Part shown: positions 1 to 35,724 of the stretch, piece after piece
Layout: each line of letters begins with the position of its first letter
How positions within the stretch are numbered: position 1 is the first letter of the stretch
DNA from: a virus
DNA length: 35,724 nt
Strand: one strand, 5' to 3'
Virus record (IMG/VR): IMGVR_UViG_3300027969_000240
Coordinates: 1-35,724 of that record
Notes under the pieces: generated by a model
What the model was told of the DNA's origin: nothing
The model's database searches: none
Seen by the model: only the letters and a program-made list of their open reading frames with translations
Position numbers and translations under genes: made by a program

Positions 1-481
1 TGCCGTAAGTGTTTACCAAAGCGTTGAATGCCTCATCCATACGGTGACACCATTTTGATGTGCCAATCTGCCAAAACTCACCGGCTGACCCAAAGCATAC
101 CCGCCCCCAGGCATCGCACAGTTCAACCAGATAGGAGATCGAAAGTCCAAGATGCCAAACTGGAATGCCCATCTCCTTGCGGAAAGGCCAAGACTTAACC
201 ATCTCGCGCTGCTCGTTTTCCGACCCATCGATTACATCAGGCACAACACCCCAATGTGGATGTGCCAGCAAAGGCTCAACCCAAGCATAAAACCCATCGC
301 GGTCAAAGGGTAAGCCTCTCGTCTTCGCGCTAAATGCGCCGTTGTCTAACATCAAGGATTGACCAATACGCAAGCAGCGTTTGAGATCGTCAGGACGTGC
401 ATACGACACACAAAAGTGCTTGCCGCCCATTGTCTCTATGGCCTTTATGGGACTGATAGGCGTCCCGTGATAGTGAATCAC
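1..481 (-). CDS. TGT/DpdA-like protein, 3' end truncated by window edge
   Basis: Reading frame open from a GTG start at 481 to the window edge; about 160 residues are visible and there is no stop. The GTG overlaps the TGA of the upstream HTH gene (GTGA), so translation is probably coupled. Visible motifs are IHYHGTPI near the start, LDNGAFS at about 44-50, VVPDVIDG near 80 and FGSAGEFWQIGTSKW near 130-145. I recall this pattern from phage proteins related to tRNA-guanine transglycosylases (DpdA families, which insert 7-deazaguanines into DNA); LDNGAFS would correspond to the SGGFQ loop of TGT. That is recall, not a search. No preQ0 synthesis genes (folE/queD/queE/queC) are in the window, so a substrate would have to come from the host or from genes beyond the edge. 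It could instead be an uncharacterised TIM-barrel protein. Confidence 0.5.
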   Translation of the reverse strand, partial: MIHYHGTPISPIKAIETMGGKHFCVSYARPDDLKRCLRIGQSLMLDNGAFSAKTRGLPFDRDGFYAWVEPLLAHPHWGVVPDVIDGSENEQREMVKSWPFRKEMGIPVWHLGLSISYLVELCDAWGRVCFGSAGEFWQIGTSKWCHRMDEAFNALVNTYG

Positions 482-708
482 TGCTCACGCTCCTTCTGCA
501 ACGCCAGCAGCCTGGCCTCTACCAGCGCATCGCAAGCCTCTTGCAGATTGATGACGGCGCTGTACAGTGGAACGACCTTTCCGGTGGACCAACGCGAGAC
601 CTGGGCCTTGTCAATGCCTGCCGCGTAAGCGACATCAGACAAAGTAAATCCGGACCGTTCCGCTTTCTCGCGGATAGCTCTGATTGCTTGTTGTGTAGTG
701 GATTCCAT
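478..708 (-). CDS. Small XRE/Cro-like HTH regulator, copy 1
   Basis: 76-aa protein. I chose ATG 708 because AAGGAGATGAT, nearly a perfect anti-SD match, sits about 9 nt upstream; an in-frame ATG at 738 lies before that SD and is unlikely. Residues about 22-40 (TLSDVAYAAGIDKAQVSRW) form a helix-turn-helix of the lambda repressor-like type with SRW in the recognition helix. It faces the divergent control region at 739-849 and is the most likely regulator of it. A near-identical copy lies at 35430-35660, differing at three residues (one Ala/Val and two near the C terminus), while the DNA of the gene body differs at about 22 sites. Its stop overlaps the downstream TGT-like gene. Whether it is a Cro-like or repressor-like switch cannot be told from sequence. 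Confidence 0.8.
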   Translation of the reverse strand: MESTTQQAIRAIREKAERSGFTLSDVAYAAGIDKAQVSRWSTGKVVPLYSAVINLQEACDALVEARLLALQKEREQ

Positions 709-738
709 GATTAGATTATCATCTCCTTGTTGACGCAT

Positions 739-849
739 TCTACACCGAAATGTCTAGGTATTTTCCCTACCCCATTTCGCAACTGCTGTTTGTGATGCAG
801 TAATCAACTGCGATATGATTCGCTCGTCATCAACAACCGAGGTATCACA
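739..849. promoter_or_regulatory. Divergent control region with candidate operators
   Basis: The region separates the leftward HTH gene from the rightward early genes. It contains an inverted pair CGAAATG (746-752) / CATTTCG (773-779) and alternating half-sites ACTGC (782-786), GCAGT (797-801) and ACTGC (807-811), which overlap the rightward promoter. These are plausible binding sites for the HTH protein; that is inference. Confidence 0.55.
790..819 (+). promoter_or_regulatory. Putative sigma70-type early promoter
   Basis: TTGTGA (790-795) and TATGAT (814-819) are separated by 18 nt, close to the -35/-10 consensus, with a predicted start near 826 and the first early gene at 850. The ACTGC/GCAGT half-sites lie inside it. 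Confidence 0.5.
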
Positions 850-1152
850 ATGAAACTCACCGAGTACCAGCGCAGCCAGCTACGCGCTGCAGCTTGCTTT
901 GGAGGCGACCAGATCGACAAGGTCGCAGCCTCCCTGCAACGCGAGAATCCAGCCGCCTTCTGGCGCGACAATGAACTCTCGCAGCGCGACTTCTACCATG
1001 AGCCAATGTCGTACGGGTTCGTTATCCCGCATCGGTCTTATGTTGAGCGTTTCCTGCCGCGCCGTAAGAGCGAATACAGCCAAGAGCAGCGTCAGATCAT
1101 GGAGCAGAACCACTACCTTGAAACCACTTATCAGATCGGAGTCGGAGCATGA
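850..1152 (+). CDS. Early phage protein, unknown function
   Basis: 100 aa, the first gene of the rightward operon, with GAGGT just upstream of the ATG. No recognised domain. The sequence is rich in charged and aromatic residues, with an RSYVERFLPRRK stretch near 62-73, and has no membrane segment. Its 3' end overlaps the next small gene by 4 nt (ATGA). As the first gene behind the divergent promoter it is a candidate for a host-takeover or regulatory protein, but nothing in the sequence proves that. Confidence 0.65.
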   Translation: MKLTEYQRSQLRAAACFGGDQIDKVAASLQRENPAAFWRDNELSQRDFYHEPMSYGFVIPHRSYVERFLPRRKSEYSQEQRQIMEQNHYLETTYQIGVGA

Positions 1153-1235
1153 AATCTTTAATCCTTGACGCGCTGCTCGCATCAGCAATCATCGCAGCAC
1201 TTTCCTATGTACTCACACAATGGTGGTTTGCATGA
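1149..1235 (+). CDS. 28-aa single-pass membrane peptide
   Basis: A short ORF starting at the ATGA overlap with the preceding gene and ending in an ATGA overlap with the following one. The product is MKS, then a hydrophobic span (LILDALLASAIIAALSYVL), then TQWWFA. The double translational coupling and the coherent membrane span support a real gene despite its size. Function unknown. Confidence 0.55.
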   Translation: MKSLILDALLASAIIAALSYVLTQWWFA

Positions 1236-1462
1236 AAGTGAAAGAACTGATTGAGAAGCTGCAAGACTTTGATTCCGAGGATATGGTTGTGCGTGACGGC
1301 TATGAGGGCGGGGTGTGCGAGGTCATAGACATCAGTTTGAAGACTGTGGCGCTCAACGCTAATCAAGCCTGGTACTACGGTGACCATGAAATACTGTCTG
1401 ATGAAGTGTCATACAAGCAATACCCCGATAGCGCGAGAGCAAGAGTCGTATACATAACTTAG
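1232..1462 (+). CDS. Conserved small phage protein
   Basis: 76 aa from ATG 1232, which overlaps the previous stop as ATGA; an in-frame ATG at 1220 is less likely. It begins MKVKELIEKLQDFDSEDMVV followed by DGYEGG. This resembles a common family of small phage proteins starting with KELIE.L..FDPE..VV (recall). It is soluble and mixed alpha/beta by composition. No biochemical role is known to me. Confidence 0.65.
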   Translation: MKVKELIEKLQDFDSEDMVVRDGYEGGVCEVIDISLKTVALNANQAWYYGDHEILSDEVSYKQYPDSARARVVYIT

Positions 1463-1473
1463 GAGAGCAAGCA

Positions 1474-1722
1474 ATGATGAATCCTTTAGAGATCGAAATC
1501 AAGAAGACCGTGTTTGCTCACCTCCCTGCGGTTGGTGACTTTGGCATTGTGGATCGCAGTGACCTGGCGACTATTCTGCACAGCGCCTGCACAGAGGTTG
1601 CCCTGGCAGGCTGGGCGCGTGGTGCTGATTCTGTGCAGCGCCGCCTGGACCAAGAGATGGAGATCCTGCGCCAGGAGTTGAAAGCTACGCAGACCGAGTT
1701 GGCGTATGCCAAGGCGAATTAG
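1474..1722 (+). CDS. Hypothetical protein with C-terminal coiled coil
   Basis: 82 aa. AGGAGA lies 7 nt upstream of the first of two tandem ATGs. The C-terminal half (about residues 50-78, RRLDQEMEILRQELKATQTE) has heptad-like spacing and is predicted coiled coil. I do not recognise the family. It overlaps the next small membrane protein by 17 nt. Confidence 0.6.
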   Translation: MMNPLEIEIKKTVFAHLPAVGDFGIVDRSDLATILHSACTEVALAGWARGADSVQRRLDQEMEILRQELKATQTELAYAKAN

Positions 1723-1834
1723 CCTAGTCGTGCTGGCGCTCTGCGCCATGCTGTTTATTGTCGATTCACCGGAGTACGCATCATGGATACAGACGATGAG
1801 ATCGAGTCATGGGCAAGCATTGTTTTGGGCCTGA
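1706..1834 (+). CDS. 42-aa putative membrane protein
   Basis: Begins MPRR followed by a hydrophobic segment (ISLVVLALCAMLFIV), an N-in signal-anchor-like pattern. It overlaps both the preceding and the following gene. The SD is weak, so the call rests mainly on the arginine-plus-hydrophobic signature and on how densely packed the operon is. Confidence 0.4.
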   Translation: MPRRISLVVLALCAMLFIVDSPEYASWIQTMRSSHGQALFWA

Positions 1835-1962
1835 TAGCGACAGTGTTCTTCTTTATCGGCGTTGTCGCCGTTGTAGTCGCCGTCTGCATGGCCTGGGGCT
1901 ACTACACATATGAGCCTCTTTGCGGCACTGTCGCCGCGCTGTTTACCCAGGAGTGCAAGTGA
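1783..1962 (+). CDS. 59-aa membrane protein
   Basis: An acidic start (MDTDDEIESW) is followed by a long hydrophobic helix of about 25 residues (SIVLGLIATVFFFIGVVAVV), then an aromatic and cysteine-containing tail. CCGGAG lies upstream of ATG 1783. The stop overlaps the next start by one base (TGATG). It is the third small membrane protein of the early operon; a holin-like or superinfection-exclusion role is conceivable but unsupported. Confidence 0.55.
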   Translation: MDTDDEIESWASIVLGLIATVFFFIGVVAVVVAVCMAWGYYTYEPLCGTVAALFTQECK

Positions 1963-2354
1963 TGACCGGATTTAATTCAAAGCGTGACGCGGCTGCTGAC
2001 AAGTTGCAGGAGGCTATCAATTTGTTAGAGGCTAGAAGAATTGCTGCTGAATACGGGACGCCAGATTCTCAAGTGGACAATGGCAACTTGTATTTTGCTT
2101 TGAGTAAATGCTTGGAGCATATTGATGCACAGCCAGCGCAGGAGCCTGTGGCGGTGATTAGCGCATGGAGTTTGCGGGAGGTGTATTTTGATGAAGACGG
2201 AGAACCGTCAATGCACAGAAGCCCACCACAGCGCGAATGGGTAGGGCTGACGAACGATGAAGTCAACAACTTTGCTGCGGGATGTCATTTGGGTAAGTCT
2301 GTGCAGGGTGCTATTTACGAAGCCGAAGCCAAACTCAAGGAGAAGAACACATGA
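1962..2354 (+). CDS. QPAQEP-motif early protein
   Basis: 130 aa from ATG 1962, placed by CAGGAG 9 nt upstream and by one-base overlap with the previous stop. An N-terminal helical part (KLQEAINLLEARRIAAEYG) is followed by AQPAQEPVAV, then PPQREWVGLTNDEV. This modular pattern is common in hypothetical proteins of Burkholderiales phages and prophages (recall). The DNA for the motif recurs in the next gene as a 21-bp direct repeat. Function unknown. Confidence 0.65.
   Translation: MTGFNSKRDAAADKLQEAINLLEARRIAAEYGTPDSQVDNGNLYFALSKCLEHIDAQPAQEPVAVISAWSLREVYFDEDGEPSMHRSPPQREWVGLTNDEVNNFAAGCHLGKSVQGAIYEAEAKLKEKNT
2128..2148 (+). repeat. 21-bp direct repeat, copy 1
   Basis: Exact repeat of 2454-2474; it includes ACAGCCAGCGCAGGAGCCTG and encodes QPAQEP in both genes. 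Confidence 0.85.
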
Positions 2355-2626
2355 CCAAGTTGACAAAAGCCGCACTTGACCGAGCCGTGGCAAATGCGAT
2401 GGGGCTTAAAAGCGTACACAACTGCGAAAAATGGAGCGGAGCAATGGATGAAACACAGCCAGCGCAGGAGCCTGACGCCTTGACCATCGCGTACCAGTCT
2501 GGTTACTACGACGGCAAGCAGGCGGCACTGACCAAGCGCGAATGGAACTATTGCGAACGCTGCGGTAAGCGCACTGCTGACCTGACCGTCATTCACACTT
2601 GTACACCACCACAGGGGGACGCATGA
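2351..2626 (+). CDS. QPAQEP-motif protein with CxxC
   Basis: 91 aa, starting in an ATGA overlap with its neighbour. It shares QPAQEP and KREW with the preceding protein, pointing to module sharing. Near the C terminus CERCGKR plus a later IHTC could form a metal site. YQSGYYDGKQAAL in the middle is another recurrent phage-protein phrase. No function assigned. Confidence 0.6.
   Translation: MTKLTKAALDRAVANAMGLKSVHNCEKWSGAMDETQPAQEPDALTIAYQSGYYDGKQAALTKREWNYCERCGKRTADLTVIHTCTPPQGDA
2454..2474 (+). repeat. 21-bp direct repeat, copy 2
   Basis: Identical to 2128-2148; in frame in both genes. Confidence 0.85.
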
Positions 2627-2790
2627 TCTGCAATCAACCACAGTGCCGCGCCTGGACCCGCGTGCTGGAGACCAGGCACAAATACGACAATGAAGTCTAC
2701 CGCCGGTATGAGTGCGCCAACGGCCACCGGTTTTCGACGATGGAGAAAGTGAAAGTAGAACGTGCAGCCAACCCGCCTAAAGCAGATTGA
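2623..2790 (+). CDS. NrdR-like zinc-ribbon protein
   Basis: 55 aa. ATG 2623 overlaps the previous TGA and is preceded by AGGGGGAC; an in-frame ATG at 2599 lies inside the previous gene. Cysteines at the start (CNQPQC) and near residue 29 (YEC) with GHRFST after it, plus VLETRH, resemble the N-terminal zinc ribbon of NrdR (C..C...V..SR...RRREC..C..RFTT.E). The last ligand is replaced by His (NGH). There is no ATP-cone, so it is a stand-alone nucleic-acid-binding ribbon at most. It overlaps the following gene by 29 nt. Confidence 0.55.
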   Translation: MICNQPQCRAWTRVLETRHKYDNEVYRRYECANGHRFSTMEKVKVERAANPPKAD

Positions 2791-3130
2791 GAGCGCCCTC
2801 AGAAAGCGCCCCATGACTCGCAAGGAGTTAGCGGCTGCCGTGTTCCTGTCAGAGCGTGCGGTTGAGTACAACATGAAGAAAATGCATGAGCGCGGCCAGG
2901 TCTACGTTGCAGGCTGGTCACGCACCAGCGGGAGGATTGCCCGTGTCTACGCTTGGGGGATAGGCACTGATGCTCCCATGCCACCGGCCTATACACGATA
3001 TGAGCGAGTGCAGCGAGTGCGTGAGCGTGAGTCCCAGGAGGACAAGGACTTTCGGCTGGCGCGTGAGCGTGGCAAGCGCAGGAAGATCAAGGTTGATCCG
3101 CTGATGGCGGCTTTTTATGGAGTGAAGTGA
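2762..3130 (+). CDS. Winged-helix DNA-binding protein
   Basis: 122 aa from GTG 2762, inside the end of the zinc-ribbon gene. Residues about 5-50 (IESALRKRPMTRKELAAA, LSERAVEYNMKKMHERG, then VYVAGW) match a winged helix. The C-terminal third is strongly basic (RERESQEDKDFRLARERGKR). It ends LMAAFYGVK, a phrase that recurs as LLAAFYGASK at 4337-4369 beyond the glycosyltransferase insert. Probably an early regulator. Its last 16 nt overlap the convergent glycosyltransferase gene. Confidence 0.65.
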   Translation: MQPTRLKQIESALRKRPMTRKELAAAVFLSERAVEYNMKKMHERGQVYVAGWSRTSGRIARVYAWGIGTDAPMPPAYTRYERVQRVRERESQEDKDFRLARERGKRRKIKVDPLMAAFYGVK

Positions 3131-4314
3131 TGACGTTCTTGGTCTGCGCATTCGATGAGTAATTTTTTAATGACAGCGCTCCAGCTAAACTGAGGCAGGT
3201 CTGATAAAACATTTTTTGTATCCAAAGCTAGCTTGCAAGCGTCTCTAATTGATTGGCGATCAAGAACGTATGGATAATGACCATGTATATCTTTAATCAT
3301 TTCATTTTTGTTTGAAGCAACATTTACACCTAAAGCAAGTGCGGTAATTGCTCTTTCATTTGTGCCATTACCCCAGTTAGGATCAATATTAACAACGCCA
3401 GCATATTCTTGGCAGGCATAAGAAAACACCGAGTTATCATCAGGGGTGAAATTCATTATTCTTATGTCGGATTTTTTAGGGAGATATTGCTCCCAATTTT
3501 TTCCGTATATATCGAGTGGAAAATCTACTATGGACTCAATTAAAAATAACCTTCTATATCGTTTCAATGCTGAGTCTATAGCACACAGTGCTTGGATCCA
3601 CTCTGGTCTTAATAAATCCTTAAGGCTAATATCTAGTGCGTTAGAAAGTTCGCTGTACCCGTAAAAGTTATTAGAAGACTTCATCGCATCAGCCATATGA
3701 GATAACCGTTCTTTATTCAACCCCCACACATTGAATTGAATCAAAGTTGATAACAGGTCATTAGTGGCATCATTTCTTCCTAGTTCAGCCCCAATTGACC
3801 CCCAAAACATCAATCTGTCTGGATGTTTTTTTGGAAATGTTTTCTGGGTTATTGTGTATGCACCACTATGCAAATGAAATACATTCTTGCCGGTGAATTC
3901 TGTCAAGGTTTTTGCAATGTTACCCTCGAAAGAGGCAAGATGATAATTGGGGCTAGTCGTAAAATCATTAAGGTAGTTGATAAATCCAGGAATTCTGAAG
4001 TCATACGGTAACGAATCTAGGATAATTTCTATGCACTTTACATTTTTAGGAATAAATTTCCATACGTGCATCTTATTGATTTGGAGATTAAGTGGGATTG
4101 AACCTAAAAAGATTATCAGTTCCAATGACGGGTCATTTATTGCAGAAAGCTGATGTGGTAAATTTTCATCCCCAATCATTGCAATTGCTGGCGCGTATCC
4201 CTGCTCTACTAAGGCGGCAGCTATTCTATCTGCCATCATTTGAATTGCGTTATAAGGATGATCAAACCCAATGATTAATGCCTTTGGACTAATGATAAAT
4301 TCAATTTTATTCAT
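3115..4314 (-). CDS. Glycosyltransferase-like cargo protein (CgeB/GT1-type C terminus)
   Basis: 399 aa. The C-terminal part contains NWGNGTNERAITALALGVNV (about 310-330), typical of the nucleotide-sugar-binding end of CgeB-like and group-1 glycosyltransferases (GT-B fold), where a Glu in the NER loop contacts the sugar nucleotide. The N terminus is a Rossmann-like segment. By eye the DNA is markedly AT-richer (around 35-40% GC) than the neighbouring genes, and the gene lies opposite to the early operon, so it is probably a moron. It points the same way as the late operon ending at 4514 and could be expressed late by read-through. Its last residues (about DQERHHFTP) are encoded in sequence that belongs to the early operon, consistent with insertion. 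Likely role: host-surface or virion glycosylation (inference). Confidence 0.6.
   Translation of the reverse strand: MNKIEFIISPKALIIGFDHPYNAIQMMADRIAAALVEQGYAPAIAMIGDENLPHQLSAINDPSLELIIFLGSIPLNLQINKMHVWKFIPKNVKCIEIILDSLPYDFRIPGFINYLNDFTTSPNYHLASFEGNIAKTLTEFTGKNVFHLHSGAYTITQKTFPKKHPDRLMFWGSIGAELGRNDATNDLLSTLIQFNVWGLNKERLSHMADAMKSSNNFYGYSELSNALDISLKDLLRPEWIQALCAIDSALKRYRRLFLIESIVDFPLDIYGKNWEQYLPKKSDIRIMNFTPDDNSVFSYACQEYAGVVNIDPNWGNGTNERAITALALGVNVASNKNEMIKDIHGHYPYVLDRQSIRDACKLALDTKNVLSDLPQFSWSAVIKKLLIECADQERHHFTP
3130..3162 (+). pseudogene. Possible remnant of a displaced early gene
   Basis: An ATG overlapping the TGA of the winged-helix gene (TGATG) opens a 10-codon frame, MTFLVCAFDE, then stops where AT-rich insert sequence begins. 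It has the start context of the other early genes, so it may be the 5' stub of a gene cut by the insert. Equally it may be chance. Confidence 0.25.
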
Positions 4315-4333
4315 GGCTTACTTTGCAAGTACA

Positions 4334-4369
4334 TTTTTATTGGCAGCGTTTTATGGAGCGAGTAAATGA
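4334..4369 (+). repeat. Second copy of the winged-helix gene 3' end
   Basis: In frame this reads FLLAAFYGASK and a TGA that overlaps ATG 4366 as ATGA. It parallels the end of the intact gene at 3101-3130 (LMAAFYGVK, TGA) at both DNA and protein level without being identical. It marks the right border of the glycosyltransferase insertion. Confidence 0.6.
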
Positions 4370-4554
4370 AGAAACTAGAAACTATGACGCAGGAAGAAAA
4401 GCTGGAGGCGTTTAACACTCTCCAGCTTTACATTGAATCGGCTGTGGAATCAGAGCAATCTGAACCAGCAGAATTCAAGATTGAGACCCAGCATAGGGTT
4501 GACTTGATCCTGGTTAATCTAAGAGAGATTTTTGGGTTCCCATGTAATTCATGA
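4366..4554 (+). CDS. Small acidic early protein
   Basis: 62 aa, MKKLETMTQEEKLEAFNTLQ onward, highly charged and predicted mostly helical. The GGAG upstream lies in the duplicated gene end. The ATGA overlap with that end suggests it once followed the winged-helix gene directly. Its last 41 nt overlap the convergent late gene at 4514. No family recognised. Confidence 0.55.
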   Translation: MKKLETMTQEEKLEAFNTLQLYIESAVESEQSEPAEFKIETQHRVDLILVNLREIFGFPCNS

Positions 4555-5788
4555 GATTGTCCAGCCACTCTTGATTTGTTGGCTGTATAGGCTTTGCAAA
4601 TTGAAATGATCTGACATCACCACTTGTTGGAGCGCCAATTTGACGACGCATCTTGTACCAATCAGGGAACAGAACTTCTTTAGGAACAGACTGTTCAAAG
4701 CCGCCAAAGTATTCACCAGCCAATTGCGTGTCGTATGTTTTGTGTGGTGATATTGGATTGGTGATCAAAGCAGCCTCGGGTTTCATCTTCCCAATTGCAA
4801 GTCCACCAGAGTACATTGGCTCGTTCAGCAGCAATGGGTCAGTGATGGCATATCGCGTGTACGCAATGTTTGGAAATCCTACATTTTGGAACTCGTCAAG
4901 TTGCATCCTATTAACGAAAGCATGACGCAATGCGCCATTAGTTTCCAGTTGTGCGCGAGACTCAGGTGACATAACTCCAGCCCATTCTGGACGCAATGTT
5001 CTAACTTCACGGTCAAAAGCCGCAATGTTTTTCTTTGAAATCTTCCCAGCTTTCATCTGTTCAAGCAGGGCATCGGACATCATGGTGTTGAAATTCATCG
5101 ACTCAGGACCCATAGCCGTGTATACGCCGTATACATCTCCGCTGTTTCCTTTTGCAGCCTCGTTAATTCTGTTTTGCAATGACTGAGCAGCACCTTGTTC
5201 TGATGCCCAAACAGAACCAGTCGGAGACTGCATTCGCATGAAGTCATAGCCACCTTGTAGTTCTACAGGTGTCTGGAATCGCGTGTTACCAATGCCAAGA
5301 AGATTTTGTCCAGCAGCAGACCTATCACCACTGAATGGGGTGATAGCACCACCTTGCATTTTTTCTGGTGACGCAATGATTTTTGGTGGGAGATTCTTAA
5401 TTGGCTGCAATTCCATCTTCATCTCTGAAACTGGAATTGGTAACTTCTTCCCTGCCCCAATAGGATGCCAATAGCCTTGCGCTTCAGCTTCAGCAGCACT
5501 CATGCGAGGCGCTTGAGCTAACTTGGTAACGCCAGCGCTTGCCATACCCATAGGGCCACCCATTGTCATGCTAGTAAGTTCTGCCAATGCATCAGGGTCT
5601 GTTACCCGCATGGGGTTTTTCTTATCAGCAAATGCCTTCTGGTAAAGCGCCTGGTAACGCTTGTCTGACTCGTCTAGGCTTGATAAAGAAGAAGAAAGCA
5701 AACCGCCCAGCATTCGCATCTGCGGAGTGCGGACAGGATTCCGCATATACCCAAGTGCATCACCAAGCAATCCAGTAAATTCAGCCAT
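4514..5788 (-). CDS. Last late-operon protein, putative virion-associated
   Basis: 424 aa, three nt downstream of the 648-aa protein, so the two are co-transcribed. The start MAEFTGLLGDALGYMRNPVR looks like the N terminus of phage internal or ejected proteins. A Met/Gly-rich stretch (SMTMGGPMGMASAG, about 93-106) is followed by a mixed globular region with many aromatics (YWHPIGAGKKLPIP near 124; GYDFMRMQSPTGSVWASEQG near 195). I do not recognise a catalytic motif. Its position after three large ejection-type genes suggests a virion or co-ejected effector (inference). Confidence 0.55.
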   Translation of the reverse strand: MAEFTGLLGDALGYMRNPVRTPQMRMLGGLLSSSLSSLDESDKRYQALYQKAFADKKNPMRVTDPDALAELTSMTMGGPMGMASAGVTKLAQAPRMSAAEAEAQGYWHPIGAGKKLPIPVSEMKMELQPIKNLPPKIIASPEKMQGGAITPFSGDRSAAGQNLLGIGNTRFQTPVELQGGYDFMRMQSPTGSVWASEQGAAQSLQNRINEAAKGNSGDVYGVYTAMGPESMNFNTMMSDALLEQMKAGKISKKNIAAFDREVRTLRPEWAGVMSPESRAQLETNGALRHAFVNRMQLDEFQNVGFPNIAYTRYAITDPLLLNEPMYSGGLAIGKMKPEAALITNPISPHKTYDTQLAGEYFGGFEQSVPKEVLFPDWYKMRRQIGAPTSGDVRSFQFAKPIQPTNQEWLDNLMNYMGTQKSLLD

Positions 5789-5791
5789 CGT

Positions 5792-7738
5792 TTACTCCTG
5801 TGCTGCGCCGATTGCGCTTCCCATACCCAAACGAATTGCCTTCTCGCGCAGTGACTTAGCGAGAGGCTCTACCTTCATCATGTTGGCCTTGCTCATCAGC
5901 ACAGCCGCCGTTTGAGGGTCGAGCATGGCCTCCACCAGCAACTGCTGGATCTGAGTGTCAGGCAACTTGTATAGCCAATCCAACGGGCGTGTCATGGTGC
6001 GCAGCGTAGTGTTGTCTGCCATCGACTCGCTGAATACTTTGCCAATCATGTTGCCCATGCTCATGTTTTGGAAAGTGTTAGACCCTGGAGCCTTCACTCC
6101 TGGCGCTGTAGAGGCCATGCCACGGTTGATCTCAGTAATGATGGCATCCAGCCTGCGCTGCGCAGCCGGTGACAACTCAGTACCTAACTCGTCTGCCCTT
6201 ATCGCAAGCTGACGGCGCAAGGGACCAGCAGCCAATACTGGGTTGCCGCTTATGTTCGGCTGTCCGCTTGCAACTTTAGCCTCAATGTCTTGCAGCAATT
6301 GCATCTGGTCAATAGGACTAGACATTTTCTTGTACTTAGTCATGTAGGCAGCGTAACCAGGTGCAGCGGCCTCAATCACGTCATCAATTGAGTTGATAAC
6401 ATCTGTGAGTTGACCCTTTGCAAGTCGCAGGCTCGGGTTCTCCTGGTTGTACTTGCCCTGCGCGGCTGCAGCTAAATCCTTACGAACCTCGTACAACTCT
6501 TGAGGATTCCTAGCCTTTGCAATCCTGCTGGTTGCCCAGTTCATTGCGCTCTCAACGTCTTGACGTACTCCGACTGGGCTATCCAGCACGTTTTGAACTG
6601 CCTTGTTCACCACCAGACCAATGCCACTTTGGAATATTTCTGGTTGAACGGTAACAGCACCGAATGCCTCTTCACGCATAGGTCCGGTAATAGCACTACG
6701 CTTTGCTTCTGCATAGGGGATTGATCCAGGTTGACCAGACAGACGTCGGTAGGCATTCAGTAAAGCCTCTTGGTTAGAGGATATTCTTGCACCGAATAAG
6801 TTGGTCGGGTCAAATGTCGCAGACCGTAATGGTGTCTCCAGACCAGCAAGGCCAGGGTCATAAGCTGTGGCGGCAGTTGTTGGGCGAACGCCTGGTACTA
6901 GCGGTGCAGCATTGGAAAGACGCTGCTGCGCCAATTCTGGGTTGGTCGCCATCCGGTTCAGCACGTTACCCACAATCACCTCGCGGCCAGCCTGGGTGAA
7001 CGGCTGGACCATTGTTGCCGGTGCTGCCAAAGCGCGTTGCGTGAACGGCAGCTTGGGGCTGCCAGGTGCGACCATACCCGCCAGCATCGCACCGCCCATC
7101 TGAGCGCCTGGGCTTGCGCCTGACTCGCGCAGAGTGCCACCGGCAGCGCCTGCCGCACCAGCAGCGGCCACTTGCTGCGCAGGATAGCGCGATAGCAGAT
7201 TAAACACTTCCGATGGGATGCCAGCGGCCTGGCCGCGCATCAGGTTGGACGCCGCCAGGTTCTGCGCAACAACGCCAGCGCCACGCGCCGATCCGACTGT
7301 GGACGTGCCTGCGCGGACGATGTCGCTCACCACTCGCTCTGTCGGGGTCACCGGAGCCGGTAGGCCCATCTGGGTGGCAATGTTCTCAAACCCCTGCGAC
7401 GCGGTTGGGATGTTGTAGCCCGTAGCGCGGTTGAACAGGCTCACCAGAGGGTCAACTGCCATAGTCCCCAGGCCAACGCCCAGAGCGCCGATTGCAGCCC
7501 CTGGAGGCCCACCCACCATGCCACCCATCGCAGCGCCTGTCATGGCCGGTAGCGCGGCGCGGGACGTGAGTCCTACCTGGCGCGCCAGATCCTGCGCAAT
7601 GCTGCGCTGACCAGGTAGCTGGGACATTTCTTCAGACTTTGCCAACTGGTAAGCATTCGCTACTGTCTCAAATTCTGGCGTCCCGCGCTTGTCTGCATTT
7701 TGGATAATCCATGCAGCATATTCGTTTGCTGTAGCCAT
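5792..7738 (-). CDS. Putative ejection/internal virion protein (glycine-zipper)
   Basis: 648 aa. ATG 7738 overlaps the previous stop by one base (TAATG). The region at about 60-100 contains AAMGGMVGGPPGAAIGALGV, an Ala/Gly-rich amphipathic segment like those of phage DNA-transfer (pilot) proteins that insert in membranes. A second such patch (AAAGAAGAAGGTL) lies near 195-210. The C-terminal 300 residues are predicted helical (QELYEVRKDLAAAAQGKYNQ and onward). Order, size and composition fit internal proteins of podoviruses, but no enzymatic motif is visible. Confidence 0.6.
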   Translation of the reverse strand: MATANEYAAWIIQNADKRGTPEFETVANAYQLAKSEEMSQLPGQRSIAQDLARQVGLTSRAALPAMTGAAMGGMVGGPPGAAIGALGVGLGTMAVDPLVSLFNRATGYNIPTASQGFENIATQMGLPAPVTPTERVVSDIVRAGTSTVGSARGAGVVAQNLAASNLMRGQAAGIPSEVFNLLSRYPAQQVAAAGAAGAAGGTLRESGASPGAQMGGAMLAGMVAPGSPKLPFTQRALAAPATMVQPFTQAGREVIVGNVLNRMATNPELAQQRLSNAAPLVPGVRPTTAATAYDPGLAGLETPLRSATFDPTNLFGARISSNQEALLNAYRRLSGQPGSIPYAEAKRSAITGPMREEAFGAVTVQPEIFQSGIGLVVNKAVQNVLDSPVGVRQDVESAMNWATSRIAKARNPQELYEVRKDLAAAAQGKYNQENPSLRLAKGQLTDVINSIDDVIEAAAPGYAAYMTKYKKMSSPIDQMQLLQDIEAKVASGQPNISGNPVLAAGPLRRQLAIRADELGTELSPAAQRRLDAIITEINRGMASTAPGVKAPGSNTFQNMSMGNMIGKVFSESMADNTTLRTMTRPLDWLYKLPDTQIQQLLVEAMLDPQTAAVLMSKANMMKVEPLAKSLREKAIRLGMGSAIGAAQE

Positions 7739-9498
7739 TATCTGCCTCCGCTAAGAATTCGATCAGCCTGGCTTCTTACATCAGCGTCAGCGGCTGCTGG
7801 TGGCGGTGCAACGTATGGTCGGTAAGACTTTCCTGCGGCAGTCTTCATCGCCTCAGTAGCAATGCGCCGAGCCTCTGCCTTTTGAGCAATTACCTCTGGC
7901 CCGTCATTGACTTGCGGGAAATACGTTTTGTATTCATCAGCCATTTCAGTAGCGCCAATCACAGCACCAGATTCTTTACGCAACTTTGCGCGTATCCAAT
8001 CGTTTGCAGCTTGTTGGTATCGCTGGGTGTCTGCGCTTTGAATTCCACGCTGCACCACTCCACCCACCAGTGGAATCGCACCACTTACGGCAGAACCCAT
8101 ACCTGGTGCAGCCGCTGTTGGAAGTGCATTGATGATTGAATCAACTCGCTCCATACGCTGCGCAAAGCCAGCAGCATTCTGTTCTGCCTCGGTTGGCTTT
8201 CCACCAGCAGCACCCTTCATTGGTGTACCACCAGGTCCGGTAACTTGAATAGTAGGCAAGCCAGGAATCTTCGGAACGTAGAACACTCCATCCTCGTTTT
8301 GCACTCGGTCATACGATCCACGCTGGAATTCTTGCTGGCTCAAATTCAGACGCTGACGCTCCATTCCTAGCTTTGCCTTTTCAACTTCCTCAAAGCGTTT
8401 CTTATCAAGGTCAATACGCTCACGGTCATAACCGAGTCGAATTCCTTCCATCTCAATGCGTTTCTTCTCGTTGTCAATGCGTGTCTGTTCTACTGCACTG
8501 ATTCCAGTACCAAACTTCTCGCCACCCGCCAAATCAGACTCGTTGATTGCAGTTAAGACGCCATCGACGTTTTGCAGCACAACCTTTTTCTTTGGCCCAA
8601 AACCTAGTGTGGACCAGTCGCCGTACTCGTTCTGTTGAACAAGGATAGGCTTGCCTTCTGGTCCGGTTACCTCGATGGGAGGACCGCTGACCTTTGCCCG
8701 TTGAGGCGTCAGCTTCTGCGCCATATCAAAGAACTTGCTGGCCTGCTCTGGGTTGGTTGCAGCGTAAACGTCTGCCAGCTTCATGTACTGCTGCGCCTTG
8801 AACTCCTTGGCGTCAACGCCTTCCGGTGCTTTCTGCGCCAGGAATGTAGACACTGTGGCCTGCATATTCTTTGTGGCTCTCGCCTCATCCATCTTCTGCT
8901 TCATCGTCATGCTCGTGAGCAGATTCTGCTGCGCTGCCGTGTAGCCCCTCTGACCAGCACCATACGCCTCACCAAGCGCCTGTCCGAGTCCCACAGGGGT
9001 ACGGCTCGGGCCTGATGCCGCAAGCAGTTGCATGGCCGCTGCCATCAAACCCTGTCCTTGTAGCTGAGACTTTTGCTCCGGAGTCATGTACTCGTCCAGG
9101 GCAGAGCCACCACCAAACATATCACCCAACAGGCCGAGTGTGCGTTGTGGTGCTGTTCCACCATATGCCTGATCAAATGTCTGCGATTGCGCTTCCATAG
9201 GCTGTTCAGATTGCAGTGCTACTTGTGGTGCTGGTTGCACTGGAGCCTGAGCAGATAGTGGCTGCATCTCACCCATCAGTCCCGCGCTAGGAGTGAAGTC
9301 TCCCATTTGGGTAGGAGCGAAGACTCCCATATTGTTGAGATACAAACTCTCAGGACCTCTGCCGCGTGACATAAACCTAGTCGTTGGGCGGTAGTTCTGA
9401 TTAAACCTTGTGGCTCCAACCCCGCTGCCAAGGTAGTACTGGCTTAATGGGTTAACTGAATATTGATCACCATAATAGAAATCTGACAATGTTGCCAT
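7738..9498 (-). CDS. Putative internal virion/DNA-transfer protein
   Basis: 586 aa from ATG 9498, chosen because AGGGGAAC lies just upstream; the open frame runs 34 codons further but into the preceding gene. It has a Gln/Pro-rich N-terminal third, then a long charged helical region (RIDNEKKRIEMEGIRLGYDR, about residues 330-390), then a C-terminal block with NDWIRAKLRKESGAVIGATE and YFPQVNDGPEVIAQKAEARR. I recall that C-terminal block from many phage virion proteins. Coupled by TAATG to the next gene. Probably co-packaged and ejected. Confidence 0.6.
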   Translation of the reverse strand: MATLSDFYYGDQYSVNPLSQYYLGSGVGATRFNQNYRPTTRFMSRGRGPESLYLNNMGVFAPTQMGDFTPSAGLMGEMQPLSAQAPVQPAPQVALQSEQPMEAQSQTFDQAYGGTAPQRTLGLLGDMFGGGSALDEYMTPEQKSQLQGQGLMAAAMQLLAASGPSRTPVGLGQALGEAYGAGQRGYTAAQQNLLTSMTMKQKMDEARATKNMQATVSTFLAQKAPEGVDAKEFKAQQYMKLADVYAATNPEQASKFFDMAQKLTPQRAKVSGPPIEVTGPEGKPILVQQNEYGDWSTLGFGPKKKVVLQNVDGVLTAINESDLAGGEKFGTGISAVEQTRIDNEKKRIEMEGIRLGYDRERIDLDKKRFEEVEKAKLGMERQRLNLSQQEFQRGSYDRVQNEDGVFYVPKIPGLPTIQVTGPGGTPMKGAAGGKPTEAEQNAAGFAQRMERVDSIINALPTAAAPGMGSAVSGAIPLVGGVVQRGIQSADTQRYQQAANDWIRAKLRKESGAVIGATEMADEYKTYFPQVNDGPEVIAQKAEARRIATEAMKTAAGKSYRPYVAPPPAAADADVRSQADRILSGGR

Positions 9499-9508
9499 CT
9501 TGTTCCCC

Positions 9509-10252
9509 TTATCCAAAGTATCCAAGCAGGCCACCGATGGCAGCGCCGTAAGGGTTACCACCAAATAACTGGTAACCGGCAGCAGCACCACCAAGTCCAC
9601 CAGCAGTCTGGTTTCTGAAATACGGTTGCGTTGATGTCATGCCGAGGTTGGGTAGCTGGGTGCTGAGTCCACCAGTAGCAATCTGTAGCTTCTCCAGGCC
9701 GATGTTGCGCAGTGCGTCCATCTGAGCCTGTTCCAACTGCTGACGCGCACCGCCCAGGCCCATCACTGTCTGGCCGCCACTGATGTTTGCGCCCTTGGCG
9801 TACTGCGCCAACTGAGCAGCCTGGCCGTATCCAGATGCACGCAACTGCGCGGCAGTGTCAGCTGCCTGCTTCATGGCCGCTGCATTTGAAAGTGACTCTA
9901 CAACTCCCTGGCGCGATCCACCAAAGGCGCGTGCAGCAGTCGCAGCCTGCCGGTCTCGCAGACGCTGAACATCCAGTGCGCCGCTTACATCAGCCAAGCT
10001 ACGCTGAACCACTTCATTTTCGTAAGGGTTCATAAACTGCTGAATGGACTCGCCCGTGAACGGGGTCAGTGCCTCGTTTGTGACTTGCTGCTCACCAGCC
10101 GTATATAGCGGATTGAATCCTGCAAATTGCCGTACCGGCAACGCGCCTGCTACTCCTTGAGCCTGGCCGATGTTGCGTAGGTAAGCCGCCTTCAGATCAG
10201 GGTCAATTGCTGTAGTGCTAGTTGTGCTGCCAGATGCGCCGCCTTTAGACAT
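9509..10252 (-). CDS. Ala/Gly-rich virion protein
   Basis: 247 aa. It starts MSKGGASGS; the middle has RAFGGSRQGVVESLSNAA (about 105-122), a phrase I recall from podovirus structural proteins. The C-terminal tail is glycine-zipper-like (GGLGGAAAGYQLFGGNPYGA then IGGLLGYFG). It sits between the low-complexity protein and the DNA-transfer protein and resembles the smaller internal core or ejection proteins. No catalytic motif. Confidence 0.55.
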   Translation of the reverse strand: MSKGGASGSTTSTTAIDPDLKAAYLRNIGQAQGVAGALPVRQFAGFNPLYTAGEQQVTNEALTPFTGESIQQFMNPYENEVVQRSLADVSGALDVQRLRDRQAATAARAFGGSRQGVVESLSNAAAMKQAADTAAQLRASGYGQAAQLAQYAKGANISGGQTVMGLGGARQQLEQAQMDALRNIGLEKLQIATGGLSTQLPNLGMTSTQPYFRNQTAGGLGGAAAGYQLFGGNPYGAAIGGLLGYFG

Positions 10253-10263
10253 ATCGTTTCTCC

Positions 10264-11433
10264 TTACATTTCGAGCAAGCCAAGCAGCTTGCCCTTTGAA
10301 ATCTTGCCCGAGTTAATGGCATCCATCAACTCAATACCGTATTTTTTTACCGCCTTGTCATTGATGACGTACTCGCCCATCTTGAGAGCGCCGTAGCCGT
10401 CATCTGGACCCATTGGGTTCGGGCCTTGCAAGTGCTGCATGGAGACGTGACCGCCTTGAGCGAGACCCTTATTGAATCCTGGTGTACCAGGCCCGTATCC
10501 ACCCACTGTTCCAGATGCAGCAGCTGCTGCTGCTTGTGATCCTGGCGCGTACCCGCCAACCGTGTATCCACCACCAGAACTGCCTTGCCCACCACCTATT
10601 CCTGGTATGGAATAGCCTGCACTTTGAAGTGCTGCAAAGTCGAAATTTCCTTCTGGATCTGAAAAACTAGCTTTTGCTACAGGAACTTCGCGGGTAAATA
10701 CCTGTTCACCTTTCCCTAAATTTTGTCGTGTCCAACCAGGACCAGGGTCGCCTAGATCGCCACGATAGGTTTCTGTGACGTTCATTGTTGCTGGAGATGG
10801 CATTCTTGATGGGCCGCCAGTGCTGTTATCTGATGCTTCTGTTGGGGTTAAAAGTGATCCTACAAATCCTAATGGTGTAACAACTTTTGCACCAAAATCA
10901 ATAGCCTTACCGATAGCTTGATTGGTAGCAAGTTGGCGTGCCTTATCGTAAGCATCCATGTTTTCAAAACCAGCAATCCTTTCTGCCCGTCCTTCCGCAC
11001 TAGCACCGTATCCACCACCGCTGTAGCCTACAAATGGCTGCGCCATGATGTCGGCATACCGGTTCACTGGTGCAGCATATGGCGTATACGGCGTTGGTTC
11101 AAAGCCTCCGGTATAGCCTCCGCTGTAGCCTGATTGGCCGCCATAGTATGAGGATGGCATACCGCTAAAAGAAAACGGTTGAGACTGCGCGTACTGCGCC
11201 ATGATTTCTGCGTAACGATTACGCCCGCCAGATAATTGAGTCGGAATGCTAGGTAGTGGCGCTGGCGTGTAAGGTTGTCGCACAGGATAGGAGATTGGAA
11301 CTCCAGCAGGAGGAGACATAGTTGGATTGCTTACGCCAGCGTTTCTAGCTTGCGCAGGACTACCGTACGCTTTCCCATCAGGACCGTACACAATCACTGC
11401 GGGAGATACTTCATCTCTACCACCTAGACTCAT
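10264..11433 (-). CDS. Low-complexity Gly/Tyr/Ser-rich structural protein
   Basis: 389 aa. It contains a direct repeat NRYAEIMAQ (72-80) / NRYADIMAQ (124-132) bracketing a Gly-Tyr-Ser-rich stretch (SSYYGGQSGYSGGYTGGFEP), and a second Gly-rich zone before the C terminus. The last about 60 residues contain QGGHVSMQHLQGPNPMGPDD and GEYVINDKAVKKYG, a C-terminal motif (GE.VI...A...YG..L....N.G) widespread in phage virion proteins (recall). ATGA overlap with the small upstream gene. Probable virion component. Confidence 0.55.
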   Translation of the reverse strand: MSLGGRDEVSPAVIVYGPDGKAYGSPAQARNAGVSNPTMSPPAGVPISYPVRQPYTPAPLPSIPTQLSGGRNRYAEIMAQYAQSQPFSFSGMPSSYYGGQSGYSGGYTGGFEPTPYTPYAAPVNRYADIMAQPFVGYSGGGYGASAEGRAERIAGFENMDAYDKARQLATNQAIGKAIDFGAKVVTPLGFVGSLLTPTEASDNSTGGPSRMPSPATMNVTETYRGDLGDPGPGWTRQNLGKGEQVFTREVPVAKASFSDPEGNFDFAALQSAGYSIPGIGGGQGSSGGGYTVGGYAPGSQAAAAAASGTVGGYGPGTPGFNKGLAQGGHVSMQHLQGPNPMGPDDGYGALKMGEYVINDKAVKKYGIELMDAINSGKISKGKLLGLLEM

Positions 11434-11792
11434 ATCAACTCCTTGCTAAGAATATGCCACTTAGGGGCATATCCCTCGTCTGCTAAAAATGTCCTTGCCC
11501 AACCTTTACGGCCAGCCAGGGTAACTCGCGTGCAACCAATCTGCTTACCCCAAGCCTCGATGTGTGGTCGCATCAGCTTGAGTTCATCGAGGTCGCCGCC
11601 AGCAAGAAAATAATGCAGATTCTTGAGTCGCGGATAGACAATGATCTCAGTGATGACTGCGCTATTTGTCCCAGCCCATAGCTGGAACCGTCTCTCCTCT
11701 ACACCCTGCGCAACATCTTCAAGAGTGTGAGTGCCTGCTGAGTATTCTAAGGCTGCTTCGATGTGTTGTGCCAGCCTCCAGAAATCCTCCAT
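11430..11792 (-). CDS. Small phage protein with GNAT-like C-terminal pattern
   Basis: 120 aa from ATG 11792, which overlaps the preceding stop (TAATG) with GCAGGGAA upstream. It starts MEDFWRLAQHIEAALEYSAG; the centre has FLAGGDLDELKLMRPHIEAW and the end GCTRVTLAGRKGWARTFLAD, which resembles the final strand-helix of GNAT acetyltransferases. No acetyl-CoA loop is obvious, so enzymatic activity is doubtful. It is a conserved neighbour of tail-hub genes in related phages (recall). Confidence 0.55.
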   Translation of the reverse strand: MEDFWRLAQHIEAALEYSAGTHTLEDVAQGVEERRFQLWAGTNSAVITEIIVYPRLKNLHYFLAGGDLDELKLMRPHIEAWGKQIGCTRVTLAGRKGWARTFLADEGYAPKWHILSKELI

Positions 11793-13270
11793 TACCGTTT
11801 CCCTGCCGTTGTAGCCTCCAGCCGCATCACGCCGACCCGCCAATCGTCCAGCACGTTGCCGGTGACCTTCATCTTGACTGACCGGCCTGAGAACCTGGTG
11901 TCGGTTGGCGCTTTGGCGCTGAAAGGGCCGTAGGTTGTCTCGGTTGATGTTGGGTAAAGCCTGGCCGTGAATGAGATGGCGACCTCGCCCAGGCTCTGCT
12001 CGTCAGGGATGACAGATCTCACGGCCATCACGTTGTCGCCGTTCCCGAGTTCAATCGGTCCTGACTGCGCGTATGGCGAGACAGAGTCGTAGGTGTAGCC
12101 GACCTCATGGTCGTAGATGTACCCGTCGGTGCTGACCATCATGGGGTTGACAAATACGCCGCTATCAGTCCCCGCTGTCCGCGACATCAGCCCGAAATAC
12201 CAGGTTCCTTCACGGTAGTTATAGGTGACATATGAGTCACATTCGTTAGAGGATAGAGACGGGTAAAGCCAAGTCACCTCGCCATAGGAAGAATTGTGGA
12301 CGGCGTAGACCTTGGATGCCTGCGAATAGTTGATATTGTTGAAAACGTAGTCTCCGACATCGCACTGCATAGGCTTCACGAATCCGTCGTAGGACCAGAA
12401 TCCTGATTTGGCCATCCAGAGCGCGGACGTGTCGATTGCCGCTACAGCCTGCGCTGAGATGACGCCGCACCCGCTTCCGACCTTCTCAAAACTGTAGACG
12501 TAGGGCAGGCCGATGTAGCTGGCAACGTGCGCGTCAACGTCGGTGAACAGGATGTTGACGCCTCGCACGCGCTTGCCGCACTTCAAGGCGCCAACCGTTG
12601 CGATCTCAAAGTCTCCGGCCTGGTTGGTAGCTGCCGCCGTCCAGGTCGTGTTGTTCTCCTGGTCCGACCACTTCACTAGGCGCGGGTTACCCGATGCGCC
12701 CAAAGCAAACATGATGCGCTCGCTGGTGACCAGCAACGCCGCGCAGCTTGTTGGTGCGTTGGTGATAACAGCCGCAAGTGTTGGGGTCGTGAAACCTAGT
12801 TGCCACTCGTACAGCTTGCCGTCTGTAGTGCTGCACGCCACCAGGTACTCTCCCCAAGTGTCCAGGCTCCAGGTCGTAGCCGGAACTAATCCAGTATCAG
12901 GACGCGCAGTTCCATAGGTTGAATTGCCATATAGTGAGTACCCGTAACCTGTAGTTCCAGTGGCATTAGCCGATCCCGCTGTTAATCCTGATGGCGTGAT
13001 GTCCTTGACTACGCCCAGCGCGTTCATTGCGTACAGCTTGGACTGAGTACCGGCAGCCGCATAACGGTTTGCGCTGTTATCCCGCCAGGCAATTAGCCCT
13101 CGGCAGAGTCCCGTCATGGCAGACGTGGATTTCTTTCTCCACCCTCCGATGGGTCGCAGGGTATTCTCAAACCAGCGCACCAGGTTGGAGTCGTACCATC
13201 TGCCAAGCGCCTGGTACTCAGTGCCGTTGCGGTAAACGCCTGGGGGAATCTTTAAGGGTATGAGTGCCAT
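11792..13270 (-). CDS. P22 gp10-like tail hub / packaged-DNA stabilisation protein
   Basis: 492 aa, close to the 472 aa of P22 gp10. The N terminus (PLKIPPGVYRNGT, then LVRWFENTLRPIGGWRKKS) carries the PPG...NGT and IGGW landmarks of this family. The remainder is beta-rich with recurrent W/Y motifs (ARPDTGLVPATTWSLDTWGE; SGFWSYDGFVKPM) fitting a beta-propeller. The protein would cap the portal/adaptor channel and hold DNA in the head. Coupled to the following small gene by TAATG. Assigned by pattern, not alignment. Confidence 0.6.
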   Translation of the reverse strand: MALIPLKIPPGVYRNGTEYQALGRWYDSNLVRWFENTLRPIGGWRKKSTSAMTGLCRGLIAWRDNSANRYAAAGTQSKLYAMNALGVVKDITPSGLTAGSANATGTTGYGYSLYGNSTYGTARPDTGLVPATTWSLDTWGEYLVACSTTDGKLYEWQLGFTTPTLAAVITNAPTSCAALLVTSERIMFALGASGNPRLVKWSDQENNTTWTAAATNQAGDFEIATVGALKCGKRVRGVNILFTDVDAHVASYIGLPYVYSFEKVGSGCGVISAQAVAAIDTSALWMAKSGFWSYDGFVKPMQCDVGDYVFNNINYSQASKVYAVHNSSYGEVTWLYPSLSSNECDSYVTYNYREGTWYFGLMSRTAGTDSGVFVNPMMVSTDGYIYDHEVGYTYDSVSPYAQSGPIELGNGDNVMAVRSVIPDEQSLGEVAISFTARLYPTSTETTYGPFSAKAPTDTRFSGRSVKMKVTGNVLDDWRVGVMRLEATTAGKR

Positions 13271-13272
13271 GA

Positions 13273-13926
13273 TTACACCGATAGGTTGGAGACAAACGAC
13301 AGTGTAACGATGGCCGACGGTACTGCTGGCCTGGTTGGAGAAGTTCCTGCCGGATACTGCTCAATCGACACGCCGGTATCAGTAGGCCGCCACATGATCT
13401 CCACATAGTCGTTTGCGTTTAGGCTTAGGAAAAAGTTCATCGCGGCAATTATGTGGAACGGGTCACCAACTCCTTTCCTTGGTGCAAACCCAAACCTTGA
13501 GTTTGACTTGTCAGCGTTAGTGCCATTCTTCCTAAACCAAACGTCAACGTCCTGGGATGCGTTTGTCGTGTTTGTAAATTGGATGCTGAACTGTATGTTG
13601 TAAATGCCAGCCTGCGATACGTTCAGCCTCGATGAGTTTGAGAGCGTGACGCCGTTGCTGAAGTCGGTGGTGTCAAACGTGATGGCGTAGGCCGTAGTAG
13701 TGTTGGCCGCTACCTGGTCTGTGGAGTCCTGGAACGCGCCATAGGGAGCGTTGAGGTACTTACCCCCGCGCGGTCCGAATAACGCTCCCAGAGCGTTTGT
13801 GACGCGGCTGGCGTAGTTCCCGATGTTGCTGAGTGTCTGGCTAAAGAACAGGCGGTCATACACCTCGCCAGGGTTGCCAATGTTTGGCTGCGCTGGCGTT
13901 GTGATCTGGCCGCTGAAGTCGCTCAT
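13273..13926 (-). CDS. C1q/TNF-like jelly-roll virion protein
   Basis: 217 aa. From about residue 63 it reads like a C1q-type domain: AFQDSTDQVAANTTTAYAIT, NVSQAGIYNIQFSIQFTN and NDYVEIMWRPTDTGVSIE, with the family's alternating beta strands and a G.Y.I..S.Q pattern. The N-terminal 60 residues probably anchor it to the particle. Such domains trimerise and serve as head decorations or fibre tips in phages. It lies between lysis and tail-hub genes, with ATGA-type overlap with the endolysin. Confidence 0.6.
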   Translation of the reverse strand: MSDFSGQITTPAQPNIGNPGEVYDRLFFSQTLSNIGNYASRVTNALGALFGPRGGKYLNAPYGAFQDSTDQVAANTTTAYAITFDTTDFSNGVTLSNSSRLNVSQAGIYNIQFSIQFTNTTNASQDVDVWFRKNGTNADKSNSRFGFAPRKGVGDPFHIIAAMNFFLSLNANDYVEIMWRPTDTGVSIEQYPAGTSPTRPAVPSAIVTLSFVSNLSV

Positions 13927-14261
13927 ACGTTTCGTTCAAAGTGTGGGCAGTCCACCAGAGATCTAAAGTTTCCACCCCACCGATTTTTCGGGTGTAGCGT
14001 TTCCCAATACGCGCCAATTGGAGCCAGAACAGACTTGTCCCAGATGATCTTTCCGTCCTTGAAGAAGTTCAAGTCCATCGCGCAACGCTTTAGATGGATA
14101 GAGTTCATAGTCTTAGACCGGCCCGTCTTGACGTAGATGGCCTGCTGTTCTGGGGTACGGGCCAACTCGCCACCAGTGACCATAAACCCGCTGTTGGTGG
14201 CGAACTGAATCAGCTTGCACATATCCAGTAGGAACGCGGCTTGTTCTTGACTTAGGCTCAT
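13923..14261 (-). CDS. Endolysin, M15 peptidase (VanY-like)
   Basis: 112 aa. The zinc-site pattern of M15 L-alanyl-D-glutamate or DD-peptidases is visible: H56 and D63 in SIHLKRCAMDLNFF, and D104/H107 in DCPHFE, with WGGNF before the last histidine. Length matches single-domain phage endolysins of this family. It cleaves peptidoglycan cross-links at lysis. No signal peptide, so it needs the holin encoded next to it (overlap with 14258-14770). Confidence 0.8.
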   Translation of the reverse strand: MSLSQEQAAFLLDMCKLIQFATNSGFMVTGGELARTPEQQAIYVKTGRSKTMNSIHLKRCAMDLNFFKDGKIIWDKSVLAPIGAYWETLHPKNRWGGNFRSLVDCPHFERNV

Positions 14262-14770
14262 TTTGCTCCCCTCATTTCTATGATCTTCTCAGCCGTTCTA
14301 CCAAAAAAATAGGCTCCCATAATTAGCTGACCCCAATTCCCTAAAAGAGTTACATAGGACTCGTTGGCGTTGTATCCAAAGGCAGACATTAAGGCGAAAA
14401 GAAAATACCCTATAAATATCGCAATTAGTGACATGGGCCGGATGTTCTTGGATAGCCAAGAATCCGAAGACATATCTGCCTGCCAACGATCTGTGATGTT
14501 GTCAGCATCATTCTGAGCCGCCTTAGCAACCAATTCCATTTCAGCCATCTCTAGCTTGGCTTTCTCAATGCCCAATTCAAGCAAACGCTCCTCATGGTGG
14601 AACTGCAACTCGCGCAGCTTTTCAACGTCTTCTGGTGTAGGGTTGTCAGGGATCTTCACGCCTAGCGTGTTCTCGACCACTTCCTTGCCCTTTGCTTGAA
14701 TGGCGCTGGACAGCAGACCTAGCCCGTTTTGAGCCAGTGTGCTAAGTAGCATTCCGATTATTGGAATCAT
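14258..14770 (-). CDS. Holin (3-TM family, PF11351-like)
   Basis: 170 aa. A central helical region with many charges (EKLRELQFHHEERLLELGIE) is followed by RWQADMSSDSWLSKNIRPMS, the hallmark of the 3-TM holin family, and then two clear hydrophobic helices (LIAIFIGYFLFALMSAFGY; GNWGQLIMGAYFFG). The N terminus is also hydrophobic (IPIIGMLLSTLAQNGLGLL). It would make the membrane lesions that release the endolysin. Overlaps the endolysin start and the preceding gene. Confidence 0.75.
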   Translation of the reverse strand: MIPIIGMLLSTLAQNGLGLLSSAIQAKGKEVVENTLGVKIPDNPTPEDVEKLRELQFHHEERLLELGIEKAKLEMAEMELVAKAAQNDADNITDRWQADMSSDSWLSKNIRPMSLIAIFIGYFLFALMSAFGYNANESYVTLLGNWGQLIMGAYFFGRTAEKIIEMRGAK

Positions 14771-15260
14771 TAGAAACCCCTATTTGTGATGACGTGAAAC
14801 GTGATGCTTACCAGTGGGACAACGATAGCTGATGCGCCTGAGATCCAGAGTGTGTTCATAATGATCGCAACCTTCATCTCTTTGTCCTTCTGCTTTCTTT
14901 CTGACTCTTCTCTTTCCATCGTGTTGCGCTCCTTAATCATCCTGGTGCGCTCTGCCATCATCTCTTCCCAGACCGGAGCATTCCCAGAGTAAAAGAGGAT
15001 GTCCTTCAGTTCCTTCTCATGCTCTCTCAGCGCCTTAGATGCCAGCGCGATCTGGAGAGCCTGAGAACTGATCTGTGCATCTGACTTTCCTATACTCGCA
15101 ATCCTGGCCTTGCTACTCGCTAGATGAACCGTGTCTGCCGCTTGGTAGAAACTGCTGAATTCTTTGTAGAGGCCGTGTATATCTTTACCAAGGGCTACCG
15201 CTTTTTTATGCCAGCCACCGCACCTTGGGCAATAGCGAATGCCGTGAATGGATCAATCAT
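14770..15260 (-). pseudogene. Membrane-anchored protein split by a -1 frameshift at A AAA AAG
   Basis: Frame 0 starts at ATG 15260 (ATGA overlap with the previous gene) as MIDPFTAFAIAQGAVAGIKK and stops at TAG 15195-15197. The -1 frame continues without interruption from the heptamer A AAA AAG (15207-15201, correctly phased as ATA AAA AAG) to 14770, giving 163 aa: AVALGKDIHGLYKEF, a long charged helix, and a C-terminal membrane span (SGASAIVVPLVSITFHVI). MIDPFTA..AQ.AV.G and LYKEF look like one conserved phage protein (recall). Either programmed frameshifting, a homopolymer sequencing error, or a true mutation. CCAAGG and CCTTGG flank the site and could pair. Without the shift only 63 codons after an internal ATG at 14961 would be made. 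Confidence 0.6.
15201..15207 (-). promoter_or_regulatory. Candidate -1 slippery heptamer A AAA AAG
   Basis: Same heptamer as the E. coli dnaX frameshift site and in the correct phase relative to ATG 15260. The zero-frame stop follows one codon later. Confidence 0.5.
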
Positions 15261-15421
15261 TTCCGGTTCACAACTACCCAGCGGCAGATGCGTCCATCTT
15301 TGTCGGTGAATTCGTTAGCACCCATCTTCTTGTCCTCATCTTTCTTAGGGATACGACAAACCAAAACCGTTTTAGTCTCAGTGTTCGGCCAGGGGCTTTC
15401 CGCTGAGACAATCTGATCCAT
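15257..15421 (-). CDS. 54-aa hypothetical protein
   Basis: Starts at ATG 15421, which shares a base with the TGA of the preceding gene, and ends in ATGA overlap with the frameshifted gene. Product begins MDQIVSAESPWPNTE and contains VLVCRIPKKDEDKK and GRICRWVVVNRK. Soluble, basic, two cysteines. Coupling on both sides supports reality; function unknown. Confidence 0.5.
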   Translation of the reverse strand: MDQIVSAESPWPNTETKTVLVCRIPKKDEDKKMGANEFTDKDGRICRWVVVNRK

Positions 15422-15654
15422 CACTTGTCTGCCTTGTTCTCTAACTTGTCAAAGATGCGCTCTAGTGTCGCGTCAATCTTGTCGAAACGGCTTTCAATGT
15501 CGGCTTTGCTGACATAGTGCTTTGGCAGATCAATCTCAATGGCCTTGATGTCTGCTTTCAATGCTTTCACCGAGTCCCATATCTCTTTACACCACCAACC
15601 AACGGCGACAAGGATAGCGCCTCCGATGAAGTTGAACATTGGCTGGAATTCCAT
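15421..15654 (-). CDS. Small membrane-anchored coiled-coil protein, possible spanin-like lysis accessory
   Basis: 77 aa. One N-terminal membrane span (FNFIGGAILVAVGWW) is followed by a charged, heptad-like stretch (SVKALKADIKAIEIDLPKHY; RFDKIDATLERIFDKLENK). This layout is that of inner-membrane spanin-like or holin-accessory proteins, and it lies two genes before the holin. No separate outer-membrane lipoprotein partner is visible, so the spanin idea is weak. Confidence 0.5.
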   Translation of the reverse strand: MEFQPMFNFIGGAILVAVGWWCKEIWDSVKALKADIKAIEIDLPKHYVSKADIESRFDKIDATLERIFDKLENKADK

Positions 15655-15656
15655 GA

Positions 15657-15890
15657 TTACTCGCTTAATTCAAGTGTGATGGCTTTCAACTCGTCGGTGG
15701 TCGTAGCCGCATCAGCCAGCTTGGTAATGTCCCGTAGTCGCTGCTTCTCAGCCACGATTGCGGAGGTATCTGCATTGGCCTCCAATGCCCGTTGGAACGC
15801 AACGTCTTGCGCGGCAAGCAATGGTTCACGCTCTGTACGCAAACGGGCCTTGGTGATGGCCTTGGCCTTGTCCATGTTGATGGTAATCAT
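15657..15890 (-). CDS. Putative tail/fibre assembly chaperone-like protein
   Basis: 77 aa from ATG 15890, in ATGA overlap with its neighbour and preceded by GGGAGT. Text such as KARLRTEREPLLAAQDVAFQ and EKQRLRDITKLAD is typical of small helical proteins encoded beside tail fibre genes and annotated as tail assembly chaperones (recall). Location just downstream of the fibre genes agrees. Confidence 0.55.
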   Translation of the reverse strand: MITINMDKAKAITKARLRTEREPLLAAQDVAFQRALEANADTSAIVAEKQRLRDITKLADAATTTDELKAITLELSE

Positions 15891-16078
15891 GCTGTGTACT
15901 CCCATGCGTTGCGGAATGTGCGGTCGGCAGGAATGTCAGCAACATCCACAATCTTGTAAGGACTGCCAGCGGGAACATCTTTAGCAGCAATTTCCTCAAT
16001 GGTTAAACCGCACTCATCTGCGGGAACAATAACGGCTACACCGCCATTGTTGGTTGGGTAGATTATTCGTTTTGTCAT
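15887..16078 (-). CDS. Small conserved fibre-associated protein
   Basis: 63 aa. IYPTNNGGVAVIVPADECGL, then PADRTFRNAWEY, a phrase I associate with small proteins paired with the assembly-chaperone-like gene in other phages. The pair overlaps by 4 nt. Possibly a fibre-assembly partner; function unproven. Confidence 0.55.
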   Translation of the reverse strand: MTKRIIYPTNNGGVAVIVPADECGLTIEEIAAKDVPAGSPYKIVDVADIPADRTFRNAWEYTA

Positions 16079-16087
16079 TTTTTTCTT

Positions 16088-16696
16088 TCAGCGAAATACA
16101 TTTACGCAAACAAGGGTTGGGTCAGCGATAAGCACTCCATCTGCTGATGGCGTTTGAATTCGAACACCAGTTGTCCCCGGTGGAGCTAGATTGATTGGTT
16201 GCATTACCACATGCATTGAGGTAGTGTTTTGCCCTGCTGCTCCAGCTAGTGAATAATTTACATCAGGCATTGCAGTTGTAAAATTGACAGTGTAGTCGCC
16301 TGTTCCATTATCTGTAAGGCTGGATACATTTCCACTTCCACGGATTCCAATAGTTCCTTGCCCATTAAAATTAACCCAAGCGCGGCAACCATATGCATTG
16401 GCAACAGAACCAAAGCCCGAATTGAATTTAAGATTTTGGCTTGTGTCAATCGTGAGAGCTGCAGTTCCTACTGTTTTTATGGTAAGTGCAGTTGATGCAT
16501 CTGTATCAATGCTGCCACCTACTTTTAATATCTTCCCAGAACCAACATGAAGACCTACGCTGGTTCCAGTTCCATCCCCAGCGAATATCGCATCCACCGA
16601 ATCCAGATCGGTGTTGATCTTTGTACCCCAGGTGTCGGTGCTTGCTCCTACCTCTGGCTTGGTAAGGAGTAGGTTGGTCGTTGTCGTATCTGCCAT
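16088..16696 (-). CDS. Tail fibre / receptor-binding protein
   Basis: 202 aa. The N terminus [20 protein letters not shown] then [15 protein letters not shown] is the classic phage tail-fibre entry motif. A short beta-repeat region ([15 protein letters not shown]) and a C-terminal globular domain (residues about 105-202) follow. The C-terminal half is AT-richer than its neighbours by eye, consistent with a swapped receptor-binding tip. Likely host-recognition protein. Confidence 0.65.
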
Positions 16697-16705
16697 GATT
16701 TACCT

Positions 16706-17224
16706 CTATGCGGCCACTTGCCACGTTGTTGAATTATCGGAGATATCTGTCCATGTTTCACTGGTGTCAGATACCGGAGTCCAGGTCTCGGACGTGTTCG
16801 CTATCGCGCCCCACCCGAATCCCAAGATTGTCCCAACTGAACCAGTTGCACTGTTACCGATTATCGCAATGGATGTGACATTTGAGACAGTGCCAACAGA
16901 TCCCGTTCCGCTGACTCCGGTGATGGCCTGAAACGATATGACTTCAGCAGTCACAGTGCCTACAGAACCAGTGCTGCTATTGCCGGTAGCAATTGGTGCT
17001 GCTCTGACAGTTCCTATTGATGCTGTGGATGCATTGCCTGTGATGGCGACTGAGTACGTTATGCCTACAGTTCCGACATTGCCGGTTCCAATCGTCCCAT
17101 CTTCCTGGATAGATCTATTGGCAAGCAGCGTCCCGATGGCAAGCGTAGAGGCATTGCCAGAGATGACAACATTGCCTATGCCATATGCGCCCTTGCCGTA
17201 GTAGCCTGTACCGTATGCAGCCAT
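16706..17224 (-). CDS. Repeat-containing tail protein (GNxSTxSxGTV repeats)
   Basis: 172 aa. At least five degenerate units of roughly 18-22 residues: GNASTLAIGTL, GNASTASIGTV, GNSSTGSVGTV, GVSGTGSVGTV and GNSATGSVGTI. It begins with YGTGYYGKGAYG and ends with a small tandem (TSETWTPVSD / TSETWTDISD). Such GxxSATGSxGTV repeats occur in phage tail proteins and suggest a beta-rich fibrous shaft (recall plus inference). Between the fibre and a structural gene. Confidence 0.55.
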   Translation of the reverse strand: MAAYGTGYYGKGAYGIGNVVISGNASTLAIGTLLANRSIQEDGTIGTGNVGTVGITYSVAITGNASTASIGTVRAAPIATGNSSTGSVGTVTAEVISFQAITGVSGTGSVGTVSNVTSIAIIGNSATGSVGTILGFGWGAIANTSETWTPVSDTSETWTDISDNSTTWQVAA

Positions 17225-17239
17225 TGCGCTGCTCCTTCG

Positions 17240-17701
17240 TTACGCCAGCCGGATCAGGCCGGTGCTGGAGTCGTTGGTTGGCATAGTCAGAGTGAACGTA
17301 CCGGCAGTTACAGTCTGCGATCCAAATGTGTGGACGCTAACCGCCTTGTTGCTCTGAGTCGAGTTGTAGATTAGGACCGCGTCAAACGCTGTAGCCAGCG
17401 TGACGTTGCTAAAAGTAATGGACGCGCTAGGCGTCAGGAATGCCGTGGTGCTTGTCGATGACGGTGCAGTGCCAAATGTCACCGATACACCTCCAGCGGT
17501 ATAGCCACTACCGGAAACCTCGCCGGTTGCGCTGTAGGCCGTCGTGGCGGCGCTTAAGGTGGCGCTTGCTAGGTACAGGGCAGCCTTGAACGTGTCGGCG
17601 GTGGAGACAGTGTGCGCTGGCACTCCGGTCCCATTGAATGCGTGTACGGCGTTGAGCAAGTCAACCTTGAACGATGTACACATTGCTTGAGTGTTCGCCA
17701 T
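17240..17701 (-). CDS. Phage structural protein, beta-rich
   Basis: 153 aa, Thr/Ser/Ala-rich. MANTQAMCTSFKVDLLNAVH opens it and TAYSATGEVSGSGYTAGGVS lies in the middle, both familiar from conserved virion proteins encoded next to tail adaptor genes (recall). Composition suggests an immunoglobulin-like or decoration fold. No enzymatic motif. Confidence 0.55.
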   Translation of the reverse strand: MANTQAMCTSFKVDLLNAVHAFNGTGVPAHTVSTADTFKAALYLASATLSAATTAYSATGEVSGSGYTAGGVSVTFGTAPSSTSTTAFLTPSASITFSNVTLATAFDAVLIYNSTQSNKAVSVHTFGSQTVTAGTFTLTMPTNDSSTGLIRLA

Positions 17702-17704
17702 TTC

Positions 17705-17896
17705 TTATCCAATCATTTGAGTTATGCCCTCGCTGAACACATTGCGCTTGAGCGTAACGTGAACAGACCGATGCACCATTTCACCATTTAACCAGTACTC
17801 GGTGAACGAAATTGTTTCGTTGTCAGTCTCGTCTGAACCCTCGCGCTTCTCCAGCAGCGAGTCATCCATCTCACCCTTTGTCGTGGTCACTATCAT
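17705..17896 (-). CDS. Small acidic conserved phage protein
   Basis: 63 aa: TTTKGEMDDSLLEKREGSDE, then EYWLNGEMVHRSVHVTLK. Recurrent small gene next to the tail adaptor in podoviruses (recall). Overlaps the adaptor gene by 4 nt. Role unknown; possibly head-tail joining. Confidence 0.5.
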   Translation of the reverse strand: MIVTTTKGEMDDSLLEKREGSDETDNETISFTEYWLNGEMVHRSVHVTLKRNVFSEGITQMIG

Positions 17897-18516
17897 CCGA
17901 ATGTCCTTGCTCTTGCCATCAAAGCGCCGCCCGTCATGGAGCCGCGCTCGTCAGCCAGGTTGAGTGCGTCGATGCCCTTCTGGTACAGGCCAGCCCATAC
18001 CTGGATTCTCGCATCATCTTGTAGGTATGGCGCGGCCTGGAGCAGAGAGCCGTAAAGATAAACGTCGGGCGACATGGTCAGCAGCCAGTTGGTCGTGTTC
18101 GACGTGGACAGCTTGGTGAGTTTCGCGTAGTAAATCAACTCAGAAACGTAGGACGTATCGGGCGTCGGCAGGACGCGGATCTGTCCACCGATCACGCAAA
18201 AATACTTCGGCTGACCGCTGGCGCTGTAGCTGACTTGCAAGTCATCCAGTGCGTTGATGCTTTGGAATACCAAGGGAGTGATGGGGTTTGTGCCGGTCAG
18301 CTTGAACGATTTAGCCTCTAAGTAGTCATCAGGCAGTGCGCTGTACTCGGTATTGACAGTGGCGTTGGCCCTGACAATCATTTGCCTGGTGCGCAGATCG
18401 CGCTCCATCTGCGCTTCAGCAAGAGAGACAAAGTCAGTGATGGCAGACGTGAGATCGCTACGGTTGAGCCAGTCGGCCACCGAGGATTTCAGTTCAGCGT
18501 AGGTGCTAAGTGCCAT
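17893..18516 (-). CDS. Head-tail adaptor protein
   Basis: 207 aa. Helical N terminus (YAELKSSVADWLNRSDLTSA; AEAQMERDLRTRQM) and LIYYAKLTKLS, TTNWLLTMSPDVYLYGSLLQ, AAPYLQDDARI. This pattern is typical of podovirus adaptor (gp11/P22 gp4-type) proteins that sit under the portal ring. The position between capsid and tail-hub genes supports it. Confidence 0.65.
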   Translation of the reverse strand: MALSTYAELKSSVADWLNRSDLTSAITDFVSLAEAQMERDLRTRQMIVRANATVNTEYSALPDDYLEAKSFKLTGTNPITPLVFQSINALDDLQVSYSASGQPKYFCVIGGQIRVLPTPDTSYVSELIYYAKLTKLSTSNTTNWLLTMSPDVYLYGSLLQAAPYLQDDARIQVWAGLYQKGIDALNLADERGSMTGGALMARARTFG

Positions 18517-19171
18517 GCTCTGCCTTTTCCTTCTCGATGTCGCGCATCATCCAGGTGTGATCGTGCTTGAACTCAAAAGTCCCGATATGGCCGATCTCTT
18601 TGCTCACGTCGTGGTCTATGTAGATTTTATACCCTGCCGCCTGCGCCTTTCGGCAGAAGAAGATGTCCTCTCCGATGTAGCCGCGCTTGTCGGTACGCCA
18701 GGGAGTCTCGAACCAGGGTTCTGTCAGCTTCTCAAAGACGTTGCGCTTGATTAGCATCACGCCCATGCCGATGCTGCCAACTTCCTCGATGCCGGTTGAC
18801 TCTGGCATGGTGTAGACCAGTTCGCGCTCTCCATCAGGGCCGTACTTCTGGGCAGTCGGGCCGGTAGGGATACGTCGGCGTGCGCAGTTGGTTGCCACGA
18901 TGTCCAAGTCGTGCTTGATTAAGCGCTCGACCATGTCCTGCGGGAACGTCATGTCGGAGTCAATGAACAGGATATGGGTGCAGCCCTCGGCCATCGCATC
19001 CAGCGCCAGGTCAGCACGCTGGTTCTGGATCAGCGTACCCTGCATGATCTTGAGAGACACTGCATCTGTGGTGTTCAGCGTGTGGTAGCAGACCATATTC
19101 ACCAGGCAGTAGGTGAAATTGGCGTGAACCATGTCACGGGCTGGAGTGCAGACTGCAATGTAGTTATTCAT
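18506..19171 (-). CDS. Family-2-like glycosyltransferase embedded in head genes
   Basis: 221 aa. It has a GT-A-type DxD motif, D71-S-D73 in HILFIDSDMTFP, and a later GYIGEDIFFCRKAQAAGYKI segment with the acidic residues expected for a GT2 catalytic base. IGMGVMLIKRNVFEKL is also typical. It lies between the adaptor and the capsid-side genes and overlaps both neighbours (10 nt and 4 nt), so it is firmly part of the late operon. Probable role: glycosylation of virion or host surface; acceptor unknown. Confidence 0.7.
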   Translation of the reverse strand: MNNYIAVCTPARDMVHANFTYCLVNMVCYHTLNTTDAVSLKIMQGTLIQNQRADLALDAMAEGCTHILFIDSDMTFPQDMVERLIKHDLDIVATNCARRRIPTGPTAQKYGPDGERELVYTMPESTGIEEVGSIGMGVMLIKRNVFEKLTEPWFETPWRTDKRGYIGEDIFFCRKAQAAGYKIYIDHDVSKEIGHIGTFEFKHDHTWMMRDIEKEKAEHGT

Positions 19172-19482
19172 ACTTGTCCAGGTCTCGTTCTGAAAAATCT
19201 GTTGTCGGGGTCATTGAGCCAGCGTTTCATGTACGCCTGATCGTCCAGCTTGCCCTCGGCCTTGAGTTTGTAGTAGACGCCCTCTGGGATGCTGGCAACG
19301 TGATGCCACTCGCCTTTCCAGTTTGCGCGCTCATCTACCTTATTGAAATCCGCTTTGTTTGCTTCAACAACTGCTGTGACATCCTGCTGAGTCTGAATTG
19401 TTGCCTGGCCGGTTTCATCGTTGTAATGCCAAAAGCGGGTGATACCCGCTTCTTCGTTTTTGTCAAATACTTGATTATTCAT
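19168..19482 (-). CDS. Conserved hypothetical protein downstream of the capsid gene
   Basis: 104 aa. Contains GITRFWHYNDETGQATIQTQ and, at the end, WLNDPDNRFFRTRPGQV. The last phrase recurs in small proteins near podovirus capsid genes (recall). Soluble and charged. It may be a minor head component or head-completion factor. Confidence 0.5.
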   Translation of the reverse strand: MNNQVFDKNEEAGITRFWHYNDETGQATIQTQQDVTAVVEANKADFNKVDERANWKGEWHHVASIPEGVYYKLKAEGKLDDQAYMKRWLNDPDNRFFRTRPGQV

Positions 19483-19487
19483 GCGTT

Positions 19488-19517
19488 AAAAAAGGGACCA
19501 GGTTGCCCTGATCCCTT
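19488..19517 (-). terminator. Intrinsic terminator after the capsid gene
   Basis: On the minus strand AAGGGATCAGG and CCTGGTCCCTT pair around a GCAA loop (one G-T wobble), followed by six T. It sits immediately after the capsid stop and would set a high capsid-to-tail transcript ratio. Confidence 0.8.
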
Positions 19518-19525
19518 CTAGTTGA

Positions 19526-20488
19526 TTACGACGTAATCAGGTCAGCAGCCAGGCCGTGGGCGTTCTCAGCTAGCACCTTGTGACCCCACTCCACCAGCAA
19601 CATACGCTTCTCAGCGTCACCGGTCTTAGCAAGTTCAATTTGCTGATAAGGACGCAGCACAACCATCTTGGCGTACTCAGGATCGAGTACCCATGCATCA
19701 CGTTCACGTTGGAACCTGTTCGCTATAACGGCGACTGTCCCGAAATCGCTGACGTAAAGATCAACCGCGCCGATCAATGTCGCAGGCTTCTCACCGCCAT
19801 TGATGTTGAAACGGCTGGAGGCGATACCAGCAAATCCACTGACGCGCTGCTTGTTAACAGGGCCGGTCATCAGAATCTTAGGAGCGCCACCAGCAGCCCA
19901 CACTTGCTGAATCACATTCTTGAGAATGGTCTCAGTAAAGGTGCGGACGTTGCCGTCAGTACGGGCGCTGTTTGGCAGCGTGGTGTACGACGGGTTAGTA
20001 CCGTTTGTCTGCATATCGACGTTGGTCTTGACCCACGCGCCCAAAGATGCAGTTCCGCGCGCAACGCTGGTGCTACCAGCAGCAGCCACTGCGCCATTCA
20101 GCATGGTGAACTCTTGGTCGCGTTTCAGTTCGGCGCTACGCTTGGCGATCTGGTATGCCAGTTCGCTGCGACGGCCAGCCTTGTTAACCACCTCTTCAGT
20201 CGCGGACAAGATGATGGTCTTGCGCGAAATCTGAGCGTAGTTTTGCAGGCGAACGGTTGCGGTAACAGCGTCAAAAGAGGCGACATCGTCACCCTCAATC
20301 TGCTTGTTAGCTGCGGCTGCCGCCAATGTATCGCTTTGGAATTCAAACAGCGAATTGCTGATTGACTCGCGTCCGATGTTGCTCATGTAAGGAGTTTCTT
20401 CGGGTGCGATATTGGTGATGATGTTGGAGAGATCTTCACGGATACCTTTGGCGTCAAAGGTCGTGAAAGTATTGGTTACGATTGCCAT
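19526..20488 (-). CDS. Major capsid protein (SU10-like, DUF5309 type)
   Basis: 320 aa, usual for this HK97-fold family. Landmarks: TFDAKGIREDLSNIITNIAP, ETPYMSNIGR near the start; AQISRKTIILSATEEVVNKA and KRSAELKRDQEFTML in the centre; and a C-terminal part with GTVAVIANRFQRERDAWVLD followed by KTGDAEKRMLLVEWGHKVLA. Immediately downstream of the scaffold gene and followed by a strong terminator. Forms the icosahedral shell. Confidence 0.85.
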   Translation of the reverse strand: MAIVTNTFTTFDAKGIREDLSNIITNIAPEETPYMSNIGRESISNSLFEFQSDTLAAAAANKQIEGDDVASFDAVTATVRLQNYAQISRKTIILSATEEVVNKAGRRSELAYQIAKRSAELKRDQEFTMLNGAVAAAGSTSVARGTASLGAWVKTNVDMQTNGTNPSYTTLPNSARTDGNVRTFTETILKNVIQQVWAAGGAPKILMTGPVNKQRVSGFAGIASSRFNINGGEKPATLIGAVDLYVSDFGTVAVIANRFQRERDAWVLDPEYAKMVVLRPYQQIELAKTGDAEKRMLLVEWGHKVLAENAHGLAADLITS

Positions 20489-20495
20489 GATTTAC

Positions 20496-21452
20496 TCACT
20501 TTAATAAAAGTTCAATTGCGGAGACCGCGTCTTGGACGCGGCCACTTTTTGCAAGACGTTGTTTTGCACGCACTGACTCGCTTGTCGTGGAGACTCGACC
20601 CGCTGCACCTGGCTTGGCTGGTCTTGGGCCATTGTTGGTCACCGGCTTGATGTTGCCCCGCTTGGACATCATCTGTTCGTACAGTGCCGCTTTACGCAAC
20701 ACGTTCACGACGCGGTGGTCAAAAATGTTCTTCAGTTCATCAGGCTGGAACCCGGCTTTCTGGCCGAATTCAATGAGTAACGCCTTCTCTGCCTTGGCCT
20801 TTGCTGGGTCCTTCCACTCGGGTAGGACTTCCATCAATCTTTCCTGCTCTTGAGCAAGAAATGCCTGCATAGACTGCGCCTGTTCCTGGTGGGAGATTTC
20901 TGCAAGTCGCTGCTGTTCGCTCTGAATAGCCGCGTACTTGGTCTGGTTCTCACGCACCAACTCCTTCTGCCTCACCCACTCGATGGGATCCTCTTGGTAG
21001 AGGCGGTCCCAATCAATCTGAGGCTCTGCTGCCTGCTGAACTTGCTGCTCCAACTGTCCTAACAACTGCGCGTACTGCGCACGCTCGGCGCGGATGGCCT
21101 GGCTCTCTTGCTCTACTTGCTTGCGCACCTCGGCAATCTGCTGGGTCTTCCGCGTGTAGTCTTGAGTGCGTGAGTAACCTTGCTGGAGTTCGTCAAGCGT
21201 TACAGTAACTTCCTTGCCATCTACTTTGACGGTGAAAGTCTGCGGCTCTTCGCTCTCCTCTGATTCCTCATCTTCCTCTGACTGTTCGGTAGGTGTTTCA
21301 TCGTCCGATGCGTCTGCATCACCGGACAATTCTTCATCTACCGCCGCCTGAGTTTCCTCAGTTAACGCCTCGTCGGTTGACTTTTCTCCCTCTTCGGGAA
21401 GTATGGCCTGGAGTGCCTGGACTGCTGCGTCCATATTGAGTGATTCTGTCAT
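20496..21452 (-). CDS. Capsid scaffolding protein
   Basis: 318 aa. A very acidic N-terminal third (SDDETPTEQSEEDEESEESE) and VKVDGKEVTVTLDELQQGYS are followed by a long Gln/Glu/Arg coiled-coil (about 110-230) and a basic C terminus (KRGNIKPVTNNGPRPAKPGA). This is the standard podovirus scaffold architecture, located between portal and capsid genes. Confidence 0.8.
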   Translation of the reverse strand: MTESLNMDAAVQALQAILPEEGEKSTDEALTEETQAAVDEELSGDADASDDETPTEQSEEDEESEESEEPQTFTVKVDGKEVTVTLDELQQGYSRTQDYTRKTQQIAEVRKQVEQESQAIRAERAQYAQLLGQLEQQVQQAAEPQIDWDRLYQEDPIEWVRQKELVRENQTKYAAIQSEQQRLAEISHQEQAQSMQAFLAQEQERLMEVLPEWKDPAKAKAEKALLIEFGQKAGFQPDELKNIFDHRVVNVLRKAALYEQMMSKRGNIKPVTNNGPRPAKPGAAGRVSTTSESVRAKQRLAKSGRVQDAVSAIELLLK

Positions 21453-21700
21453 TTGTTAACCCGTTCTGCCGCACGCTGCGCCATTTTTGCGTTGTCGATG
21501 GTCTTTGTGAGTTCATTCTTGAGGTTCTCTATTGCCCTCAAAATTGACCAGGCCATCTCGCGTTTCGCGGATTCTTCGGGTTTGCTGCTCTTGAAAATCC
21601 AGAGTTGTTCGTTCTCAATCTTGTTGATTGCCGTGTTGAACGTCTCATCCTCTAAAAATTCCTGTGCCTTGCGGCCAGAGCGAATTACTTGATCTGTCAT
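21449..21700 (-). CDS. Small helical protein between portal and scaffold
   Basis: 83 aa. IRSGRKAQEFLEDETFNTAI, REMAWSILRAIENLKNELTK. All-helical, charged, overlapped by 4 nt on both sides. Such a gene between portal and scaffold is common in related phages (recall). Function unknown. Confidence 0.55.
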   Translation of the reverse strand: MTDQVIRSGRKAQEFLEDETFNTAINKIENEQLWIFKSSKPEESAKREMAWSILRAIENLKNELTKTIDNAKMAQRAAERVNK

Positions 21701-23820
21701 GCCATTCCTGGTGGGTTGATGGTTGCCTCTCGATTCATGCTGGTGACAGCTTGAATCTCAGCGTTGCTAATCTGTGCGTTGTACTTTAACTCATATTCGT
21801 ATTTCTTTAGTAGTCCATTCTGAGCCAACTCGTCGCGTCGGAAGTCATCGTCGCGGATCATCTGCTCGCGCTTGAGTTCCAACTCGGCGGCCTTCTTCTG
21901 GATGTCGGCCTCGATGCTCTTCGCCTGGACCTCGGCCAGCACCTCCTCTGGTGTCGGCTTGGGAGGTGGTGCTGGTGGAGGCTGGTAGTCGGCGGGTATG
22001 TCGTTGAAAAACTGGCTGGAGTCCTTGAACCCGCTAAGTTCCACGATCTTGCGCAGGGTACTGGCGTACATCGACGGGCTTACCAGCGGGTTCTGTGGGC
22101 CTAGCTGGGTCAGTGCCTCCTGCTGCTTGGCGCTAATCATCATCAACGCCTGTAGGCGCTCGTTGGTGTCGCCGTTACCCAACCCGATGTTGATGCTCAC
22201 GTCCATGTTGGCGTTCCAGGCGCGGGGATCTATCTCCACGAACTGATCGCGCAGGCGAATCATGCGGGGCTTGTCCTGGTGCGTCACCATCAGGAACAGG
22301 ATGCCTTTGAATAATTTTTTCATGCCCTCGGCCATCATCCGCGCCGTGAGTTCGATACGGCCCTGGGACGCGCTGATGGTGGCGGCCACCGCCGCCTTGG
22401 TGCTGGACTGCAATGCGTCGGCGTTCAGACCCATCGCGGCCTTGCTCATGCCGGTACGGTCTTCTTTGATCTGGTCGATGTAGTCCAGCATGGGGAACGC
22501 GGCCTGCCCGACAAACGGGCTGGAGAACGGCTGCACCATGCCAGGGGCACGCATACGAATGATGGCGCCGGTCTCGTTGTTCAGCACGTCGTCCATGTTG
22601 ACTTGTCCCTCGACCACCGCAGTGCGGGGATGGATGGACTGAGCCAGGGAATCCAGCGTGTTGCGCAGGATTTCGGACTTGATCTCCTGGATGTCGTGGG
22701 TGATGTCGAAAATGGACATCGCCTCGATGGGGCTGGTGTGTGGCTCGGGGTCGCAGGGGAAATCCACGAAAGGGATGTAGGACGCGGGTAGGTTGCGCAC
22801 GACCTTGTAGCCGGAACCCATGCAGCAGATTTTGCGCAACTCGGGAATACCGTCGCCGTCGTAGTCGATTCGCTCATACGCCTCGATGTACAGGACGCGG
22901 CGCTGCATGGGGTTGGCGCTATCGGTCTGCCCGATGGCAGTTGCCAGCGGCTGGCGTGCCAGGTACTCTTCGTTGTCATCCAGGTCGGATGCTGTGACGT
23001 TGTCCAGCACCTCGTCCTCGTCGTAGCCCATCGCCACCAGTTCGGCGACAGTCGCCATCTTCCGGTGCGCAATCAGGCTGCAATCGTCAAATGACCGCGC
23101 ACGACGGTCAATCAGCAACTCCTCGGGCGGCACTGCCATGATCTTGATGCGCCCGTCCTTGGTGACGCGCTTGAGTTGCACGTCGTGCAGCATGGGAGGC
23201 GGTGGAGGAGGCATCATCTGACCCGTCATTGGGTCAATTTGTGGCTGCATGGGTGGCGCGTCAGGATCTGGGTAGCTGACAACAATCTTGACCTCGGCCT
23301 GCTCCTGCATCAGTATTTGCAGGGTCTGGTCATCCAGGCCGCTGAAGTCTGTAATCTCCACCTTCTCGGAATCCTCCCACCAGAACTTCGCAATGCCGCA
23401 CTTGCGGACCAGCGAGTCCTTGAAGATGGCGTAGGTGGTCATGAAACCGTTGTTGTCACGGTTGAATACAAAATTCGCGTAGTCAGTGGCCTGCTTGGCG
23501 TGTTCCACGTCTGCCGGTGTCTCGGGGACGTACTCGACAGTGTTCTCGCTGGAGAAAAACACCCGCATCAGGCTGGGCATCATGGCCGATACGGTGTCGC
23601 GCACCTCCATAGCAACCACCTGGGAACGCCCATCTTCCTCGTTGCCAAAGGGGTCGCCGCGGTAGTAGGCAGTACCCATCGCCCGAATAGGCGAGATGTC
23701 GGAATCAATGTAGCTGACGGCGTCGGTCAGGTCCTGCCCGATGATCGCCTCCAGTTCGGTGTCGTCCATCTGCTCCTGCGCCGCCACGTCGGTGGTAATT
23801 GGCAATTCGTTCATGTTCAT
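21697..23820 (-). CDS. Portal protein (P22-like)
   Basis: 707 aa, in the size range of P22 gp1 (725). Landmarks: AYYRGDPFGNEEDGRSQVVA (about 51-70), FGMPSL-like MMPSLMRVFFSSENTVEYVP, VPPEELLIDRRARSFDDCSL, and a stem/wing region with YERIDYDGDGIPELRKI. The C-terminal about 80 residues form a charged helix resembling the barrel. Twelve copies would form the DNA channel at the capsid vertex. A Pro/Met-rich insert (GQMMPPPPPPMLHD) lies near residue 205. Confidence 0.85.
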   Translation of the reverse strand: MNMNELPITTDVAAQEQMDDTELEAIIGQDLTDAVSYIDSDISPIRAMGTAYYRGDPFGNEEDGRSQVVAMEVRDTVSAMMPSLMRVFFSSENTVEYVPETPADVEHAKQATDYANFVFNRDNNGFMTTYAIFKDSLVRKCGIAKFWWEDSEKVEITDFSGLDDQTLQILMQEQAEVKIVVSYPDPDAPPMQPQIDPMTGQMMPPPPPPMLHDVQLKRVTKDGRIKIMAVPPEELLIDRRARSFDDCSLIAHRKMATVAELVAMGYDEDEVLDNVTASDLDDNEEYLARQPLATAIGQTDSANPMQRRVLYIEAYERIDYDGDGIPELRKICCMGSGYKVVRNLPASYIPFVDFPCDPEPHTSPIEAMSIFDITHDIQEIKSEILRNTLDSLAQSIHPRTAVVEGQVNMDDVLNNETGAIIRMRAPGMVQPFSSPFVGQAAFPMLDYIDQIKEDRTGMSKAAMGLNADALQSSTKAAVAATISASQGRIELTARMMAEGMKKLFKGILFLMVTHQDKPRMIRLRDQFVEIDPRAWNANMDVSINIGLGNGDTNERLQALMMISAKQQEALTQLGPQNPLVSPSMYASTLRKIVELSGFKDSSQFFNDIPADYQPPPAPPPKPTPEEVLAEVQAKSIEADIQKKAAELELKREQMIRDDDFRRDELAQNGLLKKYEYELKYNAQISNAEIQAVTSMNREATINPPGMA

Positions 23821-24353
23821 ACGGGTATCTTTCTAAGTACGACGTACATACTGTCTACCGCCCGAGGCGTGCGCAGCAACTCGTCTAGTCCCAATTCTAG
23901 GGTTTTCCCATACTCGGACAGCTTGTAGTCCAGGTGCGTCACGTCAAACCGGTAATCCTTCCAGCCCAAGTACCAGTGCCAGCCGCAGTAGTACACCCAG
24001 GAATTCTCGTTAAACGCTCTGACGTGCGTCGGGTCCTGCCAGGCGCCTAGACCTAACTCGTAAGGCACGACGATGTGCATTTCGCCGCCATCAGCCAGCA
24101 GATCGCGGCAGTTGGTCATGGCCTTCACCAAGTTGGGGATATGCTCCAAAACGTCAAAGGCAATGATGCGCTCAAAGCCTCCGCGCTTGATGGGCACAAA
24201 CTGATCCTTCCACTTGACTATCCCACCAATGTGTAGGTCGGAGATGTCCACCACCCAATCTGCGCCTACGTCTGGTCGGATGTCCGCGTTGAGGCAGTCA
24301 TCCCTGTAGTCCTTGCCGGACCCCAGGTTAAGAGTTAAACCACTGTTTGGCAT
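23817..24353 (-). CDS. Class I SAM-dependent methyltransferase
   Basis: 178 aa. Motif I LNLGSGKDYRDDCLNAD (8-24) and motif IV-like IAFDVLEHIPNLVKAM (about 64-79) fit small-molecule or sugar methyltransferases (DUF/Methyltransf_11 type), not DNA enzymes. It overlaps the glycosyltransferase gene at 24328 by 26 nt and the portal gene by 4 nt. The pair may build or cap a surface glycan (inference). Confidence 0.7.
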   Translation of the reverse strand: MPNSGLTLNLGSGKDYRDDCLNADIRPDVGADWVVDISDLHIGGIVKWKDQFVPIKRGGFERIIAFDVLEHIPNLVKAMTNCRDLLADGGEMHIVVPYELGLGAWQDPTHVRAFNENSWVYYCGWHWYLGWKDYRFDVTHLDYKLSEYGKTLELGLDELLRTPRAVDSMYVVLRKIPV

Positions 24354-25020
24354 ATTGGGGTCGGTTCTTCATAAGCCAGGGCATTGCCTGGTGGGTTAAT
24401 GCGTTGGCATCTACGCCAACAGTCTGGCTCCCGACGTGGTGGACATAGGACGCGCTCACGAAATTCTTGTACCCGAGTGCCATTAGGTCAGCACACTGCA
24501 CGTCATCTGAGAACCAATTTAGTGGTGGAAATGGGCACTTGGTAAAGGCATCTGCACAGATCCAGGCGAATATGGGCGAGATCACGTCAGACTGCCGGAT
24601 CTTCGACTCTGACGTGAACCGGCACATATCAAACGCCTCACCCTCGGGGTTCCAGCGAATGTTTTGCACCGCACGCGCCCAATCGCAGCGTGACGCCATC
24701 CAACCAGGGTTCAGACCCATGTCGTTGACGATTTCCACGTCATCCAGCAGGACGCGGTAGCTTGACGGGGTCAGGACAATATCGTCATTCGCCACCACGA
24801 CAGAGTCGAAATCCTTCAGTGCGCACTTGATGATATCGTTGTAGTCATCGCCGAAATTTCTTGGTGACCCGATCAGCTTCACGTCGGCGTCGAACCGGTC
24901 CAGGACTGATGCCGGACCGCGCAGATAAACCGGAATCTCGGGGCAGTACTCGCGGATAGACGCCAACATCACCGCGAGATTCTTCCCATGGACGGTGCTG
25001 ATTGCAATGGGTGATATCAC
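24328..25020 (-). CDS. Glycosyltransferase-like (GT-A) protein
   Basis: 230 aa. ISTVHGKNLAVMLASIREYC, RNFGDDYNDIIKCALKD and the DxD-like VVANDDIVLTPSSY (residues about 74-87), with a later WFSDDVQCADLMALGYKNFV, follow the order of GT2 enzymes. The reaction and acceptor cannot be read from sequence. Directly upstream of, and overlapping with, the methyltransferase gene. Confidence 0.6.
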   Translation of the reverse strand: MISPIAISTVHGKNLAVMLASIREYCPEIPVYLRGPASVLDRFDADVKLIGSPRNFGDDYNDIIKCALKDFDSVVVANDDIVLTPSSYRVLLDDVEIVNDMGLNPGWMASRCDWARAVQNIRWNPEGEAFDMCRFTSESKIRQSDVISPIFAWICADAFTKCPFPPLNWFSDDVQCADLMALGYKNFVSASYVHHVGSQTVGVDANALTHQAMPWLMKNRPQYAKQWFNS

Positions 25021-25307
25021 TTGGCCTTGTTCCTCGCGGAGATGGCCTTGGACTTCGCCTTGGCGTCTGCCTTGCTTGACGCGCCCCAGGCATTCAGGCT
25101 CAGCAGCAGCCTGGTCGGTTTCCCGTCCTTCATCTCAGGGCCAGGCATATTCCCCATCCGCGCCAGGAATGACGCCCGACGCGGGTTGTCGCCGGACTTC
25201 ACTGGTGGCTTGATATTCATGCCCTCGGCTTTGGCGCTGGCGCGACCCTTGGCGTTCAAGCCTCCAGTGGCCGACTTACCCTCCTTGCGCGTCCAGGCCG
25301 CTGTCAC
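25017..25307 (-). CDS. DUF6321-like small basic protein
   Basis: 96 aa from a GTG start at 25307 that overlaps the previous TGA. TGGLNAKGRASAKAEGMNIK then GDNPRRASFLARMGNMPGPE and DGKPTRLLLSLNAWGASSKA match what I recall of DUF6321 phage proteins. Strongly basic (Lys/Arg) with little hydrophobic content, so a nucleic-acid-binding or packaged protein is plausible. One of five small genes between terL and the glycan genes. Confidence 0.65.
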   Translation of the reverse strand: MTAAWTRKEGKSATGGLNAKGRASAKAEGMNIKPPVKSGDNPRRASFLARMGNMPGPEMKDGKPTRLLLSLNAWGASSKADAKAKSKAISARNKAK

Positions 25308-25459
25308 TTCTTCACCGGTTTGGCCGTCTTGGCCGCCTTGCGGAAGTCGGCTGCGCTGGGCGCTGCCTTTGTGCCAGGCTTGTTCATCTTCTCGCCGGAG
25401 CCAGCCGCGATCCGTTTCTGCTTGGCGTTGATTGCCGAATAGAGTCCAAATTTTTTCAT
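25304..25459 (-). CDS. 51-aa basic phage protein
   Basis: Starts at ATG 25459, overlapping the preceding gene. MKKFGLYSAINAKQKRIAAG, then SGEKMNKPGTKAAPSAADF. I recall the phrase KRI.AGSGEKM.KPG in many small phage proteins near terminase genes. Very basic, probably disordered. GTGA overlap with the next gene. Confidence 0.6.
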   Translation of the reverse strand: MKKFGLYSAINAKQKRIAAGSGEKMNKPGTKAAPSAADFRKAAKTAKPVKK

Positions 25460-25944
25460 TCTTCTACGCCGCCTTCTAGTTTCGTGTCCACAGGCTCTTC
25501 AGAGTCTGCGCTGCCGTCATTAGGCCCGCCAACCACCCACGCATCGCAAGTCCGACTCGCCGCGCACTTGAAGTCAAAGATCTCGCAGTATCCGAGATCA
25601 GCCAGCGCAATCGTTCCCCAGGGGTCTGCTTCATTTCCAATTCCTTTAGCAATGCACTGCTTGATCGAGTCCTGCACGTTAAACGCCGCGCAGTTACCGC
25701 ATAGACTCTTCTTTGAATCTTCGATGCTCACGTCCCAGGTGTCAGCCTTCTTCTTCCAGTAGGCCGTGTTCGGCAGCGCGGGATTCTCAGGGCCGTAGGC
25801 GGCAGTGGTGATCGCCTTCGCCCGATTCTTCAGATTCAGCACTACGTCTTGGGTAGGCATAGGGCACTTCGCCACCTCCTTCTCGGAGGTCATCATCTGA
25901 TTCATTGCCGCCTGGTACTTAGCGGGTACGTCGCGTGTAGCCAT
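25456..25944 (-). CDS. Cysteine-rich phage protein (CGNCAAF family)
   Basis: 162 aa. The C-terminal half has a cysteine array: LCGNCAAFNV, QCIAKG, LGYCEIFDFKCAASRTCDAW. I recall this as a conserved phage family of unknown role encoded near terL. The cysteines could bind zinc or a cluster. N-terminal half (VLNLKNRAKAITTAAYGPEN) is helical. TAATG coupling to the gene at 25944-26108. Confidence 0.6.
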   Translation of the reverse strand: MATRDVPAKYQAAMNQMMTSEKEVAKCPMPTQDVVLNLKNRAKAITTAAYGPENPALPNTAYWKKKADTWDVSIEDSKKSLCGNCAAFNVQDSIKQCIAKGIGNEADPWGTIALADLGYCEIFDFKCAASRTCDAWVVGGPNDGSADSEEPVDTKLEGGVEE

Positions 25945-26108
25945 TACATCTTCCCCTTCGGCTTGGACTTACCAGCTTCGGACAACGCGATGGCGATTGC
26001 CTGTTTGGGATTCTTCACCACGCGCTTGGTCATGCCCGAGTGCAGCTTGCCCGACTTGTACTCTCCCATCACCTTTGCGATCTTCTTGGCGGCCTTGTCA
26101 ATCTTCAT
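25944..26108 (-). CDS. DUF6496-like small basic protein
   Basis: 54 aa from ATG 26108, chosen for the GAAGGAGCG just upstream; a longer open frame has no SD. KKIAKVMGEYKSGKLHSGMT then VKNPKQAIAIALSEAGKSK matches DUF6496 as I recall it. Lys-rich. Unknown role; likely DNA-associated. Confidence 0.65.
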   Translation of the reverse strand: MKIDKAAKKIAKVMGEYKSGKLHSGMTKRVVKNPKQAIAIALSEAGKSKPKGKM

Positions 26109-26149
26109 GGTTCGCTCCTTCAGAAAATAGGTTGTCGTCTCTCCGACTG

Positions 26150-26285
26150 TCACCGCCTCACCCTTGCGGGGCCGTGAAAACACACGGTTTTATCGCCACG
26201 GTTAGCATAGGCATTCACCAACACGGCTGGGGACTAGTGGGTATTCCTGTGTTAGCAGACCAGTGGCATGTATCTGCTTGGGCAT
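26150..26285 (-). pseudogene. Small conserved phage gene with an apparent +1 frameshift
   Basis: Frame 0 from ATG 26285 (MPKQIHATGLLTQEYPLVPS then RVGE) stops at 26202-26204 (27 aa). One base later in phase, from about 26212, a second frame reads AYANRGDKTVCFHGPARVRR and stops at 26150-26152. Together they match what I recall of a single small family (LTQEYP.VPSRVGEAYANRGDKTVCF). The extra base is near 26213 (GAA T GCC). It is either a sequencing or real insertion, or a +1 shift; no classical +1 motif is present. Its first half lies inside the nested inverted repeat. Confidence 0.5.
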
Positions 26286-26316
26286 CCCTGACTAGCTAAT
26301 CCCCATGCGTGTTGGT
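26217..26316 (-). ncRNA. 100-nt nested inverted repeat, candidate structured RNA or DNA element
   Basis: As minus-strand RNA: ACCAACACG pairs with CGTGTTGGT (outermost 9 bp), TGGGGA with TCCCCA, CTAG with CTAG, GGG with CCC, and AGCAGA with TCTGCT at the apex. That is about 30 pairs in 100 nt, in nested order. It begins 11 nt after the terL stop and contains the ATG of the small frameshifted gene. Could control translation or RNA decay, be a non-coding RNA, or act as DNA (for example in packaging). Confidence 0.5.
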
Positions 26317-26327
26317 ACGCCCCCGCA

Positions 26328-27755
26328 TTATGCAACGCGAGGAAGATTCCTGCGCAGTGGCTTATTCCAGGACACTTTAGCACCGCCAAATGCTCCGATC
26401 ACCGCGTCTGAGGCAAACGTCAGGCAAAAGGCGTCTGCCCTGTCAGGACTCGGGAAACCGCGCTTGCGGATCTCATCCTTACCCTCAATCTGAATCTTTC
26501 CGCTGGAGGTGAACGAATACCGGACGATTGCCAACTCCGACACCAGCGCCTCGTCCTTGGGCATCTTGCAGTCCCGCCCCTCCAGCCAGGCTTTGGCCTT
26601 GTGCCACAACTCGGCCTTTAGATTCCGGTACGTCGCGCCCATCGCTGGACTCTCAGACACGTTGATGCCGCGACAAGGCAGATTCAACTCCCGCAGCCGG
26701 TCAACCACTCCCGCGCCCAGGCCAATGCTGTCCACCAGGATCTCAGTCGGTCGCTCGGACGGTGGCAGGGACTCGTACTCGGAGACCACCGCGCCTGTGA
26801 GTTGCATCAGGTCCAGGTTCTTCCAGGTCTTGATCGGCTCGGTCACGGCGTTACCCTTGCGCTTGCAGAGTGCCGACCGATCACTTCCAAACCGCGCTAC
26901 GTCCAGACCCCAAACCATTGGCGCTGACTGACTCGGCTCAACGTCTCGCTGCTGCGCCATCTCCAGCAACTCCATAGGGATGACGGTATCGTCATCTGAC
27001 CTGGGAAACTCCCCCAGCACGCGAATTCGGTAGGCGTTGCTCTCCTCGCCGTAGCGTGCCGCCATCTCTCCCAGGTACGCCTCAGAGACGCGGGGCGAGT
27101 CGGCGCAACTCACCTTCATCGTCACCCAGTCATCCTTGAGGCGGTTGTGGGTGTCGTAGAAGAAACCAGTGGAGCGCACCGGATTACCCAGCAATAACGT
27201 CACCGCCTTGTGCCCCGACATCGAGCCTGCTGCGGCTTCGAACACCGCCTCGGGGATGCCGCTGGCCTCGTCTGCCACCAGCATGACGTTGTCGCTGTGG
27301 ACGCCTTGGAGTGCTTCGGGCTGCTCTGCTCGGCTTGTCCTGGCCGAGATGAACGCCTCGTTGGGAGCCTCCTTTACCTCGACCCTATCCTGCTTCACGT
27401 CCAACTGGTCGGCCAGCATGGGCGGTAGCTGCTTCACCCACCGCTTCAGTTCCGCGAACAGGGCATCGTAAAGTTGGCTTGACGTTGGCGCTGTAACGAC
27501 AATCTTGACAGGGAACCGCAGGAACAGATACCAGAGCATCGCCCAGGCGCTGGCGGTTGACTTGCCCACGCCGTGGCCGGAGCGTACGCTAATGCGTCGG
27601 TTTCCCTTAGCAATGTGATTCAGAAACTCCACTTGCCAAGTGTCAGGCTCGGTGTTCAGCACCTCCCTGACAAACAGCACTGGGTCGTTTCGGTAGCGCA
27701 ACGCAAACTCGATAAACGGGTTCTCGGGAACTTCCAAATTTTTTTTTGTAACCAT
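26328..27755 (-). CDS. terL: Terminase large subunit
   Basis: 475 aa from ATG 27755; an in-frame TTG lies three codons earlier and no clear SD is seen. ATPase: Walker A SGHGVGKST (59-67), Walker B VMLVADEAS (about 155-165). RNase H-like nuclease: WGLDVARFGSD, VDSIGLGAGVVDRL and FPSPDRADAFCL supply the acidic residues. It is the motor that translocates and cuts DNA at the portal. TerS lies upstream across a 364-nt gap. The start is followed closely by a run of nine A (27747-27739), a possible slippage or error spot. Confidence 0.9.
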   Translation of the reverse strand: MVTKKNLEVPENPFIEFALRYRNDPVLFVREVLNTEPDTWQVEFLNHIAKGNRRISVRSGHGVGKSTASAWAMLWYLFLRFPVKIVVTAPTSSQLYDALFAELKRWVKQLPPMLADQLDVKQDRVEVKEAPNEAFISARTSRAEQPEALQGVHSDNVMLVADEASGIPEAVFEAAAGSMSGHKAVTLLLGNPVRSTGFFYDTHNRLKDDWVTMKVSCADSPRVSEAYLGEMAARYGEESNAYRIRVLGEFPRSDDDTVIPMELLEMAQQRDVEPSQSAPMVWGLDVARFGSDRSALCKRKGNAVTEPIKTWKNLDLMQLTGAVVSEYESLPPSERPTEILVDSIGLGAGVVDRLRELNLPCRGINVSESPAMGATYRNLKAELWHKAKAWLEGRDCKMPKDEALVSELAIVRYSFTSSGKIQIEGKDEIRKRGFPSPDRADAFCLTFASDAVIGAFGGAKVSWNKPLRRNLPRVA

Positions 27756-28119
27756 AGTGCGCAATCAGGTAGGGGGTAGGGGGTCAGGCAAGGTGCGGGT
27801 CAGGGGGAATGCGGGTTCGTGGAATCGGTAGGTGTTTAGGTACTGCCACAACCGCCCCGCCGCCAGCGGCCCACGGGGGGGTCGGCCACCGGCCAGGTTA
27901 GTTCGTGCAGCGAACAAACGATCTGCAGCCTGTGGATAACTCAGCACGCTGCGCGTCCCCTCTGACGCTGCGCTATGGTGCGCGTAAGCCTATGATTCCA
28001 TTGAGTATTTCGCTGCGCGTCTGCACTTAGTGCGAGCAAACTACTTAACACAGTGTCCATTATGTGAATGAAAACAGGGTAGTTATGCCTGTTTCTGCTT
28101 AATATTTGAGCAAATGCAC
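27756..28119. other. 364-bp terS-terL spacer, candidate origin/packaging region
   Basis: No convincing gene. It holds a G-rich tract (27771-27810), a GC-rich segment, an AT-rich segment (about 28030-28120) and one of three perfect DnaA boxes; the other two lie at its right border inside terS. Two open frames (27765-27947 with GTG; 27941-28123 with ATGA coupling to terS) have atypical composition and no recognisable domain. In many phages the pac or cos site lies near terS. Confidence 0.45.
27931..27939 (-). promoter_or_regulatory. Perfect DnaA box 1 (TTATCCACA)
   Basis: Exact match to the high-affinity DnaA consensus on the minus strand; same orientation as boxes 2 and 3. Confidence 0.6.
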
Positions 28120-28123
28120 TCAT
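27941..28123 (-). CDS. Doubtful 60-codon ORF coupled to terS
   Basis: ATG 28123 overlaps the terS stop (ATGA), which argues for a gene. The product (MSAFAQILSRNRHNYPVFIH onward) has no recognised motif and has an odd, Arg/Gln-rich end. No SD is visible. It could be an accident inside the origin-like region. Confidence 0.25.
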   Translation of the reverse strand: MSAFAQILSRNRHNYPVFIHIMDTVLSSLLALSADAQRNTQWNHRLTRTIAQRQRGRAAC

Positions 28124-28566
28124 TCTGTGGATAACTTTGGCATCTGGTCTGTGGATAACTGCTCAACCACCTCGACGTGGCGTAGCGCCTCCATGCGTAA
28201 ACCCTGGATGGAAATGTTCACCGACTGCGCTTTGTCAGTGCCGTAGGTCTTCCTGTCCCAGCGTTCCGCCAGCCACTGGCGCGTTTTGATCTGGTAGCCA
28301 GGCTTGCCCTGGTTAGCGTCATCGACGCTGTCCGCAATGGTCACCAACTCGCAAGCGAATTTGTCTGCCGCGAGTGTGCGCGCGCGCGTTATTTTAGCGC
28401 CATGATCGTTTTCATCTATCCATCTGTCGAGCGCACGCTTACTGACACCCATCCCGATGCAGATGTCTGAGATAGATTTACCCTCCTCAAACATCAGAAA
28501 GATCATCTCCTCATCGAGTTCGTTGAGCAATGCCACATCACGGTGGACCTTTGGATTACCAGGCAT
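28120..28566 (-). CDS. terS: Terminase small subunit
   Basis: 148 aa from ATG 28566 (MPGNPKVHRDV), preceded by TTGGAGGGTC; the open frame extends 20 codons upstream without support. N-terminal HTH: ISDICIGMGVSKRALDRWID (about 32-51). Then ITRARTLAADKFACELVTIA and KTRQWLAERWDRKTYG, typical of TerS oligomerisation regions. It recognises viral DNA for packaging. Its C terminus carries a duplicated LST encoded by DnaA boxes. Confidence 0.75.
   Translation of the reverse strand: MPGNPKVHRDVALLNELDEEMIFLMFEEGKSISDICIGMGVSKRALDRWIDENDHGAKITRARTLAADKFACELVTIADSVDDANQGKPGYQIKTRQWLAERWDRKTYGTDKAQSVNISIQGLRMEALRHVEVVEQLSTDQMPKLSTE
28126..28134 (-). promoter_or_regulatory. Perfect DnaA box 2 (TTATCCACA)
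   Basis: Lies within the last codons of terS, in frame as Leu-Ser-Thr. 24 bp from box 3 and same orientation. Confidence 0.6.
28150..28158 (-). promoter_or_regulatory. Perfect DnaA box 3 (TTATCCACA)
   Basis: Also an in-frame Leu-Ser-Thr in terS (EQLSTDQ). The shared TTA leucine codon and identical 9-mer suggest selection on DNA. Confidence 0.6.
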
Positions 28567-28629
28567 CAGATGACCCTCCAAGCGTTTTTTGTTACCGCAA
28601 GCACCCTGCGTACCAACTCGTCCCACAAA

Positions 28630-29277
28630 TCACGTCCTGCGCTCATCTCGTGCCCTTTCTGCTGCTTGTGTGTCGAATAACTTGCCGCCCTTGAATGGTT
28701 TGCTGATGTCGATGTCGTTCGGCATCTCCTCAAACCCGCTGCTACCTTGCGGCGTCACGGGAACCATTTTCGCCCCAGGGATCAACGCTTTGATCTCGCG
28801 TACCTGAGTCAGCGTCGGACCCGTCATCACCAACTCAATCTCCGCGAGTGTCCAGATCGATCTCGCGCCTGGCTCTTTGCGGAACTGCTCGTACCAGGTC
28901 GCCATCTGTTTATCCCTCACTATCACCATCAGGCTCCCGTCGGCCATCCGGTGTTCCATGCAATCGATTTTAGGCATCTGCTCAATGCCTGCCTCAGTCG
29001 CCCACCTGGTGAGCGCCTTGTAGGCCGCGATCATTCCCCTGATAGATTTCTCCAACCGCTCCTCGTCACGCGCCTGGCTGGCTTCCCAGATTCGCTCCCG
29101 CTGCGCGTTGACCTTTCTCCGGAACTCGGCATCCACCAGGTCAATCACTCTGTCTATCCCATAAACCCGTTCATGCTCCATCTTCGCCAGTTCCATCTCC
29201 ACCATCAGCGAATGCTGAAATACCTTAAACGGGTCCGAGGGGAACTCATCCCGATCAGTAAGTTTCTTCGACGCCAT
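28630..29277 (-). CDS. Hypothetical protein upstream of terS
   Basis: 215 aa from ATG 29277 with GAGGAG 7-8 nt upstream. Charged helical N-terminal half (FRRKVNAQRERIWEASQARD; RLEKSIRGMIAAYKALTRWA), then MIVRDKQMATWYEQFRKEPG and a more globular end. No domain recognised. It is the first gene after the iteron-bearing control region, so it is likely part of the late or packaging transcript. Confidence 0.6.
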   Translation of the reverse strand: MASKKLTDRDEFPSDPFKVFQHSLMVEMELAKMEHERVYGIDRVIDLVDAEFRRKVNAQRERIWEASQARDEERLEKSIRGMIAAYKALTRWATEAGIEQMPKIDCMEHRMADGSLMVIVRDKQMATWYEQFRKEPGARSIWTLAEIELVMTGPTLTQVREIKALIPGAKMVPVTPQGSSGFEEMPNDIDISKPFKGGKLFDTQAAERARDERRT

Positions 29278-29330
29278 CCTCAACTCCTCATCTAGTCAAC
29301 TTCACAATACCAACTTTCCGAGGTAGTCAA

Positions 29331-29380
29331 CCTAGTTAACTTACTTCTTGCATTAAGCAAGAAGTTGTAAGTTGACTAGG
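29331..29380 (+). repeat. 50-bp imperfect palindrome
   Basis: Core ACTTCTTGC-ATTAA-GCAAGAAGT (perfect 9-bp arms, 29343-29365) inside CCTAGTTAACTTAC / GTAAGTTGACTAGG outer arms. On the plus strand five T follow directly, so it could terminate rightward RNA. Confidence 0.75.
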
Positions 29381-29408
29381 TTTTTACCTATTCCTGTGCA
29401 ACTTGCAG

Positions 29409-29484
29409 CATAGGCAACTGCCTATATTTCACCGAGTTGCCTATATTTCTCAAACATAAGTACATAGGCAACTGCCTATATTTC
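29409..29484. repeat. Direct repeats with palindromic TAGGCA-AC-TGCCTA
   Basis: Two 22-bp copies 54 bp apart, with a half-site between them at 29436-29449 (GTTGCCTATATTTC). Operator or iteron candidates. Confidence 0.8.
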
Positions 29485-29509
29485 CCTAGTCAACTTCGCA
29501 AGTTGCCTA

Positions 29510-31582
29510 TCAAACTGATGCCACAAACGGCTCATCTTTGTCACCATCGCGGTAGATCACCCAGCAGTAATTCGCTACATCAGTCTCGTGATACCCGACC
29601 AGCTTCTTGGCAAACATCGCCTTCTTGCCACGGTAAAAGTCACTGTCAATGGACTTGCTATCACCCTTCAGCTTGGCAAATGCCTCTTTCCACTCTGATA
29701 CAGATACCGTCTTGTGGCGCTCCTCACCGACATTTGTCATATGCCCATTCTTATTTAGTGCGTCGTGGATTGCGTCTAAGGCCGCCTGCTGGTTTTCCTG
29801 CAGCTTGCGTGGTTTGGCCTGGCGCTCTACGGCCTGCTGCTGCATCTCCTGATTTAGCGCCTCGTCACTCGCCCTGACCGCCAGGCTGATCTGGGCGTCA
29901 GCAATGCCCAATGCGCTGCCCTTGATCTCCACCTTGACCATCTCAAAGCCTATCTTGACGCCTGTCTCTCCGTCCTTCTGTTTTGACACCGTGAGGATGG
30001 CTGAACCCGCTACGTCACTTGCTGGGTTGGGCGTTGCGTCAACCTTCATAAGTTCTAGCTGGGTGTCCACGGCGCCGAGTAGCGAACTATGCCCCCGCAA
30101 TCCCTTGGTGGCATCCTTCCCGCTGTGATGCAGCACCATCATGGCGCAGCCCAGCATCCTCTGAATCCTTCCAGCGTTGTGGATAAACGCTCCCATGTCC
30201 TCGCTGTTGTTCTCGTTGCCCCCGCCAAACGCCCTGGCTAAAGTGTCGATCTGCACCAGTTCAAACTGGACGCCGGTCTTCTCCATCAGGTCCTTGATCG
30301 AGGCCACCAGCAGATCGAAGTCCTCGGCGCTCGATCTCATGTTGATAGCTGCCCTGATGACGTAGATCTCGGCTCCAGCTTGCGTGCGGTTGTGCATCTT
30401 GCAGGCCTTGATCCTTGCGCCGATGCCGCCAAAGCCTTCCCCACAGATGTAAAGCACCGCACCGGCCGCCTGCACCTCCCGCCCCATCCACGGCCTGCCC
30501 GTTGCCACCGCCTCGGCAATATCCAATGCAACGAATGACTTGTAGCTGCCTGGTGGACCGTATAGGGCGCAGAATGCACGCTTTGGCAGGACGTCTTGGA
30601 TCAGCCACTCCACCGGCTCATCCTCGATGTCATCCCAAGATTCAATCTTGAGCAATTGCCGTGGGACCAAGATGGGTGGCTCTTGTATATCAAAGTTATC
30701 GTGGTCTACGGTAACTTCGGTAGTTTCCCGTGGAACAATCCACTCCGGCGGCTGCACCTGGTCTATGTCGGTGATGACGGGCAGCGCTTTAGCTAACTCT
30801 GCCAACCTGGCCCGATCCCCGCCATCCGCTACCCACTCATAGGCATCATCCCCGAGTTCGGGTAAATTGAAGTCGAGGACTCTGACCGCCTTGGCTACAG
30901 GCAGCAGCGCCTCCACCACCCGCTTTGCGTACTTCCATCCTGGTGCGTCGCAGTCAGGAACCACTATCACTACAGCGCCGACAAAGTATTGGGTGATGTC
31001 ATCAGGCCAGTGGCCTGCACCAGCGTGGCTCGTTGTGGCAATGGCTCCGATGCTGACCAGGGCATCCGCCGCCTTCTCGCCCTCCACCAAGTAGATGGCA
31101 CGTCCAGCCTCCCTGGCGTTGATGAGTTCCGGTAACATATATGGTACTATCCGCGCCCCTGTCATGCTACCCTTGCGGTTCCCCGCGGCATCCACCTTAT
31201 GCAAGCTGTACGTCTTACCTTTTTCAGAGTTCACTTTGAACCGGCGCTTTACAAATAGGGTTTCGCCTTGCTCGTCCTTGTACTCCCACTCGTTCTCCAA
31301 CTGCGGCATCGTCATCAATTCACCTTTGATAAGCGCGAGACTGTACTCCTGGCGCTGGAGCGCTGGCAATAGGTTGCGTTCTCTGACTGCGTCAAATACC
31401 GAGTGCTGGTCGCAGCCGCCGTGACAATGGAATAGGTACTTACCATTGTCTTCCTTGATGGAGAGACTCGGGTTCTTGTCCCCGTTACCGCGCCCGTGAC
31501 CAGCCACAGGGCAACTCGCAAGCCAGTTCCCGTTCACCTTCTTGGCGTTGCCCAGGGCTTTGGCTATTGTTTCAGTGTCCAT
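29510..31582 (-). CDS. Bifunctional primase-helicase (CHC2 - Toprim - RepA/RecA-like)
   Basis: 690 aa from ATG 31582 with CAGGAG 8 nt upstream; a longer frame overlaps the methyltransferase. Order: CHC2-type zinc site (CPVAGH at 24-29; HCHGGC near 53-58), Toprim (YLVEGEKAADAL near 165; VVIVVPDCDAPGWKYA near 205), then an AAA_25/RepA-like ATPase with Walker A GPPGSYKS (about 350) and FELVQIDTLARAFGGG as Walker B. Primes and unwinds DNA at the fork. A fourth TGTGGATAA (30178-30186) lies inside the gene and may be chance. Confidence 0.8.
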   Translation of the reverse strand: MDTETIAKALGNAKKVNGNWLASCPVAGHGRGNGDKNPSLSIKEDNGKYLFHCHGGCDQHSVFDAVRERNLLPALQRQEYSLALIKGELMTMPQLENEWEYKDEQGETLFVKRRFKVNSEKGKTYSLHKVDAAGNRKGSMTGARIVPYMLPELINAREAGRAIYLVEGEKAADALVSIGAIATTSHAGAGHWPDDITQYFVGAVVIVVPDCDAPGWKYAKRVVEALLPVAKAVRVLDFNLPELGDDAYEWVADGGDRARLAELAKALPVITDIDQVQPPEWIVPRETTEVTVDHDNFDIQEPPILVPRQLLKIESWDDIEDEPVEWLIQDVLPKRAFCALYGPPGSYKSFVALDIAEAVATGRPWMGREVQAAGAVLYICGEGFGGIGARIKACKMHNRTQAGAEIYVIRAAINMRSSAEDFDLLVASIKDLMEKTGVQFELVQIDTLARAFGGGNENNSEDMGAFIHNAGRIQRMLGCAMMVLHHSGKDATKGLRGHSSLLGAVDTQLELMKVDATPNPASDVAGSAILTVSKQKDGETGVKIGFEMVKVEIKGSALGIADAQISLAVRASDEALNQEMQQQAVERQAKPRKLQENQQAALDAIHDALNKNGHMTNVGEERHKTVSVSEWKEAFAKLKGDSKSIDSDFYRGKKAMFAKKLVGYHETDVANYCWVIYRDGDKDEPFVASV

Positions 31583-32288
31583 TGTTAGACTCCTGCTGCT
31601 GAGAGAATTCGCCAAGCGGTTGCGGCGCACAATGGGACTTGTCCATTTCCAATGGCTTTAAGTCTGTCCACCCTAGCGGCCACCCCATCAGCCATTCGTA
31701 CAGGTTCGGGTTGATTGAATGAGGTATCCAGGTTCCATTCTCTTTTGCTATGCGCCTTCCATTTGCCCCGCCTGCATTGCCGCCGCCTTCTGAGGCTTTG
31801 GGAGTTGGCCACAATCCAGATTCTGTCCCTCTGATGGTTTGCTCCAACGTCCGCTGCTCCCAGCACTCCCCATCTCGCATCAAACCCCATTGAGGCCAGG
31901 TCTCCGAGAACTCGTCCAAGCCCCCGAGAAGTGAGCATTGGGCTGTTCTCCACAAACACGAATCGGGGTCGTACCTCGCGAATGATGCGTGCCATTTCTC
32001 CCCACATTCCGCTGCCTTCTCCGTCGATCCCTGCGCCCTTACCCGCTGCGCTAATGTCTTGGCATGGAAAACCTCCCGATACAACGTCAACAATTCCTCG
32101 CCACTGGTTTCCGTCAAAGGTTTGTACGTCATCCCATATCGGGAAAGGCGGGAGAAGTCCATCATTTTGTCGGGCGCACAATACGCTTGCGGGGTAGGGT
32201 TCCCACTCAACGGCGCAGACTGTGCGCCATCCAAGGAGTTTTCCTCCGAGTATTCCTCCACCAGCGCCTGCGAATAAAGCCAGCTCAT
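31572..32288 (-). CDS. Overprinted ORF inside the C5-methyltransferase gene (LWPTP / EWLMGWPxGW protein)
   Basis: 238 codons open in another frame of the same strand, starting at ATG 32288, only 4 nt after the methyltransferase ATG, and ending inside the first codons of the primase gene. The predicted protein has CGEKWHASFARYDPDSCLW (95-113), LDEFSETWPQWGLMRDGECW (124-143), ESGLWPTPKASEGG (156-169) and EWLMGWPLGWTDLKPLEMDK (198-217). I recall these motifs from stand-alone phage proteins annotated near DNA methylases. Both readings of the same DNA are therefore motif-bearing: either real dual coding, or a widespread family of alternate-frame annotations. Not settled. Confidence 0.45.
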   Translation of the reverse strand: MSWLYSQALVEEYSEENSLDGAQSAPLSGNPTPQAYCAPDKMMDFSRLSRYGMTYKPLTETSGEELLTLYREVFHAKTLAQRVRAQGSTEKAAECGEKWHASFARYDPDSCLWRTAQCSLLGGLDEFSETWPQWGLMRDGECWEQRTLEQTIRGTESGLWPTPKASEGGGNAGGANGRRIAKENGTWIPHSINPNLYEWLMGWPLGWTDLKPLEMDKSHCAPQPLGEFSQQQESNNGH

Positions 32289-32292
32289 TCAT
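31585..32292 (-). CDS. DNA (cytosine-5) methyltransferase
   Basis: 235 aa, compact. Motif I LFAGAGGGILGG (6-17), catalytic motif IV GGFPCQDIS with C77, motif VI VENSPML (E115), motif VIII QRDRIWIVA (about 154-162), a short target-recognition segment, and motifs IX/X with RLKAIGNGQVP (210-220). All catalytic motifs are intact. It probably methylates phage DNA against host restriction. A second long ORF overlaps it completely (31572-32288). A terminator lies just upstream at 32319-32350, so expression needs read-through or its own promoter. Confidence 0.85.
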   Translation of the reverse strand: MNELALFAGAGGGILGGKLLGWRTVCAVEWEPYPASVLCARQNDGLLPPFPIWDDVQTFDGNQWRGIVDVVSGGFPCQDISAAGKGAGIDGEGSGMWGEMARIIREVRPRFVFVENSPMLTSRGLGRVLGDLASMGFDARWGVLGAADVGANHQRDRIWIVANSQSLRRRRQCRRGKWKAHSKREWNLDTSFNQPEPVRMADGVAARVDRLKAIGNGQVPLCAATAWRILSAAGV

Positions 32293-32318
32293 ATTCTCAC
32301 TTTCATTATTTTTAGAGG

Positions 32319-32350
32319 AAAAAAAAGCCGGTGGAGATCAACCCACCGGC
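32319..32350 (-). terminator. Intrinsic terminator after the SSB-like gene
   Basis: On the minus strand GCCGGTGG and CCACCGGC form a perfect 8-bp stem with an 8-nt loop, followed by eight T. It lies between the SSB-like stop and the methyltransferase start. Confidence 0.85.
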
Positions 32351-32364
32351 CACCAGACTACTGG

Positions 32365-32940
32365 TTAGAAAAACTCTTCATCGTCCATCACGGGTGCAGG
32401 CGCTGGCTTGGCCTTGCGTACAGGCGCTGGTGCTGGCTCTGGCTCAAACTCGTCAGCGCCGTCGGAATTCATGCCTGCGGGACGCGTTACCCACGACACC
32501 AGCTTGAAGTTTGGCACTCGCGTGTTGCCCTTGCCAACCTTCTCGGCGGTAGAGTTAACGTACTCAATAACCGGCAACTTGCCGACGTTATCGCCTGCAG
32601 CTTTGTCGGCCTCGTTGTAGATCTTCTCGAAACCCTTGCAGACTCCATAAGAATTAGCCGACCAATCGACAAGGCCGAGTTCCTTCGAGTACAAGGTCAC
32701 TACAAACCCGCGCTTGTAGCCCTCCCCAGGTGATTGGCTCTTAGCGCCCAGCACCTCATCAGGCTGCCAATCGCGTACACCGGCGCCAATCATCAGCCAG
32801 CCGGTCTGCACCGAGTCCAAGTCCATGACCACTTTCTTGAGTTGGATTTCCTCACCGTCGCGGTTAGTCCAAGCGTTAGCCTGTGGTGCAAAGCGGATGT
32901 AAGAGTTACCCGATCCATTGTTGTTTGAAAGATTCAGCAT
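32365..32940 (-). CDS. SSB-like ssDNA-binding protein
   Basis: 191 aa. The core (SYIRFAPQANAWTNRDGEEI; VVMDLDSVQTGWLMIGAGV; KRGFVVTLYSKELG) looks like the OB-type phage ssDNA-binding family, and the tail is Pro/Ala-linked and acidic, ending MDDEEFF with aromatic residues as in SSB and T7 gp2.5. The tail would recruit replication partners. AGGAAACTG precedes the ATG. A strong terminator follows. Confidence 0.65.
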   Translation of the reverse strand: MLNLSNNNGSGNSYIRFAPQANAWTNRDGEEIQLKKVVMDLDSVQTGWLMIGAGVRDWQPDEVLGAKSQSPGEGYKRGFVVTLYSKELGLVDWSANSYGVCKGFEKIYNEADKAAGDNVGKLPVIEYVNSTAEKVGKGNTRVPNFKLVSWVTRPAGMNSDGADEFEPEPAPAPVRKAKPAPAPVMDDEEFF

Positions 32941-32974
32941 TTCAGTTTCCTAAGTTGCGTGCGTTAGCACAAAG

Positions 32975-34030
32975 TTAGATGTCGGAGGATTCCAACATCT
33001 TTGCCAGAGTCAGTCCAGAGGACACTTTCTCTGTCAAATCGTTGAGCAGATGCCGGTCATCTTTGCTCAGTAATTTCTCAGCTTGCGCTGGCGTGATTGG
33101 CTCGCTCTTGTACAGCTTGGCGGTTTCAATCGGCAAGTCGCTGATGTCGATGTCTGGCTTCCACTTGCGGATAGCACGTTTTGGAACCAGGTTCCAACCT
33201 GGCACTGCCGCGCCATCCTCCAGGCGCTTGGTCGCCACCTTCTTCAGTTCCTCGTAGAACGCCTCCACCAGTTCGCCCTGCTCCAACCAGGTGGCGATCT
33301 CGCTCTCGCTAAGTTCCTTGGTAGGCGCCAATGGCAACTCGTAAGCCTTCTCCCGCAACGCAGGACAGATTAACTTCGCAGGGCAATACTTGCAGGCATC
33401 GCGTGACGGGGTAGGGTAGGCGTTCATCGTAACGATCTCGTCGATCGCCTTCAATAACTCGCTATTGCGCCACTCGTGCAGTTCGGCCAGCGTCATCTCG
33501 TGAGTGCGGTTCGCTCCAACCTGGGGCTGGACGATCGTTAGGCGAACCGTGTTGAAGTCACCCAACTCACGCATCATAGCGAGAGCATAGATCTTCAGTT
33601 GCGGAGAGTCAGCGTCAATGTAGTTGCGGCCAGTCTTCAGATCCACGATCTCAATGATGGAGTCTTTGACGCTGTAGCCGACAACGTCGCACGTCCCAGC
33701 CAAAGAAATCTGCATGGTGTTTAGCACTGTCCCATGCTGCTCCACCAGCACCCGCCCCAGTTCAGTCTCCAGGCGCTTGATAGTGTCCAGGTGCAGCTGC
33801 GCGAACTCAGCGTTCTGCTCAGTGATGCGAATACCCTCCACCAGCTTATCAATGTAGTTCTTCGGGTCATCATCAGTCTGCCAGCACGTCTCGGCCAGCG
33901 CGTGGATGGCAGTGCCAATCTGCGCAGCTTCACCACTAGGCGAGTCAGGAATGCCGACACTCAGGTGGACACTTGCGGGGCAAGCCATCCAGCGTGACGC
34001 TGCGCTTGGCCTTAGTTTGATCCGTTCCAT
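32975..34030 (-). CDS. Cas4/RecB-like PD-(D/E)XK nuclease (DUF2800)
   Basis: 351 aa. Order: SAASRWMACPAS near 10, GTAIHALAE (39-47), GTCDVVGYS (about 112), IEIVDLKTGRNYIDADSPQL (motif with D and K, about 126-145), QLKIYALAMM, and a C-terminal CKYCPAKLICPA cysteine cluster that with the N-terminal Cys could hold an Fe-S centre. It probably acts in phage recombination or end processing with the SSB-like and RuvC-like proteins. Overlaps the upstream gene by 19 nt. Confidence 0.75.
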   Translation of the reverse strand: MERIKLRPSAASRWMACPASVHLSVGIPDSPSGEAAQIGTAIHALAETCWQTDDDPKNYIDKLVEGIRITEQNAEFAQLHLDTIKRLETELGRVLVEQHGTVLNTMQISLAGTCDVVGYSVKDSIIEIVDLKTGRNYIDADSPQLKIYALAMMRELGDFNTVRLTIVQPQVGANRTHEMTLAELHEWRNSELLKAIDEIVTMNAYPTPSRDACKYCPAKLICPALREKAYELPLAPTKELSESEIATWLEQGELVEAFYEELKKVATKRLEDGAAVPGWNLVPKRAIRKWKPDIDISDLPIETAKLYKSEPITPAQAEKLLSKDDRHLLNDLTEKVSSGLTLAKMLESSDI

Positions 34031-34233
34031 TTTTCTCTCTCTCTTTCCAATTCATTGTTGATGATGATGTATGCCTGTTGCCTGACTTCGTTGGTAACCG
34101 AGTGACCCAGGTCATCAGGGTCCAGCAGGCGCTTTAGCAGGACAGTCTTGTCGCGTGATGATTCGCGCTCCTTCTCCAACTGAGTACCCAGCCAGATGAT
34201 GTGTTCGCGCATGGTGCGTAGTTGGTCAAGCAT
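34012..34233 (-). CDS. 73-aa coiled-coil protein
   Basis: ATG 34233 sits in a TGATG overlap with the methyltransferase stop. MLDQLRTMREHIIWLGTQLE then ESSRDKTVLLKRLLDPDD and NELEREREKW. Almost entirely helical and charged. No recognised family. May associate with the neighbouring nuclease. Confidence 0.55.
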   Translation of the reverse strand: MLDQLRTMREHIIWLGTQLEKERESSRDKTVLLKRLLDPDDLGHSVTNEVRQQAYIIINNELEREREKWNGSN

Positions 34234-34967
34234 CACAAAAGGCTTTCCTGTGTTTGCGTTTCCATATCAACCTCAAACAATTTACCTTGTGCGACTTCTC
34301 GTTCAATACGTTTGCAGGCAATGTCAAAGTATTTAGGTTCACGCTCTATGCCGATAAAAGATTGCCCCAATTGGATTGCACCTAATCCTGTTGTTCCACT
34401 TCCCATAAATGGGTCTAAAACAGTTGCATTCGGTGGAACCCATTGACTTAAAACATGACTCACTTGATCCAATGGTCTGGGGCATGGATGGCCTCTCTCT
34501 AAATTTGATGCTTGCCCTACAACTGGTGCAGTATTGGCAACATGAAAATCCCTAGTCGCAGTGCCTGCGCTCCACGGCTTACCACCATCAACCCACCAAA
34601 CGATTACCGGATCAAATGACCATTGCATTGCCGTTGGGCGCATCTGTACAAAATTCTTTGCGGCAACAAATAGCCGCCAATCTCGTGGGAACCGTTTAGA
34701 AAATTGGTGCATATGAGTGCCTGACTGCCATATAAATATCGGAGCACCTGGCACGCACTTTTTTTCGCACTGCTCAATAATTCCCATCAGCCAAGTATCG
34801 TAACCACCCTCATATGCCTCTGGACGATCATCGTGGTTTTCATATTTGAACCCAACACCATAAGGCGGGTCAGTAATCACAGCATCCACCTTGCCAAGCG
34901 TTGGCAAAATGTCCATGCAGTCGCCGCAGTACAGCGTTGCGTTTCCAATTTTTACAGGGTCAAGCAT
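34233..34967 (-). CDS. DNA N4-cytosine/N6-adenine methyltransferase (beta type)
   Basis: 244 aa. Catalytic motif DPPYG (33-37) comes first and the SAM-binding DPFMGSGTTGLGA (about 186-198) last, the order of beta-class enzymes. DPPY with FxGxG fits adenine (N6) or cytosine (N4); which one cannot be told here. With the C5 enzyme it makes two DNA methyltransferases, suggesting layered anti-restriction protection. Overlaps the resolvase gene by 8 nt. Confidence 0.85.
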   Translation of the reverse strand: MLDPVKIGNATLYCGDCMDILPTLGKVDAVITDPPYGVGFKYENHDDRPEAYEGGYDTWLMGIIEQCEKKCVPGAPIFIWQSGTHMHQFSKRFPRDWRLFVAAKNFVQMRPTAMQWSFDPVIVWWVDGGKPWSAGTATRDFHVANTAPVVGQASNLERGHPCPRPLDQVSHVLSQWVPPNATVLDPFMGSGTTGLGAIQLGQSFIGIEREPKYFDIACKRIEREVAQGKLFEVDMETQTQESLL

Positions 34968-35433
34968 TTTTCGTTATGTACCAGTAGGCAATCAAGCAGG
35001 CATCTGCGCGGCCATCGTCCTTGGCACGCTTGAACAGATCGGCTTTGACAGGGAACAGTTCCATCGCACGCATACGGCTGGCATCCTTACCCGCAGCGCG
35101 GCCAACAGCCTTCGTCCAGGTCTGCGGAGTTACGTAGGTATGTGGCATACGCAACGCGGCCACAACGCCCTCTATGATGCCTGCGCTGCGGCCAAAGTTA
35201 AACATGGAACTCACGCCCTGGCCTGGCATAGCGCCTACCTTCTCGATCACAACGTGAGCATTAGAAAATACCGTTAAATAATTGCAAAGGCTCACCGCGC
35301 TGATGTGGCGTTTCTTTGTCTTGCCTGAGTCCACCTCCAGCGTAGGCATATCGATGACGTTGACCAGCTTTCCACCCTCGAATAAGCAAATGGCTCCGCT
35401 GATGCCTGGGTCGATGCCGATGACGAAACTCAT
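34960..35433 (-). CDS. RuvC-like Holliday junction resolvase
   Basis: 157 aa from ATG 35433, which overlaps the HTH stop (ATGA) and has AAGGAG upstream. Acidic catalytic residues of the RNase H fold: FVIGIDPGISGAI (D8), VVIEKVGAMPGQG (Glu near 63) and DDGRADACLIAYW (Asp near 145). Resolves recombination or replication junctions before packaging. In copy 1 of the HTH locus a TGT-like gene takes this position. Confidence 0.75.
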   Translation of the reverse strand: MSFVIGIDPGISGAICLFEGGKLVNVIDMPTLEVDSGKTKKRHISAVSLCNYLTVFSNAHVVIEKVGAMPGQGVSSMFNFGRSAGIIEGVVAALRMPHTYVTPQTWTKAVGRAAGKDASRMRAMELFPVKADLFKRAKDDGRADACLIAYWYITKNA

Positions 35434-35660
35434 TGCTGGCTCTCCTTCTGCAACGCCAGCAGCCTGACTTCCACCAGGGCATCGCAAGCCTCTTGCAGAT
35501 TGATGACTGCCGAGTACAGTGGAACGACCTTGCCGGTAGACCAGCGGCTCACCTGGGCCTTGTCAATGCCTGCGGCGTAAGCGACATCAGACAAAGTGAA
35601 ACCGGACCGTTCCGCTTTCTCGCGGATAGCTCTGATTGCTTGTTGTGTAGTGGATTCCAT
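35430..35660 (-). CDS. Small XRE/Cro-like HTH regulator, copy 2
   Basis: 76 aa, same start logic as copy 1 (AAGGAGATGAT). Only three residues differ from the copy at 478-708. It is coupled to the RuvC-like gene rather than the TGT-like gene. The upstream 64 bases visible here are identical to those upstream of copy 1 up to the window edge. Likely the same regulator seen at the other end of a circular or circularly permuted map. Confidence 0.8.
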   Translation of the reverse strand: MESTTQQAIRAIREKAERSGFTLSDVAYAAGIDKAQVSRWSTGKVVPLYSAVINLQEACDALVEVRLLALQKESQQ

Positions 35661-35724
35661 GATTAGATTATCATCTCCTTGTTGACGCATTCTACACCGA
35701 AATGTCTAGGTATTTTCCCTACCC
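35433..35724 (+). repeat. Repeat of 481-772 (about 92% identical)
   Basis: Offset 34952. About 22 mismatches, all in the first 169 bases; the last 123 (35602-35724 versus 650-772) are identical. Too diverged for a direct terminal repeat, but right for the overlap of a circular contig built from close variants. Confidence 0.85.

Follow-up and report, generated by a model that had tools for sequence, protein, structure and literature searches.

Two overlapping reading frames at a methyltransferase locus

The window analysed here is the 35,724 nt of the IMG/VR virus record IMGVR_UViG_3300027969_000240, which encodes a terminase, a portal, an exonuclease and a primase-helicase. On its minus strand lie two ORFs that overlap almost entirely, a 235-aa frame at 31585–32292 with the core of a C5-cytosine methyltransferase (which we refer to as alpha), and a 238-aa frame in +1 relative to it at 31572–32288, the LWPTP/EWLMGWP protein (beta), which is open in homologues and under purifying selection. 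The start pair ATGAATG occupies 32286–32292 (minus strand), with the alpha ATG at 32290–32292 and the beta ATG at 32286–32288, and a Shine-Dalgarno-like GTGAG (32296–32300, minus strand) is found 3 nt 5' of the alpha start and 7 nt 5' of the beta start. Alpha matches PF00145 (E 5.5e-31) and phrog_363 (E 2.9e-64), its profile matches M.HhaI and M.HaeIII, and it possesses the catalytic motifs I–VIII of C5-methyltransferases, including PCQ and ENV/ENS, as judged from Pfam, alignment and the M.HhaI match; motif X (GNGQVP, 31633–31650, minus strand) was located by sequence reading and alignment. Beta matches PHROG family 1008 (phrog_1008, E 1.1e-22); against Pfam it gave no family match and no HNH or other domain, and searches in PDB and PADLOC gave no match. 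A variable region between alpha motifs VIII and X (31714–31809, minus strand) is read in the beta frame as WPTP (31800–31811) and the subsequent module, and a motif-IX-like signature, INPNLYEWLMGWPLGW, was found in the beta frame at 31668–31712 (minus strand) by pattern match.

The initial annotation had described an intact 235-aa methyltransferase frame and a 238-codon ORF on the same strand with starts 4 nt apart, and this is borne out, its interval of 31572–32292 being the union of the two. Its readings of motif VIII (QRDRIWIVA) as ESGLWPTP and of motif X (RLKAIGNGQVP) as TDLKPLEMDK in the beta frame were likewise confirmed.

The pair is neighboured by an unannotated 191-aa ORF on one side and by the primase-helicase (minus strand) on the other. 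The beta ORF extends 13 nt beyond the alpha stop and covers the likely ATG of the primase-helicase; in 31572–31630 (minus strand) this gene probably starts at the ATG at 31582, within the beta tail, such that it would overlap the end of beta. The 191-aa protein (32365–32940, minus strand) is without a PHROG match and has an acidic DDEEFF tail, as in phage single-strand DNA-binding proteins. A second methyltransferase-like gene (phrog_67), unrelated to the pair, is present nearby at 34233–34967 (minus strand).

Openness of the second frame

Homologues on viral contigs (52 distinct genes, 64–97% identity) were retrieved with the methyltransferase protein only, and because of this the sample is unselected for the second frame. 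The +1 frame of these 52 genes was uninterrupted along most or all of its extent, usually 230–290 codons, with stops confined to the two ends, against a mean of 6.6 stops expected after within-gene shuffling of synonymous codons, whilst the +2 frame of the same genes had stops as expected or worse. From motif I to motif X, 0 stops were observed versus 137 expected in the 29 genes of clade 1, and 0 versus 158 in the 59 genes of clade 2, a very distant group of the QCHFFAGIGVW...GSCPCQPFS type that was fetched with its own methyltransferase. Ordinary dcm-type enzymes (seven, from 299 Pseudomonadota genomes, found with the same profile) served as a control and exhibited 89 stops versus 100 expected in the same interval. 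The question of whether the second ORF stays open across divergent C5-methyltransferases is thus answered in the affirmative in two clades, and among close homologues frequent stops, named at the outset as what would speak against the frame, did not occur between motifs I and X.

These counts bear on whether the open frame could have arisen artefactually from composition, codon use or common ancestry, which we regard as scarcely credible. Such an explanation draws on the G+C-rich relatives L266, L269 and L270, where less than one stop is expected in the +1 frame and openness in these clade 3 relatives is therefore uninformative, yet it is opposed by the synonymous shuffles, by the dcm-type control, by a control with flanking genes (below) and by the agreement of two distant clades; for both main clades a composition artefact is refuted. 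In the third clade (L266, L269, L270, L272 and L273), most members of which are too G+C-rich for the stop test, the +1 frame also reads WLY...WPTP...NPxFVExLMGWPxGWT. Taken together, the comparisons indicate that the second frame is a real, conserved protein-coding gene.

Selection on both frames

Among the four-fold degenerate sites of alpha, several do not vary at all in 72 viral genes, whilst others vary freely. The invariant codons include Ala5 GCT, Gly11 GGT, Pro118 CCA, Gly136 GGG and Gly203 GGG (each 72/72) and Ala205 GCC (69/69). In a home-made count of the OLGenie type, using independent close pairs and a bootstrap over pairs, beta exhibited a dNN/dNS of 0.43 [0.36-0.51] and a dSN/dSS of 0.30 [0.25-0.36] in clade 1, and values of 0.64 and 0.36, respectively, in clade 2. 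As a control, 21 flanking gene pairs from the same contigs were treated as if they carried a +1 gene, and these fake frames gave a dNN/dNS of 0.86 [0.83-0.93] and a dSN/dSS of 0.67 [0.59-0.80]; the exact ratios are approximate, owing to relatedness among the sequences and to a slightly greater divergence of the flanking pairs. The overlapping-gene selection test proposed in the initial annotation thus found fewer changes at methyltransferase synonymous sites, and the ratios indicate that the alpha and beta frames are both under purifying selection, to a degree that the fake +1 frames are not.

A motif-IX-like signature and the probable recognition region

In C5-methyltransferases the target-recognition domain and motif IX share a chain with the other motifs and are located between VIII and X. 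A slightly relaxed motif-IX pattern, L[TNS]P-x5-L[MQ]G[FWL]P-x2-[WFY], was found in the beta frame of 52/72 clade 1 and 62/70 clade 2 loci, with approximately none remaining after synonymous shuffling, and in the alpha frame of 0/72 and 0/70, respectively. Canonical enzymes exhibited the pattern in their own frame in 13/20 cases and in the +1 frame in none. The pattern was devised after the beta sequence had been seen, and a virtual alpha-beta-alpha splice searched against Pfam did not extend the PF00145 match; for these two reasons we call the beta signature motif-IX-like.

The selection signal is distributed differently along the two frames. In the alpha frame there is strong constraint on the catalytic part (dNN/dSN 0.15), and motif X is constrained in both frames. 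Across the variable region of clade 1, alpha is neutral (dNN/dSN 1.15 [0.94-1.40]) and beta is constrained (dNN/dNS 0.41 [0.29-0.55]); in clade 2 beta is only mildly more constrained than alpha (0.68 versus 0.89). Comparing the variable regions of clade 1 with those of clade 2 gave 2549 matches at E<1e-3 in the beta frame versus 47 in alpha and 60 in the third frame, and below 1e-8 there were 152 in beta, none in alpha and one in the third frame. Beta contains one to five WPTP modules, mostly ca. 28–36 residues apart, which the two distant clades have in common, and most clade 1 pairs have unrelated variable regions, even at >90% identity in the catalytic part. Such uncoupling of the variable region from backbone identity is as expected of exchangeable target-recognition cassettes.

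In profile–profile comparison of beta between the clades, the C-terminal 40 columns and the modules alone stand out; homology of the whole of beta was dropped as a claim, as shuffled controls scored equally high. The AlphaFold model of beta was of low confidence (pLDDT 48) and is uninformative, because the alpha control was as poor (50). From the position of the motif-IX-like signature and the pattern of constraint, beta probably holds the DNA-recognition part missing from alpha.

Beta could also be a real overprinted protein with a role other than methylation, for example an anti-restriction or regulatory factor. The lack of a known domain in Pfam, PADLOC and PDB and a first ~150 residues that resemble nothing known are consistent with such a role, yet the motif-IX-like end lies in beta where alpha has no motif IX, the variable region is neutral in alpha and constrained in beta, and among the full-length matches examined beta was never found intact without the methyltransferase frame, which together make a separate function unlikely.

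Start region and ribosome site

The two starts, 4 nt apart, form ATGAATGAG, which was present in 72/72 aligned viral loci. Among 201 distinct loci, codon 2 of alpha was AAT, the codon that creates the beta ATG, in 190, whilst AAT makes up 40% of the other Asn codons. The spacing of G-rich Shine-Dalgarno sequences in these 201 loci peaked at 3 nt to the alpha start, equal to 7 nt to the beta start. Another ~30 loci have TTA, CTT or TTT as first codon, with alpha beginning upstream (MEQLNELALF..., encoded as ATG GAG CAG TTA AATGAG), and in many of these loci GGAG or AAGGAG occurs within the first codons of alpha, 6–7 nt before the beta ATG. In one subgroup beta may start ca. nine codons earlier, still with MSWL.S. 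The Shine-Dalgarno spacing and the internal GGAG sequences therefore suggest that the ribosome site is set for the beta frame. A start pair with a common ribosome site, which the initial annotation had thought unusual, thus appears to be present, there being one Shine-Dalgarno-like site and a geometry that is kept in relatives.

At overlapping AUGUG/GUGUG starts, a short Shine-Dalgarno spacing rules out the 5' start to the benefit of the 3' one (PMC9841429). The rnpA/rpmH genes of Thermus (5'-AUGGAUG-3') are a start pair with a single Shine-Dalgarno (PMC9841429), and they resemble alpha and beta in having two starts 4 nt apart, one Shine-Dalgarno site and nested genes on the same strand (PMC9841429). 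They differ in that the Thermus products are unrelated and were both shown to be expressed, whereas here the geometry and the predicted site are known from sequence.

Relative to motifs I–VIII, both the recognition region and motif IX are read in the +1 frame, as would be the case if programmed frameshifting downstream of motif VIII led into the beta frame and so fused the catalytic and recognition parts in one protein. However, the catalytic half alone (5' of motif VIII) also contained 0 stops in the +1 frame, versus 82 (clade 1) and 53 (clade 2) expected, beta retains its own ATG with a spaced Shine-Dalgarno, and the fusion would lose motif X, such that we consider frameshifting highly improbable.

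Occurrence and annotation

A scan of genomes with the second-frame alignment recovered 67 loci, in almost all of which the two frames were open and equally offset; they come from Pseudomonas, Acinetobacter, Pantoea, Desulforhopalus, Phycisphaerae, Omnitrophota, Verrucomicrobiota and others. Annotated phages with the pair include Salmonella epsilon15, Burkholderia BcepC6B, Pseudomonas Haboob and the mycobacteriophages OwlsT2W and Spikelee, in the last two of which the second frame opens ~26 codons in. Clade 2 alone matched 199 phage records. Hundreds of viruses and prophages retain this double coding.

One of the two frames is usually annotated; in Xanthomonas phage PhiXhv-28 both are, each as a DNA methyltransferase. 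The families phrog_1008 (beta) and phrog_363 (alpha) match two readings of the same genes, and PHROGs keeps them as separate DNA methyltransferase families without noting the two-frame relation. Of the two origins offered in the initial annotation, a conserved alternate frame that has been widely annotated therefore agrees with the databases. Overprinting on dcm-type genes with later separation finds no support, there being no separated full-length LWPTP gene among the matches examined, and the description of LWPTP proteins as free-standing phage families was not borne out either. A phrog_1008 search of 20 carrier genomes and of 294 Pseudomonas-related genomes, 12 of which gave a match, together with 70 distinct clade 2 loci, found no stand-alone LWPTP gene, and every full-length match examined overlies a methyltransferase frame, the exceptions among LWPTP matches being decayed remnants (L252 and L261) and a chance match (L253).

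Several individual loci depart from the common arrangement. The bacterial loci L171, L181, L185 and L198 have an in-frame stop in alpha and an intact beta, possibly through decay of alpha with beta retained, or as early pseudogenes. A frameshifted copy in L252 (1096–1826, minus strand) joins the N half of alpha and the C half of beta in one ORF. The divergent locus of Desulforhopalus singaporensis (L234) has two in-frame TGA codons in beta, as judged from the phrog_1008 match, and a methyltransferase ORF of 288 codons.

A proposed split methyltransferase

Beta carries the motif-IX-like signature and the recognition region that are absent from alpha, and for this reason the two look like parts of a single split enzyme rather than unrelated proteins. 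We consider it likely that the locus encodes a C5-methyltransferase split into alpha and beta, the overlapping frame supplying motif IX and the recognition region. Alpha (frame 0) would form the catalytic core of the cytosine-5 DNA methyltransferase and bear motifs I–VIII and X, and beta (+1) would supply the target-recognition region, in the form of one to five WPTP modules, and then motif IX. Both chains would be made from one mRNA, with a single Shine-Dalgarno site serving both starts and best spaced for beta, and would assemble into the active enzyme. We infer from the sequences that both frames are translated, that alpha associates with beta and that the choice of DNA target falls to beta. 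The wider family may well be a large and old group of phage C5-methyltransferases with exchangeable recognition cassettes in the +1 frame of their own catalytic gene, in which cassette exchange would act on beta, alpha would read the same DNA as a neutral linker and the shared ribosome site would set the subunit ratio.

To our knowledge, double-stranded DNA phages very rarely contain same-strand gene pairs that overlap by 230–390 codons and are conserved in lineages of viruses and bacteria alike. As databases list the frames as separate families, either reading may be named methylase or hypothetical protein. If the split-enzyme reading is true, phage methylation specificity will not be predictable or reproducible from the methyltransferase ORF alone, and alpha genes cloned alone will appear inactive. 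The locus also offers a natural test of one DNA segment serving two proteins, with motif X constrained in both and the recognition region neutral in one and constrained in the other.

Comparison with known systems

Heterodimeric C5-methyltransferases of the M.EcoHK31I kind include M.EaeI. The beta subunit of M.EcoHK31I is 176 aa, and this small subunit is reportedly encoded in an overlapping alternative frame (Lee, Kam and Shaw, in 1995). The large subunit of M.EcoHK31I carries motifs I–VIII and X, motif IX is found alone in the smaller polypeptide, and the predicted recognition domain is described in alpha, not beta (PMC3404938). M.AquI, a C5-methyltransferase divided after motif VIII (PMC3404938), shares with the present pair its two-chain make-up; unlike M.AquI, whose beta has motifs IX and X and half of the variable region, motif X here is in alpha.

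Within phages, an out-of-frame HNH endonuclease lies inside the methylase gene of mycobacteriophage ShiLan (PMC11855218), the only case we found in the literature on overlapping frames in phage methyltransferases. It is similar in placing a second frame within a phage methylase gene, but in ShiLan this is an inserted mobile HNH element, whereas the alpha/beta overlap runs the full length of the gene itself and involves neither an insert nor HNH. A homing insert of that type does not match what is seen here, beta having no HNH or Pfam domain and there being no insertion.

The closest known enzyme is M.EcoHK31I. As in that enzyme, the large chain has motifs I–VIII and X without IX, motif IX lies in a second chain (here by pattern, not by Pfam profile), and the second chain is in an overlapping frame, as is reported for M.EcoHK31I. 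M.EcoHK31I belongs to a restriction-modification system, whereas the alpha/beta genes are phage-borne and widespread; beta here covers almost all of the alpha gene, 4 nt separate the starts and the recognition region is apparently in beta. The extent of the overlap, the geometry of the starts and the placement of the recognition region look new.
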